Below the pieces are notes generated by a model. That model was not told the origin of the DNA, made no database searches, and worked only from the letters and a program-made list of their open reading frames with translations. Shown piece by piece: positions 1-64,000 of a stretch of 64,000 nucleotides of DNA. Origin of the DNA: Brevibacterium sp. UCMA 11754 (GTDB taxonomy: Bacteria > Actinomycetota > Actinomycetes > Actinomycetales > Brevibacteriaceae); contig NZ_JACBOT010000031.1 of assembly GCF_021532275.1 (NCBI RefSeq), forward strand, positions 248,001 to 312,000. Reading direction: 5' to 3'. Each line of letters opens with the position of its first letter. Position 1 is the first letter of the stretch. Position numbers and translations under genes: made by a program.

Positions 1-812
1 GCAGCTTCGGTGAGGAAACGGTGTGGCCAGGCTCGGACCACCTCGGCGCCGGGAAACGAGGTCGGGCCGGTGAAGGCGGGGCGGGGATCGCACAGCGTGA
101 TGCGGTGGCCCAGTGGCAGGGCAGCTTCCACCAGGGCCCGCCCGAAGGCGTTCGCTCCGATGATGACCAGGTGTGCCGGCGGTATCCGGGTCTCGATGAA
201 GAGGTCGATCGGGTTGCGGTCGCCTTCGGGCGCAGTGATGCGGACTGTGCCCGTGCTCCCGCTGCGGATCATCGACTCAGCATGCCTGACCGCGGAGTCG
301 AGCACCGAGGGCGGGACGATTGTGCCCAGACCCGCGGCAAGAGAGCCCGCAGCTCGTCCGGAACTCTCCTCGAGTGCGTCTTCGCTGACGGCAAGGGCGC
401 TGGAGGACTCATCGTGGTCTGCAGCAGGAAGTCGCATCACCATCGCGATCGGATCCTGCTGATCGGTTTCCTGTCGCAGATCCGAGCGACCGGCGCTGAA
501 GGGCTGGACGAGCACGTCGATGCTGCCCCCGCACATCAGACCGACGGCGAAGGCATCGTCATCGCTGTAGCCGAATCTCTGAACTGTGGCCGCTCCGGTG
601 GCGAGCGCCTCTCGGCAAGCCTCGAGGACGGCGCCTTCGACGCATCCTCCTGTGAGGGAACCGTGGATCTCACCTGCGGCGTCGACCAGCATCGAGGTCC
701 CCACCGGCCGCGGCACCGAACCATCAGTCCCGACGATGGTCGCGACCGCAACGTCCTGCGGTTCCTCCGCAGCGAAGAGCCGCTGCTGTGCGGCAGTGAG
801 GACGTCCAACAT
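1..812 (-). CDS. XdhC/CoxI family molybdoenzyme maturation protein (3' end beyond window)
   Basis: The frame is open from an ATG at 812 to the left edge (270 codons, no stop), so the C-terminus is missing. The N-terminal part has the XdhC_CoxI pattern (an early VGTDGSVPRPVGTSM stretch, then GSLTGGCVEGAV and CGGSIDVLVQP). The visible end is the Rossmann-like XdhC C-terminal domain (HLVIIGANAFGRALVEAA, followed by LCDPRPAF). Members of this family insert or sulfurate the molybdenum cofactor of xanthine-dehydrogenase or CO-dehydrogenase type enzymes in the cytoplasm. No such hydroxylase is in the window; it may lie to the left. fdhD, mogA and a cytochrome-linked Mo protein elsewhere in the window show that the cell uses Moco. 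The family call is firm; the client enzyme is unknown. Confidence 0.88.
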   Translation of the reverse strand, partial: MLDVLTAAQQRLFAAEEPQDVAVATIVGTDGSVPRPVGTSMLVDAAGEIHGSLTGGCVEGAVLEACREALATGAATVQRFGYSDDDAFAVGLMCGGSIDVLVQPFSAGRSDLRQETDQQDPIAMVMRLPAADHDESSSALAVSEDALEESSGRAAGSLAAGLGTIVPPSVLDSAVRHAESMIRSGSTGTVRITAPEGDRNPIDLFIETRIPPAHLVIIGANAFGRALVEAALPLGHRITLCDPRPAFTGPTSFPGAEVVRAWPHRFLTEA

Positions 813-916
813 GCTAGGAGCCTATACCCTATGTTTCATCGCATCATGTGGCACGAGGAGCGCGACCTCGGCACCGGCGACGGGTGCCTGAGTCTCGTCC
901 CGGAGTGCGCTCGTGA

Positions 917-1855
917 TCAGAATTCCAGGACGAGTCGCCCGCGGACGCCGCCTGCCTCCAGGCGACGATGCGCTGCCGGAGCCTGGTCTTTGGAGAACGT
1001 CTCAGCCACCTGCAGAGTGAGCGTTCCGTCCTCAGCGAGTTGGCGGAGCTCATCGAGTCTGCCGTGCTCTCGTGCATAGTCGACGACCCAGACGGGCGTG
1101 AACGTGACACCGCGCTCACCTGCTTCGTCGTATCCGCGCACCGTGATGACTGTGCCCCCACCGCGGACGGCCGGGGCGATCTTCTCGAGCATGAGCGCTC
1201 CGTCGATCACGCCAGCCACACCGTCGGGGTACCGCTCTCGTATGAGCTGCGGGAAGTCGTCGCCTCGGCGGAGCACGAGATCGGCTCCAAGCCCGGTGAC
1301 ACGTTCTTCGTCGGAGTCTTTGGCATCGGCAATGACTGTGAGGCCGTCCTTCTTCGCCAGTTGCACGGCGTACCCGCCCATCGTGCCGGCCGCACCGGTC
1401 ACCGCGAGCACGCTGCCCTTCTTAAGCCCCAGGGTATCCAGCGCCAGACGGGCGGTGAGCCCATTCATCGGCAACGTGGCCGCCTCCTGATCGTCGAACC
1501 CGTGCGGGGCGCGGGCGACTGACTCGATGGGCACGGCGATATGTTCCGAATAGGCACCGTGCGCTACCGTAGGCGCGACCACTGCCATCACATGGTCGCC
1601 GACTGCGAGATCGGTCTCAACGCCGTCTCCGAACTCCTCGAGGACTCCGGCGGCGTCCATTCCGGGCACACGCACCTGGGACTCCTCTTCGGATCGCCGA
1701 ACACGTGTGCCGCTGCGAAGCATGGTGTCGGTGGGATTCACAGACGCCGCATGAACGCGAATCAGAACCTCTCCCGCGCCCGGGGCCGGAATCGGGAGGT
1801 CGATGACCTCCAACGCCTCAGGCCCACCTGGCTGATGAAATCCGACGACTTGCAT
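917..1855 (-). CDS. NADP-dependent quinone oxidoreductase-like (zinc-independent MDR) enzyme
   Basis: A 312-aa medium-chain dehydrogenase/reductase. The GroES-like N-terminal half contains VRVPGMDAAGVLEEFGDGV (residues 61-79), and the Rossmann half has GAAGTMG at 154-160 for NADP binding. No catalytic-zinc cysteine cluster is visible, so it belongs to the zinc-independent quinone reductase/enoyl reductase branch, which reduces quinones or alpha,beta-unsaturated carbonyls. Length is normal for the branch. It starts at an ATG and reads toward xdhC across a gap of about 100 bp, so the two may be cotranscribed. The substrate cannot be told from sequence. Confidence 0.85.
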   Translation of the reverse strand: MQVVGFHQPGGPEALEVIDLPIPAPGAGEVLIRVHAASVNPTDTMLRSGTRVRRSEEESQVRVPGMDAAGVLEEFGDGVETDLAVGDHVMAVVAPTVAHGAYSEHIAVPIESVARAPHGFDDQEAATLPMNGLTARLALDTLGLKKGSVLAVTGAAGTMGGYAVQLAKKDGLTVIADAKDSDEERVTGLGADLVLRRGDDFPQLIRERYPDGVAGVIDGALMLEKIAPAVRGGGTVITVRGYDEAGERGVTFTPVWVVDYAREHGRLDELRQLAEDGTLTLQVAETFSKDQAPAAHRRLEAGGVRGRLVLEF

Positions 1856-1985
1856 GTCGACCTCCTGACGACGAGGAAATGAGTCTGGTTCGAGGCTACG
1901 CGAGTCGCCACTTCGCGGCTAGCCTCGTCACGTACACCGCGACCGTCCGTTCGTCCGAAGGATGTCCACTCCGACTGCGCAACCT

Positions 1986-3332
1986 TCACCACTGCGTCGT
2001 CAAGAGGTACTCGATGGCGACCGCGGATGCCATCTGTGTGGCAAGCAGCGGCCGTTGCCAACGCAGCGGCAACAGCGATGGCAACACCAATGTCCAGATT
2101 GTGAACGGCAACCAGATTCGTTCGACCTCTGCTTTGCTCATGCCCGACAGCGTCGCCACCAGGATCGAGACGAAGCCGGCGCAACCCAGGACAGCGACCA
2201 CGCGCCGCCCCTTGTCGGCCCCCCGCCACGCTTCGGCGATGCCGCGGGGAAAGGCCGCCCATACCGCTAGTCCACTGGTGAACGTCCAGGCGCCCAGGTT
2301 CGCCCACACCCAATAGCCGAATTGCCGTTTGTGTTGGATCCCGTCGTAATAGCGGGTGACCAGTACGGGGAACCCCTCCCACCACCGGAATCCGGCCAGG
2401 GTGAATGCCGCAACGACGAGCAGCGCACCGCCGAGTGCCCAGGGCAGTGCCGTCCATCTGCCGCCGAGATAGATCACAGCGATGGCGAGGATCCCCAGCA
2501 GCAATAGTCCGTAGGAAAGATACACGCTCAGGCCGAGTAGCAGCCCTGCGGGGAGACCAAAGCCGATCAGTCGTGAGCTGCGGTCTGCTGTCGCGGCCAG
2601 CGCCAGAAGCGCCAGTCCCCAGGCGGCCACTGCTGTAAACAGCGCATCAGCGGACACGCCCATCCAGATCGCCGCGGGTGCGGCGATCAGCCAGGGCGCT
2701 GCGCGGCGGGCGAACTTCTGCGAGGCCAAGGTCTTGACGGTCAGCAGCACTGCGACGACTCCGGTGCAACCAAGAGTCATGACGATGACACCAGCTGTGT
2801 ACGGGTCCTCGATGCCGATCCGGTCGAGCAGGATGAAGAACAGCGTCGCGCCCGGTGGATGCCCGGCAATGTGAATGGGCCAGTGGTCGGGCGCACGCAG
2901 AGGCACTTTTTCGATGAATCCGGACAAGAACGCGGGGATCGAGGACACTTCTTTGGCATCGACGAAGTATTCGCTGGGGCGTGCAAACACCTTGCTGACG
3001 CTTTCCTTGCCGCCGACATGGGCCAACGCGGCCGTCCACAGCCAGGATCCGGCGAAGACCGCAGCCAGATAGGGGCCCCAGTTCAGTGCGGAGCTGATGC
3101 GTCGCCAGCACAGAAACCCGGTCAGTGCCACGAGCACCGGCAGCACCAAGGTAGGTGCCGGATCAGGTGTCCATCTTGCCTTCAAGGGGGGCCAGTGGAT
3201 GAAAACATCCGTTCCCGTCGCGCGCGGCCAGACGATGGCGGCGGCGACCAACCCCACACCGATGAGTGTACTGACCATCGCTGCAGTCCAGGCCCGGCGG
3301 GAAAGTAAGGATGCTTGCGTGGGCACAATCAC
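1986..3332 (-). CDS. Polytopic membrane protein, probable polyprenol-phosphate-sugar-dependent glycosyltransferase
   Basis: A 448-aa protein with roughly ten hydrophobic segments and a HPPG motif (158-161) in an extracytoplasmic-type loop, as found in actinobacterial GT-C-like membrane proteins. The start is a GTG only 25 bp from the divergent GT2 gene. GT2 enzymes of this kind load sugar onto polyprenyl phosphate and a GT-C protein then uses that donor outside the membrane, so the two genes are likely functional partners. From memory, Mycobacterium tuberculosis has a similar neighbourhood (Rv0535-Rv0541c: pnp, galE3, GT2, DUF2064 protein, integral membrane protein). The acceptor is unknown and the glycosyltransferase role is inferred from motif and context. 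Confidence 0.65.
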   Translation of the reverse strand: MIVPTQASLLSRRAWTAAMVSTLIGVGLVAAAIVWPRATGTDVFIHWPPLKARWTPDPAPTLVLPVLVALTGFLCWRRISSALNWGPYLAAVFAGSWLWTAALAHVGGKESVSKVFARPSEYFVDAKEVSSIPAFLSGFIEKVPLRAPDHWPIHIAGHPPGATLFFILLDRIGIEDPYTAGVIVMTLGCTGVVAVLLTVKTLASQKFARRAAPWLIAAPAAIWMGVSADALFTAVAAWGLALLALAATADRSSRLIGFGLPAGLLLGLSVYLSYGLLLLGILAIAVIYLGGRWTALPWALGGALLVVAAFTLAGFRWWEGFPVLVTRYYDGIQHKRQFGYWVWANLGAWTFTSGLAVWAAFPRGIAEAWRGADKGRRVVAVLGCAGFVSILVATLSGMSKAEVERIWLPFTIWTLVLPSLLPLRWQRPLLATQMASAVAIEYLLTTQW

Positions 3333-3357
3333 ATTTTAACACTGGTACTGTCACCTT

Positions 3358-4038
3358 ATGCATGATCCTCTCGCACGTGAGCCGCTTGCCTGCACTGTGG
3401 TGATTCCGTGCCGCGACGAGGCGCTGGCGTTGCCCGGCGTCTTCAGCACCATCCCCGATGGCATGAACGTGATCGTCGTGGACAACGGGTCGGTCGATGG
3501 CACCGCCGAGGTCGCTCGCAGCCTGGGCGCCGAAGTCGTGTACGAGGCTGTCGCCGGTTACGGCGCTGCGGTTCACGCCGGAATCCTCGCGGCCACGGCG
3601 CCCTTGGTGGCAGTGCTTGATGGCGATGGTTCGATGGATCCTGCCGACCTGCCTGAGCTGGCTTCGGTCGTGAGCAAAGGGGCGGCCACGATGGCGATCG
3701 GACGCCGAAGACCAGAGGGAAACGGCGTCTGGCCTTGGCATGCACGAGCCGGAACAGCCGTCCTGGCCTGGTGGATCCGACGCAGCAGCGGCTTTGGTGT
3801 GCATGATCTGGCTCCGATGCGGGTCTGCCGCCGGGACGACCTTCTTGCGTTGGATATCACCGACCGACGGTTCGGCTATCCGCTTGAGCTCATGATCAAG
3901 GCCTCGCGGGCGGGCTGGACTGTGCACGAGAGGGACATCGTCTACCGCAGGCGTGCGCGAGGCACGAAGTCCAAGGTTTCGGGAACGCTGCTGGGGACGT
4001 GGCGGACCATCGCCGATTTCGCCAGGGTGCTGACATGA
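3358..4038 (+). CDS. GT2 family glycosyltransferase (polyprenyl-phosphate sugar synthase-like)
   Basis: A 226-aa GT-A fold enzyme and first gene of the operon. It begins with the nucleotide-sugar site (VIPCRDE near residue 15, VDNGSVDGT at 41-49) and has the metal-binding DXD-like DGD at 88-90. The C-terminal half has the FGYPLELMIKA and RRRARGTKSKVSG stretches typical of dolichyl/polyprenyl-phosphate glycosyltransferases. It lacks membrane anchors, so it acts at the inner membrane face. The stop overlaps the next start (ATGA). The neighbouring GT-C-like membrane protein is the likely user of its product. GT2 membership is firm; the sugar and lipid are unknown. Confidence 0.85.
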   Translation: MHDPLAREPLACTVVIPCRDEALALPGVFSTIPDGMNVIVVDNGSVDGTAEVARSLGAEVVYEAVAGYGAAVHAGILAATAPLVAVLDGDGSMDPADLPELASVVSKGAATMAIGRRRPEGNGVWPWHARAGTAVLAWWIRRSSGFGVHDLAPMRVCRRDDLLALDITDRRFGYPLELMIKASRAGWTVHERDIVYRRRARGTKSKVSGTLLGTWRTIADFARVLT

Positions 4039-4712
4039 GCGCACCACCGACGATGCTGGTGGTCGCCAAGGCGCCGGTTGCCGGCCAAGCCAAAACCAGA
4101 TTGGCGACAGCTGTCGGGGATCAGGCGGCAGCACGGATCGCCGCGGCCTCGCTGCTGGACACGCTGGAGGTCGTGGGTGATCTGGGATGGCCCGTGGTCA
4201 TCGCGATGACCGGTGACCTTGCCGAGGCGGCAATGGCAGATGAGCTCGCCGCGGCGTGTGGCAGGCACCGCGTCATCGCCCAACGCGGAGGCTCTTTCGC
4301 GTCCCGGCTGATCGCGGCTCACCACGACGCCGATGCAGGCCACGGGGTCGTGCAAATCGGCATGGACACGCCCCAAGTCACCGCGGAGAGCCTGCAGACG
4401 GCGGCAGCGGCATTGGAATGCCATGACGTCGCGCTGGGCCTGGCTGAGGACGGAGGATGGTGGATACTGGCTGCACAGAATCCCAGTTGGACGTCCAGCC
4501 TGGCCTCGGTGGCGATGTCGAGACCCGATACCGGCATGCGGACCAAGGAGGCGCTCGTGAGCAACGGTGCCCGGGTCGCCTCCGTTCCGGTCCTGGCCGA
4601 TGTAGACTACTGGGAGGACTCACACGCTGTCGCCTCCCTCATTCCGCACAGCCATTTTGCCGCCGAGGTCGCTCAGGCAGCCGACCGTGAACAGATTGGG
4701 TCCCAACCATGA
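4035..4712 (+). CDS. DUF2064 / TIGR04282-type transferase (CofC-like fold)
   Basis: A 225-aa protein with the signature of the CofC-like nucleotidyl/glycosyl transferase group: APVAGQAKTRLA near residue 13, GMDTPQVTAESL in the middle and LAEDGGWWIL after it. TIGR04282 is described as a transferase associated with rSAM/selenodomain clusters and often sits beside a GT2 protein and a nucleoside phosphorylase, the company it keeps here; I see no radical SAM gene in this operon. The start is the ATG overlapping the GT2 stop, and the stop overlaps the methyltransferase start. The family call is good; the reaction is unproven. Confidence 0.8.
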   Translation: MSAPPTMLVVAKAPVAGQAKTRLATAVGDQAAARIAAASLLDTLEVVGDLGWPVVIAMTGDLAEAAMADELAAACGRHRVIAQRGGSFASRLIAAHHDADAGHGVVQIGMDTPQVTAESLQTAAAALECHDVALGLAEDGGWWILAAQNPSWTSSLASVAMSRPDTGMRTKEALVSNGARVASVPVLADVDYWEDSHAVASLIPHSHFAAEVAQAADREQIGSQP

Positions 4713-5362
4713 CCGAAACCATTGACTTCGCACCCCTGGACGCCTTGAACGCGGCCATGACGGGCCACGCATGCGACGTGGTCAGAGCCGATGGCACAGC
4801 GACCCGATTAGATGTCCAGCAATGGACGGGTGCGCCCGACGCGACGGACCATGCGCTGTTCTTGGACCGCTGCATGGGCCCGACGCTTGATGTCGGCTGC
4901 GGTGCAGGCCGTCTTGCGGGGGCACTGACCGCCCGCGGCGGCGACGCTCTGGGGATCGACATCTCTCTCGTCGCCGTGAAACTGGCCCAGGAGCGCGGCG
5001 CGGTCGCGATTCACATGAGTGTCTTTGACGAAGTGCCCGACGAAGGCTGCTGGCAGGATGCTCTGCTGGCAGACGGCAATGTCGGGATCGGCGGCGATCC
5101 GGTCCGGCTGCTGCAGCGGATTCGCCAGCTGATACGTCCAGAGGGGTCCGTCTTGGTCGAGGTCGATGCCCCCGGGGTGGGCCTGGTGCATGAAAGTGTT
5201 CGATTGCGCGTCCAGGGACAGCTGACCGGGGCCTTCGACTGGTCGCTGGTCGATGCCGAGGCCATCGTCGGCGTTGCGGCCGCGGCAGGATTTCACGGTT
5301 GCAGACTGTACCAGCATGAGGGCCGGTACATGGCTGCGCTGACGCGTGACGGGCACGCCTAG
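4709..5362 (+). CDS. Class I SAM-dependent methyltransferase
   Basis: A 217-aa soluble protein with the Rossmann SAM-binding motif I (TLDVGCGAGRLAG, 59-71) followed by an acidic ribose-binding residue in LGIDIS. A later LIRPEGSVLVEVD stretch matches the strand 5 region of small-molecule methyltransferases. It overlaps the gene before it by four bases and ends three bases before the next start, so it is a true operon member. Nothing in the sequence fixes the substrate. A product of the preceding transferases or a nucleoside-derived metabolite is possible given the phosphorylase downstream. Confidence 0.82.
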   Translation: MTETIDFAPLDALNAAMTGHACDVVRADGTATRLDVQQWTGAPDATDHALFLDRCMGPTLDVGCGAGRLAGALTARGGDALGIDISLVAVKLAQERGAVAIHMSVFDEVPDEGCWQDALLADGNVGIGGDPVRLLQRIRQLIRPEGSVLVEVDAPGVGLVHESVRLRVQGQLTGAFDWSLVDAEAIVGVAAAAGFHGCRLYQHEGRYMAALTRDGHA

Positions 5363-5365
5363 CCG

Positions 5366-6592
5366 ATGCGCTGGCGCAGTCCGATCCGTGGGCCATGGCT
5401 GACCTCGGTGTTCGGTGCGGTGCTGCTGGCCGCGCTGCCGGTGGTTACCTTGACCGGTCTGCTCTCCTACATGGCATACGCACCGCAGCTGGGCCAGGCC
5501 ATACCAGGGGACGTGGGCTGGCTGAAGCTGCCGACTTTCCAGTGGCCCACCAGTCCTGCCTGGCTCTATCAACTCAATCAGGGGATCCACGTCGTCCTCG
5601 GCATGGTCGTCATTCCAGTGGTGCTTGCCAAGCTGTGGTCGGTGACGCCGAAGCTGTTCACATGGCCGCCGGTACGCTCTCCGGCGCACGCCCTCGAACG
5701 ACTGTCCCTGCTCATCCTCGTCGGCAGCGTCCTGTTCGAGTTGGCCACAGGCGTATTGAACATTCAGTACGACTACATCTTCGGGTTCAGCTTCTACGCA
5801 GCGCACTATTTCGGGGCGTGGGTGTTCATCGCGGCATTCATAGCGCACGTATGCCTCAAGCTGCCGAGAATGATCGAGTCCCTGCGCTCGCGGTCCCTGC
5901 GCACTGAGCTGCGCACTCCCCTGGCCGAAACTCACCCGGAGCCGCCCGATGCCGATGGGCTGGTGTCGTCTGACCCGACTCCGCCGACTATGAGCCGCCG
6001 CGGTGCCCTGGCCCTTGTCGGTGGAGGTTCCGCACTTGTACTCCTTCTCAGCGTCGGCCAGACGATTGGTGGAGTGCTCCGGCCTTTGTCCGCACTGCTC
6101 CCTCGGGGGCGAGTGCTGGGAGACGGACCCAACGACTTTCAGGTCAACCGGACGGCCGCGGCCGCGCGCATCAGTCCCGACGACACGGGCGAGGTCTGGC
6201 GACTGACTCTGCGCGGCGGCGACGGCGACATCTCATTGAGCCGGACGCAGCTGCTGACGATGCCCCAACACACCGCTGACCTGCCGATCGCGTGTGTGGA
6301 GGGATGGTCGACAACGCAGACGTGGACCGGCGTCCGGTTGGCCGAACTGGCACGTCTGGCCGGAGTCGGCGAACCAGCCTCTGCCCGGGTTGAATCGCTT
6401 CAGGAATCCGGCACGTTCAACGCCGCCACGTTGCAGCACAACCAGGTACTCGACCCCGACTCGCTGCTCGCCCTGCGCGTCAACGGTGCGGACCTGTCGA
6501 TCGATCACGGATTTCCCGCACGGATCATCGTCCCGGCCATGCCCGGTGTGCACAACACGAAATGGGTGCGCTCCATCGAGTTCAGGACCTGA
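5366..6592 (+). CDS. Cytochrome b-type membrane domain fused to sulfite-oxidase-like molybdopterin domain
   Basis: A 408-aa fusion. Residues 1-170 hold about four transmembrane helices with histidines at 75, 147 and 161 suited to ligate heme b. A second membrane anchor starts after MSRRG at 209-213. The last 150 residues are a compact sulfite-oxidase-family Moco domain with the probable molybdenum ligand Cys310 (LPIACVEGWS) and the closing PGVHNTKWVRSIEF pattern. The Moco domain should lie outside the membrane and exchange electrons through the heme domain with the quinone pool, as in YedY/YedZ, but here on one chain. The electron donor or acceptor is unknown. Confidence 0.82.
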   Translation: MRWRSPIRGPWLTSVFGAVLLAALPVVTLTGLLSYMAYAPQLGQAIPGDVGWLKLPTFQWPTSPAWLYQLNQGIHVVLGMVVIPVVLAKLWSVTPKLFTWPPVRSPAHALERLSLLILVGSVLFELATGVLNIQYDYIFGFSFYAAHYFGAWVFIAAFIAHVCLKLPRMIESLRSRSLRTELRTPLAETHPEPPDADGLVSSDPTPPTMSRRGALALVGGGSALVLLLSVGQTIGGVLRPLSALLPRGRVLGDGPNDFQVNRTAAAARISPDDTGEVWRLTLRGGDGDISLSRTQLLTMPQHTADLPIACVEGWSTTQTWTGVRLAELARLAGVGEPASARVESLQESGTFNAATLQHNQVLDPDSLLALRVNGADLSIDHGFPARIIVPAMPGVHNTKWVRSIEFRT

Positions 6593-6593
6593 T

Positions 6594-7127
6594 ATGCCAG
6601 CACACCCCGGATGGTTCCGACAGATGTATGGAGCCCGACCCCGGCACCTGCTGGTGCTGACCGGGTGCTTCCTTCTGGCCGGATACGCGGTGCTGGAGCT
6701 GGGCCCGGATCAGCTGTTCGACTCGGACGTATGGTGGCAATCCCCTGCGGTCTGGTTCCTAGGCGGGGCCATCGTCGTCGACCTCATACTGTTTCCGCTC
6801 TGCTCCGCGGCGGACCGTGTGCTCAATGCCGTCCCCCGTGCTGAGCGGACAGCCCGGAGACGTGGCCTGCGGGTGCCAATCGTCAACTACATCCGGGTAC
6901 CGGTGCTGGCCAGCGGACTGCTGCTCCTGCTTTTCTTCCCCGGCATCATCGAGCAGGGCAAGGACAGCCACCTGGCCGCCACGGGCCACACCCAGGAGCC
7001 GTTCCTCGGACGGTGGCTGTGGCTCTCGGTCCTGTTCTGCTGCCTCAGTGTCCTGGCTTACGCAATCCGTTACGGCGCAGGCCGTTTGAGAACAATGCGA
7101 TCAATCGAAAGAGAGCGTGATGACTGA
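6594..7127 (+). CDS. Small integral membrane protein of the Mo/glycosyltransferase operon
   Basis: A 177-aa protein with four predicted hydrophobic helices (about residues 20-36, 48-66, 102-118 and 139-156). The start ATG at 6594 lies two bases after the preceding stop, and the stop overlaps the phosphorylase gene. I do not recognise a named family. Its place directly after the cytochrome b-molybdopterin fusion suggests it could be an accessory subunit of that membrane oxidoreductase. One CC pair (LFCCLS) sits inside the last helix. Confidence 0.7.
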   Translation: MPAHPGWFRQMYGARPRHLLVLTGCFLLAGYAVLELGPDQLFDSDVWWQSPAVWFLGGAIVVDLILFPLCSAADRVLNAVPRAERTARRRGLRVPIVNYIRVPVLASGLLLLLFFPGIIEQGKDSHLAATGHTQEPFLGRWLWLSVLFCCLSVLAYAIRYGAGRLRTMRSIERERDD

Positions 7128-7935
7128 ATCACCCGACATCGCCATCATCGGCGGCTCCGGCTTCTACACCTTCCTCGATGACCCACAGGAAATTGAGGTC
7201 GAAACGCCCTTCGGCCCGCCGTCGGCGCCCATCGCGACCGGCAGGTTCGAACACGGGGACACGAGCCGCACCGTGGCTTTTCTGCCCCGGCACGGACGGG
7301 GGCACGAATTCCCTGCGCACCGCGTGAACTACCGCGCCAATATGTGGGCGCTGCGCAGCCTCGGAGTGCGGCAGATTCTGGCACCGTGCGCAGTCGGCGG
7401 ACTCAGTACGGACCTAGGGCCCGGCTCACTGGTGGTTCCAGACCAGTTGGTCGACCGGACGTTCGGCCGGGAGCAGACGTACTTCGACAGGGGCGCCTGC
7501 CACGTCTCATTCGCCGATCCGTACTGTCCCAGGCTGCGCACGGCCCTGCTGGACGGGCTTGCAGATGACCACGAACCGCCGGTCGACGGCGGAACCATGG
7601 TGGTGATCGAAGGTCCGAGGTTCTCCACCCGCGCCGAGTCCCAGTGGTATGCAGCACAGGGCTGGGACATCGTGAACATGACCGGCCAACCCGAAGCGAT
7701 CCTGGCGCGTGAACTCGAGCTGTGCTATGCGACTGCTGCGCTGGTGACCGACCTCGACGCGGGCATCGACTCGACGCATGCCGTCGACCAGTCGGAGGTC
7801 TTCCGGGTCTTCGCCGAGCACACCGACAAACTGAAATCGAGTCTGCGGACAGTGATCGCTTCACTGTCATCGGAGCGTTCGTGCAGCTGCTCCCAGGCGC
7901 TGGCAGGAATGACACTGCCGTTGGAGCTGCCATGA
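7120..7935 (+). CDS. S-methyl-5'-thioadenosine phosphorylase / purine nucleoside phosphorylase family
   Basis: A 271-aa protein of the PNP/MTAP family that cleaves (methylthio)adenosine or purine nucleosides with phosphate. Visible motifs are IIGGSGFY (9-15), LPRHGRGHEFPAHRVNYRANMWAL and NMTGQPEAILARELELCYA near residue 188, all standard for the trimeric MTAP/PNP II group. I use the ATG at 7120; a GTG one codon earlier is also possible. The gene overlaps both neighbours. It could recycle methylthioadenosine, but its fixed place with a CofC-like transferase and GT2 suggests a pathway-specific role. NMTG rather than a PNP-type N leaves adenine-type specificity likely but unproven. Confidence 0.88.
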   Translation: MTESPDIAIIGGSGFYTFLDDPQEIEVETPFGPPSAPIATGRFEHGDTSRTVAFLPRHGRGHEFPAHRVNYRANMWALRSLGVRQILAPCAVGGLSTDLGPGSLVVPDQLVDRTFGREQTYFDRGACHVSFADPYCPRLRTALLDGLADDHEPPVDGGTMVVIEGPRFSTRAESQWYAAQGWDIVNMTGQPEAILARELELCYATAALVTDLDAGIDSTHAVDQSEVFRVFAEHTDKLKSSLRTVIASLSSERSCSCSQALAGMTLPLELP

Positions 7936-8975
7936 AGGTGCTGTTGACCGGCGCGGCCGGTTTCATCGGACGACACATCGCCGAGGCGGCAACGGCTGCC
8001 GGACACGAAGTCACCGGCGTCGACATGCTGCTTCAACAGGCCCATGGGAAAACCGCAGTGCTGCCCGCAGGCGTCGTGCACGGCGACATCCGTGATCCGA
8101 TTCTGCTCGATGAGCTGCTGGCCGATGTCGACGTCGTGTGCCATCAGGCCGCCACGGTGGGCAACGGCGTCGACGCCCAGGACCTGCCCGGCTACGCCAC
8201 CCACAACGACCTCGGCACCGCTGCCCTTCTGGCAGCGATGGCCCGCTCCGGAACGAAGCGATTGGTACTGGCTTCCTCCATGGTCGTCTACGGTGAGGGA
8301 AGATACACCTGCCCCGACCACGGCGATGTGCCCCCGGCCCCCAGGCAGGACAGAGACCTGCAACAGGGCCTGTTCGACCCTCGCTGCCCGCACTGCGGAG
8401 GAACAATCAAGCCACACCTGATCAGCGAGGATGCGGTCTTCGCTCCACGCACGGCCTACGCCGCGTCGAAAATCGCGCAGGAGCACTACGCCGCTGCCTG
8501 GTGCACATTGGAATCGGGCCACGCCATCGCACTGCGCTACCACAATGCCTATGGGCCCGGCATGCCGGCGGATACACCCTACTCAGGGGTCGCAGCCATC
8601 TTCCGCTCGGCACTCGAGCGCGGTCAACCGCCCCAGGTATTCGAGGACGGCAACCAAATACGCGACTTCGTCCACGTTGCCGACCTCGCCCGCGCGAACG
8701 TCGCCGCCATCGAAGCGGTCGGGGCGCATAGTCCTGGGGTGAGCGCTTACAACATCTGCTCGGGACAGACTTACACCATCGGCGACATGGCCCGACGTTT
8801 GGCAACGGTGATGGATGGACCGGAGCCGGCGGTCAACGGCAAATATCGGGCCTTCGATGTCAGACATGTAGCGGCCTCGCCTCGGGCTGCCCTCGAAGAC
8901 TTGGGATTCAAGGCGCGTATCGGACCTGACGAGGGCATCGCCGAACTCGCGACGGCACCCTTGCGCCACCGATAG
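7932..8975 (+). CDS. NAD-dependent sugar epimerase/dehydratase with zinc-ribbon-like insert
   Basis: A 347-aa extended SDR protein and last gene of the operon. It has GAAGFIG (7-13) for NAD, the catalytic YAASK (Tyr176, Lys180) and the upstream SSMVVYGEG active-site strand. Between these lies an insert with Cys127, His130, Cys152 and Cys155 (CPDHG then CPHCGG), a probable zinc site not present in plain GalE proteins. It probably acts on a nucleotide sugar, which would supply the glycosyltransferases earlier in the operon; M. tuberculosis galE3 is in a comparable place. The exact reaction is not determined. Confidence 0.83.
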   Translation: MKVLLTGAAGFIGRHIAEAATAAGHEVTGVDMLLQQAHGKTAVLPAGVVHGDIRDPILLDELLADVDVVCHQAATVGNGVDAQDLPGYATHNDLGTAALLAAMARSGTKRLVLASSMVVYGEGRYTCPDHGDVPPAPRQDRDLQQGLFDPRCPHCGGTIKPHLISEDAVFAPRTAYAASKIAQEHYAAAWCTLESGHAIALRYHNAYGPGMPADTPYSGVAAIFRSALERGQPPQVFEDGNQIRDFVHVADLARANVAAIEAVGAHSPGVSAYNICSGQTYTIGDMARRLATVMDGPEPAVNGKYRAFDVRHVAASPRAALEDLGFKARIGPDEGIAELATAPLRHR

Positions 8976-9073
8976 GGCGCTTTCCCTCGGCTGCCGGGGA
9001 CTGTACCACTGCAGCGACAATGGACGGGCCCGGCAGCCCTGTCAGTGGTGGAGCGGAAGCGTTGGACTCTTGT

Positions 9074-9343
9074 GGGGTTCAAGGGTTCGTTGACAGTGGC
9101 GATCGTCTCGGTGATCGGTGTCTGTCCATCCCACTGGTAGATGTACAGCAGGTCCAGGTGGTCGGTCCACAGACGGCTCAAGCTCTCGTCGACAGCCCGG
9201 ATCAGGTGGTGCCGACTCGTTCCGCGTCGTGGCCCCGAACGCCTGCAATCTTCTCGAACCCTCCCCCTGAGCCGAAGGGTATCGTCCCCCAGTGCCAACC
9301 TGGATACGTACAGACCCGAAGTGCCCAGTCGTGTATATTCCAT
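9074..9343 (-). pseudogene. Decayed aldo/keto reductase (frameshift plus internal deletion)
   Basis: From the ATG at 9343 the frame reads MEYTRLGTSGLYVSRLALG, an aldo/keto reductase start. A run of five Gs then breaks the frame: with four Gs it would continue as GTIPFGSGGGFEKIAG, the expected family sequence. The original frame returns as HHLIRAVDESLSRLWTDHL and DLLYIYQWDGQTPITETIAT, which belongs about 80-100 residues further on in an intact enzyme, so the section with the catalytic Asp/Tyr is gone. The C-terminal half is also missing. The frame stays open into the epimerase gene by chance only. This is a non-functional remnant. Confidence 0.82.
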
Positions 9344-9372
9344 CGTCGGTCTCCTTGTTCTTCCTTGAGGTC

Positions 9373-9468
9373 TCAGCTCTTCGAGTCCGTCGCAGACGAA
9401 TGACCCATCTCACGAGCACAGTGAGAACAGCAGAACGTGGTCTGCCCGGATTCGACGCCGTGGCCCAT
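9373..9468 (-). CDS. Possible small YHS-like metal-binding peptide (may be truncated)
   Basis: A 31-codon frame from the ATG at 9468 contains MGHGVESGQTTF followed by CCSHCARE. Just upstream in the same frame, without a start codon, is a further Cys (SCRIMGH). The spacing C-x-x-MG...CCxxC recalls YHS-type or related small metal-binding motifs. A stop lies 17 codons before the ATG, and a plausible original start (ATG near 9502) is in another frame, so the gene may have lost its N-terminus by frameshift. It lies beside the aldo/keto reductase remnant. Confidence is low. Confidence 0.35.
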   Translation of the reverse strand: MGHGVESGQTTFCCSHCAREMGHSSATDSKS

Positions 9469-9601
9469 GATGCGACAGCTCCTCTTGACGCGGTGGATCA
9501 GTGTGGAGTGGTCATGCTAGTGACTCACCTCAACCGGCGGAAGGGGATGGCCTGATCGCAGCTTGTCCGCGATAATGCCGTATCGGGCAACTCGACCGCG
9601 A

Positions 9602-9916
9602 TCAGTCTGACTGACCGATCACCAACAGGAGCTTTCCATTGGCGAGCTTCGTCTCGAGGTCATCGCACTCTTCGAGATCGAAGCCGAATCCGCTGAAAAC
9701 GGTTCTGAGCTCAGAGTCTTCTTCGTTGTAGCGATCGGCAACGAGGTGCGCGATATCGGCAGGCTGGGAGGTGGCATGGCCGACGATGCAGTCGATGCGT
9801 GCGTCATCGTGGGCGAACACATGGAGACTTTCCTTCGGCGCACCCTTCGATGCTTGCTTCTTCAGTTCGTTCAGCAAACCGATATCGTCCTGAAATGCCT
9901 TCACCGTTGGCTTCAT
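9602..9916 (-). CDS. YflT-type general stress protein
   Basis: A 104-aa protein that fits the general-stress YflT (GSP17M) pattern: an N-terminal VKAFQDDIGLLNELKK, then HVFAHDDARID in place of the usual YVLSHDD, and a terminal segment (FSGFGFDLEECDDLETKLANGKLLLVIG) like the GFxxEEAxxLExxLxxGKxLL of the family. These are small cytoplasmic proteins of unknown biochemical activity, induced by heat, salt or ethanol in Bacillus. It is flanked by a decayed gene and by the carotenoid regulator and seems to be a monocistronic unit. Confidence 0.7.
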   Translation of the reverse strand: MKPTVKAFQDDIGLLNELKKQASKGAPKESLHVFAHDDARIDCIVGHATSQPADIAHLVADRYNEEDSELRTVFSGFGFDLEECDDLETKLANGKLLLVIGQSD

Positions 9917-9980
9917 TTCAGTTCAGCTCCTCATTCGAACCAGTGACTATCCGCAGTATCTCACCAGGCGTCCACCGAAG

Positions 9981-10535
9981 TCACTGCGCCGTGAGATCTC
10001 CCTGCGGCTCATCGGCTTCGGCCAGTGCTGTGAGAAACCGGATGACGACCTCACGCTCGTCACTGCTCATGGCGGCGGCGGCATCAAAGCGGCGCGCGTG
10101 TTGGCGGCCGATCGTCTCATGTGCCGCCTGTGCGGTCTGAGGCGTCACGCTGATGCAGATCGACCGCTGGTCTTTGGGATGCGCTGCACGGATCAGATGG
10201 CCTGCGGCGACGAGGCGGTCGATGAGCTTCGTCGTCGATGCACTGGAGATCCCCACCTCAAAGGCAATGTCCCTGGGAGTGATGATCTGCCCTTGCTTCT
10301 GCGCTTGCATGAGCATCCGGATGGCGCGCATGTCACTCTCATTGAGGCGCATATACCGCCTGGATGCCTCCGCCAGCGCCCGATCGGCTTCCCGCCAGAG
10401 GCGCAGCGACTCCATGACGGACATGCACTGCGTGATTTCGGACTGCGTCAGCTGAGAACGATCGGAGAACTCGAGATCGTTCGAAAAGTACTTCAATTCT
10501 GAATCCGGGTGGATTCTTCGCTCTGTGCTCGACAC
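9981..10535 (-). CDS. crtR: MarR family regulator, probable carotenoid repressor (CrtR-like)
   Basis: A 184-aa MarR protein with a winged helix (ITPRDIAFEVGISSASTTKLIDRLVAAGHLIRA, then the wing HPKDQRSICISVT) and extra N-terminal residues. The start is a GTG at 10535, and the gene is divergent from the carotenoid operon across 67 bp. In Corynebacterium glutamicum the MarR protein CrtR is divergent from crtE and represses the crt operon until geranylgeranyl diphosphate accumulates; this gene has the same family and position. A TATGCT hexamer about 8 bp before the GTG suggests a leaderless transcript. The symbol is by analogy. Confidence 0.72.
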   Translation of the reverse strand: MSSTERRIHPDSELKYFSNDLEFSDRSQLTQSEITQCMSVMESLRLWREADRALAEASRRYMRLNESDMRAIRMLMQAQKQGQIITPRDIAFEVGISSASTTKLIDRLVAAGHLIRAAHPKDQRSICISVTPQTAQAAHETIGRQHARRFDAAAAMSSDEREVVIRFLTALAEADEPQGDLTAQ

Positions 10536-10602
10536 GATGACAGCATACCGTTGCTACACTAGATTAGGTCTCTCGCCCGGCTAACGAAAGTGGGTTCGAA
10601 CA

Positions 10603-10863
10603 GTGGAAATGGTTGTTCGCGTCGACGGACACGGTCGTCTTCTCGTCACACGGCGCGCACTGACGAAGAAGACGTGGCCGGGAGTATGGACGAATTCTTT
10701 CTGTGGCCGTCCCGGGCCCGGCGAAACGCTTGAGGCTGCAGTCCGCCGCCGCTCCGGAATCGAAGAGAACGAACACTGCCCGGTCTTCATCGCCCGGGCC
10801 ACATCGTCGATGGCACCCGATCATATCGCCGAGCACATCGCCGAGGCGGGGCTCAATGACTGA
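10603..10863 (+). pseudogene. idi: Internally deleted isopentenyl-diphosphate isomerase (type I) remnant
   Basis: An 86-codon frame from a GTG at 10603. It carries the unmistakable type I IDI core ([19 protein letters not shown], then [24 protein letters not shown]) and then jumps to NEHCPVF, the equivalent of the family's ENEICPVY. About 30 residues between these are absent, as are the N-terminal segment and most of the C-terminal third. Type I isomerases are about 180 aa. Its stop overlaps crtE by 8 bp, so it still forms the translated leader of the operon. MEP-pathway bacteria make both IPP and DMAPP, so loss of idi need not stop carotenoid synthesis. Confidence 0.85.
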
Positions 10864-11920
10864 TTCGATCACCCCACTCGAAGACATCGCGTTCTCGTTC
10901 CAGGACCGGCTCTCACAGGTGCTGACGGAGGGACGGCACCGTTCGCGCACATTCTCCGCACAGTACGGACAGCTCTGGGACTCACTCACACACATGGCCA
11001 CAGGCGGAAAGCTGATCAGACCACGCCTGCTCCTGGACGCACATCACGGCCTGGGCGGACGTGACCAGGCAGCCGCCGTCGACGCGGCCTGCGCCATGCA
11101 GCTGCTGCACATCGCACTCGTCATCCACGATGACGTCATCGACAATGACACCATCCGTCGTGGTGAGGCGAATATCTCCGGAGCATTCGCCTCCGACGCA
11201 CTGTGCCGCGGCGCCGGCCAGCATGAGGCTCAAGTCTGGGGAGACGCCACAGCACTGCTGGGCGGTGACCTGATGCTCACCCTCGCCCATTCTCTGCTGG
11301 CGCGGCTCGATGTCGACGACGCCAAACGCCGGGCCATCCTCGACATCTTCGATGACACGTTGTTCCGGAGTGCCGCGGGAGAACACTCAGATGTGTGGTT
11401 GAGCCTGCATCTGGAAGAGGCCCGTTCCCGGGAGGTCCTCGAGATGGCAGGGCAGAAGACCGCCGTGTACTCGTTTCAGGCTCCCCTGCTCATCGCGGCT
11501 GTTCTGGCCGGAGCAAGCAGCACCCAGACTGCCGAACTGGGCGCTATCGCTGCGCAGATCGGCATCGTCTACCAGCTGCGCGACGACGTCCTCGGCCTGT
11601 TCGGCGATGAACGGGAGACCGGGAAATCCAATGTCAGTGATCTCCGTGAAGGCAAGGAGACTCTCTTGATCACGTTCGCTCGCTCCGATCCGTCCTGGCC
11701 CGAGGTCCGCCCCCTCTTCGGGGATAGGACGCTGAGCAATGCCGATGGTGATCGGCTGCGGACCATCATCGAGGAATCAGGAGCTCGCGTGTTCGTCGAA
11801 TCCATCATCACTCAGCGCTGCGAGGACCTGTATCGACTCATCTCCGATGCAGCCCTGCCGTCGGCGTTGAGCCGCCAGCTGATCCAGCTGACCTCCGACT
11901 GCAGCTCGCGCATCGCATGA
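10856..11920 (+). CDS. crtE: Geranylgeranyl diphosphate synthase
   Basis: A 354-aa all-helical prenyltransferase. The first aspartate-rich motif is DDVID at 92-96 and the second is DDVLG at 243-247 with Asp251 after it, as in actinobacterial GGPP synthases; GGKLIRPRL (50-58) binds the allylic diphosphate. It condenses IPP with shorter prenyl diphosphates to C20 GGPP, the precursor for CrtB. The ATG at 10856 overlaps the idi remnant and is preferred to earlier in-frame codons because the domain begins there. Its stop overlaps the P450 start (ATGA), so translation is coupled down the operon. Confidence 0.93.
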
Positions 11921-13146
11921 ACTCGGTGAGCAAGCGAAAAGCAGTGGGACCACACGACGAGACCGAACCTCGCGTCGAGCACGATGGAACCATGTGGAGG
12001 ATCCGCTCCTACGAGGCAGCCACTACCGTGCTGCGTGCGCGTCACCGCACGACTCAGGCAGGATTCACCGCAGAGAAGATCCCGCGCGGGTACTTTCGGA
12101 AACACCCCATACTGATCTCTGACGGTGACGATCACGATTCTCAGCGCAAAGAGGTCGCTCGCTACTTCGCCCCCGCAGTGGTGTCTGCGAAGTACGGAGA
12201 ATTCATCAACGAGCGCGCTCAAGCCCTCGTCGACCGCGCCGTCGCGAACGGCGGGCTTCGCCTCGATGAGGCGGCTCTGAACTATTCCGTCGAAGTCACC
12301 GCCGAGATCGTGGGACTGACCGAGTCCTCCACCGATGCGATGGCCAAGCGCCTCGTCGGGTTCTTCCGACAGCCGCCTGTCGACCTCGCAGCTCCTGCGA
12401 TGGGCCGGACCCGTCGGCAATGGGCCCAGGCGGCCGTCAACGGCCTCTTGCCCATCGGACGGTTCTACGTTCACGATGTGCAACCGGCGATCCGCTCCCG
12501 GCGCAGCCGGCGCCGCGACGATGTGCTCTCGCATCTGCTCTCCGCCGGCTACAGCACCGCCGACATCCTCGTCGAGTGCATGACCTACGGCACCGCCGGC
12601 ATGGTGACGACTCGCGAATTCATCACCATGGCGTGTTGGCACCTGCTGACGGACGAAGAGCTGGGCCGTCGCTACACCGAGTCCTCACAGCCCACCCGTC
12701 TGAAGATCCTCGAGGAGATCATCCGCCTCGACCCTGTCGTCGGCCACCTCTACCGTCGAGCGCAAGCCGATATCGAGGTCTCGGACAACGGATGCCCCCA
12801 CACCATCTCCGCAGGCGACCTGATCGACGTGTGTGTGAGACAGACCAACACCGACCCACACGCGATGGGAACCGCCCCGGAGACGATCATCCCCGGGCGC
12901 GATCTCGAACGGGGGAAGGCCGCGACGGGGCTGAGCTTCAGCGACGGAGCCCACGCGTGCCCCGGCCAGCCACTGGCTCTCTACGAAACCGATGCCCTTG
13001 TCCACAAGCTCCTGGCCATCGGCCCACGCATCCTCCGGAAGCCCGAAATCAGCTGGGACAACCTCATCGAGGGGTACCGTCTGCGCGGCATGGACCTGAG
13101 CCTGATGGAAAGGTCGCGTCCAGCAGCCACGAGAGAGACGAGATGA
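11917..13146 (+). CDS. Cytochrome P450, probable isorenieratene 3,3'-hydroxylase
   Basis: A 409-aa soluble bacterial P450. It has the heme-thiolate loop FSDGAHACPG with Cys348, the I-helix AGMVTT (227-232) and the K-helix ExxR at Glu267-Arg270. The first residues of the heme loop (FSDG for FGxG) are slightly unusual but the key Phe, Gly, His and Cys are present. In Brevibacterium linens a P450 of the carotenoid cluster has been linked to hydroxylation of isorenieratene to the 3,3'-dihydroxy pigment, and this gene sits between crtE and crtYc with four-base overlaps on both sides. Function is inferred from that context. Confidence 0.85.
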   Translation: MNSVSKRKAVGPHDETEPRVEHDGTMWRIRSYEAATTVLRARHRTTQAGFTAEKIPRGYFRKHPILISDGDDHDSQRKEVARYFAPAVVSAKYGEFINERAQALVDRAVANGGLRLDEAALNYSVEVTAEIVGLTESSTDAMAKRLVGFFRQPPVDLAAPAMGRTRRQWAQAAVNGLLPIGRFYVHDVQPAIRSRRSRRRDDVLSHLLSAGYSTADILVECMTYGTAGMVTTREFITMACWHLLTDEELGRRYTESSQPTRLKILEEIIRLDPVVGHLYRRAQADIEVSDNGCPHTISAGDLIDVCVRQTNTDPHAMGTAPETIIPGRDLERGKAATGLSFSDGAHACPGQPLALYETDALVHKLLAIGPRILRKPEISWDNLIEGYRLRGMDLSLMERSRPAATRETR

Positions 13147-13496
13147 GCTCATTCGAATACCTGGCGCTGATGGGTGCCTGCCTGCTGATCACACTTCCTC
13201 TGGAGCTGGTGTTCTCCGCCAAGGTGTATCGACGCTGGAAGATCCTGATCGGATCTCTTGTTCCGATCGTCCTCATCTTCTCGCTCTGGGACATTGTCGC
13301 CATTTCCCGCGATCACTGGACCTACAACTCGAAGTACGTCACGGGCGTCCACCTCGGCGACCTTCCGTTGGAAGAGATCGTCTTCTTCATCGTCATCCCG
13401 ATCTGCGCCCTGCTCAGCTACGAGGCAGTGGGCACCGTGCTCGAATTCTTCGCCAAGAAGGCCAAGAGCAGAAGGGGAGGCAGTGGTGGTGCCTGA
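13143..13496 (+). CDS. crtYc: Lycopene beta-cyclase subunit CrtYc
   Basis: A 117-aa membrane protein with three hydrophobic helices and the heterodimeric-cyclase motif DLPLEEIVFF (about residues 76-85). In Gram-positive bacteria CrtYc and CrtYd together cyclise both ends of lycopene to beta-carotene, and the two small proteins correspond to halves of a duplicated archaeal/fungal-type cyclase. The ATG overlaps the P450 stop and the stop overlaps crtYd. The C-terminus is a basic, glycine-rich tail. Neither half is expected to work alone. Confidence 0.92.
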   Translation: MSSFEYLALMGACLLITLPLELVFSAKVYRRWKILIGSLVPIVLIFSLWDIVAISRDHWTYNSKYVTGVHLGDLPLEEIVFFIVIPICALLSYEAVGTVLEFFAKKAKSRRGGSGGA

Positions 13497-13809
13497 ATAC
13501 ACGCTGATGACGATCCTCGGGATGCTGGTCGTCATCGGGCTCGAAGCCTTCGTCTTTCGCAGCGGGATCTTCCGACGCGCGAAGTACTGGGCCGCGCTCG
13601 CCATCTGTCTGGGATTCCAATGCCTGGTCGACGGCTGGCTGACCAAACTGACCGATCCCATCGTCATCTACAACCCGTCTCAGTTCCTGAATCTGCGCTT
13701 CCCCTGGGACATCCCGATCGAAGACTTCGGATTCGGATTCGCCATGATCACCTCTGTGCTCATGGTGTGGCAATGGCAGCTCAACCGTTTGCAGAAGGGC
13801 ACCGAATGA
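13489..13809 (+). CDS. crtYd: Lycopene beta-cyclase subunit CrtYd
   Basis: Partner of CrtYc, about 106 aa, with three hydrophobic helices and the matching motif DIPIEDFGFGF, which supplies the second acidic active-site pair. Three consecutive GTG codons (13483, 13486, 13489) could each start it. I chose the last because the GGAGG at 13476-13480 is then 8 bases away and the protein opens with PEYTLM, as expected; 13486 is nearly as good. It overlaps crtYc by 8 bp and crtU by 4 bp, so subunit ratios are probably set by translational coupling. Confidence 0.9.
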   Translation: MPEYTLMTILGMLVVIGLEAFVFRSGIFRRAKYWAALAICLGFQCLVDGWLTKLTDPIVIYNPSQFLNLRFPWDIPIEDFGFGFAMITSVLMVWQWQLNRLQKGTE

Positions 13810-15362
13810 CACCTGGACCACGACCCAGAGATCGACGTGCGCAGAACATCCCCGCACTGCAGGGACGCCCTCGCCCTCTCAGACCCAAACGGGTAACGGT
13901 CATCGGCGGGGGCATCGCGGGATTGGCCGCGGCCACGATCCTTGCCGAACACGGTGTCAAGGTCACTGTGATTGAGGCCGAGGACCACCTCGGCGGGCGT
14001 GTGGGCGCATGGCCAGTCGGAGACGATCGGACCATGAGCCGAGGCTTCCACGCATTTTTTCGGCAGTACTACAACCTTCGCGATCTGCTCAGTCGGACAG
14101 ATCCCGAGCTTCACCGCCTGCAGCCCGTCGACGACTACCCCCTCCTCCATCGCCGAGGCTCCACGGACACCTTCGCCTCGATCCCCCGGACTCCACCGTT
14201 CAATCTCCTCGGGTTCGTCTGGCAGAGCCCGACCTTTCCCCTCCGCCGGCTCCTCGACGTCGACATCCCGGCTGCGGTTGAACTCATCGACGTCGAGTTT
14301 CCCGCCACCTATCGACGTTACGATGGTGAGTCCGCGGCCGACTTCCTCGACCGGCTGCGCTTCCCCGACGAAGCCCGACATCTGGCTCTTGAGGTGTTCG
14401 CGCGCTCCTTCTTCGCCGATCCGCAAGATTTCTCCGCCGGTGAGCTCATTGCCATGTTCCACACCTATTTCGCCGGATCGGCGGAGGGGCTGCTCTTCGA
14501 CGTCCCCGTCGATGACTACGACACCGCTCTCTGGGCCCCACTGGCCGACTATCTCACCGAAATCGGTGTGCAGATCCGCACCGGGGAGATGGTGACCTCG
14601 CTTGAATCCACCTCGTCGGGTTGGATGGTGTCGACCGAGAGCCAGGAGGTCCACGGCGATGCAGTTGTCCTCGCGGCCGATCCCGCGCGAGCTCGTGAGC
14701 TGCTGAAAGTCAGCCGCGACTCGATCGTAGGCACCGCTCCAGCCGCGCAAGGGTGGCTGGAGAACATCGACTCGCTGACCAACGCACCCGCTTTCGCTGT
14801 GCTTCGTCTCTGGCTGGGTGCACCCGTGGCTGACCATCGGCCGGAGTTTTTGGGCACCAGCGGATATGACGTCCTCGACAATGTCTCGGTGCTCGAACGC
14901 TTCGAGGACGGTGCCAGCCGGTGGGCGCAATCCCACAACGGTTCGGTTCTGGAACTTCACGCCTACGCGCTCGACATCGACGCTGATCCTTCTGAGCGGG
15001 ACAGGGCGAGCATCGTGACCCGTCTGCTCTCGGACCTGCATCAGGTCTACCCCGAAACCGCCCATCTGCCCATCGTCGACCAGGAGCTGCTCATCGAAGC
15101 AGACTGCGCGTTGACGGACACCCGCCCCTGGGATGAGCGGCCCGAAGCTGCCACCCCGATTCCGGGTCTGGTCGTCGCCGGTGACTATGTGCGCTGCGAC
15201 TTGCCTGTGGCTCTCATGGAACGTGCCACGACGACCGGTTATATGGCGGCCAATCACCTCCTCTCCTCGTGGAGGGTCGAAGGAACCCCGCTGTGGTCAC
15301 CACCGACTCTCGGACTGCTGAGACGCGGCGTGCTCGGGCACCTGAGGCGCGGGAACTCATGA
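13806..15362 (+). CDS. crtU: Beta-carotene desaturase/methyltransferase (aromatic carotenoid synthase)
   Basis: A 518-aa FAD protein of the amine oxidase/phytoene desaturase superfamily with a dinucleotide-binding GGGIAGLAAA (34-43) after a basic 28-residue leader, and the closing IPGLVVAGDYVRCDLPVALME. CrtU turns the beta-ionone rings of beta-carotene into aromatic phi-rings by desaturation and methyl migration, giving isorenieratene. The early GRVGAWPVGDDRTMSRGFHAFF is the region that sets this subfamily apart from CrtI. It starts at the ATG overlapping crtYd and ends overlapping tspO. Acts at the membrane on lipid-soluble substrates. Confidence 0.9.
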   Translation: MTPGPRPRDRRAQNIPALQGRPRPLRPKRVTVIGGGIAGLAAATILAEHGVKVTVIEAEDHLGGRVGAWPVGDDRTMSRGFHAFFRQYYNLRDLLSRTDPELHRLQPVDDYPLLHRRGSTDTFASIPRTPPFNLLGFVWQSPTFPLRRLLDVDIPAAVELIDVEFPATYRRYDGESAADFLDRLRFPDEARHLALEVFARSFFADPQDFSAGELIAMFHTYFAGSAEGLLFDVPVDDYDTALWAPLADYLTEIGVQIRTGEMVTSLESTSSGWMVSTESQEVHGDAVVLAADPARARELLKVSRDSIVGTAPAAQGWLENIDSLTNAPAFAVLRLWLGAPVADHRPEFLGTSGYDVLDNVSVLERFEDGASRWAQSHNGSVLELHAYALDIDADPSERDRASIVTRLLSDLHQVYPETAHLPIVDQELLIEADCALTDTRPWDERPEAATPIPGLVVAGDYVRCDLPVALMERATTTGYMAANHLLSSWRVEGTPLWSPPTLGLLRRGVLGHLRRGNS

Positions 15363-15841
15363 GCACTGACTGGAAACGCTTCCTCCTTCCGTCGGCTGTA
15401 TGCGCCGGAGCAGCCACGCTCGGCGCACTCGGCACGAAGGTCGACTCTGATTGGTATTCGAACCTGAAGAAGCCTGCATGGCAACCACCGGGCCGGGTCT
15501 TCGGGCCCGCGTGGACAACCTTGTATTCGTTGACAGCATTCGCATCAGGCCGCGTTCTGAATCGCATGCCGAACAGCCGGGACCGACGAGCGTATCTGGG
15601 TGAGTTGGGGGCGAACATGGCAGTCAATGTGGCATGGAGTTGGCTGTTCTTCTCCGCTCGGCGTCCGGATGCCTCTCTCCTCACCTCGGCAGTACTGGAA
15701 GCATCGACGCTGAGACTGCTGACGAAGGCTGCCAAGGTCGATCGGGTGTCGGCTGCAGCGCTCGCACCGTACGCGGCGTGGGTGGGATTCGCGACAGTTC
15801 TCAACGCGGAGATCCTGCGTCTCAATCCGAGCGGTCGCTGA
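15359..15841 (+). CDS. tspO: TspO/MBR family protein
   Basis: A 160-aa five-helix membrane protein with the TspO signature WYSNLKKPAWQPPGRVFGPAWTTLY (its first 20 residues start at about 31) and the later ANMAVNVAWSWLFF. TspO proteins bind tetrapyrroles and sterol-like ligands and in photosynthetic bacteria respond to light and oxygen. A basic stretch precedes the second helix. It overlaps crtU by four bases and the photolyase start by one base, so it belongs to the carotenoid operon and is probably part of the light or porphyrin photo-oxidation response. Confidence 0.9.
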   Translation: MSTDWKRFLLPSAVCAGAATLGALGTKVDSDWYSNLKKPAWQPPGRVFGPAWTTLYSLTAFASGRVLNRMPNSRDRRAYLGELGANMAVNVAWSWLFFSARRPDASLLTSAVLEASTLRLLTKAAKVDRVSAAALAPYAAWVGFATVLNAEILRLNPSGR

Positions 15842-17325
15842 TGGGCACGACCGAGGAGGACCTCACTTTGGTGTGGTTTCGTGATGACCTGCGCGTGAGC
15901 GACCACGCAGCACTCACGGCGGCGCGTGCCGATGGCCGCGTCATCGCCGTGTGGATTCGTGAGGCTCGCGACATTCAGGGACTGGGGCCAAGGCCAATGG
16001 GCGGGGCCAGCCGGTGGTGGGCGCACGAATCGTTGGCAGTTCTCCACCAAGAGCTCTCTGAGCTGGGAATTCCTCTGCTCTTCGCCGCAGGAGAGGCGGC
16101 TGCGATCATTCCGCAGCTGGCCGACAGCCTCGGCGTCGGCGCGGTCCGGTGGTCGCGCCGTTACGCCCCCGCCTCCCGGGCTCTCGACAGCCAGATCAAG
16201 ACCGTACTCCGCGAGCAGGGCTTCGCTGTCCATTCCCACACCGGGTCTCTCCTCGTCGAACCTTGGACTGCCGCACCTCAAGGTGGTGACCACTACAAGG
16301 TCTTCACCCCGTTCTGGAAAGCCGTGTCAGGACGCGAGGTCGGTGACGTGCTGCCGACGCCCGAACCACAGTCACCAATCGAACCGTCCCTGGTGGAATC
16401 CGCGCGAGACTGCGCAGCCGTGACCGCCCTCGACGGACTGGGGCTCCTCGACGGCACAGGGACCGGTTCAGGACATTTCGCTGCAGTCCGCGGCCCCCGA
16501 TGGTGGCAGGACACCATCGCCTGCCACTGGCTGCCGGGAACCCGGGCCGCTGCCGACCAGCTTGACGATCTGGCTGTGGGCATCGATGGCTACAGCTCTA
16601 CCAGGGATGTTCCCTCGGATGCCAACAGCACCTCTCGACTCTCGCCGAGGCTGCGGTTCGGAGAACTGTCACCGCGGCAGCTCCTCCACGCCGCCCAGAC
16701 GACGACGTCCGTCACCCCAGACGACCGCGCAGCATGGGTACGTCAGCTCTACTGGCGCGAATTCTCCTGGCATCTGACCTACCACTACCCCGACATCGAC
16801 TCCACGCCGATCAGGAGTGAGTTCCGAAACTTCCCCTACGAAGACGACGATGAGGCTCTGGCCCACTGGAGGTCGGGGACCACAGGCTATCCACTCATCG
16901 ATGCCGGCATGGCCCAGCTGTGGGAGACCGGGTGGATGCACAATCGAGTTCGGATGGTCACGGCGAGCTTTCTCACCAAGAACCTCCTCCAGCATTGGTG
17001 GTGCGGTGAGCAGTGGTTCTGGGACACCCTCGTCGACGCCGATGAGGCCAACAACCCGGTCTCCTGGCAGTGGGTCGCGGGAAGCGGAGCCGATGCCGCT
17101 CCCTATTTCCGAGTCTTCAATCCCGAACGCCAACGCGATCGCTTCGATCCCGACGGCGCCTACGTCGACGACTGGCTTCCGTATCCCCCAGCAGCGGCGC
17201 CTGCTCCCATCGTTGACCTCGCGGATTCGCGACAGGCCGCGTTGAGTGCCTACGACCGGATGAAGAATATGTCCACAGGACCTGTATCCGCAGGCGATGA
17301 CGATACGAAGGCGGTCCGATCATGA
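15841..17325 (+). CDS. phr: Cryptochrome/DNA photolyase family protein (class I type)
   Basis: A 494-aa protein with an N-terminal photolyase alpha/beta domain (LVWFRDDLRVSDHAAL, 10-25) and a C-terminal FAD-binding helical domain (LYWREFSWH, GYPLIDAGMAQLWETGWMHN and QWVAGSGADAAPYFRVFNP). These match the CPD-photolyase-like branch that uses blue light to split pyrimidine dimers. I see no 4Fe-4S cysteine set. Its place within the carotenoid operon suggests that pigment and repair are made together in light. Photolyase rather than a pure photoreceptor is the likelier role but is not proven. Confidence 0.9.
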   Translation: MGTTEEDLTLVWFRDDLRVSDHAALTAARADGRVIAVWIREARDIQGLGPRPMGGASRWWAHESLAVLHQELSELGIPLLFAAGEAAAIIPQLADSLGVGAVRWSRRYAPASRALDSQIKTVLREQGFAVHSHTGSLLVEPWTAAPQGGDHYKVFTPFWKAVSGREVGDVLPTPEPQSPIEPSLVESARDCAAVTALDGLGLLDGTGTGSGHFAAVRGPRWWQDTIACHWLPGTRAAADQLDDLAVGIDGYSSTRDVPSDANSTSRLSPRLRFGELSPRQLLHAAQTTTSVTPDDRAAWVRQLYWREFSWHLTYHYPDIDSTPIRSEFRNFPYEDDDEALAHWRSGTTGYPLIDAGMAQLWETGWMHNRVRMVTASFLTKNLLQHWWCGEQWFWDTLVDADEANNPVSWQWVAGSGADAAPYFRVFNPERQRDRFDPDGAYVDDWLPYPPAAAPAPIVDLADSRQAALSAYDRMKNMSTGPVSAGDDDTKAVRS

Positions 17326-18149
17326 AGGTGCTTCTGGCAGGATGTGGTGATCTCGGAACTCGTCTGGGCCTGCGGCTGGTGCGAAGCGGCCATGAGGTCG
17401 TCGGTGCACGCCGGCACCCCGAGCAGCTTCCCGGCTCGTTCGAAACGCTTGCGGTGGACCTCGGCAACCCCGGTGACACCACCATCGACGGCATCGATGC
17501 AGTGGTCATCACGCTGACTCCCGATGACTATTCCGATGCGAGTTATGAGCAGACGTATCGCCGTGGAGTCGAGGGCCTGATCAGCATCCTGACGTCCCGG
17601 CCCAAGCGGGTGATCCTCGTGTCCTCGACTCGGGTCCTCGGCAGTGCGTCGCCTGGCGAGACCGCTGATGAGGACACTGTGCCCCGGCCTGAGTCGGGTC
17701 CTGCACGCTCTCTCTGGGAGACAGAGAATCTGATTCGCAGCACGTTCCCTTCCGCCTCGATCGTTCGGGCCGCCGGGATCTATGGTCGCGAGGGTTCTCG
17801 CCTCGTCGACGGAGTCCTCTCCGGCCGAGCAGTGAACTACCGACGGTGGACGAATCGCATTCACTACCGAGATCTCATCCGAGTCTTGGAAGCTCTCCTG
17901 TTCACTTCTGACCCGCCGCAGCTGTTACATGCTGCGGACTCGTGTCCAGTTCAGCTGGGCGAGGTCGTGGGATTCCTGGCCTCCTCGCTGAACGTCTCGC
18001 CTCCGCCAGACCTGACGGAAGAGTCCGAGGCGGGAAGACGGATTGAGAACACTCGGCTCCGTGACTTCATCGGATCGTTGGATTTTCCAACGTTTCGAGA
18101 CGGATACCGGCACCAGTTACGCGATCCCGCGCCGGCGCGCCTAAACTGA
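17322..18149 (+). CDS. NAD(P)-binding SDR-like protein (YeeZ/epimerase type)
   Basis: A 275-aa protein opening with MKVLLAGCGDLGTRLGLRLV, a Rossmann nucleotide-binding loop of the YeeZ-like atypical SDRs, followed by DAVVITLTPDDY and VILVSSTRVLG. No clear YxxxK pair is present at the usual place, so it may bind a dinucleotide without classical SDR catalysis. The ATG overlaps the photolyase stop, placing it at the distal end of the carotenoid/light operon. The substrate is unknown. Confidence 0.75.
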   Translation: MKVLLAGCGDLGTRLGLRLVRSGHEVVGARRHPEQLPGSFETLAVDLGNPGDTTIDGIDAVVITLTPDDYSDASYEQTYRRGVEGLISILTSRPKRVILVSSTRVLGSASPGETADEDTVPRPESGPARSLWETENLIRSTFPSASIVRAAGIYGREGSRLVDGVLSGRAVNYRRWTNRIHYRDLIRVLEALLFTSDPPQLLHAADSCPVQLGEVVGFLASSLNVSPPPDLTEESEAGRRIENTRLRDFIGSLDFPTFRDGYRHQLRDPAPARLN

Positions 18150-18152
18150 GGT

Positions 18153-18323
18153 ATGGCTGATTTCAACACAGGCGACACCGTGACGATCACCGGCGAACCC
18201 ATGAATGGCAACACCGGCAAGGTCGAGGTCTTCGACGAGGAACGGGGCAAGTACCTCGTTCGGGTCAATGACCTGGCCCAGCACTACTACAGCGCAGACG
18301 AACTCGAGCAGTTCAACGGCTGA
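18153..18323 (+). CDS. Small KOW/SH3-like protein
   Basis: A 56-aa protein that starts three bases after the preceding stop. The sequence MADFNTGDTVTITGEPMNG then NTGKVEVFDEERGKYLVRVND has the beta-barrel pattern of KOW or SH3-like domains (GDxVxI...G..G.V...D....YLVRV). Such domains bind nucleic acids or proteins. Its 3' end overlaps the convergent crtI by 37 bp, so the two transcripts are complementary at their ends. Coding status rests on the domain-like pattern and operon spacing. Confidence 0.65.
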   Translation: MADFNTGDTVTITGEPMNGNTGKVEVFDEERGKYLVRVNDLAQHYYSADELEQFNG

Positions 18324-19921
18324 GACTCTGCTGCGTCGAAGGTGCCGCCCTCTACCGGCAAGGGGCCCGGGCTTGAGTCTCCTCGGATGTGTTTGAGAAC
18401 CAGTTCAGCGCTGATCAGGCACATCGGCACACCGACACCGGGTGCCGTCGTTGCACCGGCGTAGAAGAGTCCCTCCACCTTCTTGGAGGCATTCTGCTGG
18501 CGGAACATCGCGCTCTGCCGCAGCGTATGGGCAGGCCCGAGCATCCCGCCCAGCCACGAATTGAAGGTGCTGGAGAAATCCGTCGGGCCCTGCGTCTGCC
18601 GAAATCTGATCCGAGCTCTCAGGTCAAGAATGCCTGCCCATTGCGCAATCTGATCGATGGCTCGATCCGCCGCACGCTCGATGCGCGGATCTCCCTGCCC
18701 ATCGCTGCCACCTGCGCCCAGGCCTGCATCAGCGGGCACGGGTATGAGGATGAATAGATTCTCGTGATCGGGTGGTGCCACGCTGGGATCGGTGTGGCTG
18801 GGTTTGCACACATAGGCCGATGCCGGGGAGGAGATCTTCGGTCGAGGGCCGAAGATGTCGTCGAAGTTGGTCGACCAGTCGTCGGTAAAGAACAGCGAGT
18901 GATGGGGAAGCTGCGGGACTTCTCCCTCAATTCCGAGAAATACCAGAATGGCGCCCGGCCCGCTCGTCACCTTCTCCCACCAGCTTGCAGGGAAGCTCCG
19001 ATCGACTGGATCGAGGAGCTGAGTCTCCGTGTGGTGGAGATCAGCGGCGGAGACGACGATGTCACAGCGGTGTTCGTGCTTTCGGCCCTCGTGATCCGTC
19101 CAGACGAGACCGGTGGCTTTCCTGCGTCGACCGCTGCGCGGGACGGCAGATATGTGCTCCACTGCGGCGTTGGTGTGCACGCGGACTCCGGACTTTTCGA
19201 CGATGCGAGTCAATGCGTCGACGATGGTTCTGAATCCTCCCATCGGGTATCGGACTCCGTCGTCGAGATCCAAGGCACTCATCAGGTGGTAGATCGCAGG
19301 TGCCGTCCGCGGGTCCGTGCCGAGGAAGATTGCCGGGTATTGGAGGATCTGTCTCAGCACGGGATGCCTCACCGAGGCGGAGGAGAAGCGTTCAAGCGAT
19401 GTGCCGAGCTGACGAACCAAGGTCGGGAGCGCGGTCATGATCTCTGGCCGAAGCATCGATATCGGTGAGGTGAAGGGATTGTAGAGAAAGTAGTCGATCG
19501 CCATGTTCTTGGTGCGGTCGGCCGATGCCAGGTATCGGCTCAGAGAACGGCCGCTGCCCCTCTCGACGCGTTCGAATACCTCGAGCACTCGAGCTCTGCC
19601 CTGCGGAATCGTGATCGTCTGCGCTGGTGCGAATGTCGAGCCGGGGCTGAATACGGTGTAGGCCGGGTCAAGACTGCGCAGATCCAGTTCGGCACTCGCA
19701 GAGGTCCCGACGAGGTTGAAGAAGTGTTCGTAGACCTCCGGCATCAGATACCAGGAGGGCCCGGTGTCGAATCGATAGCCGTCGCGCTCGATCGAACCGA
19801 TACGACCGCCGAGAGTGGAATTCTGCTCGAAGAGGTCGACCGTGTGTCCTTCGCGTGCCAACAGGGCTGCGGTGGCGAGGCCCGCCGCACCTCCACCGAT
19901 GACACCGATGCGCTGTGTCAT
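18287..19921 (-). CDS. crtI: Phytoene desaturase
   Basis: A 544-aa FAD enzyme of the CrtI family. It starts MTQRIGVIGGGAAGLATAAL with the dinucleotide fold, has the second motif FDTGPSWYLMPEVYEHFF, and ends with the CrtI signature GLFYAGATTAPGVGVPMCLI. It converts phytoene to lycopene by four desaturations. The true start is the ATG at 19921, overlapping crtB by four bases; an open frame further upstream lies inside crtB. It runs opposite to the crtE operon and converges on it. Confidence 0.93.
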   Translation of the reverse strand: MTQRIGVIGGGAAGLATAALLAREGHTVDLFEQNSTLGGRIGSIERDGYRFDTGPSWYLMPEVYEHFFNLVGTSASAELDLRSLDPAYTVFSPGSTFAPAQTITIPQGRARVLEVFERVERGSGRSLSRYLASADRTKNMAIDYFLYNPFTSPISMLRPEIMTALPTLVRQLGTSLERFSSASVRHPVLRQILQYPAIFLGTDPRTAPAIYHLMSALDLDDGVRYPMGGFRTIVDALTRIVEKSGVRVHTNAAVEHISAVPRSGRRRKATGLVWTDHEGRKHEHRCDIVVSAADLHHTETQLLDPVDRSFPASWWEKVTSGPGAILVFLGIEGEVPQLPHHSLFFTDDWSTNFDDIFGPRPKISSPASAYVCKPSHTDPSVAPPDHENLFILIPVPADAGLGAGGSDGQGDPRIERAADRAIDQIAQWAGILDLRARIRFRQTQGPTDFSSTFNSWLGGMLGPAHTLRQSAMFRQQNASKKVEGLFYAGATTAPGVGVPMCLISAELVLKHIRGDSSPGPLPVEGGTFDAAESQPLNCSSSSAL

Positions 19922-20805
19922 GGCCGTCCTTCCCTTGCAGTGGACAGGATGGCTCGCGATGCCAGACGCATCTTCACCACGTTGGGGATGCGCACACGCT
20001 CCTGATAGAGGCGATCTACGGGAGTGAGAGCGATCCTGTCGTTGAGAGCGGCGAAGAGTGCGGCAGCACTTCTCACCGCCGCTCTGGCATCCTTCGGCAG
20101 CAGCGAGAACGTGGCCTGAGCGTCTGCGAGCTGTTGTCGGATGATGATCACCCACGCGGTCTTGTCGGAGTCTGAGAGTCGACTCTCAGTGGTGAGGTAG
20201 CTGCGATGGAGGCGCACACTGTCGTCGGCCAGATCGCGGAGGAAGTTGATGTTCTGAAACGCCGCCCCGAGCTGCCGCGCACCGAATTCCAGCGTCTCAA
20301 CCTCGGTGGGGGTGCGGTTCTGGTCGCTGAGGAAGACCTTGAGGCACATCAGGCCGACCACCTCGGCGGAACCGTAGACGTAATCTCGGTGTTCGTCCGC
20401 AGGGAGACTGCGGACGGGGGCACTCGGGGCGCTCAGATCTGCCCTCATTGAGGCGAAGAACGGCTCGATGAGATCAAACGTGATTCCGGTGGTCCTGGCC
20501 GTCTGCGCAAAAGCGTGGATGATCAGGTTGTCACTGATGCCGAAATGCAGTGCGCTGCGGGTTGCGGCAGCGAAGTTGTCCAGCAGCTGCCGCTGCTCGC
20601 CTGCATCGAGTCCAGCATCAGCGGCAAGACCATCAACGATCTCATCGGCGATCCGCACAAGGGCGTAGATGTTGCGGATGTGGTGCCGATAGGTGGGCCC
20701 GAGGAGTCTGGTGGCCAGACCGAAGGACGTCGAATAGTTCGAGATGACGGCCGCGGCCGCCTGCTGGGCCGTGTGACTGAACACTTCGTGCGTCTGCGGG
20801 AACAT
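19918..20805 (-). CDS. crtB: Phytoene synthase
   Basis: A 295-aa squalene/phytoene synthase. The first acidic motif is DEIVD (54-58) after YALVRIA and the second lies in NFLRDLADD near residue 195. It joins two GGPP molecules into phytoene. No Shine-Dalgarno is visible before the ATG at 20805 (the preceding bases are AACAAAT), and a 15-bp palindrome begins five bases upstream, so the message may be leaderless with its own regulated promoter despite following the SDR gene closely. It is coupled to crtI through ATGA. Confidence 0.93.
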   Translation of the reverse strand: MFPQTHEVFSHTAQQAAAAVISNYSTSFGLATRLLGPTYRHHIRNIYALVRIADEIVDGLAADAGLDAGEQRQLLDNFAAATRSALHFGISDNLIIHAFAQTARTTGITFDLIEPFFASMRADLSAPSAPVRSLPADEHRDYVYGSAEVVGLMCLKVFLSDQNRTPTEVETLEFGARQLGAAFQNINFLRDLADDSVRLHRSYLTTESRLSDSDKTAWVIIIRQQLADAQATFSLLPKDARAAVRSAAALFAALNDRIALTPVDRLYQERVRIPNVVKMRLASRAILSTAREGRP

Positions 20806-20809
20806 ATTT

Positions 20810-20824
20810 GTTAGCTTAGCTAAC
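20810..20824. promoter_or_regulatory. 15-bp palindrome upstream of crtB (probable operator)
   Basis: Perfect dyad GTTAGCT-T-AGCTAAC. It covers the stop of the SDR/DUF2867 gene and ends five bases before the crtB start, where a -10 element of a leaderless promoter would sit. Its core TAGCTTAGCTA matches the core of the palindrome at 22378-22392 at all but two symmetric positions. The binder is unknown; the nearby MarR protein or a light-responsive MerR-type regulator encoded elsewhere are candidates. Confidence 0.6.
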
Positions 20825-22355
20825 TAATTCCTTTCTGACGTCTCTCGGGGTGAGATTTCTTCGCAGCCGTGGCAATGTTCTTCGCCATGGCAGGAAAGAT
20901 GAGTCGATGAAATGGTGAGATGAAGGCCCAGTAGATCCGACCGCGAACTCCCTTGGGAATGAAGATCGCCCGCTGCCTGAAGTCGCAGCCTTGACCGGCA
21001 TCGGTGGTGGTGAATTCGAGCCAGGCGCTGCCCGATACCCGCATCTCTGCCCGCAGGAGCAGTCGACGCTCGGCGTCAAGCTCTTCGACTCGCCACCAGT
21101 CGACCGGGTCACCGACCCGAAGCCGATCCGGAAGTCTCCGCCCGCGGTTCAGGCCGGCGCCGCCGACGATCTTGTCCCACACGCCCCGTACCCGCCATGC
21201 TAACGGCCACGAGTACCAGCCGTTCTTCCCACCGATGCCTTCGATGACCGGCCAGAGCTGTTCGGGAGTCAGATCAGAGAAGTGCAGTGTTCGATCATCG
21301 GTGAAGACGCGCTCTCCTGCCCATTCGGGGTCATTCGGCAGCGGCTTCGCCGCCTGGGCAAGCCCTCCGGCGTCGGCATCCCAATTGGTGTCGACGGCTC
21401 CTTCGGCTTCGCGCAGCAGAGCCAGACGCACAGACTGCTCGAAGTCAAGCATCCCTTCGTGCGGCGGAGGGATGACCTCGTCGACATCGCGGTCCTTGGT
21501 CACCGCGTCCTCCTGCAGCGACTGGACGAGCGGCAGCGTCAGTGCGAACGGCAGCGGGGTGACGAGTCCGACCCAGATGCCGGACAGTGTGGGTGCAGGC
21601 AGAGGCAGTGTGAGGACGTGCCGGGGTTTGAGTCCGGCGATCGCAGCGAATCTTCTCATGATCTCGGCGTACTTGAGAACATCATGGGATCCGATGTCGA
21701 AGGCACGGTTGACGTCGCCGTCGATGTCGACGGCCTTGAGGAGGTAGTAGAGCACATCACGGACCGCCAGCGGTTCGACGTGATTGCTGACCCACCTCGG
21801 CGCCGGCATCAGTCTCAATGTCAGGGCGAGATGACGAACCATCTCGAATGATGCCGAGCCTGATCCGATGATGATGCCCGCCTGGAACGCGACGGCAGGC
21901 ACAGGCGAATCGATGAGAATCCGGCCGACCTCTGCTCGCGAGCGCATGTGCATGGACAGGTCCGTCTTGTCGGGGTGGAGTCCGCCGAGGTAGACGATAC
22001 GTCGAACACCGGCGGCTTCTGCCGCTTCGGCTACCCGCCTGGCCGTTGCGGCCTCCTTGTCTTCGAAGTCACGCCCCGATCCCATCGAGTGGACCAGATG
22101 GTGGATGACCTCAGCTCCGGTTGCGGCCTCGATGAGGCCGTCTCCATCGTCGAGATCGACGCGATGGATGTCGACCTCGTCGGCCCAGGGCACCTGTTCG
22201 AGCTTGTGCGGCGATCTCACGGCGACACGAACGTGGTGGCCGGCCTGCAGAAGGCGCGGGACGAGCCTCCCCCCGATATAACCGGTGGCCCCGAGCACAA
22301 GAACGGTTCGCGGGAGGGGCGAGGGGTCAATGGTTTCGAATCGAGATTGCGCCAT
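20820..22355 (-). CDS. SDR family oxidoreductase with C-terminal DUF2867 domain
   Basis: A 511-aa two-domain protein. Residues about 16-300 are an NAD(P)-binding SDR (VLVLGATGYIGGRLVPRLL, then HLVHSMG and VYLGGLHPD). The last 150 residues form the DUF2867 part (WYSWPLAWRVRGVWDKIVGG, DWWRVEELDAERRLLLRAEMR, IYWAFISPFH). I start at the ATG at 22355 because the fold begins there; upstream in-frame sequence holds the promoter-like region. This architecture often sits next to carotenoid and photolyase genes in actinobacteria, but I know of no proven reaction. It is the first gene of the unit with crtB and crtI. Confidence 0.82.
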   Translation of the reverse strand: MAQSRFETIDPSPLPRTVLVLGATGYIGGRLVPRLLQAGHHVRVAVRSPHKLEQVPWADEVDIHRVDLDDGDGLIEAATGAEVIHHLVHSMGSGRDFEDKEAATARRVAEAAEAAGVRRIVYLGGLHPDKTDLSMHMRSRAEVGRILIDSPVPAVAFQAGIIIGSGSASFEMVRHLALTLRLMPAPRWVSNHVEPLAVRDVLYYLLKAVDIDGDVNRAFDIGSHDVLKYAEIMRRFAAIAGLKPRHVLTLPLPAPTLSGIWVGLVTPLPFALTLPLVQSLQEDAVTKDRDVDEVIPPPHEGMLDFEQSVRLALLREAEGAVDTNWDADAGGLAQAAKPLPNDPEWAGERVFTDDRTLHFSDLTPEQLWPVIEGIGGKNGWYSWPLAWRVRGVWDKIVGGAGLNRGRRLPDRLRVGDPVDWWRVEELDAERRLLLRAEMRVSGSAWLEFTTTDAGQGCDFRQRAIFIPKGVRGRIYWAFISPFHRLIFPAMAKNIATAAKKSHPERRQKGIS

Positions 22356-22377
22356 TCTGTCACCATAGGCAATATTC

Positions 22378-22392
22378 ACTAGCCTGGCTAGT
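22378..22392. promoter_or_regulatory. 15-bp palindrome upstream of the SDR/DUF2867 gene (probable operator)
   Basis: Perfect dyad ACTAGCC-T-GGCTAGT, 23 bp before the ATG at 22355. It has the same length, the same odd centre and almost the same core (TAGCCTGGCTA) as the palindrome before crtB. This suggests one regulator acts at both sites and that the SDR gene is controlled together with crtB/crtI. Confidence 0.6.
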
Positions 22393-22492
22393 AAAAGGCG
22401 GAACTGCCTTGGCTGGTAATGCACGGAGCTGCCTTCACGACCATGCGACGCTTCAGTGTGCGTGCACCCAGAAATCAGCTCGCGTCACCGGC

Positions 22493-22852
22493 TCACCAGG
22501 GATTCGCCAGCTGCCACTGCTCGAACCAGTACCTGTCGCCCTGATAGTGGGACTTGGAAGGCTTGCAGCCCTTGAGATCCGCATGCTCTCGCAACCAGGT
22601 GCGCACCAGTCCAGGCACCTCGTCCATGCGATGGCGCCAGGCGTCGAGCGGCAACAGCAGCACCGTACCGTCCTCTGCCGTGAGGCGGCACGAGTAGTTC
22701 GGCAGCCCCTCGGTGTTCTGGGAATGCGTATAGCTGATCTGCTCGCAGCCCGTGGTGAGGTAGAAGCGGACGTACTCCCCCGAAACGTCTGAGCACAGCG
22801 ACTTGAAGTCCTGGTACCGACTGAGCCATTCCGGTCGCTGATATTCGTTCAT
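22493..22852 (-). CDS. Conserved-looking hypothetical protein
   Basis: A 119-aa soluble protein rich in aromatic residues (MNEYQRPEWLSRYQDFKSL at the start, QGDRYWFEQWQLANPW at the end). It contains no motif I recognise, no signal peptide and no membrane segment. The codon choice, with G/C at third positions, matches the neighbours and supports it over the overlapping frame on the same strand. It stands alone between the carotenoid unit and the NRPS locus and is divergent from the latter. Confidence 0.6.
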   Translation of the reverse strand: MNEYQRPEWLSRYQDFKSLCSDVSGEYVRFYLTTGCEQISYTHSQNTEGLPNYSCRLTAEDGTVLLLPLDAWRHRMDEVPGLVRTWLREHADLKGCKPSKSHYQGDRYWFEQWQLANPW

Positions 22853-22995
22853 ACGTTCTATTATGCTCCGCTTTCGGTCAGTCGTGAAGCATGCGCGTCA
22901 ACGCGACTCTCAGCAGCTGTCAGTCTGAGGATTCCGGGAAATTTCGCGAATCGTCAATCCAAACGCACGAACCCTCCGAACCAGTACTGCTTGCC

Positions 22996-23016
22996 CGGTG
23001 CAGATGATCTGCACCG
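22996..23016. promoter_or_regulatory. 21-bp perfect palindrome upstream of the NRPS locus
   Basis: Arms CGGTGCAGAT and ATCTGCACCG around a single central G, with no mismatch. It ends 23 bp before the ATG of the small secreted peptide that precedes the NRPS. It could be the operator of a dimeric repressor or activator, or an RNA hairpin in the leader. It does not look like a DtxR iron box, which would be AT-rich with TTAGG ends. Confidence 0.55.
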
Positions 23017-23039
23017 CGTGTCAGGAAAGGACAGGGACA

Positions 23040-23264
23040 ATGTTGAGCCTCAAACGCACAGGTCTTCGGGCCATCGGCGGTGCCGCAATCGCAGCTCTCG
23101 CCGTGATGGTCGGAGTCTTCGCCGCCCCCGGCGCAGCTTCGGCAGCTGAAGCACCACAGACAGATTCTGCAGATACCTCCAGCTCACTGATCGAAGGACC
23201 GCTCATCGATCTCGGAGATCTGATGAACCTCATCGGCTCGATCAACATCGGACAGTTCCAGTAA
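23040..23264 (+). CDS. Small secreted peptide preceding the NRPS
   Basis: A 74-aa precursor. It has a typical Sec signal: basic start MLSLKRTGLR, a hydrophobic core, then cleavage probably after AASA (about residue 35). The mature part is only about 39 residues, first acidic and Ser/Thr-rich, then hydrophobic (LIEGPLIDLGDLMNLIGSIN). It has no Cys. AGGAAAGG and AGGGA upstream support the ATG at 23040 rather than an earlier in-frame codon. It lies 56 bp before the NRPS start in the same direction. I do not recognise a family. Confidence 0.68.
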   Translation: MLSLKRTGLRAIGGAAIAALAVMVGVFAAPGAASAAEAPQTDSADTSSSLIEGPLIDLGDLMNLIGSINIGQFQ

Positions 23265-23320
23265 CCGTCCTTCTGCCGTTTCAGCAAGACCGCATCACAC
23301 TCTCGCGTTCGAAAGACACA

Positions 23321-33901
<10,581 letters not shown>

Positions 33902-33941
33902 GCGTTATATCTCACCAGCAATCGACAGGAGATGAGGAAAA

Positions 33942-34148
33942 GTGCAAAACCCCTTTGATGACACCACCGCCACTTTCCGTGTACTCGTCAACGACCTCCA
34001 ACAGCATTCCCTATGGCCGACGTTCGCCGATGCGCCCGCTGGTTGGGTCATCGCCTTCGGCCCGGCTCAGCGCGATGAATGCCTCGAATTCGTCGAGGCG
34101 AATTGGACGGACATCACTCCGCGCCGGCTCGCCGAGATCGCGTCATAG
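33942..34148 (+). CDS. MbtH-like NRPS accessory protein
   Basis: A 68-aa protein with the family signature: VNDLQQHSLWP, PAGW and WTDITP at their standard spacing. MbtH proteins bind the A domains of NRPSs and are needed for their solubility or adenylation. The start is a GTG at 33942 after AGGAGATGAGGA. The stop overlaps the GTG of the ABC ATPase by one base. Its place directly after the NRPS fits a dedicated partner role. The usual NxExQ reads NDLQQ here, a mild departure. Confidence 0.93.
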   Translation: MQNPFDDTTATFRVLVNDLQQHSLWPTFADAPAGWVIAFGPAQRDECLEFVEANWTDITPRRLAEIAS

Positions 34149-35131
34149 TGATCCGCATTGACCAGCTGAGGAAGAACTACGGAAGCTTCAGAGCCTTGGA
34201 CGGAATCGATCTGCAGGTCGACCAGGGACAGATCTTCGGATTGCTGGGGCCCAATGGGGCAGGCAAGACCACCACGGTCAAGGTTCTGTCGACGCTGATC
34301 CGTCCCGACTCCGGAGACGCGACCGTCGCGGGGAACTCGGTGACAGCCGATCCCACCGCCGTGCGCCGCAGCATCGGACTGTCCGGACAGTATGCGGCGG
34401 TCGATGAGAAGCTCACCGGCTACGAGAACCTCCTGATGGTCGCCCGCCTCTACGGGATGAGCCGCACCGAGTCGCGAGCTCGAGCTCGCGAACTGCTCAG
34501 GGAGTTCGCCCTCGTCGACGTCAGAGACAAACGAGCAGGCGCCTATTCGGGTGGCATGCGACGGCGCCTCGACCTGGCTTCGGCTCTGGTCTACAGGCCA
34601 CCGGTTGTGATTCTCGACGAACCCACCACCGGCCTCGACCCCCGCGGCAGGCTGGACACCTGGGACGTCATCTCCACTCTTGTCGGCCAAGGAACCACGG
34701 TGCTGCTGACGACCCAATATCTGGAGGAAGCCGATCAGCTGGCGGATCGCATCGCCGTCATCGACTCCGGTCGAGTCATCGCCGAGGGGACCTCGAACGA
34801 ACTCAAGGTCAGCCTCGGCGCAGAACGCATCGCGCTGACCCTGCTCAGCTCCGATTTCCTCGCCGAGACTCTGCGCATCATCGAACGTATCCTCGGAGGC
34901 TCGGTCACACCGCAGCGCGATTCCACGGGTCAGCGCCTCACAGTCCCGGCCCCGCAGGGACAGAAGACTCTGCTGGAGGTGCTCGGCGCCCTGGACCGAG
35001 CCGGTGTCCTCGTCACCGAGGCGGCACTGTGCCGTCCGACGCTCGACGACGTCTTCCTGGAGCTGACTGGAAGCCCGGCCACTGCGGAACCATCGCCTCA
35101 GCCGCAGTCGGAAGTCGAGGTGGAAGCATGA
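34148..35131 (+). CDS. DrrA-type ABC transporter ATP-binding protein
   Basis: A 327-aa ATPase: Walker A GPNGAGKT (34-41), signature YSGGM (132-136), Walker B VVILDE (Asp156, Glu157) and the long C-terminal part ending TLDDVFLELTG that marks the daunorubicin-resistance (DrrA) exporters. It starts at a GTG overlapping the mbtH stop and overlaps the permease by four bases. With the next gene it probably exports the NRPS product or gives self-resistance. Confidence 0.92.
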   Translation: MIRIDQLRKNYGSFRALDGIDLQVDQGQIFGLLGPNGAGKTTTVKVLSTLIRPDSGDATVAGNSVTADPTAVRRSIGLSGQYAAVDEKLTGYENLLMVARLYGMSRTESRARARELLREFALVDVRDKRAGAYSGGMRRRLDLASALVYRPPVVILDEPTTGLDPRGRLDTWDVISTLVGQGTTVLLTTQYLEEADQLADRIAVIDSGRVIAEGTSNELKVSLGAERIALTLLSSDFLAETLRIIERILGGSVTPQRDSTGQRLTVPAPQGQKTLLEVLGALDRAGVLVTEAALCRPTLDDVFLELTGSPATAEPSPQPQSEVEVEA

Positions 35132-35928
35132 GCACCATCACTTCGGCGGCACGCGACAGCTCCGTCATCGCCTGGCGCAATCTCCTCAACGTGGGCCGCA
35201 CCCCCGGAGCCCTGGTCACCGGCGTCGTGCAGCCGGTGATCTTCGTGTTCCTGCTCGCATTCGTCTTCGGCGGCAGCCTGGGTGGCGCACCCTATCGGGA
35301 GTTCCTCATCGGGGGAATCCTGGCCCAGACGCTGACCTTCAACTCCTCATTCACGGCCGTCTACCTCGCCAAGGACCTTCAGCTGGGGCTCATCGACCGG
35401 TTCCGATCGCTGCCGATGTCCCGCGTGGCAGTCATCCTCGGCCGGACCACCTCCGACTTGGCCACCGGTGTGATCTCCCTCGCCGTCACCATGGTCTGCG
35501 GACTGATCATCGGGTGGCGCATCACCGAAGGCCCATGGTCAGCGCTCCTCGGCATCCTGCTCCTGCTCCTCTTCGGATTCGCCATGTCGTGGATCGGAGC
35601 GTTCATCGCGTTGACAGCGCGAAGTGTCGAGGTGGCTCAGAGCCTCGGCCTGATCTGGCTCTTTCCGGTCACCTTCCTCTCCGGGGCCTTCGTCTCGGTC
35701 GATTCACTGCCCGGACCGCTGCAGGCGATCGCCTCATGGAATCCCGTCACTGCAGTGGCAACCAGCGTCCGAGAACTGTTCGGCAATGTCTCTCCCGCCG
35801 GGTACACCTCGGGCACCGGATGGGCGGCAGACAACCCGATGCTCTACGCCGTGATCAGCTGCGTGGCAGTCATTGCGATCTTCTCCACGATCGCGGTGTC
35901 CCAGTACCGGGGGATCAGCAAGAGATGA
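35128..35928 (+). CDS. DrrB-type ABC transporter permease
   Basis: A 266-aa ABC-2 family permease with six hydrophobic segments. It has the early VVQPVIFVFLLAFVFGG and the mid-protein stretch DLQLGLIDRFRSLPMSR, both usual for DrrB proteins. The pair with the preceding ATPase forms an exporter in the cytoplasmic membrane. The ATG overlaps the ATPase stop and its own stop overlaps the PPTase start. The transported compound is presumed to be the NRPS product. Confidence 0.92.
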   Translation: MSTITSAARDSSVIAWRNLLNVGRTPGALVTGVVQPVIFVFLLAFVFGGSLGGAPYREFLIGGILAQTLTFNSSFTAVYLAKDLQLGLIDRFRSLPMSRVAVILGRTTSDLATGVISLAVTMVCGLIIGWRITEGPWSALLGILLLLLFGFAMSWIGAFIALTARSVEVAQSLGLIWLFPVTFLSGAFVSVDSLPGPLQAIASWNPVTAVATSVRELFGNVSPAGYTSGTGWAADNPMLYAVISCVAVIAIFSTIAVSQYRGISKR

Positions 35929-36680
35929 CCGTTGCCGGGATCGAGTACCTGGTGTGCGACATCAACGAGGTGCGCGAGACGCAGTCGGCTCACCCATGGC
36001 TCGCCTCACTGCTCTCACCGGCTGAGGTGAAGCGCTCCGATCGCCTGCGCCATGCATCCGATCGGATCGCCTATCGCTGCGCACATCTCGCCTTGCGCCT
36101 CGTCGCTGCTCGTCGACTCGGCGTGGATGTTCGCAGTGCTGGTGACCTGGAGTTCACGCGTTGCTGCCGCAGCTGCGGCGGCCCACACGGCAAGCCCCAG
36201 GTCACGGGCGCGGAAGTCAGCCTGTCTCGTTCGGGAACGATGGTGCTGGTCGGCTCCGCGCCGCCGTCCTCACCCATCGGCTTCGACATCGAAGGTCTCC
36301 CAAGCGAGGTCTTCCCCGGATTCGATGACTATGTGCTGGCCCCGAGTGAGCGCACTTCCGACTGTACGAACTCAGACCGGAGGCGTCTCGAACTCTGGGT
36401 AGCCAAGGAAGCTGCGCTGAAGACGACTGGACATGGTCTGAGTGTGGAGCCCAACAAGCTCGAAGTGGTGCGAACCGAAGTGGTGCGAACCAGTGAGGAA
36501 ACGTCATCTCTTGACGGCAGCGGTGCTTGGGCATCGTCGATCAGAGCCCCAGACTATCCGGAAATCGATGGATTGAACCTAGCTTCCGTGCCCTGTCGTC
36601 CCTCTCATGCGGCGGCACTCAGCTGCGTCGACCGGCTGCCTGTCACAGCGTTGACCCTCTCGGACCTTCTCATCGAGTGA
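35925..36680 (+). CDS. Sfp-type 4'-phosphopantetheinyl transferase
   Basis: A 251-aa two-repeat PPTase. It has GFDIE (Asp121, Glu123, magnesium ligands) and WVAKEAALK (Trp158, Lys161, Glu162, Lys166). GKP at 89-91 matches the substrate-binding motif of the family. It would load the three NRPS carrier domains with phosphopantetheine. The enzyme is longer than Sfp only slightly. A Cys-rich CCRSC at 80-84 and a tandem VVRTEVVRT near 181 are unusual. It is the last gene of the NRPS operon. Confidence 0.9.
   Translation: MTVAGIEYLVCDINEVRETQSAHPWLASLLSPAEVKRSDRLRHASDRIAYRCAHLALRLVAARRLGVDVRSAGDLEFTRCCRSCGGPHGKPQVTGAEVSLSRSGTMVLVGSAPPSSPIGFDIEGLPSEVFPGFDDYVLAPSERTSDCTNSDRRRLELWVAKEAALKTTGHGLSVEPNKLEVVRTEVVRTSEETSSLDGSGAWASSIRAPDYPEIDGLNLASVPCRPSHAAALSCVDRLPVTALTLSDLLIE
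36462..36491 (+). repeat. 15-bp perfect tandem duplication in the PPTase gene
   Basis: Two identical adjacent copies of GAAGTGGTGCGAACC encode EVVRT twice (residues 180-189). The change keeps the frame and lies after the catalytic motif, so it is probably a recent slippage event with little functional cost. Confidence 0.85.
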
Positions 36681-36691
36681 CGGGGCGGCCC

Positions 36692-36778
36692 TCACGTTGG
36701 GGTGCCGCTGAGCATACCGGCGATCAGACCAAGCACCGCGAGGGCGGCCAAAATGATGATGAGCACACGTTTACGCAT
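36692..36778 (-). CDS. Possible 28-aa single-pass membrane peptide
   Basis: The frame MRKRVLIIILAALAVLGLIAG followed by MLSGTPT has a basic start and one hydrophobic helix. It fills most of the gap between the PPTase and the MFS gene. Such tiny membrane peptides are common in actinobacteria but hard to prove. No clear ribosome-binding site is seen. Confidence is modest. Confidence 0.4.
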   Translation of the reverse strand: MRKRVLIIILAALAVLGLIAGMLSGTPT

Positions 36779-36824
36779 GCGTCCTATTCTACTGTGGACG
36801 CCTGTGCAGTCCCGTCACTTCCGC

Positions 36825-38621
36825 TCAATGGGCAGTCGACTCCAGTCTGCCGCGACGATTGCGCCGGATGTGTCCCTGCCTGATCGCTTCGCGCACCGAG
36901 GAGTGGAAACGACCCGGGCCCCAATGGCGGGCGCCGATGGCGCGGTAGAGCTCCGTCTCTGAAACAGGCTGCATGTCGCCGACGTAGGCGATGATGCCCT
37001 GCACCTCGTTGGCCGAGACCTCGGGTGGGACATCGCGTGAGGACACCGATGGCCATGGGGAGTATATTCCCACCGAACCGGGACCAGGACGCAGCCTCTG
37101 CCGTCGGCTCTGCGGCACCTTCCGCTCCCCCGCCTCGGAAGTCTTCTTCGATGCGAACTCATCCTTGGCCTCGTCGGCATCCTCGGCTGTCAGGGGGCGG
37201 GCGATGTCCTCGAGGTTCGCGCCTTCGGCCTTGACACCGAGGAAGATCTCGGCGACCCCGCCCAGAGCCATGACCCCTGCGCCGATGCAGAATGCCATCG
37301 CGACCAGCGACCGGTCGCCGGACTCGATCATGTTGCCGAAGAGCAGCGGCCCTGCGATGCCACCGACGGCGGTGCCGATCGCGTAGAAGAAGGCGATCGC
37401 CAGGGCCCTGGTTTCCATCGGGAAGATCTCACTGACGGTGAGGTACGCGGCGCTGGCGCCGGAGGAGGCGAGGAAGAAGCAGACGACAAGAATGATGAGG
37501 AATACCCAGGCGTTGCCGATGCCCGCGTTGAAGACAAACGCGAGGACCACTGCAACGATCGCGGATCCCAGATAGCTGAACGCGATCATGGGTTTGCGTC
37601 CGATAGTGTCGAAGAGCCTGCCCAAGACAACGGGCCCGGCGAAGTTGCTCAAAGACCAGAGAATGATGAAGATCGGCACACTCGCCGCGGCCACCCCGTA
37701 GAAGCCGTTGAAGATGCCGCCTAAGTTGAACGTGATTCCGTTGTAGAGGAAGGCCTGACCGACGAAGAGGAGCAGGCAGAGAATCGCCCGCCGCGGATAG
37801 AGCTTGAAAGCGACCCTCGCCAGTTCGGCAAAGGAGATCGTCTTGCGTTGGCGGATCGTGATCGTCTGATCCGGTGCCGGAAGCTTGTCCTGAGTCGCCT
37901 CCTCGATGTCGGTCTCGATATTCTCAACGATGCATTCGGCCTCGTCCTTCTGTCCGTGGATGAACAGCCATCGTGGACTCTCGGGGACGTTCTTGCGCAC
38001 GACGAAGACGAAGATCGCCAGCAGTGCACCGACGGCGAAGGCCAGTCGCCAGCCGATCATCTGCGGCAAGATGTCGGTGTTGAGGAAGAACAGCGTCGTC
38101 GCCGCTCCTCCGGCGGCACCGAGCCAGTAGGAGCCGTTGATGATGAGGTCGATGCGTCCGCGCACCCGGGCGGGAATGAGTTCATCGATGGCAGAGTTCA
38201 CGGCTGCGTATTCGCCGCCGATTCCGGCACCAGTGAGGAAGCGGACGATGAAGAAGTACCACGGTGAGAAGGAGAACGCCGTGGCGACGGTGGCCACGAG
38301 GTAGAGGACGAGGGTGATCAGGAAGAGTTTGCGGCGACCGAACCTGTCGGTGAGCTGACCGAAGACAATGGCGCCGACGCACGCCCCCAGCACGTAGATG
38401 GCCCCCGCAGTGCCGATCTGTCCGGCAGTCATATCGATGCCGCTGCCGTCCTCGGTCATCCGGGCGGCGACATTGCCGACCATCGTGACTTCGAGTCCAT
38501 CGAGGATCCACACGCTGCCGAGGCCGACGACAACCATCCAGTGAAATCGAGCCCACGGGAGTCGGTCCATGCGGGCCGGCACGTCGGTCGTGATGGTTCC
38601 GAGTTCAACATCCTTGCTCAT
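36825..38621 (-). CDS. MFS transporter (sugar-porter-like) with unusual C-terminal extension
   Basis: A 598-aa protein. Residues 1-480 form a 12-helix MFS carrier with TDRFGRRK between helices 2 and 3 and PESPRWLF in the central loop, as in the sugar/metabolite:H+ symporter branch. After a charged linker, about 60 C-terminal residues (AYVGDMQPVSETELYRAIG, then HWGPGRFHSSVREAIRQGHIRRNRRGR) read like a small winged-helix or La-like fold. Such a tail is absent from ordinary carriers. The ATG at 38621 is preferred to one nine codons upstream. It is monocistronic in appearance, and the substrate is unknown. Confidence 0.85.
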   Translation of the reverse strand: MSKDVELGTITTDVPARMDRLPWARFHWMVVVGLGSVWILDGLEVTMVGNVAARMTEDGSGIDMTAGQIGTAGAIYVLGACVGAIVFGQLTDRFGRRKLFLITLVLYLVATVATAFSFSPWYFFIVRFLTGAGIGGEYAAVNSAIDELIPARVRGRIDLIINGSYWLGAAGGAATTLFFLNTDILPQMIGWRLAFAVGALLAIFVFVVRKNVPESPRWLFIHGQKDEAECIVENIETDIEEATQDKLPAPDQTITIRQRKTISFAELARVAFKLYPRRAILCLLLFVGQAFLYNGITFNLGGIFNGFYGVAAASVPIFIILWSLSNFAGPVVLGRLFDTIGRKPMIAFSYLGSAIVAVVLAFVFNAGIGNAWVFLIILVVCFFLASSGASAAYLTVSEIFPMETRALAIAFFYAIGTAVGGIAGPLLFGNMIESGDRSLVAMAFCIGAGVMALGGVAEIFLGVKAEGANLEDIARPLTAEDADEAKDEFASKKTSEAGERKVPQSRRQRLRPGPGSVGIYSPWPSVSSRDVPPEVSANEVQGIIAYVGDMQPVSETELYRAIGARHWGPGRFHSSVREAIRQGHIRRNRRGRLESTAH

Positions 38622-38772
38622 CAGACACCTCGCTGTATCAGTTCGCACCGGTTACCTGTCTGTGCCATCTATCGGGGAGTTTAAGCAGACTCCACACAAC
38701 AGACAAGACCTGGTGTGACTGTCTGAGGGAGAGTATCCTCCGCTGTCCGGAACAGTCGCATCAATGACCGGA

Positions 38773-40062
38773 TCAGGCTGCTCTGTTCGCTGCGCGAATG
38801 AGCACCACAGCGAGCAGCGCGCAGAGCAGGTAGACCAGTCCGACAACGGCCCAGCCCAGCGAGAAGCCACCGGGTGAGCTGACCAGCACGCCCATAGCCA
38901 CCGGCCCGAGGGCAAACCCGGTGAACATCCCGGCGGTGACCATTCCACTTGCCGACGCCATCGCGGTCGCGGGAATCGACCGCATGAGAGCGCTCATGAG
39001 AACGACAGAGACGCCGAGTGCCGAGGTGCCGTGCAGTGCCGCCGCGATCCACAGCAGCCACGGCCAGCCGGTAACACCAGCGGCGAAGAACAAGGCGGCA
39101 CCGGCGACGGCGATGAGCGCAAGAAGCAGTAGCACGCGGGGCCCGGATGCACCGCGGGCCATCTGCCTGGCCCAGCCGACTCGGGCGGCCACACCGATCG
39201 CACCGGCCACTGCGGCGGTGACACCGCCGAGCACGAGTGGAAAGTCCAACTCGCGCACGGAGAACAGCGGCATGTAGACGTTGGTTGCCTGGACACCGAT
39301 GCCGTTGAGCAGGCCGAAGGCCGCCAGCGCCCACATCATGCCCGGGTACCGCGGCGAGGCGGCTGGTGCGGGCGCCACCGGTGCGGCAGGACCAGCGGTG
39401 ACGTCGGCAGCCTCGGCGAGATCGGGGTTGCCAGGATCGGGTTCGCCGGGATCAGGTTCGGCAACCGGCGCCGACGTCTCGGCCAGCAGCGGTGCGGCAC
39501 GCAGCGCACGCCAGGTCATCACCATAAGGACGAGCGGGACGAGTGCGATGACCAGGGCCGCGCCCCGCCACCCTGCGGCCGCGGCCAGCAGCGGAAAGAC
39601 CACACTGGCCACCAGCTGGCTGACCTGCACCCCCGACTGCTTGATTCCCACCCAGCCGATCCGCTTCTGCACCGGAACTCGTTCGAGGAGGATCCGGTTG
39701 GTGACCCCGTTGGGGAAGGACTGTGCAATGCCCGACAGTGCTGCGGCGACGAGCAGCATTCCGAATCCTGCCGGGACCGCCACCAGCGCCAATGCCGCGG
39801 CGGCGAGTGCGAACACAATGGTCATGAGGAACATGTCCGAATGCCTGTCGGCGACACGCGCCAGTGTGGCGTTGCCGATGGCCGCACAGGTGAAGCAGGC
39901 GGTGGCCAGGAGACCGAATTGAGCCTCCGAGATGCCGAGGTCGACGATGATCGAGTCGCTGACAGCACTGAGTCCGTAGAGCAGCAGCGGTCCGGCACCG
40001 ACAGCGCCCAGCAGGACCGTCAGCATTCCCCTGCTCGGCCCCTGTTGTTCTCGACTATCCAC
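38773..40062 (-). CDS. MFS transporter (drug/efflux-like)
   Basis: A 429-aa protein with about 12 hydrophobic helices, a GTG start at 40062 and a central loop rich in Asp, Pro and Gly (VAEPDPGEPDPGNPDLAEA). The sequence between helices 2 and 3 (ARVADRHSD) matches the loose MFS motif of CynX/efflux-type carriers. Substrate and direction are unknown. It follows the M56 gene on the same strand after 90 bp but is unlikely to belong to that redox cluster. Confidence 0.8.
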   Translation of the reverse strand: MDSREQQGPSRGMLTVLLGAVGAGPLLLYGLSAVSDSIIVDLGISEAQFGLLATACFTCAAIGNATLARVADRHSDMFLMTIVFALAAAALALVAVPAGFGMLLVAAALSGIAQSFPNGVTNRILLERVPVQKRIGWVGIKQSGVQVSQLVASVVFPLLAAAAGWRGAALVIALVPLVLMVMTWRALRAAPLLAETSAPVAEPDPGEPDPGNPDLAEAADVTAGPAAPVAPAPAASPRYPGMMWALAAFGLLNGIGVQATNVYMPLFSVRELDFPLVLGGVTAAVAGAIGVAARVGWARQMARGASGPRVLLLLALIAVAGAALFFAAGVTGWPWLLWIAAALHGTSALGVSVVLMSALMRSIPATAMASASGMVTAGMFTGFALGPVAMGVLVSSPGGFSLGWAVVGLVYLLCALLAVVLIRAANRAA

Positions 40063-40155
40063 TCATCACTCTCCTCATGCTCCCTTCCAGCATGATATGC
40101 ATCTGAGTGGCCGAAGTGGTTTGAGTCCGAGCGGTGACCACTTCACCGAGGTGAG

Positions 40156-41142
40156 TCAGGGTATGGCGCATCCGGTGGCCAGCACCGTGGCGTAGGAGTA
40201 GAAGACTGAGGAGAAGACGGTGACGAATGCCGCGAGCACGCTGACCAGAGCCACCACCGGCAGTACCCCGGATGTCATAGTGGCCGGTGCGACCAGCTGT
40301 CGAATGCGGTCGGGCCCGGCGATATTGAGAGCATGGAGGCCGCCGAGGTGGTCGCTTTGGCTCGTGGGCTGCCCGATCTTGAGGAGAGCGCTGGCCAGAG
40401 CCGGTGTGCCGGCAACCTGCCGAGCTCGGTTGTCGGCAATGATCTCGAGATAGAGGGGAATGGAAGCAGCCACCTCGGCGAACAAGGGAATGAACGACAG
40501 CGGTCGCACGAAGGTGTCGGCGATTGCCATCACCCGATGATGCCCGCCCTCGACGTGGGCTCTTTCGTGCTCGAGCACGGCGGTGAGCTCATTCTTCTCC
40601 AAGGTCGCACACAAAGCTTCGGAGACGATCACACCGCCGTATTTCTGTGGCAGTGAGAACGCGAACGGGGCCCGACCATCGAGGACGTTCAGTGAATGCC
40701 CGTTGATATCGGCGACCGCCGAGCCCCGGCGCAGTCGCTGAGCTTCAGCCGAATTCGCCTGCCTGCGACGAGTCCGCTGATGCAGCGCCCAGACGGCGGA
40801 GACCACCGAGAGCACAAGCGGGAAGATGAGGAAGAGGACGACCGGGACCATTGTGTCGACCTGCGCCAGCCCGGGGAAGGGACTGGCTGCGATGAGGCAC
40901 CGCTGGCACACATCGGCAAGGGGAACGGGCAGAACGTCCGGACCCTTGAACAGCGAGGCCGCCATGAGGCTCAGCGCTGCCACGACGGCCCACCACATGA
41001 GGGACACCGACAGGAGCCCATACACGGCCAACCGCGGTACCCGCATGAGAACCGGCGCGGCCGTTCTCACGAGAAAAGGACCGATGAAGGAGATGAGGGC
41101 GAACAGAGCGACTGCGCCGGCGCCGATGAGCAGCAGACTCAT
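40156..41142 (-). CDS. M56 family membrane metallopeptidase (BlaR1/MecR1-like, no sensor domain)
   Basis: A 328-aa membrane protein with about five hydrophobic segments and the zinc-protease motif HERAH (192-196) in a cytoplasmic loop. This resembles the protease part of BlaR1/MecR1 but lacks the C-terminal penicillin-binding sensor, as in mycobacterial BlaR. It overlaps blaI by four bases. The expected role is to cleave or inactivate the BlaI repressor after an envelope signal. What it senses is unknown; the adjacent thiol-redox proteins suggest a redox or envelope-stress cue. Confidence 0.88.
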   Translation of the reverse strand: MSLLLIGAGAVALFALISFIGPFLVRTAAPVLMRVPRLAVYGLLSVSLMWWAVVAALSLMAASLFKGPDVLPVPLADVCQRCLIAASPFPGLAQVDTMVPVVLFLIFPLVLSVVSAVWALHQRTRRRQANSAEAQRLRRGSAVADINGHSLNVLDGRAPFAFSLPQKYGGVIVSEALCATLEKNELTAVLEHERAHVEGGHHRVMAIADTFVRPLSFIPLFAEVAASIPLYLEIIADNRARQVAGTPALASALLKIGQPTSQSDHLGGLHALNIAGPDRIRQLVAPATMTSGVLPVVALVSVLAAFVTVFSSVFYSYATVLATGCAIP

Positions 41143-41528
41143 CCGCGTTCATCCTTGGAGTTGAGATAGCTACGGAGGAGCTCGACGTCCTCGGCTCCGA
41201 TGCCTTCGACGAAGTGCAGGATCGATGCCGCCCGGTCTCCCCCGTTGAGCAGCGCCTTCTGCATGAGCGTCGCCGCATGCTCCTCGCGGCTGATGATCGG
41301 ACGGTGCAGCACCGATCGGCCCTGTCGCTCACGCCGCACGAGGCCCTTCCGCTCAAGGTTCGTCAGCACGGTCGCGATCGTTGTGTAGGCGGGAACATTG
41401 TCCAAGTCCTCAATGATCTGCCTGACCGTCAACGACCCCTCGTCCCACAGCAGGTCCATGACCTGCTGCTCGAGAGCACCGAGGCGAATCGGTGATGACT
41501 TCTCAGTCGAATCCGACGCTGATGTCAT
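41139..41528 (-). CDS. blaI: BlaI/MecI/CopY family repressor
   Basis: A 129-aa winged-helix repressor: LGALEQQVMDLLWDEGSLTV followed by RQIIEDLDNVPAYTTIATVLTNL and RKGLVRRERQGRSVLHRP, the standard DNA-binding domain, and a C-terminal dimerisation helix. BlaI proteins bind TACTAT-type dyads and are removed by their M56 partner, which is the next gene. The probable operator is at 42136-42173. The start overlaps the preceding membrane protein by four bases. Confidence 0.92.
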   Translation of the reverse strand: MTSASDSTEKSSPIRLGALEQQVMDLLWDEGSLTVRQIIEDLDNVPAYTTIATVLTNLERKGLVRRERQGRSVLHRPIISREEHAATLMQKALLNGGDRAASILHFVEGIGAEDVELLRSYLNSKDERG

Positions 41529-42100
41529 GACAGGCGGCTCCTTTCACGATTGGACACCGGGCAGGAGAACTGCCCCTTGAGGCGGACGACTACCGCGACC
41601 AGCAGCAGGATGACCGACAGCACCGCCAGCACAGGCTGCAGCGGCGCAAAGTATGTGAGAGCCCCAGTGTAGCCGAGCACCAGAAGCGCGATCTTGTTGC
41701 ACACGGGGCATCCGACGGCGAACCATCCGAGCATGCCGCCCACGGTGCCGAAGGTGCCGCCGCGACGTTCAGCCCTCTCATCGACTACGTCCTCATCGAC
41801 CAAGTCATCGTCGACCGCATCGGCAACGTCTTTGTTTCCACGGGAACCGGTTCTGCGAGGGCCGGGCTCGCGGACATAGGTGGCAATGAGAAGGCCCAAG
41901 AGGACCGACATGAGAATCCAGACCGGGTAGTCCCACCACTCGGGAGGGATGTCTCTGGAGAAGAAGGAGTTGGGAATCAGCACCGTGGACAATCCGATGA
42001 CGAAAACGGAAGCACCGGCCGCCGCGATGGCGACGACGATGCGGCGGGTGCCCCATATCCGAAGCGACTGGGCCGCCTCAGAGAGGTAGGAGAACAGCAT
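41525..42100 (-). CDS. Membrane protein with CPVC motif, first gene of the BlaI operon
   Basis: A 191-aa protein with about four hydrophobic helices, two in each half, and a long charged loop (about 78-115). Helix 3 opens with GWFAVGCPVCNKIALLVLG; the Cys131-Cys134 pair is a candidate redox-active site at the membrane, reminiscent of the CXXC of VKOR-type proteins but in a different context. A third Cys (180) lies near the end. It leads the operon with blaI and the M56 gene and faces the DsbA/CcdA genes across the shared regulatory region. I do not know a named family. Confidence 0.75.
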   Translation of the reverse strand: MLFSYLSEAAQSLRIWGTRRIVVAIAAAGASVFVIGLSTVLIPNSFFSRDIPPEWWDYPVWILMSVLLGLLIATYVREPGPRRTGSRGNKDVADAVDDDLVDEDVVDERAERRGGTFGTVGGMLGWFAVGCPVCNKIALLVLGYTGALTYFAPLQPVLAVLSVILLLVAVVVRLKGQFSCPVSNRERSRLS

Positions 42101-42135
42101 GAGGGTCCCTTCGTTGCGCAGCTTCGGACAAAACG

Positions 42136-42173
42136 TTTACTATGGAAGTTAGTATACTATGCCAGATAGTAAA
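42136..42173. promoter_or_regulatory. BlaI operator: nested dyads sharing one centre
   Basis: Outer arms TTTACTAT (42136-42143) and ATAGTAAA (42166-42173) and an inner perfect 10-bp palindrome TAGTATACTA (42150-42159) share the same dyad axis. TACTAT/ATAGTA units recur three times, as expected for BlaI/MecI boxes. It lies between the divergent membrane-protein/blaI/M56 and DsbA operons, 36 bp and 69 bp from the starts, so one repressor probably controls both. Confidence 0.75.
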
Positions 42174-42241
42174 GCTCCATGGCACGCTGCCTCGAATGCG
42201 TGCCGATCCGACTCCAACCCGACATTTTCAAGGAGGCTCCC

Positions 42242-42976
42242 GTGTTCCGTTCCGATCGCGGCCCCATGGTCTGGCTCGTGCCCTTAGCCGTCATCGTTCT
42301 CGCTACGGTGCTCATCGGCGTGGTCATCGCCAGCCAAGGCCCCTCTGACGACAGTGCGGACGCACACTCGCAGAGCGAAGCGGGTTCCGGCAGCGATTCA
42401 GGCTCCGAGGGCGAAGAGATCGACCTGTCGTTCGTCGAGCACCGGGTCGAAGACGACAGCCGCGCCGTCGGCGATGTCGATGCGCCGGTGACTCTCGTCA
42501 TGTTCTCCGACTACCAGTGCCCCTACTGCGCCACCTGGAACGAGGAGACATTGCCAACCATGATGGAATACGTCGACAAGGGTGATCTGCGCATTGAGAT
42601 GCGTGACCTCGCCGTCTTCGGTGAGGAGTCCGAAAGGGCGGCCCGGGCTGCCTATGCCGCCGGCCTCCAGGACAAATACTGGGAGTTCCACAATGCCATG
42701 TTCGAAGGCGGTGAGCACCCTCCGAAATCCGAGCTCGACGACGACTCACTGGTGTCCACCGCCAAGGAACTCGGCCTCGACCCCACCAAGTTCAAGGGAG
42801 ACCTGAATTCGGTCAACGCTCACGACGAGTTCGAGGCCAACGCCCAAGAGAGCTCTTCCCTGGGCGTGGCCAGCACCCCGACGTTCGTCATCGGCGGCAA
42901 ACCCCTCGTGGGTGCCCAACCGACCAAGGAATTCGTCGGTGCCGTCGACGATGCCCTCGCCGAGGCGGAAGGGTAA
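42242..42976 (+). CDS. Membrane-anchored DsbA-like thioredoxin-fold oxidoreductase (copy 1)
   Basis: A 244-aa protein: one N-terminal anchor helix (about 9-30), a Ser/Glu-rich linker, and a DsbA-type thioredoxin domain with SDYQCPYC (Cys93, Cys96) and the cis-proline loop VASTPTFVIGG. It should form or isomerise disulfides outside the membrane. GTG at 42242 is chosen because AAGGAGG lies 7 bases upstream. It is the first gene of the operon driven from the BlaI-type region. It resembles the second DsbA-like protein at 44304 in domain layout and active site. Confidence 0.9.
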   Translation: MFRSDRGPMVWLVPLAVIVLATVLIGVVIASQGPSDDSADAHSQSEAGSGSDSGSEGEEIDLSFVEHRVEDDSRAVGDVDAPVTLVMFSDYQCPYCATWNEETLPTMMEYVDKGDLRIEMRDLAVFGEESERAARAAYAAGLQDKYWEFHNAMFEGGEHPPKSELDDDSLVSTAKELGLDPTKFKGDLNSVNAHDEFEANAQESSSLGVASTPTFVIGGKPLVGAQPTKEFVGAVDDALAEAEG

Positions 42977-42982
42977 GGCGGC

Positions 42983-44236
42983 GTGCGACCACGACCCATC
43001 GCCTCAGCCGTTCTGCCACTCGCGCTCGCCGTCGTCCTGCCGCTCAGCGCTTGCTCTGCGTTCGTTTCGGAGTCCCAGTCGTCCGAGCCGAGCTCGGCTG
43101 GGTCACGAGCTCCGAGTTTCGATGCCGGTGAAGCTTTGAGTTCCAATCATGGTGAGGCAGACAGCGATTCCGCTGCGTCTCGCACCGTCGACCCGGGTTG
43201 GGACGCCTCCGCCCAGGAAGCGGACGGGACGTTCCTGTCGATGCACGAGAACGATGACAGCCTCGAATATCGTGCTGTCGATTCGACCGGGGAGGTCCTG
43301 TGGACTGCGCAGCGTCCACGAGCCTGTTCCGCTTATCTCGTCACCACAACCGATGATGGGCCCATTGCAGTCCTCATGGACCAAGACCTCTCGACCGGCA
43401 ACTCACTCACACCTACCGCTAGCGGCTATGACCTCAAGACCGGTCAGAAACAGTGGGGACCGGTGGAGACGCCCGGCGCAATGCTGGGCAACGGCCTCAT
43501 CTTCGCAGGCACACCGAAGGACTACATCGGACCCAGCGGTCCCCGCACCGCACTCGACCCGGCCACCGGAGACGTGGTCGCCGCCGAAGGAGAGGACGCA
43601 GGTGAAGGTGGCGACGCCTCGCCACGTGTGGTGGCACTGTTCGGTGAACATCTCGTTCGCAGCCAGGGCAGTGACATCGTCGGTGAGGATCTCGATGGAC
43701 AAGAGCGATGGAACCGAGCCGCCGAGGACTTCAGCATGTCAACGTCCGAGGCCAGGGAGGTGCCCTGGGAACCGATCGGCACCACTCATGCACTGCTGGG
43801 CGACGCCGGCAGCGACATGCGGACTCTGATCGACATGCGCTCGGGTGCCATCGTCGATTCCGAGATCGCTGGGGCCTGGTTCGATTCATCGAGCGACACC
43901 CTGGTCACGGTCGGGTCCGAACTGCACGGCTTCGACGCCGATGGGACCAATCGCTGGAGCACACCGCTGCCTGCCCACGCCGAGGTTTCCGCAGTGGGCG
44001 CAGGTCTCATCACCTTCGACTCAGAGAGTGGGAGCGAGCCGGAGAACGAGAGCGACTCGGACCAGGAGGAGCAGTCAGTCACAGCCAGATCCGCTCGCGA
44101 CGGCAGTCCCATCAAGAAGGACACTCCACTGCTCAAGGCGACCAAGCAGCTCGGAGCCCCACACCACATCTCCGAATCCGGTGCCGCGCTCATCGGTGAT
44201 CCACAGACACCGCTGTTGATCACGAGTCAGGAATGA
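42983..44236 (+). CDS. Secreted lipoprotein with PQQ-type beta-propeller features (copy 1)
   Basis: A 417-aa protein with a lipoprotein signal (LPLSAC, lipidated Cys24) and repeating segments such as STGEVLWTAQRP, YDLKTGQKQWGP and DADGTNRWSTPLP, which look like blades of a PQQ/BamB-like propeller. It begins six bases after the DsbA stop (GTG start). It shares a matching series of segments with the lipoprotein at 45991 (AVDSxGxxLWxAQRP, AYDLxTGxxxWGP), so the two are paralogues. The role is unknown; it may dock clients or peptidoglycan near the redox proteins. Confidence 0.78.
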   Translation: MRPRPIASAVLPLALAVVLPLSACSAFVSESQSSEPSSAGSRAPSFDAGEALSSNHGEADSDSAASRTVDPGWDASAQEADGTFLSMHENDDSLEYRAVDSTGEVLWTAQRPRACSAYLVTTTDDGPIAVLMDQDLSTGNSLTPTASGYDLKTGQKQWGPVETPGAMLGNGLIFAGTPKDYIGPSGPRTALDPATGDVVAAEGEDAGEGGDASPRVVALFGEHLVRSQGSDIVGEDLDGQERWNRAAEDFSMSTSEAREVPWEPIGTTHALLGDAGSDMRTLIDMRSGAIVDSEIAGAWFDSSSDTLVTVGSELHGFDADGTNRWSTPLPAHAEVSAVGAGLITFDSESGSEPENESDSDQEEQSVTARSARDGSPIKKDTPLLKATKQLGAPHHISESGAALIGDPQTPLLITSQE

Positions 44237-44276
44237 ACGTGGCAGCACTGGCCCGCCACGACATGCACTTTATTAA

Positions 44277-44288
44277 GTTTCATAGTAA
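44277..44288. promoter_or_regulatory. Possible BlaI half-site before the second DsbA-like gene
   Basis: GTTTCATAGTAA, read on the minus strand as TTACTATGAAAC, matches the outer arm of the main operator (TTACTATGGAAG) at ten of twelve positions. It lies 16 bp before the ATG at 44304 and suggests that this part of the operon can be separately controlled. Confidence 0.45.
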
Positions 44289-44303
44289 TTCAGGAGTGGT
44301 GAT

Positions 44304-45044
44304 ATGCCGAGACACGAAGCGCTCAGACCCCAATACCGTTGGTGGATACCCCTCGTGGTCATCGCCTCGGCCCTGGCTCTCGTGCTCATGATCCTCTTCA
44401 TGGATCGAGAGCAGGGCGACGATTCTGGCCAGACCACCGCCGGACAGAAGGAGTCGGATGTCGTCGTCACCGAGGTCGAGGATCCCCAGCAGAAGGATGT
44501 CAGCGATTTCGACAGCGACGATGACGACCCTCTGGCCGACGGTCCGGTGGATGCTCCGGTTACTCTCGTCGTCTTCTCCGACTATCAGTGCCCGTACTGT
44601 GCGGCCTGGTCTCAGGACACTCTGCCGAAGATGCTCGACTACGTCGACTCCGATGATCTGCGCATCGAATGGCGCGAGGTCAACGTCTTCGGCTCCGCGT
44701 CCGAACAGGCCGCCAAGGCGGCATACGCAGCCGCCCTGCAGGAAAAGCACTGGGAGTTCCACGAGAAGCTGTTCGCCGGAGGCAAACCACGTCCGCCGGA
44801 GGAGCTCTCTCCCGAAGCGCTGACATCCGTGGCCGCCGATATCGGCCTCGACATGAACCAGTTCGAGAAGGACATGAACTCCTCTGAAACAGCCGCGGCT
44901 GTCGACAAGAACGCCAAGATGGGCACCGAACTCGGCGCCTTCTCGACTCCGACGTTCATCCTCGGCGATCAACCCTACGTCGGAGCCCAGCCCACCAGCG
45001 TCTTCGTCGACGCCATAGAACAGAAATTGGAAGGAGCGAACTGA
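44304..45044 (+). CDS. Membrane-anchored DsbA-like thioredoxin-fold oxidoreductase (copy 2)
   Basis: A 246-aa paralogue of the protein at 42242: N-terminal anchor (about 14-33), an acidic linker, and a DsbA-like domain with SDYQCPYC (Cys96, Cys99) and FSTPTFILGDQPYVGAQP. The stop overlaps the ccdA start by one base, so electron supply from CcdA is likely coupled to it. With CcdA it might act as a reductant rather than an oxidant, while copy 1 may have the opposite task; this is inference. Confidence 0.9.
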   Translation: MPRHEALRPQYRWWIPLVVIASALALVLMILFMDREQGDDSGQTTAGQKESDVVVTEVEDPQQKDVSDFDSDDDDPLADGPVDAPVTLVVFSDYQCPYCAAWSQDTLPKMLDYVDSDDLRIEWREVNVFGSASEQAAKAAYAAALQEKHWEFHEKLFAGGKPRPPEELSPEALTSVAADIGLDMNQFEKDMNSSETAAAVDKNAKMGTELGAFSTPTFILGDQPYVGAQPTSVFVDAIEQKLEGAN

Positions 45045-45991
45045 TGGACATCGGTTTACTCAGCGCTTTCATCGGCGGAGTCCTCGCACTGCTCAGCCCG
45101 TGCGCGGCGCTGCTGCTGCCGGCCTTCTTCGGCTCCACGGTAGGGGCCGGGTCACGACTGCTGCTCCACGGTGTCATCTTCTACGTTGGAATGCTGCTCG
45201 TCCTCATCCCCCTGGGGATGGGAGCAGGAACCCTGGGAGCAATCTTCACGGCCTATCGCGGAACGATCGTCCTCGTCGCCTCGGTGATCCTCGTCATCCT
45301 CGGCATCGTCCAGTTCTTCGGATTCGGGTTCGACCCCGCTCGGGCGCTGCCGGGTGCCGACGCCATGAGGTCGAAGTCCGCAACGGCGACAGGAGCAACG
45401 AAGACCTTCCTCCTGGGTGCCACGAGCGGGATTGCCGGAATCTGCTCCGGGCCCATCCTCGGCGCGGTCCTGACTCTGGCGGCTACGAGAGGCAGCGTAT
45501 TCCTCGGCGGTGTGATGCTGGCGATCTATGGTGCCGGCATGGTCGTGCCGCTGTTCATCATCGCGGCCCTGTGGTCGCGGATGGGGCCGCGAGCCAGGTC
45601 GGTCATGCGCGGAGGCTCGGTCAACTTCTTCGGCCGCCGGCTACCCATCATCTCGATGATCACCGGAGCCCTGATGATCCTCATCGGCATCGTGTTCTGG
45701 ATGACGAATGGTCTGGTCTCGGCACCGTCTCTGGTTTCAACCTCAACCCTTGCCCATATTCAGGAATGGGCGAGCTCCTGGACGTCGACCACGGTCGACA
45801 TCCTCGTCGTCTGCCTGTTGGCAGTCGTCGCCATCGCCCTGTGGTTCCGGCATGAACGCCGTCGCAATAGGGACAGGACGGGCAGGGACGAGAGTCAGGA
45901 GCAGACAGAGACTGCGACCGGATCGGAGACAGAGACCGGGCCGGAGACCGCGAAGGCACCGAACCGGGTCAGAGACGAGCGAAGGCCCTGA
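45044..45991 (+). CDS. ccdA: CcdA/DsbD-type thiol:disulfide transporter
   Basis: A 315-aa protein with six to seven membrane helices. The redox pair typical of CcdA is Cys20 (LLSPCAALLLPAFFG) in helix 1 and Cys134 (AGICSGPILGAVLTLA) in helix 4. CcdA carries electrons from cytoplasmic thioredoxin across the membrane to extracytoplasmic thioredoxin-fold proteins. The C-terminus is a charged, Glu/Thr-rich tail. It starts within the DsbA-like stop and ends overlapping the second lipoprotein start. The partner is most likely the DsbA-like protein just upstream. Confidence 0.9.
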   Translation: MDIGLLSAFIGGVLALLSPCAALLLPAFFGSTVGAGSRLLLHGVIFYVGMLLVLIPLGMGAGTLGAIFTAYRGTIVLVASVILVILGIVQFFGFGFDPARALPGADAMRSKSATATGATKTFLLGATSGIAGICSGPILGAVLTLAATRGSVFLGGVMLAIYGAGMVVPLFIIAALWSRMGPRARSVMRGGSVNFFGRRLPIISMITGALMILIGIVFWMTNGLVSAPSLVSTSTLAHIQEWASSWTSTTVDILVVCLLAVVAIALWFRHERRRNRDRTGRDESQEQTETATGSETETGPETAKAPNRVRDERRP

Positions 45992-47163
45992 TGGCCAGGC
46001 GAGGACTCGTCAGTCTGACCATCGCGCTGACCACCACACTGGCTCTCCTTGGCTGCACCTCGGCCGAGGAACCGCCCGAGCTCGAACGCGAACCGAAGCA
46101 GGTCGACACGAAGCTCGATGCGGTCGATGCCTCCGACCTGCAGCTGCCGCTGATCGTCGAACCGCTCGAACTCGTGGAACCGGACTGGGACCTCGACGTC
46201 AAGCACCTCGGCGATGTCTTCCTGTCCGCAGGCAGCAGCGAGGATCGGCTGAACTTCAGCGCCGTCGACAGCAACGGCACCACCCTGTGGCAGGCCCAGC
46301 GACCTACGGGCTGCACCGGGTTCACCGTGACCGCCGACAGTGAGGGGAAACCGCTGGCGGTGCTCACCGACTCGGCATCTGACGAAAGCTGCAGCACCGA
46401 GGTGACGGCGAGCGCCTATGACCTGGAAACGGGCGAACAGAAGTGGGGCCCGACAGACGTGCCCGGTCCGCTGCAAGGCCCGGGAACGGTCTTCTCGCCC
46501 GCCGACGATGACGGCGACACCGATGACGGAGAAGCTGTGGCACTCGACTCTGACTCCGGTGAAGTCGCAGATGAGGAATCCTCGACCTCGCGCGTCCTCG
46601 GCGAGTATCAGGGGACGATCCTCAGTGTTGATCAGGACACTCTCTCCGCCTCGGACGGAGGAGACACCGCGTGGGAGATTCCGCTGGCGGATCACGACTG
46701 GAGCGTCGAGGGGCTTACAGCCTTCCCCGAACAGGTCGACGGTCTCATTCACCTCGATGCCGACGATGGGTCCGGGCCCGTCATCGATGCAGAAACTGGT
46801 GATGTCCTCGACGAGTCCGCCAGCGAGATCGCTCGAGATGCGAACTCGGAGTTGATCATCACGAGGGACGAGCAGGGCCTGACGGTCATCGATGAGACGG
46901 GCACGAACGAACTGCCAGTCTCTCTGCCCGAGCCCGTGGTCTTAGAGGCTGCCGTCGGCGGGCTCATCTACCTGCGCGAGGGCGAGAGTCTGCGGGTCCA
47001 CAACGCAGCCACCGGCAGCTTCGCCAGGGGCTACCCTGCCGAGGGCTCGGGCATCGTGGCAGTTCCCGACGTCTTCACATCGACGGGTGTGGGTACTCTT
47101 CGAGCCGGAGACCGGACCCTGCTGGCCACAGACAGGGTGGTCGAGGAATCCACAGAAGGTTAG
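45991..47163 (+). CDS. Secreted lipoprotein with PQQ-type beta-propeller features (copy 2)
   Basis: A 390-aa lipoprotein (lipobox LALLGC, Cys22) and the last gene of the redox operon. It carries propeller-like segments (AVDSNGTTLWQAQRP, YDLETGEQKWGP, DGGDTAWEIPLAD) that line up with those of the lipoprotein at 42983, plus a conserved Cys in the CTGF stretch near residue 109. It overlaps ccdA by one base. The duplicated DsbA-lipoprotein arrangement suggests that each redox protein has its own lipoprotein partner. No enzymatic motif is visible. Confidence 0.78.
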   Translation: MARRGLVSLTIALTTTLALLGCTSAEEPPELEREPKQVDTKLDAVDASDLQLPLIVEPLELVEPDWDLDVKHLGDVFLSAGSSEDRLNFSAVDSNGTTLWQAQRPTGCTGFTVTADSEGKPLAVLTDSASDESCSTEVTASAYDLETGEQKWGPTDVPGPLQGPGTVFSPADDDGDTDDGEAVALDSDSGEVADEESSTSRVLGEYQGTILSVDQDTLSASDGGDTAWEIPLADHDWSVEGLTAFPEQVDGLIHLDADDGSGPVIDAETGDVLDESASEIARDANSELIITRDEQGLTVIDETGTNELPVSLPEPVVLEAAVGGLIYLREGESLRVHNAATGSFARGYPAEGSGIVAVPDVFTSTGVGTLRAGDRTLLATDRVVEESTEG

Positions 47164-47203
47164 GGCTGCCGCCGACCGCGGCTGCGCAAGTTCAGTCCTG
47201 AAT

Positions 47204-47247
47204 CGCGGCGCTCACCTCGGTGACCTTCGCAGCGCGGCGCTCACCTC
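47204..47247. repeat. 15-bp direct repeat at the 3' end of the PH-like gene
   Basis: CGCGGCGCTCACCTC occurs at 47204-47218 and 47233-47247. The second copy encodes EVSAALR, the protein's last helix; the first lies across and beyond its stop. The arrangement looks like a partial duplication of the gene's 3' end followed by a frame change. Confidence 0.6.
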
Positions 47248-47571
47248 TTCGGCATTGGGTGTCGAGATGAGCAGTTCATCGAATCCCCCGTTCTCAGAGC
47301 CGTCGGTCAAACGGATGCGCAGCACCGGTTCACCGGCCTTCATCGCCACGAGACGACGTGTGCCGTTCGGGTGCCGATAGGTGCCGAGCTTCCGGTAGCC
47401 GGAGATGTTCAGACCAGATCGCAGACCCAAAAACTCCGACGGCCACCCGGTGACTTCGGAGGCGCGGATCGCATCGAGGGGAACAGAATGGAAACGGCGT
47501 CCGGCCATCAGCCGCTCCCACCCGGGAAAGACGATCGTCAGTCGGTTGTTGTTGATGGTGACCTCAGTCAT
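47212..47571 (-). CDS. Hypothetical protein, possible PH-like fold
   Basis: A 119-aa soluble protein (MTEVTINNNRLTIVFPGWER, then RFHSVPLDAIRASEVTGWP, GTYRHPNGTRRLVAMKAG, and EPVLRIRLTDG). The alternation of strands and the closing helix resemble small PH-like domain proteins of actinobacteria. No catalytic residue is evident. It is alone on the minus strand between two plus-strand units and converges on the redox operon. Identity beyond a likely PH-like fold is unknown. Confidence 0.6.
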   Translation of the reverse strand: MTEVTINNNRLTIVFPGWERLMAGRRFHSVPLDAIRASEVTGWPSEFLGLRSGLNISGYRKLGTYRHPNGTRRLVAMKAGEPVLRIRLTDGSENGGFDELLISTPNAEEVSAALRRSPR

Positions 47572-47978
47572 GGCGAATCCTTTACCTCAGCTGGGCGGGG
47601 TAGCCCATGAATTCAGCGTATGCGCGCACCTGCGGGGCCACTTCCCTCTGAAGACTGAATTGCCGATCCTTCCCGCGGTGGATTCAGGCCCGACTGACTC
47701 GCCACAGAGCAGACCAAAATCTCGCGCCGAGCCCTCCACATCGATGTCGTCTCGTGACCTAGAGATGACCGCTGATGCCTGTCCCCCGTCGGCCGGGCGG
47801 CGTATTCTGAAGGCGAGTCCCTGACCATCAGTCGGGTATTGCTGACCCCCGAGGTGCCCCGAGGTGCTCGCCCAAGGTCTGGCTCACAGTATCTAAGACG
47901 ATGCCCTGCAGCGGTGCAGCGGTGCAGCGGTGCAGCGGTGCAGCAGCCTCACCCTGGCAGTCGGACAGGAGAAACGTC
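47572..47978. other. 407-bp stretch without a supported gene
   Basis: No open frame here has family-like sequence; those present look like noise. It contains two adjacent CCCGAGGTG units (about 47848-47866) and the 8-bp tandem array at 47907-47946, then AGGAGA before the MBL-rhodanese remnant. It probably holds promoters for the flanking genes. Confidence 0.5.
47907..47946. repeat. 8-bp tandem array, five units
   Basis: TGCAGCGG is repeated four times, followed by a fifth unit TGCAGCAG, without spacers. It lies 32 bp before the start of the MBL-rhodanese remnant. Such short arrays vary by slippage. Confidence 0.85.
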
Positions 47979-49136
47979 ATGTTGCTCGAACGAATCTACG
48001 ATGAGGACCTATCTCACGCGAGCTAATTCATCGGCTGTCAGGCCACCGGCGACGCCATCGTCATCGTCATCGACCCCAGTCGGGACATCAGCGCCTACCT
48101 GGAGCTGGCCGAAGCCAAAGGAATGCGCATCGCCCACGTCACCGAGACGCACATTCACGCCGATTTCTTCTCCGGTACTCGAGAATTGGCCGATTCCACC
48201 GGCGCAACTGCCCATCTGCCCGGTGAAGGCGGAGCTGACTGGCAATACGGGCACGAGGGCGAACGCTTGGCCGACGGTTACACCATCACAGTCGGCTACG
48301 AACGCAGCTTCTCCTGGTGGGGCCACCATCTTGCGGCCGGCGATGAGCAGGGTTTCATCGACGAGCTCTTAGACGGACAGCCGGATGCTCCTTCCTATTT
48401 CGGTCGCATGAAACGACAGAACCTGGAAGGGCCTGCGATTCTCGGTCCACAGTCGGTGCTGCCAGAACTGAGTGTCACTGCAGTCCGCGAGGGCCTGGCG
48501 AACGCCGCTGTGACCCTCATCGACACCAGGGATCAGCACGGTGTCCATGCGGGCGCGGTTCGGGACGCGATCAACATTCCGGCCTGGAACAAGCCTGCCG
48601 TCCATGCGGGCTGGGTGCTGGATCCGAAGTCCGATACTCGGCCTCTCGTGCTTCTGACCGACGGCTCGGACACCGCTCACCACCTACGAAATCACCTCAT
48701 TCGGGTCGGCATCGACACAGTTGAAGGCTATGTCACCGCCACCGACGGACTCCCCGCAGCTGTCCCCGATCTGGTGGGGCCGGACGACCTCGACTCGACT
48801 GATTACGAGATGCTCCTCGATGTACGCAACGCATCGGAATTCGCGCAGGGCACGATCCCCGGCGCAGTGCAGCTGAGTGCGGGGCGGGTCCTGTGGCATC
48901 AGGATCGGCTGCCAGCTTCGGGCACGATCCTCAGCTTCTGCCAGAGCGGTGTGCGCAACTCGGTGGCTTCCAGCGCTCTGCGGCGAGCCGGGCACCGCGT
49001 CATCGAACTCGAAGGCAGCTATCTCGGCTGGCAGGCGGCCCAGCAGAGGCAAGGGCTCCAGGTGCAGCGACCCGATGGGCCACAATCACCTTGGCCGGAA
49101 TCGGGCCGGGGCTCAGGCAACCCGCTCCGGGTATGA
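47979..49136 (+). pseudogene. Decayed metallo-beta-lactamase/rhodanese fusion (persulfide dioxygenase-like)
   Basis: From an ATG at 47979 the frame begins MLLERIYDEDLSHAS, then TAA at 48024 where relatives have Tyr, then FIGCQATGDAIVIVIDP. After this, THIHADFFSGTRELA keeps part of the MBL metal motif, but the sequence jumps from DGYTITVG to YERSFSWWG, skipping most of the MBL core with its other metal ligands. Two rhodanese-like domains follow: the first lacks a catalytic Cys, the second keeps it (FCQSGVRNS). The deletion joins two places that both would read TVG, which suggests recombination at a short repeat. An internal ATG at 48123 could still give the rhodanese part. Confidence 0.82.
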
Positions 49137-50006
49137 GTAGACATTGAAACGGCCCCTGCGGTTGAAGCCGATGACGCTGACACCCACACTCTTGCCGTGA
49201 TCGACGGCCAGCGCCGAGGGTGCACTGACGGCCGACATCATCGGGATGCCTGCCATCGCTGACTTCTGCACCAGTTCGAATGAGGCACGCGCTGAGACCT
49301 GCAGGACCGTTCGGCTCAGCGGCAGACCACTTCCCTGGTGTGACATCGCCCAGCCGATGACCTTGTCGACGGCGTTGTGACGACCCACATCTTCACGTCC
49401 GACGAGGAGTTCCGGCTCATCGTTCGGGTCAGCACCGACGGCGAAGAGCGCGGCGGCGTGGACTCCCCCAGTCTTGTCGAAGACGTCCTGCTGTGTGCGC
49501 AGGCGGTCGGGCAGCTCACCGAGCCGTGCGGCCGAGAGCAGGGGCGGGAACCGGTACTCCTCATCGTTATCCTCGTCGAGGTGGAAGGAAGCCGGGATCA
49601 GGGGGTAGGCGGAGGTCTTCGTCACCGCGTCGATGGCCGCGGTTCCACAGATCCCACACGAGGACGAGGTGTAGACGGATCGGGCGGGGGCCGCCTCGGC
49701 GCTCCAGATTCCGGGTCGCAGCCGCACAGCCGCGACGTTGTGGTTCCGAGTCCCGTCGGGAGCGAGCCCAGTGGAGAAGTCGATCTCCTCGATGTCGGCC
49801 ATGGTCGTGATGATCGCTTCGGAGAGGAGATAGCCGGCCACGAGTTCGATGTCGTTGCCGGGTGTGCGCATGGTCACGGAGAACTGCTCCCCGTTGAGGC
49901 TGACCTCCAGCGGCTCCTCCCCAGCCAGCGAGTCGGGCCCGGCGGAGATCTCTCCGCTGGCGTCGAATCTGTGGACTCGGGCACGAACGGCCCTGCGTTG
50001 AGCCAT
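49113..50006 (-). CDS. fdhD: Formate dehydrogenase accessory sulfurtransferase FdhD
   Basis: A 297-aa protein with the FdhD motif SSSCGICG (Cys117, Cys120) and GREDVGRHNAVDKVIG. FdhD transfers sulfur from IscS to the molybdenum cofactor of formate dehydrogenase before insertion. It follows mogA after only 5 bp. No formate dehydrogenase gene is in the window, so its client lies elsewhere. Its 3' end overlaps the end of the MBL-rhodanese remnant by 24 bp. Confidence 0.93.
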   Translation of the reverse strand: MAQRRAVRARVHRFDASGEISAGPDSLAGEEPLEVSLNGEQFSVTMRTPGNDIELVAGYLLSEAIITTMADIEEIDFSTGLAPDGTRNHNVAAVRLRPGIWSAEAAPARSVYTSSSCGICGTAAIDAVTKTSAYPLIPASFHLDEDNDEEYRFPPLLSAARLGELPDRLRTQQDVFDKTGGVHAAALFAVGADPNDEPELLVGREDVGRHNAVDKVIGWAMSHQGSGLPLSRTVLQVSARASFELVQKSAMAGIPMMSAVSAPSALAVDHGKSVGVSVIGFNRRGRFNVYSYPERVA

Positions 50007-50011
50007 GGTGA

Positions 50012-50563
50012 TCAGACCCTTGGTCCGTGGTCGGTGGTGTCCTCGATGGAAGTCTGGATGTGTTCGAGGAGGTCATCGATGACGGTGATGCCGTCCTTGA
50101 CGCCGCCCTTCGAGCCGGGAAAGTTGATGACGAAGCTGCGGCCCCGAACGCCGGCGACGCCGCGACTCATCACCGCCGAGGTGGTCGTCTCCAGGCCCTT
50201 GCGCCACATCGCGTAGACGAGCCCCGGGGATTGTCGTTCGAGGAGTTCGGCGGTGAATTCCGGAGTTCGATCGTCCGGAGCCAGTCCGGTGCCGCCGCTG
50301 GTGACGATGATGCGTGGGCGTTCGTGTTCGGGAGTGTCGACGAGGAGCGTGCCCAGCGCCTGACCGACGGGCTCGCCGTCACGCACGACGATGGCATCGG
50401 GAGTCTCGTATCCGCGGGTGCGCAGCCAGTCGACGAGGATCGGCCCGGTGGTATCGGCCGCCTCTCCCCTGGCTGCCGAGGTGGAGGCGATGATGACGGC
50501 GGCAGTCCGTCCCGCGCCGAGGCGGTCGTCAGTCTCACCGACTGCTGAGTTCTGGCTATTCAC
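50012..50563 (-). CDS. MogA/MoaB family molybdenum cofactor protein
   Basis: A 183-aa protein of the MoCF-binding family: AAVIIASTSAARGEAADTTG at the start, VTSGGTGLAPDDRTPEFT in the centre and a late FPGSKGGVKDGI. These proteins adenylate molybdopterin before molybdenum insertion. The start is a GTG. It forms a small operon with fdhD. MogA and MoaB types cannot be told apart with confidence here, so I leave the symbol blank. Confidence 0.88.
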   Translation of the reverse strand: MNSQNSAVGETDDRLGAGRTAAVIIASTSAARGEAADTTGPILVDWLRTRGYETPDAIVVRDGEPVGQALGTLLVDTPEHERPRIIVTSGGTGLAPDDRTPEFTAELLERQSPGLVYAMWRKGLETTTSAVMSRGVAGVRGRSFVINFPGSKGGVKDGITVIDDLLEHIQTSIEDTTDHGPRV

Positions 50564-50622
50564 GAATCAATCCTTCTTCCCGGCGCACACGCGAGCTCTG
50601 CTACCCATTGTTCCACGAAGAC

Positions 50623-52122
50623 CTAGAGACCGAACCAGAATCCCAGCGCCTCGCTCAGCCCTGCGGCCGACGATTGCCCGACCCACGCCACATAGCCGTC
50701 CGGGCGGATGAGCACGGCAGTGGGAGCCGACACCTCGCCGATGACCGGCAGATCCCACACACCGTAGTAGCGCGCATCGACACGATCGACACGATCTGCC
50801 CATGCTGTGATGTCGATGTCACTGGGATCACCGAGGCTGAGCAGCACTGGGCGAGCGCTGTGGAGAAGCGTGAATGCTCGCCGTGCCCCCGCTGGAGTGT
50901 GGAGGTCCAGGTCAGGCATGCGACGACCCACCAGTGGGTGCACGTCTGAGCTGGGGTCATCGGTTCCACTGGCAGCATCGGCTGTACCGACAATTTCGGT
51001 TCGCGCCTCGTAGCGGATGGCGAGGCCGGAGAGGTCGCCGGCAAGTGATTTGCGCGGCTCGTCCATGTGGAGCCAGCCATCGATCACTTCGTTGAGGGCT
51101 TTGACGCGGTCGTCCATTCGCATCAGTGCCGTCTGGGCCAGGTTGTGGTGGATGACTCGCGCGCCGACTGCGTGACGCTCCCGGTGATAGGTATTGAGGA
51201 GGTTCTCTGACGACGTCCCCTTGATCACTCGCGCCAGTTTCCACCCTAAGTTCATCGCGTCTTGGACGCCGGTGTTGAGGCCCTGGCCACCGACCGGCGA
51301 GTGGACGTGCGCCGAGTCTCCGGCCAGCAGCACCCGTCCGGAACGATAGCTCGCGGCCTGCCGAGCCATGTCGGTGAAGCGAGTCAGCGAACTCGGATCG
51401 CGAACCCCGAAGTCTTTCCCCCATGCCTCGGTCAGCGCGAAGCGCAGATCATCGAGAGTGGGCTCTGAGCTCTCCTGCGGCTCCCTCTCAGAGACGACGA
51501 GACTTGCCCGGCCATTCGGAAGCTGGCTGAACGCCTGCGTTCCGAACTTGTGCTGGTGGACGCCCCATTCTGGTTCTTCGGTCAGCTCAACCTCGGCGAT
51601 GAGGCTGCTCATCGTCGGCTCCCAACCGGGAAAATCGATCCCCGCAGCCTTGCGGATCCGACTGCGCCCTCCGTCACAGCCGACGATATAGTCAGCGCGC
51701 AGCACACGACCATCGGACAGCTGAGCCTCAACTCCGCTGCGGTCCTGATCGAACCCGGTGACTTCAACGCCGTAGTCGATTCTCACCCCGAGCTCCTCGA
51801 CCCACCCGGCCAAGATCTGTTCGGTGCGCTGCTGCCGGAGACCCAATCCGTACGGGTGCCGTGACGGAAAGTCGATGATGCCCAGTCGCGTGTTGCCGAA
51901 CCCCAGAACTTGAGCGACTTGGCCCTCATCTAGAAAACGATCGACGATGCCGCGCTGATCGAGCATCTCAAGGGTCCGCGACTGCAGACCCAGCGCTCGC
52001 GTTCCGACGAGGTCCTGGTTTGCTCGTCTCTCGACAAGAACACTGTCCACCCCTGCCAGAGCCAGCTCTGCGGCCAGCATCAACCCGGTCGGCCCGGCAC
52101 CGACGATGATCACTTCAGTCAC
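50623..52122 (-). CDS. FAD-dependent aromatic monooxygenase
   Basis: A 499-aa group A flavoprotein hydroxylase. It has EVIIVGAGPTGLMLAAELA for FAD at the N-terminus, the DG motif CDGGRSRIRKA, and LLAGDSAHVHSPVGGQGLNT for the second FAD site. The C-terminal third has the thioredoxin-like extension seen in phenol/rifampicin/polyketide hydroxylases. It is divergent from a MarR gene with a 27-bp palindrome between them and so is probably repressed by that protein and induced by an aromatic compound. The substrate is unknown. Confidence 0.9.
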   Translation of the reverse strand: MTEVIIVGAGPTGLMLAAELALAGVDSVLVERRANQDLVGTRALGLQSRTLEMLDQRGIVDRFLDEGQVAQVLGFGNTRLGIIDFPSRHPYGLGLRQQRTEQILAGWVEELGVRIDYGVEVTGFDQDRSGVEAQLSDGRVLRADYIVGCDGGRSRIRKAAGIDFPGWEPTMSSLIAEVELTEEPEWGVHQHKFGTQAFSQLPNGRASLVVSEREPQESSEPTLDDLRFALTEAWGKDFGVRDPSSLTRFTDMARQAASYRSGRVLLAGDSAHVHSPVGGQGLNTGVQDAMNLGWKLARVIKGTSSENLLNTYHRERHAVGARVIHHNLAQTALMRMDDRVKALNEVIDGWLHMDEPRKSLAGDLSGLAIRYEARTEIVGTADAASGTDDPSSDVHPLVGRRMPDLDLHTPAGARRAFTLLHSARPVLLSLGDPSDIDITAWADRVDRVDARYYGVWDLPVIGEVSAPTAVLIRPDGYVAWVGQSSAAGLSEALGFWFGL

Positions 52123-52211
52123 AACTGCTCCACTCTCTCAACCCGAGGTACCAGTCTGCCCCGCAGACGGGGCCTTGCCGCAAGTCCCCATCTGCACTAT
52201 AAAGTAAATAG

Positions 52212-52238
52212 AGGCAAGGAACTTTGAGTTCCTTGCCT
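52212..52238. promoter_or_regulatory. 27-bp perfect palindrome, probable MarR operator
   Basis: Arms AGGCAAGGAACT and AGTTCCTTGCCT with the spacer TTG. It lies 89 bp from the monooxygenase start and 97 bp from the MarR start, between the divergent genes. No T-run follows on either strand and no gene ends here, so a terminator is unlikely. A dimeric regulator site is the best reading. Confidence 0.65.
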
Positions 52239-52335
52239 TCGTCATCTGTCGCTGTCATCTGTCGCTTCGCCACGATGTAGATTGACCATCAGGCAGCACC
52301 GCCGACACACTTGGCCCGAGATCACAGGAGGCGCG

Positions 52336-52785
52336 ATGGAGGATCTGTCGCTGAGCACGTTGATCTGGCTGCGCATGGTGCGTTTCGTTCAGAACAGCAA
52401 CCAGATGTCCAATACTCACCTGCACCATTTCGATCTCACCATCGCCCAGTTCGAGATGCTCAGCCACATCCGCGCCTTTGAACCGGTCACCCAGTCGGAT
52501 CTGGCGAAGGGACTCACGGTCAGCGGCGGAGGTGTGTCCCGGATGGTCTCCCGGCTCGAACGTGATGGTCTGATCTCACGCACACAGGACTGGAAGACAA
52601 AGTTCATCTCCTTGACGGACGTCGGCAGGCAACGGCTCGACAAGGCCTACCCGGCCCAGATCGAATTCCAGTCTGCGCTCTTCGATGAGGCCCTCGATGA
52701 GGATGAGAAGACGCAGCTGCATGCGCTGATGAAGAAGCTCTACGAGCACAGTGTGAAGCGCCGCGAGGCAGACGAAAAGCCCTAG
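52336..52785 (+). CDS. MarR family transcriptional regulator
   Basis: A 149-aa protein with the MarR winged helix (VTQSDLAKGLTVSGGGVSRM, then VSRLERDGLISRTQD, wing WKTKFISLTDVG). The ATG at 52336 is chosen because AGGAGG lies five bases upstream and the domain begins there; an earlier in-frame ATG has none. It is divergent from the FAD monooxygenase and followed by the flavin oxidoreductase operon, and may control both. The inducer is unknown. Confidence 0.88.
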   Translation: MEDLSLSTLIWLRMVRFVQNSNQMSNTHLHHFDLTIAQFEMLSHIRAFEPVTQSDLAKGLTVSGGGVSRMVSRLERDGLISRTQDWKTKFISLTDVGRQRLDKAYPAQIEFQSALFDEALDEDEKTQLHALMKKLYEHSVKRREADEKP

Positions 52786-52859
52786 GGAATTTTTCTCCGC
52801 ACCGATCAGTTGACATGGCAAACGATACTTTTCGAATTCGCCGTCACCGAGGAGAGAAC

Positions 52860-53984
52860 ATGACCGACACCACCACCCACACTGAGCCCGCGAACGTGAT
52901 GGATCACTTGAGCATGATGGATCACTTCGGATTCACGCCCGGCCAGGGACTGCAGTTCGGGATGTACAGCCTCGGCGATCATCTGCCGAACCCGGCCGAC
53001 GGATCCAGAGTCAGTGCGGGCGAGCGCATCCGCGAGTTCATCGGCTATGCGCAGGCGGCCGAGGATGCTGGCTTCGACTTCTTCAGCGTCGGTGAGAGTC
53101 ACCAGGAGTACTTCGCTTCGCAGGCTCACGCCATCATCCTCGGCGCAATCGCCCAGGCGACGAGCGCCATCCGAATCGGCAGCACCTCGACGATCCTGAG
53201 CACCTCAGATCCGGTTCGCGTGTTCGAGAACTTCTCCACGATCGACCACATCTCCGGCGGCCGGGCCGAACTCGTCGCCGGTCGCGCCTCACGCGTTGGG
53301 CTCTTCGAACTGCTCGGCTATGATCTGCGCGACTACGAGGAGCTGTTCGAAGAGAAGTTCGAGCTGCTCAACCGAATCAATCGCGAGCAGAAGCTCAGCT
53401 GGAGGGGCCAGTTCCGTGCACCGCTGAACGACGCCGAGGTGCTCCCCCGTCCCGCACAGGATTCTCTGCCGATCTGGCGAGCCGTGGGTGGTGCCCCGAC
53501 GAGCGCGATCAAGGCCGGCCTGGCCGGGGTGCCCATGGTCATGGCGCACCTGGGTGGGACAACCTCGTCGTTCAGACCCACGGTCGATGCCTACCGGGAA
53601 GCGGCACGCCACCAAGGGTTCGACCCAGATACCCTGCCGATCGCGACTGCGGGATTCTTCCATGTTGCCGAGACCTCGCAGGAGGCGCTGCGCGGACTCT
53701 ACCCTCATATCAACGAGGGGATGAAGCGCACGAACGGTCAGGGCATGCCCAAGCAACTCTTCGCCCAGGCGGTGGACCCGCACAGCATCGTCAACCTCGG
53801 CAGCCCCCAGCAGATTGTCGAGAAGATGCTGCACCAGCATGAGGTGTTCGGCCATCAGCGGTACCTGGGTCAGATGGATTTCGGCGGCATGCCCTATGAC
53901 CAGGTGATGAAGCAGATCGAGATCATCGGCTCCGAGATCATCCCGGCCCTGAAGAAGTACACGGCGAAGGAGGTCACCCGATGA
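52860..53984 (+). CDS. LLM class flavin-dependent oxidoreductase
   Basis: A 374-aa bacterial-luciferase-like TIM barrel. Motifs include GFDFFSVGESHQEYFASQA, IRIGSTSTILSTSDPVRVFE and the GGRAELVAGRASRVGLFELLG stretch (first 20 residues). Start at 52860 after GAGGAGAG. Upstream, TTGACA at 52810-52815 is a good -35 element. The next gene encodes an NADPH:FMN reductase that could supply reduced flavin, so the two probably form a two-component monooxygenase. The substrate is not known. Confidence 0.9.
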   Translation: MTDTTTHTEPANVMDHLSMMDHFGFTPGQGLQFGMYSLGDHLPNPADGSRVSAGERIREFIGYAQAAEDAGFDFFSVGESHQEYFASQAHAIILGAIAQATSAIRIGSTSTILSTSDPVRVFENFSTIDHISGGRAELVAGRASRVGLFELLGYDLRDYEELFEEKFELLNRINREQKLSWRGQFRAPLNDAEVLPRPAQDSLPIWRAVGGAPTSAIKAGLAGVPMVMAHLGGTTSSFRPTVDAYREAARHQGFDPDTLPIATAGFFHVAETSQEALRGLYPHINEGMKRTNGQGMPKQLFAQAVDPHSIVNLGSPQQIVEKMLHQHEVFGHQRYLGQMDFGGMPYDQVMKQIEIIGSEIIPALKKYTAKEVTR

Positions 53985-54547
53985 AGCTCGTCGCGATCTC
54001 GGGTTCGAACGTCGGCACGAAGACGCGGACCGTCATGGAACACGTCACCCAGACGGTGCTGGCCCAGGACCCGGACGTCGAGGCCACCCTCATCGACCTC
54101 GCCGAGGTCGACATGGTCTTCAGTGACGGACGAAACTTCACCGAGTACACCGGGGATACCGGTCGTGTCACCCGGGCCCTCGTGGATGCCGATGCCATCG
54201 TCATCGGCACGCCGATCTTCCAGGCCTCGATTCCGGCGACGCTGAAGAACATCTTCGACCTGCTGCCGGTCAATGCCTTCCGCGACAAGGTCGTGGCGAT
54301 GGTCGCGACCGCTGGGTCAGCCAAGCACTATCTCATCCCCCAGCAACAGCTGCAGCCGATCCTGACATACATGAAGGCTCAGGTCGTGCAGCCGTACGTA
54401 TTCGTCGAGGAGAAGGACCTGCTGCGCAACCAGATCGTCAACAACGATGTCATCGCCCGCCTCGACCGGCTCGTCGAGGACACCCTTGTGCTCACACAGA
54501 CCTACGCCTCGATCAGGGAAGCGAAGGACGCTGCCTACGGGTTCTGA
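53981..54547 (+). CDS. NADPH-dependent FMN reductase
   Basis: A 188-aa flavodoxin-like reductase. LVAISGSNVGTKTRTVMEHV at the start binds the FMN phosphate, and IVIGTPIFQASIPATLKNIFDLLP is the typical mid-protein motif. It overlaps the LLM gene by four bases and very likely provides FMNH2 for it. SsuE/MsuE-like proteins are the closest described type. The gene ends 139 bp before the doxX-like gene. Confidence 0.9.
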   Translation: MKLVAISGSNVGTKTRTVMEHVTQTVLAQDPDVEATLIDLAEVDMVFSDGRNFTEYTGDTGRVTRALVDADAIVIGTPIFQASIPATLKNIFDLLPVNAFRDKVVAMVATAGSAKHYLIPQQQLQPILTYMKAQVVQPYVFVEEKDLLRNQIVNNDVIARLDRLVEDTLVLTQTYASIREAKDAAYGF

Positions 54548-54686
54548 GCATCAGACTCCGACGGCCAGCGTCGTCAGCCACGGCCGTCCGCGACGATCTC
54601 AGATGACAAGCGAAACTGCTGTCAGCGTCTTGCCAAGCGCAGCGCATACTCTGTAATTGCAATTTCAATCAACCCTGGAGATCGCT

Positions 54687-55169
54687 GTGTACGCCACGAC
54701 CGGATTCCCGACCATCGCTCGCGACATCATCACCGTCATCGCTCGGATCGCCCTCGGCGCCATCTTCATCGCCCACGGCTGGCAGAAGTTCAATGAGTGG
54801 ACCGTCGCCGGAACTACCCAGTCATTCGCACAGATGGGCGTGCCGCTGCCGGACATCGCGGCGCCGTTCGCCACGTTCGTCGAACTCATCGGCGGCGCGC
54901 TGCTCATCCTCGGCGCCCTGACTCCGATCGTCGGGGTTCTGTTGGCAGCCAACCTCATCGGAGCCCTTCTCATCGTCCACCTGACTCCCGTGCCGTTCGT
55001 CGATCAGGGCGGCTGGGAACTCGTGGCAGCTCTGGCAGCAGGCGCCCTTCTGCTGGCAGCTATGGGGCCGGGACGCCTCAGCGTCGACCGGTTCCTGCTC
55101 AAGGGCAAGAAGAACAAGAAGGCGAACCAGGCCGACGAGTCGAACGCTCAGCTCACTTCAGCCGACTAA
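54687..55169 (+). CDS. DoxX family membrane protein
   Basis: A 160-aa protein with four hydrophobic helices and the DoxX pattern LGAIFIAHGWQKF followed by FVELIGGALLILGALTPIVG. DoxX relatives take part in quinone or redox-linked membrane processes, but the role of this one is unknown. GTG at 54687 after TGGAG is preferred to a TTG ten codons upstream. The C-terminus is Lys-rich (KGKKNKKANQ). The gene overlaps the end of the convergent GlxA gene by 17 bp. Confidence 0.83.
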   Translation: MYATTGFPTIARDIITVIARIALGAIFIAHGWQKFNEWTVAGTTQSFAQMGVPLPDIAAPFATFVELIGGALLILGALTPIVGVLLAANLIGALLIVHLTPVPFVDQGGWELVAALAAGALLLAAMGPGRLSVDRFLLKGKKNKKANQADESNAQLTSAD

Positions 55170-56118
55170 GTTCGGGCCGCGCTTCGAACCGGCGACGATA
55201 TTCCGAAGGCGTCGTCTTGAACGCGGCAGCGAAGTTCTGCCGCAAAGTGACCACACTGCCGAATCCGCAGTTCACGGCGATCTGATCGATCGACACGCTC
55301 GTGGTCTCCAGCGCCCGACGGGCCTCATCGAGGCGACGCATGCGCACCCACGAAGCAGGCGTCGCCCCTGTCGATGCCCGAAAGGTGCGGATGAAGGTCC
55401 GCACACTCATGTGTGCGATCTCGGCCAACCTCTCGACCGGCAGTGATTCGTCGAGGTGATCGACTGCCCAATCGAGAACCCGAGAGATCGGGTCGTCATC
55501 GGCATGTTCCGGCAGCGGTCGCTGAATGTACTGCGCCTGCCCACCGTCGCGGTGCGGTGCGATGACCAGACTGCGTGCCACCTGGTTGGCCGCGGCGGCG
55601 CCCAGCCGGGTTCGGACCATGTGAAGACAGGCATCCAACGCCGAGGCTGTGCCAGCCGAGGTGATGACATCGCCGTAGTCGATGTAGAGAACTGAATCGT
55701 CGATCTCCAGATCCGGGTGTCGAGCCGTGAGCTGGTCGAACCCCTGCCAGTGCGTGACCGCCCTGCGGCCGGCGAGCAGACCTGCGTCTGCGATGGGGAA
55801 CGTGCCCAGACAGAGTCCGGCAATGGAAGCACCCCGGTCATGGCAGTCAACGAGCAGCTGTCGCAGGGGCTGCCCAGCCGGGCGACCATCGTCGTACCAG
55901 GACGGGACAACGACAACCTCGGCGCCAGCTGCCGCGTCCGGCCCACTCAGCCCAGTGATCTGATACCCCTCCGCCGTCGTGATCGGCGCAACGTCGTCGG
56001 AGAACAGGACGGTTTCCCACGCTGCCAAGCCCTGGCGGGCAACCTCGTTGAAGACCATCTGCGGCACAGACAGATGGAACATGGTGATGCCGGTGAAGGC
56101 ATAGATGGCGATGCGCAC
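55153..56118 (-). CDS. GlxA-type AraC family transcriptional regulator
   Basis: A 321-aa two-domain regulator. The N-terminal DJ-1/PfpI-like domain (about 1-185) has CLGTFPIADAGLL with the nucleophile-elbow Cys, and the C-terminal AraC DNA-binding domain has two helix-turn-helix units (VERLAEIAHMSVRTFIRTFR and SIDQIAVNCGFGSVVTLRQN). GTG at 56118 follows AGGAGGG at good spacing; upstream in-frame sequence is not domain-like. It is divergent from the isochorismatase-like gene and probably controls it. Confidence 0.88.
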   Translation of the reverse strand: MRIAIYAFTGITMFHLSVPQMVFNEVARQGLAAWETVLFSDDVAPITTAEGYQITGLSGPDAAAGAEVVVVPSWYDDGRPAGQPLRQLLVDCHDRGASIAGLCLGTFPIADAGLLAGRRAVTHWQGFDQLTARHPDLEIDDSVLYIDYGDVITSAGTASALDACLHMVRTRLGAAAANQVARSLVIAPHRDGGQAQYIQRPLPEHADDDPISRVLDWAVDHLDESLPVERLAEIAHMSVRTFIRTFRASTGATPASWVRMRRLDEARRALETTSVSIDQIAVNCGFGSVVTLRQNFAAAFKTTPSEYRRRFEARPELSRLK

Positions 56119-56189
56119 GTCGGCGCCCTCCTGTTTGGCTGGTGGCAGGCTCGGGAAGTTTGGCGTAATTCCATCGTAGATGAGCATTT

Positions 56190-56205
56190 GTGCTACTGGT
56201 AGCGC
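56190..56205. promoter_or_regulatory. Imperfect dyad between the GlxA and hydrolase genes
   Basis: GTGCTAC-TG-GTAGCGC, six of seven positions symmetric. It sits between two divergent genes, 72 bp from the regulator start and 78 bp from the hydrolase start, and may be an AraC-type or other operator. AraC proteins often bind direct repeats, so this is only a candidate. Confidence 0.3.
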
Positions 56206-56282
56206 CCGGTCGGCTCTCGCACACTTGAGATGTGCCGCAGTTGCGCGCCACGTCCCTACTAACGACATCTTGGAGATTCGAT

Positions 56283-56924
56283 ATGACTACCGCCCGCCGT
56301 GCCCTTGTCCTCGTCGATGTGCAGCAGCAGTACTTCGACGGCCCCTTGGAGATCCAGTACCCGAGCCATGACCAGTCACTGCCGAAGATCACTGCGGCCA
56401 TCGACGCTGCGGCTGCCGCCGACATCCCGGTCGCCGTCTTCCAGCACACGATGGGCACCGAAGCCCCGGTCTTCAATCCGAACGAGCCCGGGTTCGCACT
56501 CCACCCAGAGGTCGCTCAGCGCCAGGTCGATTCCTGGAAGTCAGTGGTCAAGGAATACGGCTCCGTCTACGCCGACACCGATCTCGAAGCATGGCTGCGC
56601 GAGAAGGGCGTCGACACTGTCACCCTCGTGGGCTATATGACCAATAACTGCATCCTCTCCTCGGCAGCAGGCGCCGAGGTTCTCGGCTTCACCACGGAGG
56701 TGCTCTCCGATGCGACCGGTGCCATCAACATCGCCAATGATGCCGGCTTCGCCGATGCCAAGACCGTGCACACGACGCTGATGGCACTCCTGCATTCGAA
56801 CTGGGCCTCCGTCGCGACCACCGAGGCCTGGACTCAGGCACTGACTGCTCAGGAGCCGCTGCCGAAGGGAGACCTGGGCGCCTCGGCAGTCACGGGTGCG
56901 CAGAAGGCAGGGCAGAGCTCATAA
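56283..56924 (+). CDS. Isochorismatase-like cysteine hydrolase
   Basis: A 213-aa alpha/beta hydrolase of the isochorismatase superfamily. The catalytic triad is probably Asp12 (LVDVQQQYF), Lys90 (or Lys86) and Cys123 (VGYMTNNCILSSAAG). Members include nicotinamidases, biuret/ureido hydrolases and isochorismatase itself; this one has the Cys, so it acts on amides or similar rather than vinyl ethers. It is divergent from the GlxA-type regulator that probably senses its pathway. The substrate is unknown. Confidence 0.88.
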   Translation: MTTARRALVLVDVQQQYFDGPLEIQYPSHDQSLPKITAAIDAAAAADIPVAVFQHTMGTEAPVFNPNEPGFALHPEVAQRQVDSWKSVVKEYGSVYADTDLEAWLREKGVDTVTLVGYMTNNCILSSAAGAEVLGFTTEVLSDATGAINIANDAGFADAKTVHTTLMALLHSNWASVATTEAWTQALTAQEPLPKGDLGASAVTGAQKAGQSS

Positions 56925-56932
56925 CGTCTGAT

Positions 56933-58405
56933 TCAGTCTGTTGCCACAGTGGTGCTGCGACCGTGCTCCAGCCCGGAGGGGATACCTAGCGTAACTGGCT
57001 GTGCGGGAGAATCGCAGCACGAATCCGATTCTGCGGCTTCGACGCCAACCTCGGCTGAGGTCGACTCGCATGACGAACCGATGTCGGCCGAGCACACTCC
57101 GGTCTCCGGAAGCACGAGCTCGACCTTGTCGGCCGCTTCCTGATCGCCGGCGATCGCGGCGACGATAGAGCGAACCTGTTCATAACCGGTGGCCATGAGG
57201 AACGTCGGCGCGCGACCGTAGGACTTCATACCTGCGATGTAGAAGTCCTTCTCCGGGTGGGCCAGGAGGCGAGCACCGTGTGGCGCGACGGTTCCACAGC
57301 TGTGGTATTCCGGATCGATGAGTGGGCCCAGGCCTGTGGGCGCCTCGACGATCGGGTCGAGATCGAGTCGGATCTCGCGGAGGAAGCTGAGGTCAGGGCG
57401 GAACCCTGTGGCTGGCACTACCCGGTCAACGTCGAGCGACACTGATCCGTCTGGAGTGGTACCGGTGACGATGAGTTCGCTTGCAGTGCCTGAAGCTGTG
57501 TCGTCGTGCCCTACACTGGTCGCCGAGGTGGCGCTCGGGTCCGTGATGCCTAGCCTCGTGATGGTCACCGAGGTGTGGACCTCAATACGTCCGGCTTCGA
57601 CGAGGTTGCGCAGTCGGGTGCCCAGAGTTCCGCGGGCTGGGAGTCCGTCCTGGTCGCCACCGCCGTAGACACCGGCAGGGTCAGTTCCTCGTATGGCCCA
57701 GCTGATGCGGGTGGTCGGTTCGGCCTCGCGGAGCTCTCCCAGAGCCAGCAGAGTGTTGGCCGCCGAGTGACCGGCCCCAACGACAAGAGTGTGACGGCCA
57801 GCGAACTGCGCACGGTCCCGGCCGAGGACATCGGGCAGCGGTGAGCTCACGAGCCCGGCCTCGCGGGCCTCGTCTTCACCGAGTGCCGACAGTCCAGCCT
57901 GGCCGAGTGGATTCGGTGTCTCCCAGGTTCCTGAGGTGTCGATGACGGCGCGCACGACATGATCCAAAATTTCTCCACGCCCGTTCTGAGTTCGCACGAG
58001 GAATGGAGTGTCGCCGCGTCCCGGGGTGCGGGTGCGATCCTTGCCGACGCGGCTGATCGCAATGACTCGTGTCTGCGTGCGGATCGCGTTGCTCAGCTGT
58101 GGGGTCGCGGCCAATGGAGCGAGGTACTCGGTGACGAGTTCAGCCCCGGTGGGCAGGTGGTCGCCATTGGGCTCCACCCATCCTGTCGGCCCGAGCAGCG
58201 CTCGTGCAGCCTGGTCGATGTTGTACTTCCACGGTGAGAAGAGACCGATGTGGCCCCACACACTGACAGCGGCCGCAGGTGTCGCACCTGCCTCGAGGAC
58301 GAGCGGCTCCATGTCGCGAGCGATGACGTGCGCCGCGGCAGCAAGACCAACCGGCCCGGCACCGATGACGGCTACGGGGAGTTCGCCTGTGGTGATGTCA
58401 GTCAT
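56933..58405 (-). CDS. FAD-dependent oxidoreductase of the arsenic operon, Cys-rich tail
   Basis: A 490-aa flavoprotein with VAVIGAGPVGLAAAAHV for FAD and a second dinucleotide fold HTLVVGAGHSAANTLLAL near 212, as in flavin monooxygenases and in the ArsO-like proteins of some ars operons. The last 55 residues are not part of the fold and carry cysteines in the patterns CSADIGSSC and DSCCDSP, a possible arsenite-binding tail. It follows ACR3 and the arsC remnant on the same strand. Oxidation of an arsenical is possible but unproven. Confidence 0.78.
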   Translation of the reverse strand: MTDITTGELPVAVIGAGPVGLAAAAHVIARDMEPLVLEAGATPAAAVSVWGHIGLFSPWKYNIDQAARALLGPTGWVEPNGDHLPTGAELVTEYLAPLAATPQLSNAIRTQTRVIAISRVGKDRTRTPGRGDTPFLVRTQNGRGEILDHVVRAVIDTSGTWETPNPLGQAGLSALGEDEAREAGLVSSPLPDVLGRDRAQFAGRHTLVVGAGHSAANTLLALGELREAEPTTRISWAIRGTDPAGVYGGGDQDGLPARGTLGTRLRNLVEAGRIEVHTSVTITRLGITDPSATSATSVGHDDTASGTASELIVTGTTPDGSVSLDVDRVVPATGFRPDLSFLREIRLDLDPIVEAPTGLGPLIDPEYHSCGTVAPHGARLLAHPEKDFYIAGMKSYGRAPTFLMATGYEQVRSIVAAIAGDQEAADKVELVLPETGVCSADIGSSCESTSAEVGVEAAESDSCCDSPAQPVTLGIPSGLEHGRSTTVATD

Positions 58406-58636
58406 GAGTCATCCTGTCTGGGAGTGCGTCATCTGCAGAAGCCCTGGATATGGACAGGCTGGTCAGCAGGGTCTCGACGTGGGCACGGATGTCGTCGCGG
58501 ATGGTGCGCACGGCCTCGATTCCCTGACCTGCCGGGTCGTCAAGTTCCCAGTCCTCGTACCTGCCGCCATCTGCGACCGGCCGGCGTTGTGCACGCAGAC
58601 GAAGAGGACGGCGGGCTTCGTTTCGGTTGAAGTCAT
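58398..58636 (-). pseudogene. arsC: Arsenate reductase (low-MW phosphatase type) with out-of-frame internal deletion
   Basis: From the ATG at 58636, overlapping the ACR3 stop, the protein reads AVLFVCVHNAGRSQMAAG, the intact active-site loop with the catalytic Cys. The original frame then continues as TRTGN and noise. One base over, the C-terminal family sequence RYEDWELDDPAGQGIEAVR then TIRDDIRAHVETLL resumes. The whole middle of the enzyme, some 60-80 residues with the resolving Cys, is missing, and the junction shifts frame. Non-functional; ACR3 would therefore handle arsenite unless another reductase exists. Confidence 0.87.
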
Positions 58637-59745
58637 GAGTACGACTCCTGTCGATTCGGCGACATCTGGCCTGCGGCACCTTCGGGGAAGAAGCGGCGTC
58701 GTGACCATAGTGCTACGTAGACGAGGGCGACGAGGATGGGGACCTCGATGAGTGGGCCGACGACTCCGGCCAAGGCCTGCCCGGAGGCGACTCCGTAGGT
58801 GCCGATAGCTACGGCGATGGCGAGTTCGAAGTTGTTTCCGGCAGCGGTGAAGGCCAGCGTGGTCGTCTTCTCATACCCGAGGCGAAGGGCGCGTCCCACA
58901 ACCATGCCGAGGGCGAAGACGACGGTGAAGTAGATGAACAGCGGCAGTGCGATGCGGGCGACGCTCAAGGGATTCGAGGTGATCTCATCGCCTTGGAGAG
59001 CGAAGAGCAGGACGATGGTGAACAGGAGGCCGTAGAGCGCGAAGGGACCGATCTTCGGCAGGAAGCGGTCTTCGTACCAGGTCTGCCCCTTGGTCTTCTC
59101 ACCGATGGTACGGGTGAGGAAACCGGCCAACAGCGGGATGCCGAGAAAGACGAGGACGCTGAGCGTGATCGCCCAGAATGAGAACTCTCCGCTGGTCGTC
59201 GGCAACCCGAGGAGGTTCGGCAGCCACTGCAGGTAGAACCAGCCGAGGAGACCGAAGGCGAGGACCTGGAACACCGAGTTGATCGCAACGAGGACGGCCG
59301 CGGCTTCACGGTCTCCACAGGCGAGGTCGTTCCAGATGAGGACCATGGCGATGCAGCGGGCGAGGCCGACGATGATGAGCCCTGTCCTGTATTCGGGGAG
59401 GTCAGGCAAGAAGATCCAGGCGAGGGCGAACATGAATGTCGGAGCCGCCAGCCAGTTGATGAGCAGAGAGGTGATCATCAGCTTCTTATCGGCCAGCACC
59501 CGGCCGGTCTCGTTGTAGCGGACTTTGGCCAGCACCGGATACATCATCACCAAGAGGCCCAGAGCAATCGGCAGCGACACGTCGGCGACCCTGATCGAGT
59601 CCAGTGCCGACCCGAGTCCCGGCACGAGGCGGCCGAGCAGCAGACCAAGCACCATCGTTGCGATGATCCACACCGGCAGGAAACGGTCAAGGGTGGACAG
59701 TTTGGCCTGGGCCGGTTCACTGGTAGCGGTGACGGGGGTGCTCAT
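58633..59745 (-). CDS. acr3: ACR3 family arsenite efflux transporter
   Basis: A 370-aa membrane protein with ten hydrophobic helices. It has the early LDRFLPVWIIATMVLGLLLG, the family motif GLARCIAMVLIWNDLACGD with the Cys important for arsenite export, and a late AFTAAGNNFELAIAVAIG. ACR3 pumps As(III) out with the proton motive force. The start is divergent from arsR with 135 bp between. It leads the unit with the arsC remnant and the flavoprotein. Confidence 0.94.
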   Translation of the reverse strand: MSTPVTATSEPAQAKLSTLDRFLPVWIIATMVLGLLLGRLVPGLGSALDSIRVADVSLPIALGLLVMMYPVLAKVRYNETGRVLADKKLMITSLLINWLAAPTFMFALAWIFLPDLPEYRTGLIIVGLARCIAMVLIWNDLACGDREAAAVLVAINSVFQVLAFGLLGWFYLQWLPNLLGLPTTSGEFSFWAITLSVLVFLGIPLLAGFLTRTIGEKTKGQTWYEDRFLPKIGPFALYGLLFTIVLLFALQGDEITSNPLSVARIALPLFIYFTVVFALGMVVGRALRLGYEKTTTLAFTAAGNNFELAIAVAIGTYGVASGQALAGVVGPLIEVPILVALVYVALWSRRRFFPEGAAGQMSPNRQESYS

Positions 59746-59839
59746 CGAACTCCTCGGACGCTTCTGATCATGACAGGCATCGCCCGGTCACAGCCGAGCC
59801 CGCCACAAACATCGATGGGTATCGATATGAATACAACCA

Positions 59840-59867
59840 CCACATATCGACAACTGTCAATATGTGG
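59840..59867. promoter_or_regulatory. ArsR operator over the arsR promoter
   Basis: Arms CCACATATCGACA and TGTCAATATGTGG around AC, with 12 of 13 positions symmetric. It covers the -35 region (TCGACA, 59847-59852) of a promoter whose -10 is CATAAT (59869-59874, 16-bp spacer). Start of transcription should fall at about 59881, which is the GTG of arsR, so the mRNA is probably leaderless. The site lies in the region shared with acr3. Confidence 0.78.
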
Positions 59868-59880
59868 GCATAATGGACTG

Positions 59881-60231
59881 GTGACTGCTGAACAGACTTT
59901 GCCCGCACCCGCCTCGGCGGCCTGCTGCGCTCCCCTGACTGCTGAGCCCCTGGGCCTGGACGAGGCCCAGGATTTCGCCCGGATCCTCAAAGCGCTCGCC
60001 GACCCTACCCGTCTGCGCCTGGTCTCACTGGTTGCCGCGCACGAGGACAATGAGGCCTGCGCGTGCGATCTCATCGATCCGGTCGGACTGGGCCAGCCCA
60101 CGGTCTCACACCACCTCAAGACCCTCGTCGACGCGGGAGTCCTTCACCGTGAGAAGCGCGGTATCTGGTCGTACTACTCATTGGCAGAAACGACCTTGGA
60201 ACGCATCGCGGCGTTCCTGTCCCCTGCGTAA
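59881..60231 (+). CDS. arsR: ArsR family arsenic-responsive repressor
   Basis: A 116-aa repressor. It has the ArsR winged helix (ILKALADPTRLRLVSLVAAH, then GLGQPTVSHHLKTLVDAGVL and REKRGIWSYYSL). Cysteines for As(III) are likely Cys15-Cys16 (SAACCAP) and the pair in ACACDLID, as in corynebacterial-type ArsR rather than the E. coli CxC site in helix 3. The GTG at 59881 is chosen because the promoter and operator lie directly upstream; longer in-frame starts would contain the operator. Divergent from acr3. Confidence 0.92.
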   Translation: MTAEQTLPAPASAACCAPLTAEPLGLDEAQDFARILKALADPTRLRLVSLVAAHEDNEACACDLIDPVGLGQPTVSHHLKTLVDAGVLHREKRGIWSYYSLAETTLERIAAFLSPA

Positions 60232-60274
60232 GATGCGACACGAACCACTCCCTTGAACGAAAGCAGAGAGGTCA

Positions 60275-61873
60275 ATGACCAAGACTGTCCTTCAGGCAAG
60301 CCTGGATGTCTTCCGCGCCCACGGAATGATGACGATATTCGGCAACCCCGGATCGAACGAATTGCCATTCCTCGCGGGACTCGGCGATGATTTCCGCTTC
60401 GTCCTCGGCCTGCATGAACAGGTCGTCGTCGGCATGGCCGAAGGCTTTTCACGCGTCACCGGGCGTCCGGTCCTGGTGAACCTGCACGCTGCGTCCGGGT
60501 CCGGCAACGGTATGGGAGCGCTGACCAACGCTCATTATGGCCACGTTCCGCTGGTTGTCCTCGCCGGCCAGCAGGTCCGCCGGACGGTCGGTCTAGAAGC
60601 GATGCTGGCCAGCGCGGATGCCGCCGCACTGCCGACGCCGCTGGTGAAGTACTCCCACGAGCCGTTGTCTGCCGCCGACGTCCCCCGGACCCTGTCCCAA
60701 GCCGCATTCGAAGCCGTCACCCAGCCGAGCGGTCCCGTCTATGTTTCGGTGCCCTTGGACGATTGGGGCGAACCGGCACTCGACGATGACGACCTGTTGC
60801 CGCAGCGATCGGTCTCGACCGGGCGTGGTATCGATCCGGAGCTCGAACAGGAGCTGCTCACCTCCCTCAACGGTGCGAAGCGTCCGGCTCTCGTGGTCGG
60901 CCCCCAGGTGGATGCCGCCGCCGTTGCTGACTCGAGCGTCATGGAAGCAGCGATGTCGCTGGCGGAGAAGCTCGACGCCTCCGTCTACATCGCCCCGTCG
61001 CCCACCCGCTGTCCCTTCCCGACGACCCACCCGAACTTCGAGGGAGTCCTTGTCCCCGGGATCCAGTCAGTGCGGGACCAATTGGCCGACCATGATGTCG
61101 TCCTGGTTCTGGGTGCGGCCGTGTTCAGATATCACCGCTGGGAGCCCTCGAACTATCTCACCCCCGGCACCGAGGTCATCCAGATCACCCAGGACCCGCG
61201 CGAGGCCACCCGGGCACCGTTCGGCCAAGCCGTCATCACCGATGTCGCCAGCACCACCGTGACGCTTGCGAAGCAGATCGCCGATCGCGGTGCCCGTCGC
61301 GGCGAGCGCGGTTCACGGATCATGAGCCCAGCGGCCACCTCGGCGGAGGGAATGACCGGCGGAGAGGTACTCGAAGTGCTCAACGAGCACGTCAATGACA
61401 CGGTGTCCTACGTCAATGAGACCACCACGCTGGACCTCGACTACCTCGAACGGGTCGCCATCGACCGACCCGGAATGTACAGCTTCCCAGCCTCCGGCGG
61501 TCTGGGCTTCGGGCTGCCTGTTGCCGTCGGAATGTCGATCGGAGCACCGGAGAAGACGATCGTTGCGACCGTCGGTGACGGCTCCGCGAACTACGGCATC
61601 ACCGCGCTGTACACGGCCGCCCAGCTGCAGACGCGAACCGTGTTCGTCATCATCAACAACTCCGGCTACGGCGCCTTGGCCGGCTTTGCACAGCGCATGG
61701 GCGTGCCCAAGGTTCCTGGTCTGACCCTGGGCGGCATCGACTTCGTCGCCCTGGCCCAGGGCTACGGAGTACCGGCCAAGCAGACATCGACCCGTGCCGA
61801 GTTCGCCGCCGCCTATCGGGAGGCACTCGAAGCATCGGGCCCGGCGCTCATCGACGCCTCGATCGTCTCGTGA
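60275..61873 (+). CDS. mdlC: Thiamine-diphosphate-dependent decarboxylase, benzoylformate decarboxylase-like
   Basis: A 532-aa ThDP enzyme: IFGNPGSNELPFL at the start, Glu48 for cofactor activation, His71 in NLHAASGSGNGMG as in benzoylformate decarboxylase, and the cofactor motif GDGSANYGITALY ending in NNSGYG. It would decarboxylate a 2-keto acid such as benzoylformate. No other mandelate-pathway gene is nearby, so the real substrate could be another aryl or alkyl 2-keto acid. It follows arsR by 43 bp with AAAGCAGAGAGG before the ATG, and may share its transcript. Confidence 0.82.
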   Translation: MTKTVLQASLDVFRAHGMMTIFGNPGSNELPFLAGLGDDFRFVLGLHEQVVVGMAEGFSRVTGRPVLVNLHAASGSGNGMGALTNAHYGHVPLVVLAGQQVRRTVGLEAMLASADAAALPTPLVKYSHEPLSAADVPRTLSQAAFEAVTQPSGPVYVSVPLDDWGEPALDDDDLLPQRSVSTGRGIDPELEQELLTSLNGAKRPALVVGPQVDAAAVADSSVMEAAMSLAEKLDASVYIAPSPTRCPFPTTHPNFEGVLVPGIQSVRDQLADHDVVLVLGAAVFRYHRWEPSNYLTPGTEVIQITQDPREATRAPFGQAVITDVASTTVTLAKQIADRGARRGERGSRIMSPAATSAEGMTGGEVLEVLNEHVNDTVSYVNETTTLDLDYLERVAIDRPGMYSFPASGGLGFGLPVAVGMSIGAPEKTIVATVGDGSANYGITALYTAAQLQTRTVFVIINNSGYGALAGFAQRMGVPKVPGLTLGGIDFVALAQGYGVPAKQTSTRAEFAAAYREALEASGPALIDASIVS

Positions 61874-62033
61874 TTGCGCACAGCGCACGGTCGGCTCCGA
61901 TGGGGCCGCAGTTTGTCCTGCGCACACCGGTCTCGATACCCTGAGAAGTGAGCAACAGCAGCTAGAAACGGTCGGGACGACCCGAACGCAATCAGTCACG
62001 ATGAGGACGGCCTCGAAGAACAGGAATGCCCTC

Positions 62034-63191
62034 ATGACTGCCGCCATTCGCAGCATCCTCACTCCCTCCGCCATCGTTCGCCTGATCCTCGGCTGGGGCG
62101 CCTTCGCCGCTCTCCTCTTCGCAGGCCCACTGCTGACTCCGCCCGTTGCGGGCCCGCTCCTCGTCAGCGCCCTGATCGTCATCGTCGGCGTCATCCTCAT
62201 CTGCGCCTTCGGCGTCGTCCACGAGGCCGAGCATCTGGCCCGCCGCCTCGGCGATCCCTATGGTTCGCTGGTGCTCACGCTCTCGATCGTGCTCATCGAG
62301 GTGGTGCTCATCGCTGCCGTCCTCCTGGGCCCCGGAGAGCACGCCACGATCGCTCGCGACTCAGTCATGGCTGTGTCGATGATCATTCTCAATGCCGTCA
62401 TCGGCCTGTGTCTGCTCGTCGCGGGGCTGCGCCACGGCAGCCTCGCCCATAACCGCACGGGCGTCTCGACGTATCTGTCACTCATCATCGTCCTCGCCGC
62501 TCTCGCCTTCGCCCTGCCGGCGCTCATCGGCGCGAACGGCAGCTACGAGGAATGGCAGGAGATCCCGATCATCGTCCTCACGATCGGCATCTACGCCTTC
62601 TTCCTCTACCGTCAGATGGGTGCCCAGGCCGCAGACTTCCACGAGGTCGATCCGCGACTGACCCAGATCCCCGCCGAGGTGGGTGCGAGCGATTCCATGC
62701 CACCGAAACTGAGCATCGTCGAGATCATCTCCACCCACCGCATCGAGATCATCGTGCGTCTGGCGCTGCTCATCGCCACGGTCACTCCGATCGTACTGCT
62801 CTCCCACGATATGGCGTCGCTGCTCGATGACGGCCTGGGCCGCCTCGGCGCTCCTGTGGCTCTGTCGGGTGTCGTCATCGCACTCATCGTCTTCCTCCCG
62901 GAGACGATCACCTCAATCAGGGCCGCATGGCAGGGCGAAATCCAGCGGGTGAGCAACCTGTGCCACGGTGCGCAGGTATCCACGGTGGGGCTGACGATTC
63001 CGACGGTGCTGCTCATCGGGCTGCTCACCGATCAGCCGATCGTGCTGGCGGAGTCCCCGGCGAACCTGCTTCTGCTCGCGGTCACGCTGCTGCTGTCGGT
63101 GACGACGTTTGCGGCGAAGAAGGTCACAGCCATCCACGGTGCGGCCCACCTCGTCGTGTTCGCGATCTTCGGGATCACGCTCTTCTCCTGA
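62034..63191 (+). CDS. Ca2+/H+ antiporter-like protein (CaCA superfamily, ChaA type)
   Basis: A 385-aa membrane protein with about eleven helices and two alpha-repeats. The first has VVHEAEHLARRLGDPYGSLV followed by LTLSIVLIEVVLIAAVLL. The second has LIVFLPETITSIRAAWQGEIQ and NLCHGAQVSTVGLTIPTV. The acidic residues in these helices carry cations. Bacterial ChaA relatives exchange Ca2+, Na+ or K+ for protons. I start at the ATG at 62034 (AGGAA upstream); an ATG at 62001 is also possible. Confidence 0.87.
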   Translation: MTAAIRSILTPSAIVRLILGWGAFAALLFAGPLLTPPVAGPLLVSALIVIVGVILICAFGVVHEAEHLARRLGDPYGSLVLTLSIVLIEVVLIAAVLLGPGEHATIARDSVMAVSMIILNAVIGLCLLVAGLRHGSLAHNRTGVSTYLSLIIVLAALAFALPALIGANGSYEEWQEIPIIVLTIGIYAFFLYRQMGAQAADFHEVDPRLTQIPAEVGASDSMPPKLSIVEIISTHRIEIIVRLALLIATVTPIVLLSHDMASLLDDGLGRLGAPVALSGVVIALIVFLPETITSIRAAWQGEIQRVSNLCHGAQVSTVGLTIPTVLLIGLLTDQPIVLAESPANLLLLAVTLLLSVTTFAAKKVTAIHGAAHLVVFAIFGITLFS

Positions 63192-63221
63192 GCCGGCCCG
63201 CCGCTGGCAATGCGCTCGACC

Positions 63222-63704
63222 TCAGCTCGCGCGGGTCCGCTCGGCGTCGCTCATGCGGGTCACGGATTCCCGAGGTGAGGAAATGGGATGACCCGCGGCG
63301 CACTCGACGACAGCATTCACTGGTTGGCCGCAGTCGCGATGCAGCACTTCGAGTGGCGGACCGCCCGATCCGACGTCCTGGCCGCCACCGTGCCTATCTC
63401 CCCAGCGCAGCAGCGAGATCATCACCGGGTAGAGGTCGAGGCCCTTGTCCGTCAGCCGGTATTCCTTGCGGGCCCGCTGACCTACTTCGCGATAGGGCTT
63501 CGCCGTCAGGACTCCCGCGGTGACAAGCTTGCGCAGCCGGTCGGAGAGCACCGGGTCCGAGACGCCGACATGGTCACGGATCTGGTCGAACCTGCGCACT
63601 CCATTGAACGCCTCACGGAGGATGAGCACGGTCCACTTCTCCCCGATGACATCCAGGGTCTTCTGGATCGAGCAGTCTGCAGTATCGAAATCCAGCCAGT
63701 CCAT
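63222..63704 (-). CDS. HxlR family transcriptional regulator
   Basis: A 160-aa winged-helix protein: DCSIQKTLDVIGEKWTVLIL followed by REAFNGVRRFDQIRDHVGVS and VLSDRLRKLVTAGVL, diagnostic of HxlR. The Cys near residue 11 is where redox-active members such as YodB/HypR have their sensor thiol. An extra C-terminal part has HRDCGQPVNAVVECAAGH, a possible metal or thiol site. It is divergent from the thioesterase-like gene with 75 bp between and may control it. Confidence 0.9.
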   Translation of the reverse strand: MDWLDFDTADCSIQKTLDVIGEKWTVLILREAFNGVRRFDQIRDHVGVSDPVLSDRLRKLVTAGVLTAKPYREVGQRARKEYRLTDKGLDLYPVMISLLRWGDRHGGGQDVGSGGPPLEVLHRDCGQPVNAVVECAAGHPISSPRESVTRMSDAERTRAS

Positions 63705-63779
63705 ATGCGCTCCTTCGTTTGACCGCCTGATCCATTGTAGGCTAACTTCAAATTATTCAGCCAGCTCGAAGGGGAACTC

Positions 63780-64000
63780 ATGAATCCGCAGTCAGACTCA
63801 CTTCCAGACGTCTCGCTTGAGACAGCCAGTCGCTTCGTCGCCGCCTCGGGACTCATCATCGACGAGGTCACGAATACAACTGTCCGCGGCCATGCCGACC
63901 TGGGCTCCGACCATCACACGCCCTGGGGCGTCGTCCACGGCGGCGTGTACACAACGCTCGTGGAGAGCACGGGAAGCATCGGCGCCAGCCACGCCGTGGG
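63780..64000 (+). CDS. PaaI-type hotdog thioesterase (3' end beyond window)
   Basis: The first 73 codons are visible. The family pattern HTPWGVVHGGVYTTLVESTG (catalytic-loop HGG) identifies a PaaI/4-hydroxybenzoyl-CoA-type thioesterase that hydrolyses acyl- or aryl-CoA. AAGGGGA lies 5 bases before the ATG. Divergent from the HxlR regulator. The C-terminal half is cut by the window edge. Confidence 0.85.
   Translation, partial: MNPQSDSLPDVSLETASRFVAASGLIIDEVTNTTVRGHADLGSDHHTPWGVVHGGVYTTLVESTGSIGASHAV

Follow-up and report, generated by a model that had tools for sequence, protein, structure and literature searches.

A BlaI/M56 pair with conserved protease cysteines and its divergent DsbA/CcdA genes in Actinomycetota: a candidate thiol-sensing switch tied to reactive sulfur

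Introduction

What could a BlaR1-type switch respond to if it lacks the domain that binds penicillin? We know of no signal for BlaI/M56 pairs of this kind. One such pair lies in Brevibacterium sp. UCMA 11754, within a stretch of 64,000 nucleotides (contig NZ_JACBOT010000031.1, positions 248,001 to 312,000; here called the window), where it faces genes for DsbA-like and CcdA-type proteins. The original prediction, made from the sequence alone, took these genes for a single module under a BlaI-type repressor, in which M56 senses thiol or envelope stress and the outputs repair or oxidize envelope disulfides. The account we favor is that of a thiol-sensing BlaR1-type switch driving envelope thiol repair through DsbA and CcdA, tied to reactive sulfur. 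As a whole, we give it a probability of about 0.5.

Results

All eight genes of the cluster are open, with the coordinates and divergent arrangement originally described (Table 1). The CPVC, BlaI and M56 genes on the minus strand, joined by 4-base overlaps at both junctions, face the genes for DsbA1, lipoprotein 1, DsbA2, CcdA and lipoprotein 2. The first DsbA gene probably starts at GTG 42242, with AAGGAGG at 42230, rather than at ATG 42179. Both DsbA-like proteins match Thioredoxin_4/DSBA in Pfam and CcdA matches DsbD_TM (7e-15); the second DsbA-like protein also weakly matches a "suppression of copper sensitivity" chain (1.3e-5). The PQQ/BamB match of lipoprotein 1 falls below the cut-off, and lipoprotein 2 and the CPVC protein have no Pfam match above it. 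Cysteines are well kept in the alignments: C131, C134 and C180 of the CPVC protein in 81/81 rows, C20 and C134 of CcdA in 58/58 and 57/58, and C115 of lipoprotein 1 in 45 of 48 occupied rows. Elsewhere in the window, an MFS transporter gene adjoins M56 (38773-40062; found in 10 loci, all Brevibacterium), and a non-ribosomal peptide synthetase of 3,526 aa (23321-33901) has three stretches each of condensation, AMP-binding and carrier domains, plus a thioesterase.

Table 1. Cluster genes, neighboring dioxygenase gene and predicted operator boxes (window positions)
Feature	Position	Strand	Basis
M56 (BlaR1-like) membrane zinc protease, 328 aa	40156..41142	-	Pfam, alignment, model
BlaI-type repressor, 129 aa, without cysteine	41139..41528	-	Pfam, alignment
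CPVC membrane protein, 191 aa, without Pfam family	41525..42100	-	homologue alignment
Operator box 1 (predicted), TACTA-N7-TAGTA, exact	42138..42154		
Operator box 2 (predicted), TACTAT-N5-ATAGTA, exact, abuts box 1	42155..42171		
DsbA-like protein 1, predicted membrane-anchored, CPYC	42179..42976	+	Pfam
Lipoprotein 1, weak BamB-type propeller match	42983..44236	+	Pfam
Operator box 3 (predicted), one mismatch, precedes second DsbA gene	44271..44287		
DsbA-like protein 2, CPYC	44304..45044	+	Pfam
CcdA/DsbD-type membrane protein	45044..45991	+	Pfam, alignment
Lipoprotein 2, relative of lipoprotein 1	45991..47163	+	sequence comparison
Persulfide dioxygenase-rhodanese gene, neighbor, two pieces in different frames	47979..49052	+	

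GTDB genomes were scanned with the CPVC protein, which yielded 181 relatives; the best 80 loci together with the window made a set of 81. The closest named relative among these best 80 of 181 is B. antiquum DSM 21545 (CPVC protein 98% identical). Since selection rested on the CPVC gene, the gene fractions are valid for that set only: BlaI occurs in 60, M56 in 52, DsbA in 59, CcdA in 58 and a lipoprotein in 36. Wherever both partners are present, BlaI and M56 are adjacent on the same strand (52/52) and DsbA and CcdA are adjacent (57/57); CPVC and BlaI are same-strand neighbors in 58/60 loci, and DsbA diverges from CPVC in 54/57. The layout is thus neither a chance arrangement nor specific to the strain, and this conserved gene order supports the claim of a single module under a BlaI-type repressor. 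Counted from record titles, the CPVC-BlaI core spans 19 named actinobacterial genera and the M56-bearing loci 15; the genera include Brevibacterium, Nesterenkonia, Leucobacter, Nocardia, Rhodococcus, Microbacterium, Brachybacterium and Nocardiopsis. Within the 81 loci, the DsbA-lipoprotein-DsbA-CcdA-lipoprotein layout is found in Brevibacterium only.

In an evenly drawn sample of 246 genomes from the phylum, the CPVC protein was present in 20 and an M56 of the same group (> 400 bits) in two, each adjoining CPVC, and cluster-type M56 occurs in 22 of 57 Brevibacterium genomes. This patchiness across phylum and genus means that the module is accessory. It is also found on plasmids: among 41 plasmid records that contain a CPVC relative, five were examined, of which two (Arthrobacter, Microbacterium) hold the module and three (Streptomyces, Rhodococcus, Rubrobacter) hold a CPVC gene with no BlaI listed nearby. 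The CPVC protein also occurs in loci where no BlaI, DsbA or CcdA was found (L029, L040, L042, L062, L069, L083 and others), as on the Streptomyces and Rhodococcus plasmids. Thioredoxin-like genes adjoin the cluster in L041, L044, L055, L059 and L078, chiefly Leucobacter.

Boxes 1 and 2 are abutting 17-bp palindromes in the promoter region that the divergent operons share. Between 450 bp upstream of the CPVC start and 30 bp inside the gene, a box with at most two mismatches is present in all 60 BlaI-bearing loci (at most one mismatch in 55, exact in 31). Loci without BlaI have it in 2/21 cases (L034, L069), and the contig of L034 is short and possibly stops ahead of BlaI. As a control, 29 palindromes with scrambled arms matched at most 3/60 loci at one mismatch. 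In all eight loci checked that have a DsbA-CcdA unit separate from CPVC, a box stands 36-104 bp before the DsbA domain. Across the 57 Brevibacterium genomes, the exact form TACTAT-N5-ATAGTA occurs once each in 14, always 0.95-1.07 kb from the cluster M56, and is absent from all 35 that lack this protease; eight of the 22 M56-bearing genomes are without the exact long form. The same pattern read backwards, again a control, matched six of the Brevibacterium genomes. The predicted operators, new in this analysis, are confined to the system described here. Because the boxes are conserved and tied both to BlaI-bearing loci and to the cluster M56, they strongly support BlaI control, and we consider the cluster very probably regulated by BlaI.

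The repressor itself is a clear Penicillinase_R member (1.5e-25; 90.2 bits against a cut-off of 22.6). CopY copper repressors carry a C-terminal cysteine metal motif; we rejected this identity for the window BlaI, which has no cysteine and scores 36.8 bits with TIGR02698 (cut-off 122). Residues H105-F106 align with the cleavage site of S. aureus BlaI (PMC9834060).

In M56, the gluzincin motifs H192ExxH196 and E233xxxD237 are in place, with H192, E193, H196, E233 and D237 invariant in 52 rows. M48 passes the Pfam cut-off (3e-9) and Peptidase_M56 stays below it (0.0015; 18.2 bits, cut-off 31). NCBI labels orthologues M56, and many homologues, for example one that is 77% identical, come with a precomputed M56 match. 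The predicted model aligns with BlaR1 and tentatively suggests its membrane scaffold and protease fold. As originally claimed, there is no penicillin-binding domain, since the protein ends at residue 328 and its last predicted helix at 323. It has instead an invariant C79xxC82 between helices 2 and 3, corresponding to an extracellular loop of BlaR1, and a conserved C325 at its C-terminal end. A CxxC at the loop position was found in 0/17 outside M56 relatives. One loop cysteine plus a C-terminal cysteine are present in 8/10 unlinked actinobacterial relatives (L146-L155), so that a disulfide is possibly general in sensor-less M56 proteins. As M56 lacks the penicillin-binding domain and carries invariant cysteines, thiol sensing, one of the two stresses first proposed, is a good inference, and the cysteine triad is likely the sensor. 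A second BlaI/M56 pair in the same genome (L102, 5416-6690, contig C12), whose M56 is without loop cysteines, adjoins genes that by eye resemble cytochrome bd oxidase subunits.

Eight of the 60 BlaI-bearing loci have no adjacent M56, and the best M56 match in their genomes reaches 109 bits, versus 421 for the window protein. Six of these eight BlaI proteins carry Cys82 and Cys102, a pair found in 0/52 M56-partnered BlaI (17/52 have some other cysteine). With the protease gone and two cysteines in BlaI, sensing has probably shifted into the repressor in this lineage. The six proteins are mutually related (Micrococcaceae-type) and therefore may reflect one event.

A persulfide dioxygenase (PDO)-rhodanese gene is present in 11 of the 81 loci, ten of these with BlaI, against an expectation of ~0.43 loci (20 genomes, together ~75 Mb, contain 28 such genes; 1.16 Mb read); the other 70 have no dioxygenase in the stretch read. 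It is often accompanied near the cluster by a rhodanese, TauE or a CsoR-like repressor. Among the 81 loci, TauE occurs in eight, CsoR-like proteins in eight, DUF302 in seven, DsrE in six and a sulfide-quinone-reductase-like protein in four. The window's own PDO-rhodanese gene, the sole dioxygenase match in its genome, contains one stop and is apparently broken, with intact copies elsewhere. DsrE is distributed unevenly (5/8 M56-less and 0/52 M56-bearing loci) and lies directly 3' of CcdA on an Arthrobacter plasmid, in L053 and in L057. On Arthrobacter plasmid pA58H2, BlaI, CPVC, DsbA, CcdA and DsrE stand beside a PDO/rhodanese/TauE/CsoR-like set, and on the Rubrobacter plasmid the CPVC relative lies among copper-type and other metal genes, with a rhodanese as well. 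S. coelicolor is described as sensing and removing sulfane sulfur by means of a CsoR-like factor, PDO, a rhodanese and a sulfite transporter (PMC7533328). That reactive sulfur is the natural signal appears to us nearly an even bet.

Discussion

Beyond the original prediction, the analysis adds the operators, the cysteine triad, the persulfide/sulfane-sulfur linkage and a lineage that has no M56 and has BlaI cysteines in its place. The findings can be arranged into the following mechanism. BlaI would bind the TACTA-N7-TAGTA boxes and repress both divergent gene sets. Reactive sulfur or oxidation would modify the three M56 cysteines, for which an outer-face position is predicted, and thereby activate the protease to cleave BlaI near H105-F106, turning on the CPVC-side set as well as the DsbA/CcdA/lipoprotein set. 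CcdA would then pass electrons to the DsbA-like proteins for repair of envelope thiols, and the induced DsbA/CcdA may also reduce the M56 CxxC, resetting the switch. The CPVC protein is a predicted second membrane thiol carrier, with its cysteines toward the cytoplasmic side. The proposed disulfide repair and oxidation are two activities that sequence does not distinguish; we hold the reducing direction for CcdA/DsbA to be somewhat the more probable. In its most specific form, outside sulfur would re-wire a CxxC/Cys disulfide in a cysteine-triad receptor, BlaI would be destroyed, DsbA/CcdA would reset the receptor, and loss of the protease would have moved the cysteines into the repressor. This detailed sequence of events is tentative, possible rather than probable.

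The same genes could serve a copper or soft-metal response, with M56 cysteines binding Cu(I) and DsbA/CcdA guarding or repairing envelope thiols as ScsC/ScsB do. CopY is among the BlaI relatives, the second DsbA-like protein has its weak copper-sensitivity match, and ScsC is reported to bind Cu(I) and to be held reduced by ScsB (PMC8900818); the CPVC relative on the Rubrobacter plasmid adjoins a four-helix copper-binding protein, a cation diffusion facilitator and metal-type regulators. However, persulfide genes make up the recurring neighbors recognized by eye among the 81 loci (families in at least five loci), and these neighbors include no copper ATPase or chaperone. Copper CsoR uses a third-ligand histidine, which 7/8 of the CsoR-like neighbors lack. 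We judge a copper response unlikely. Very unlikely, in our view, is a switch for cell-wall or beta-lactam stress like that of staphylococci, in which the cysteines do no more than connect the loop with the C-terminus and envelope proteins are folded by the thiol enzymes under wall stress. BlaI and M56 are indeed of that signaling kind, and the loop and C-terminal cysteines recur in those eight of ten unlinked relatives, but an M56 that ends five residues past its last predicted helix has no penicillin-binding domain, the outputs are thiol proteins, the CxxC is missing from all 17 outside relatives, and six of eight M56-less BlaI proteins bear the cysteine pair.

The sulfur genes could alternatively mark sulfane-sulfur uptake and oxidation, with a DsbA-like protein taking polysulfide sulfur outside, CcdA/CPVC handing it to DsrE/rhodanese, and TauE exporting the sulfite made by PDO. 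TauE, rhodanese and PDO adjoin the cluster in several loci, DsrE follows CcdA directly in the three cases above, and the authors describing the Arthrobacter plasmids suggested an energy yield from oxidizing sulfur (PMC6305408). The presence of DsrE in five of the eight M56-less loci favors such a pathway; its absence from all 52 M56-bearing loci speaks against it. We also know of no established sulfur transfer via CcdA-type proteins, and judge this reading distinctly unlikely.

Comparison with Known Systems

The cluster differs from BlaR1-BlaI of S. aureus in several respects. BlaR1 has a penicillin-binding sensor domain, whereas the cluster M56 has none and carries the invariant CxxC where EL1 of BlaR1 lies, as well as the cysteine at its C-terminal end; the cluster outputs are thiol proteins. 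The bla operators are of the TACA/TGTA type, unlike the TACTA arms with N7 spacing seen here, and an abstract gives the CopY operator as TACANNTGTA. A sensor-less pair receives a specific candidate input, a cysteine triad at the BlaR1 extracellular-loop position, together with a mapped operator and a defined output. If true, a penicillin-sensor-like switch would have been re-used for thiol chemistry.

The statement that no system of this composition had been described does not hold: a version lacking M56, with BlaI, CPVC, DsbA, CcdA and DsrE, was reported in a 2018 listing of Arthrobacter plasmids pA40H2/pA58H2, where it is called the "CYT" module and linked to sulfur oxidation (PMC6305408). 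It shares BlaI, the CPVC protein ("hypothetical protein" in the record), DsbA and CcdA with the cluster, differs in having DsrE and no M56, and lies beside PDO, rhodaneses, TauE, CsoR-like and DUF302 genes; the neighboring module pair of pA58H2 is named CYT and SUL (PMC6305408). The section on "CYT" gives two CcdA, versus one in the record, and is a gene list without operator, sensor or cysteine analysis (PMC6305408).

ScsB-ScsC and the cluster both pair a thioredoxin-fold protein with a DsbD/CcdA-type membrane electron carrier; here, a CxxC thioredoxin-fold gene adjoins the DsbD_TM carrier, with its C20 and C134, in 57/57 loci. To our knowledge, no BlaI/M56 control of ScsB-ScsC exists. Unlike the cluster, that system is Gram-negative and linked to copper, and ScsB is described with two extra periplasmic domains (PMC8900818). 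The sulfane-sulfur circuit of S. coelicolor is under CsoR control and acts on intracellular sulfane sulfur, and BlaI, DsbA and CcdA are absent from the text on that circuit (PMC7533328). Relatives of its genes recur beside the cluster, and the cluster points to an envelope-side companion of this known circuit in Actinomycetota.
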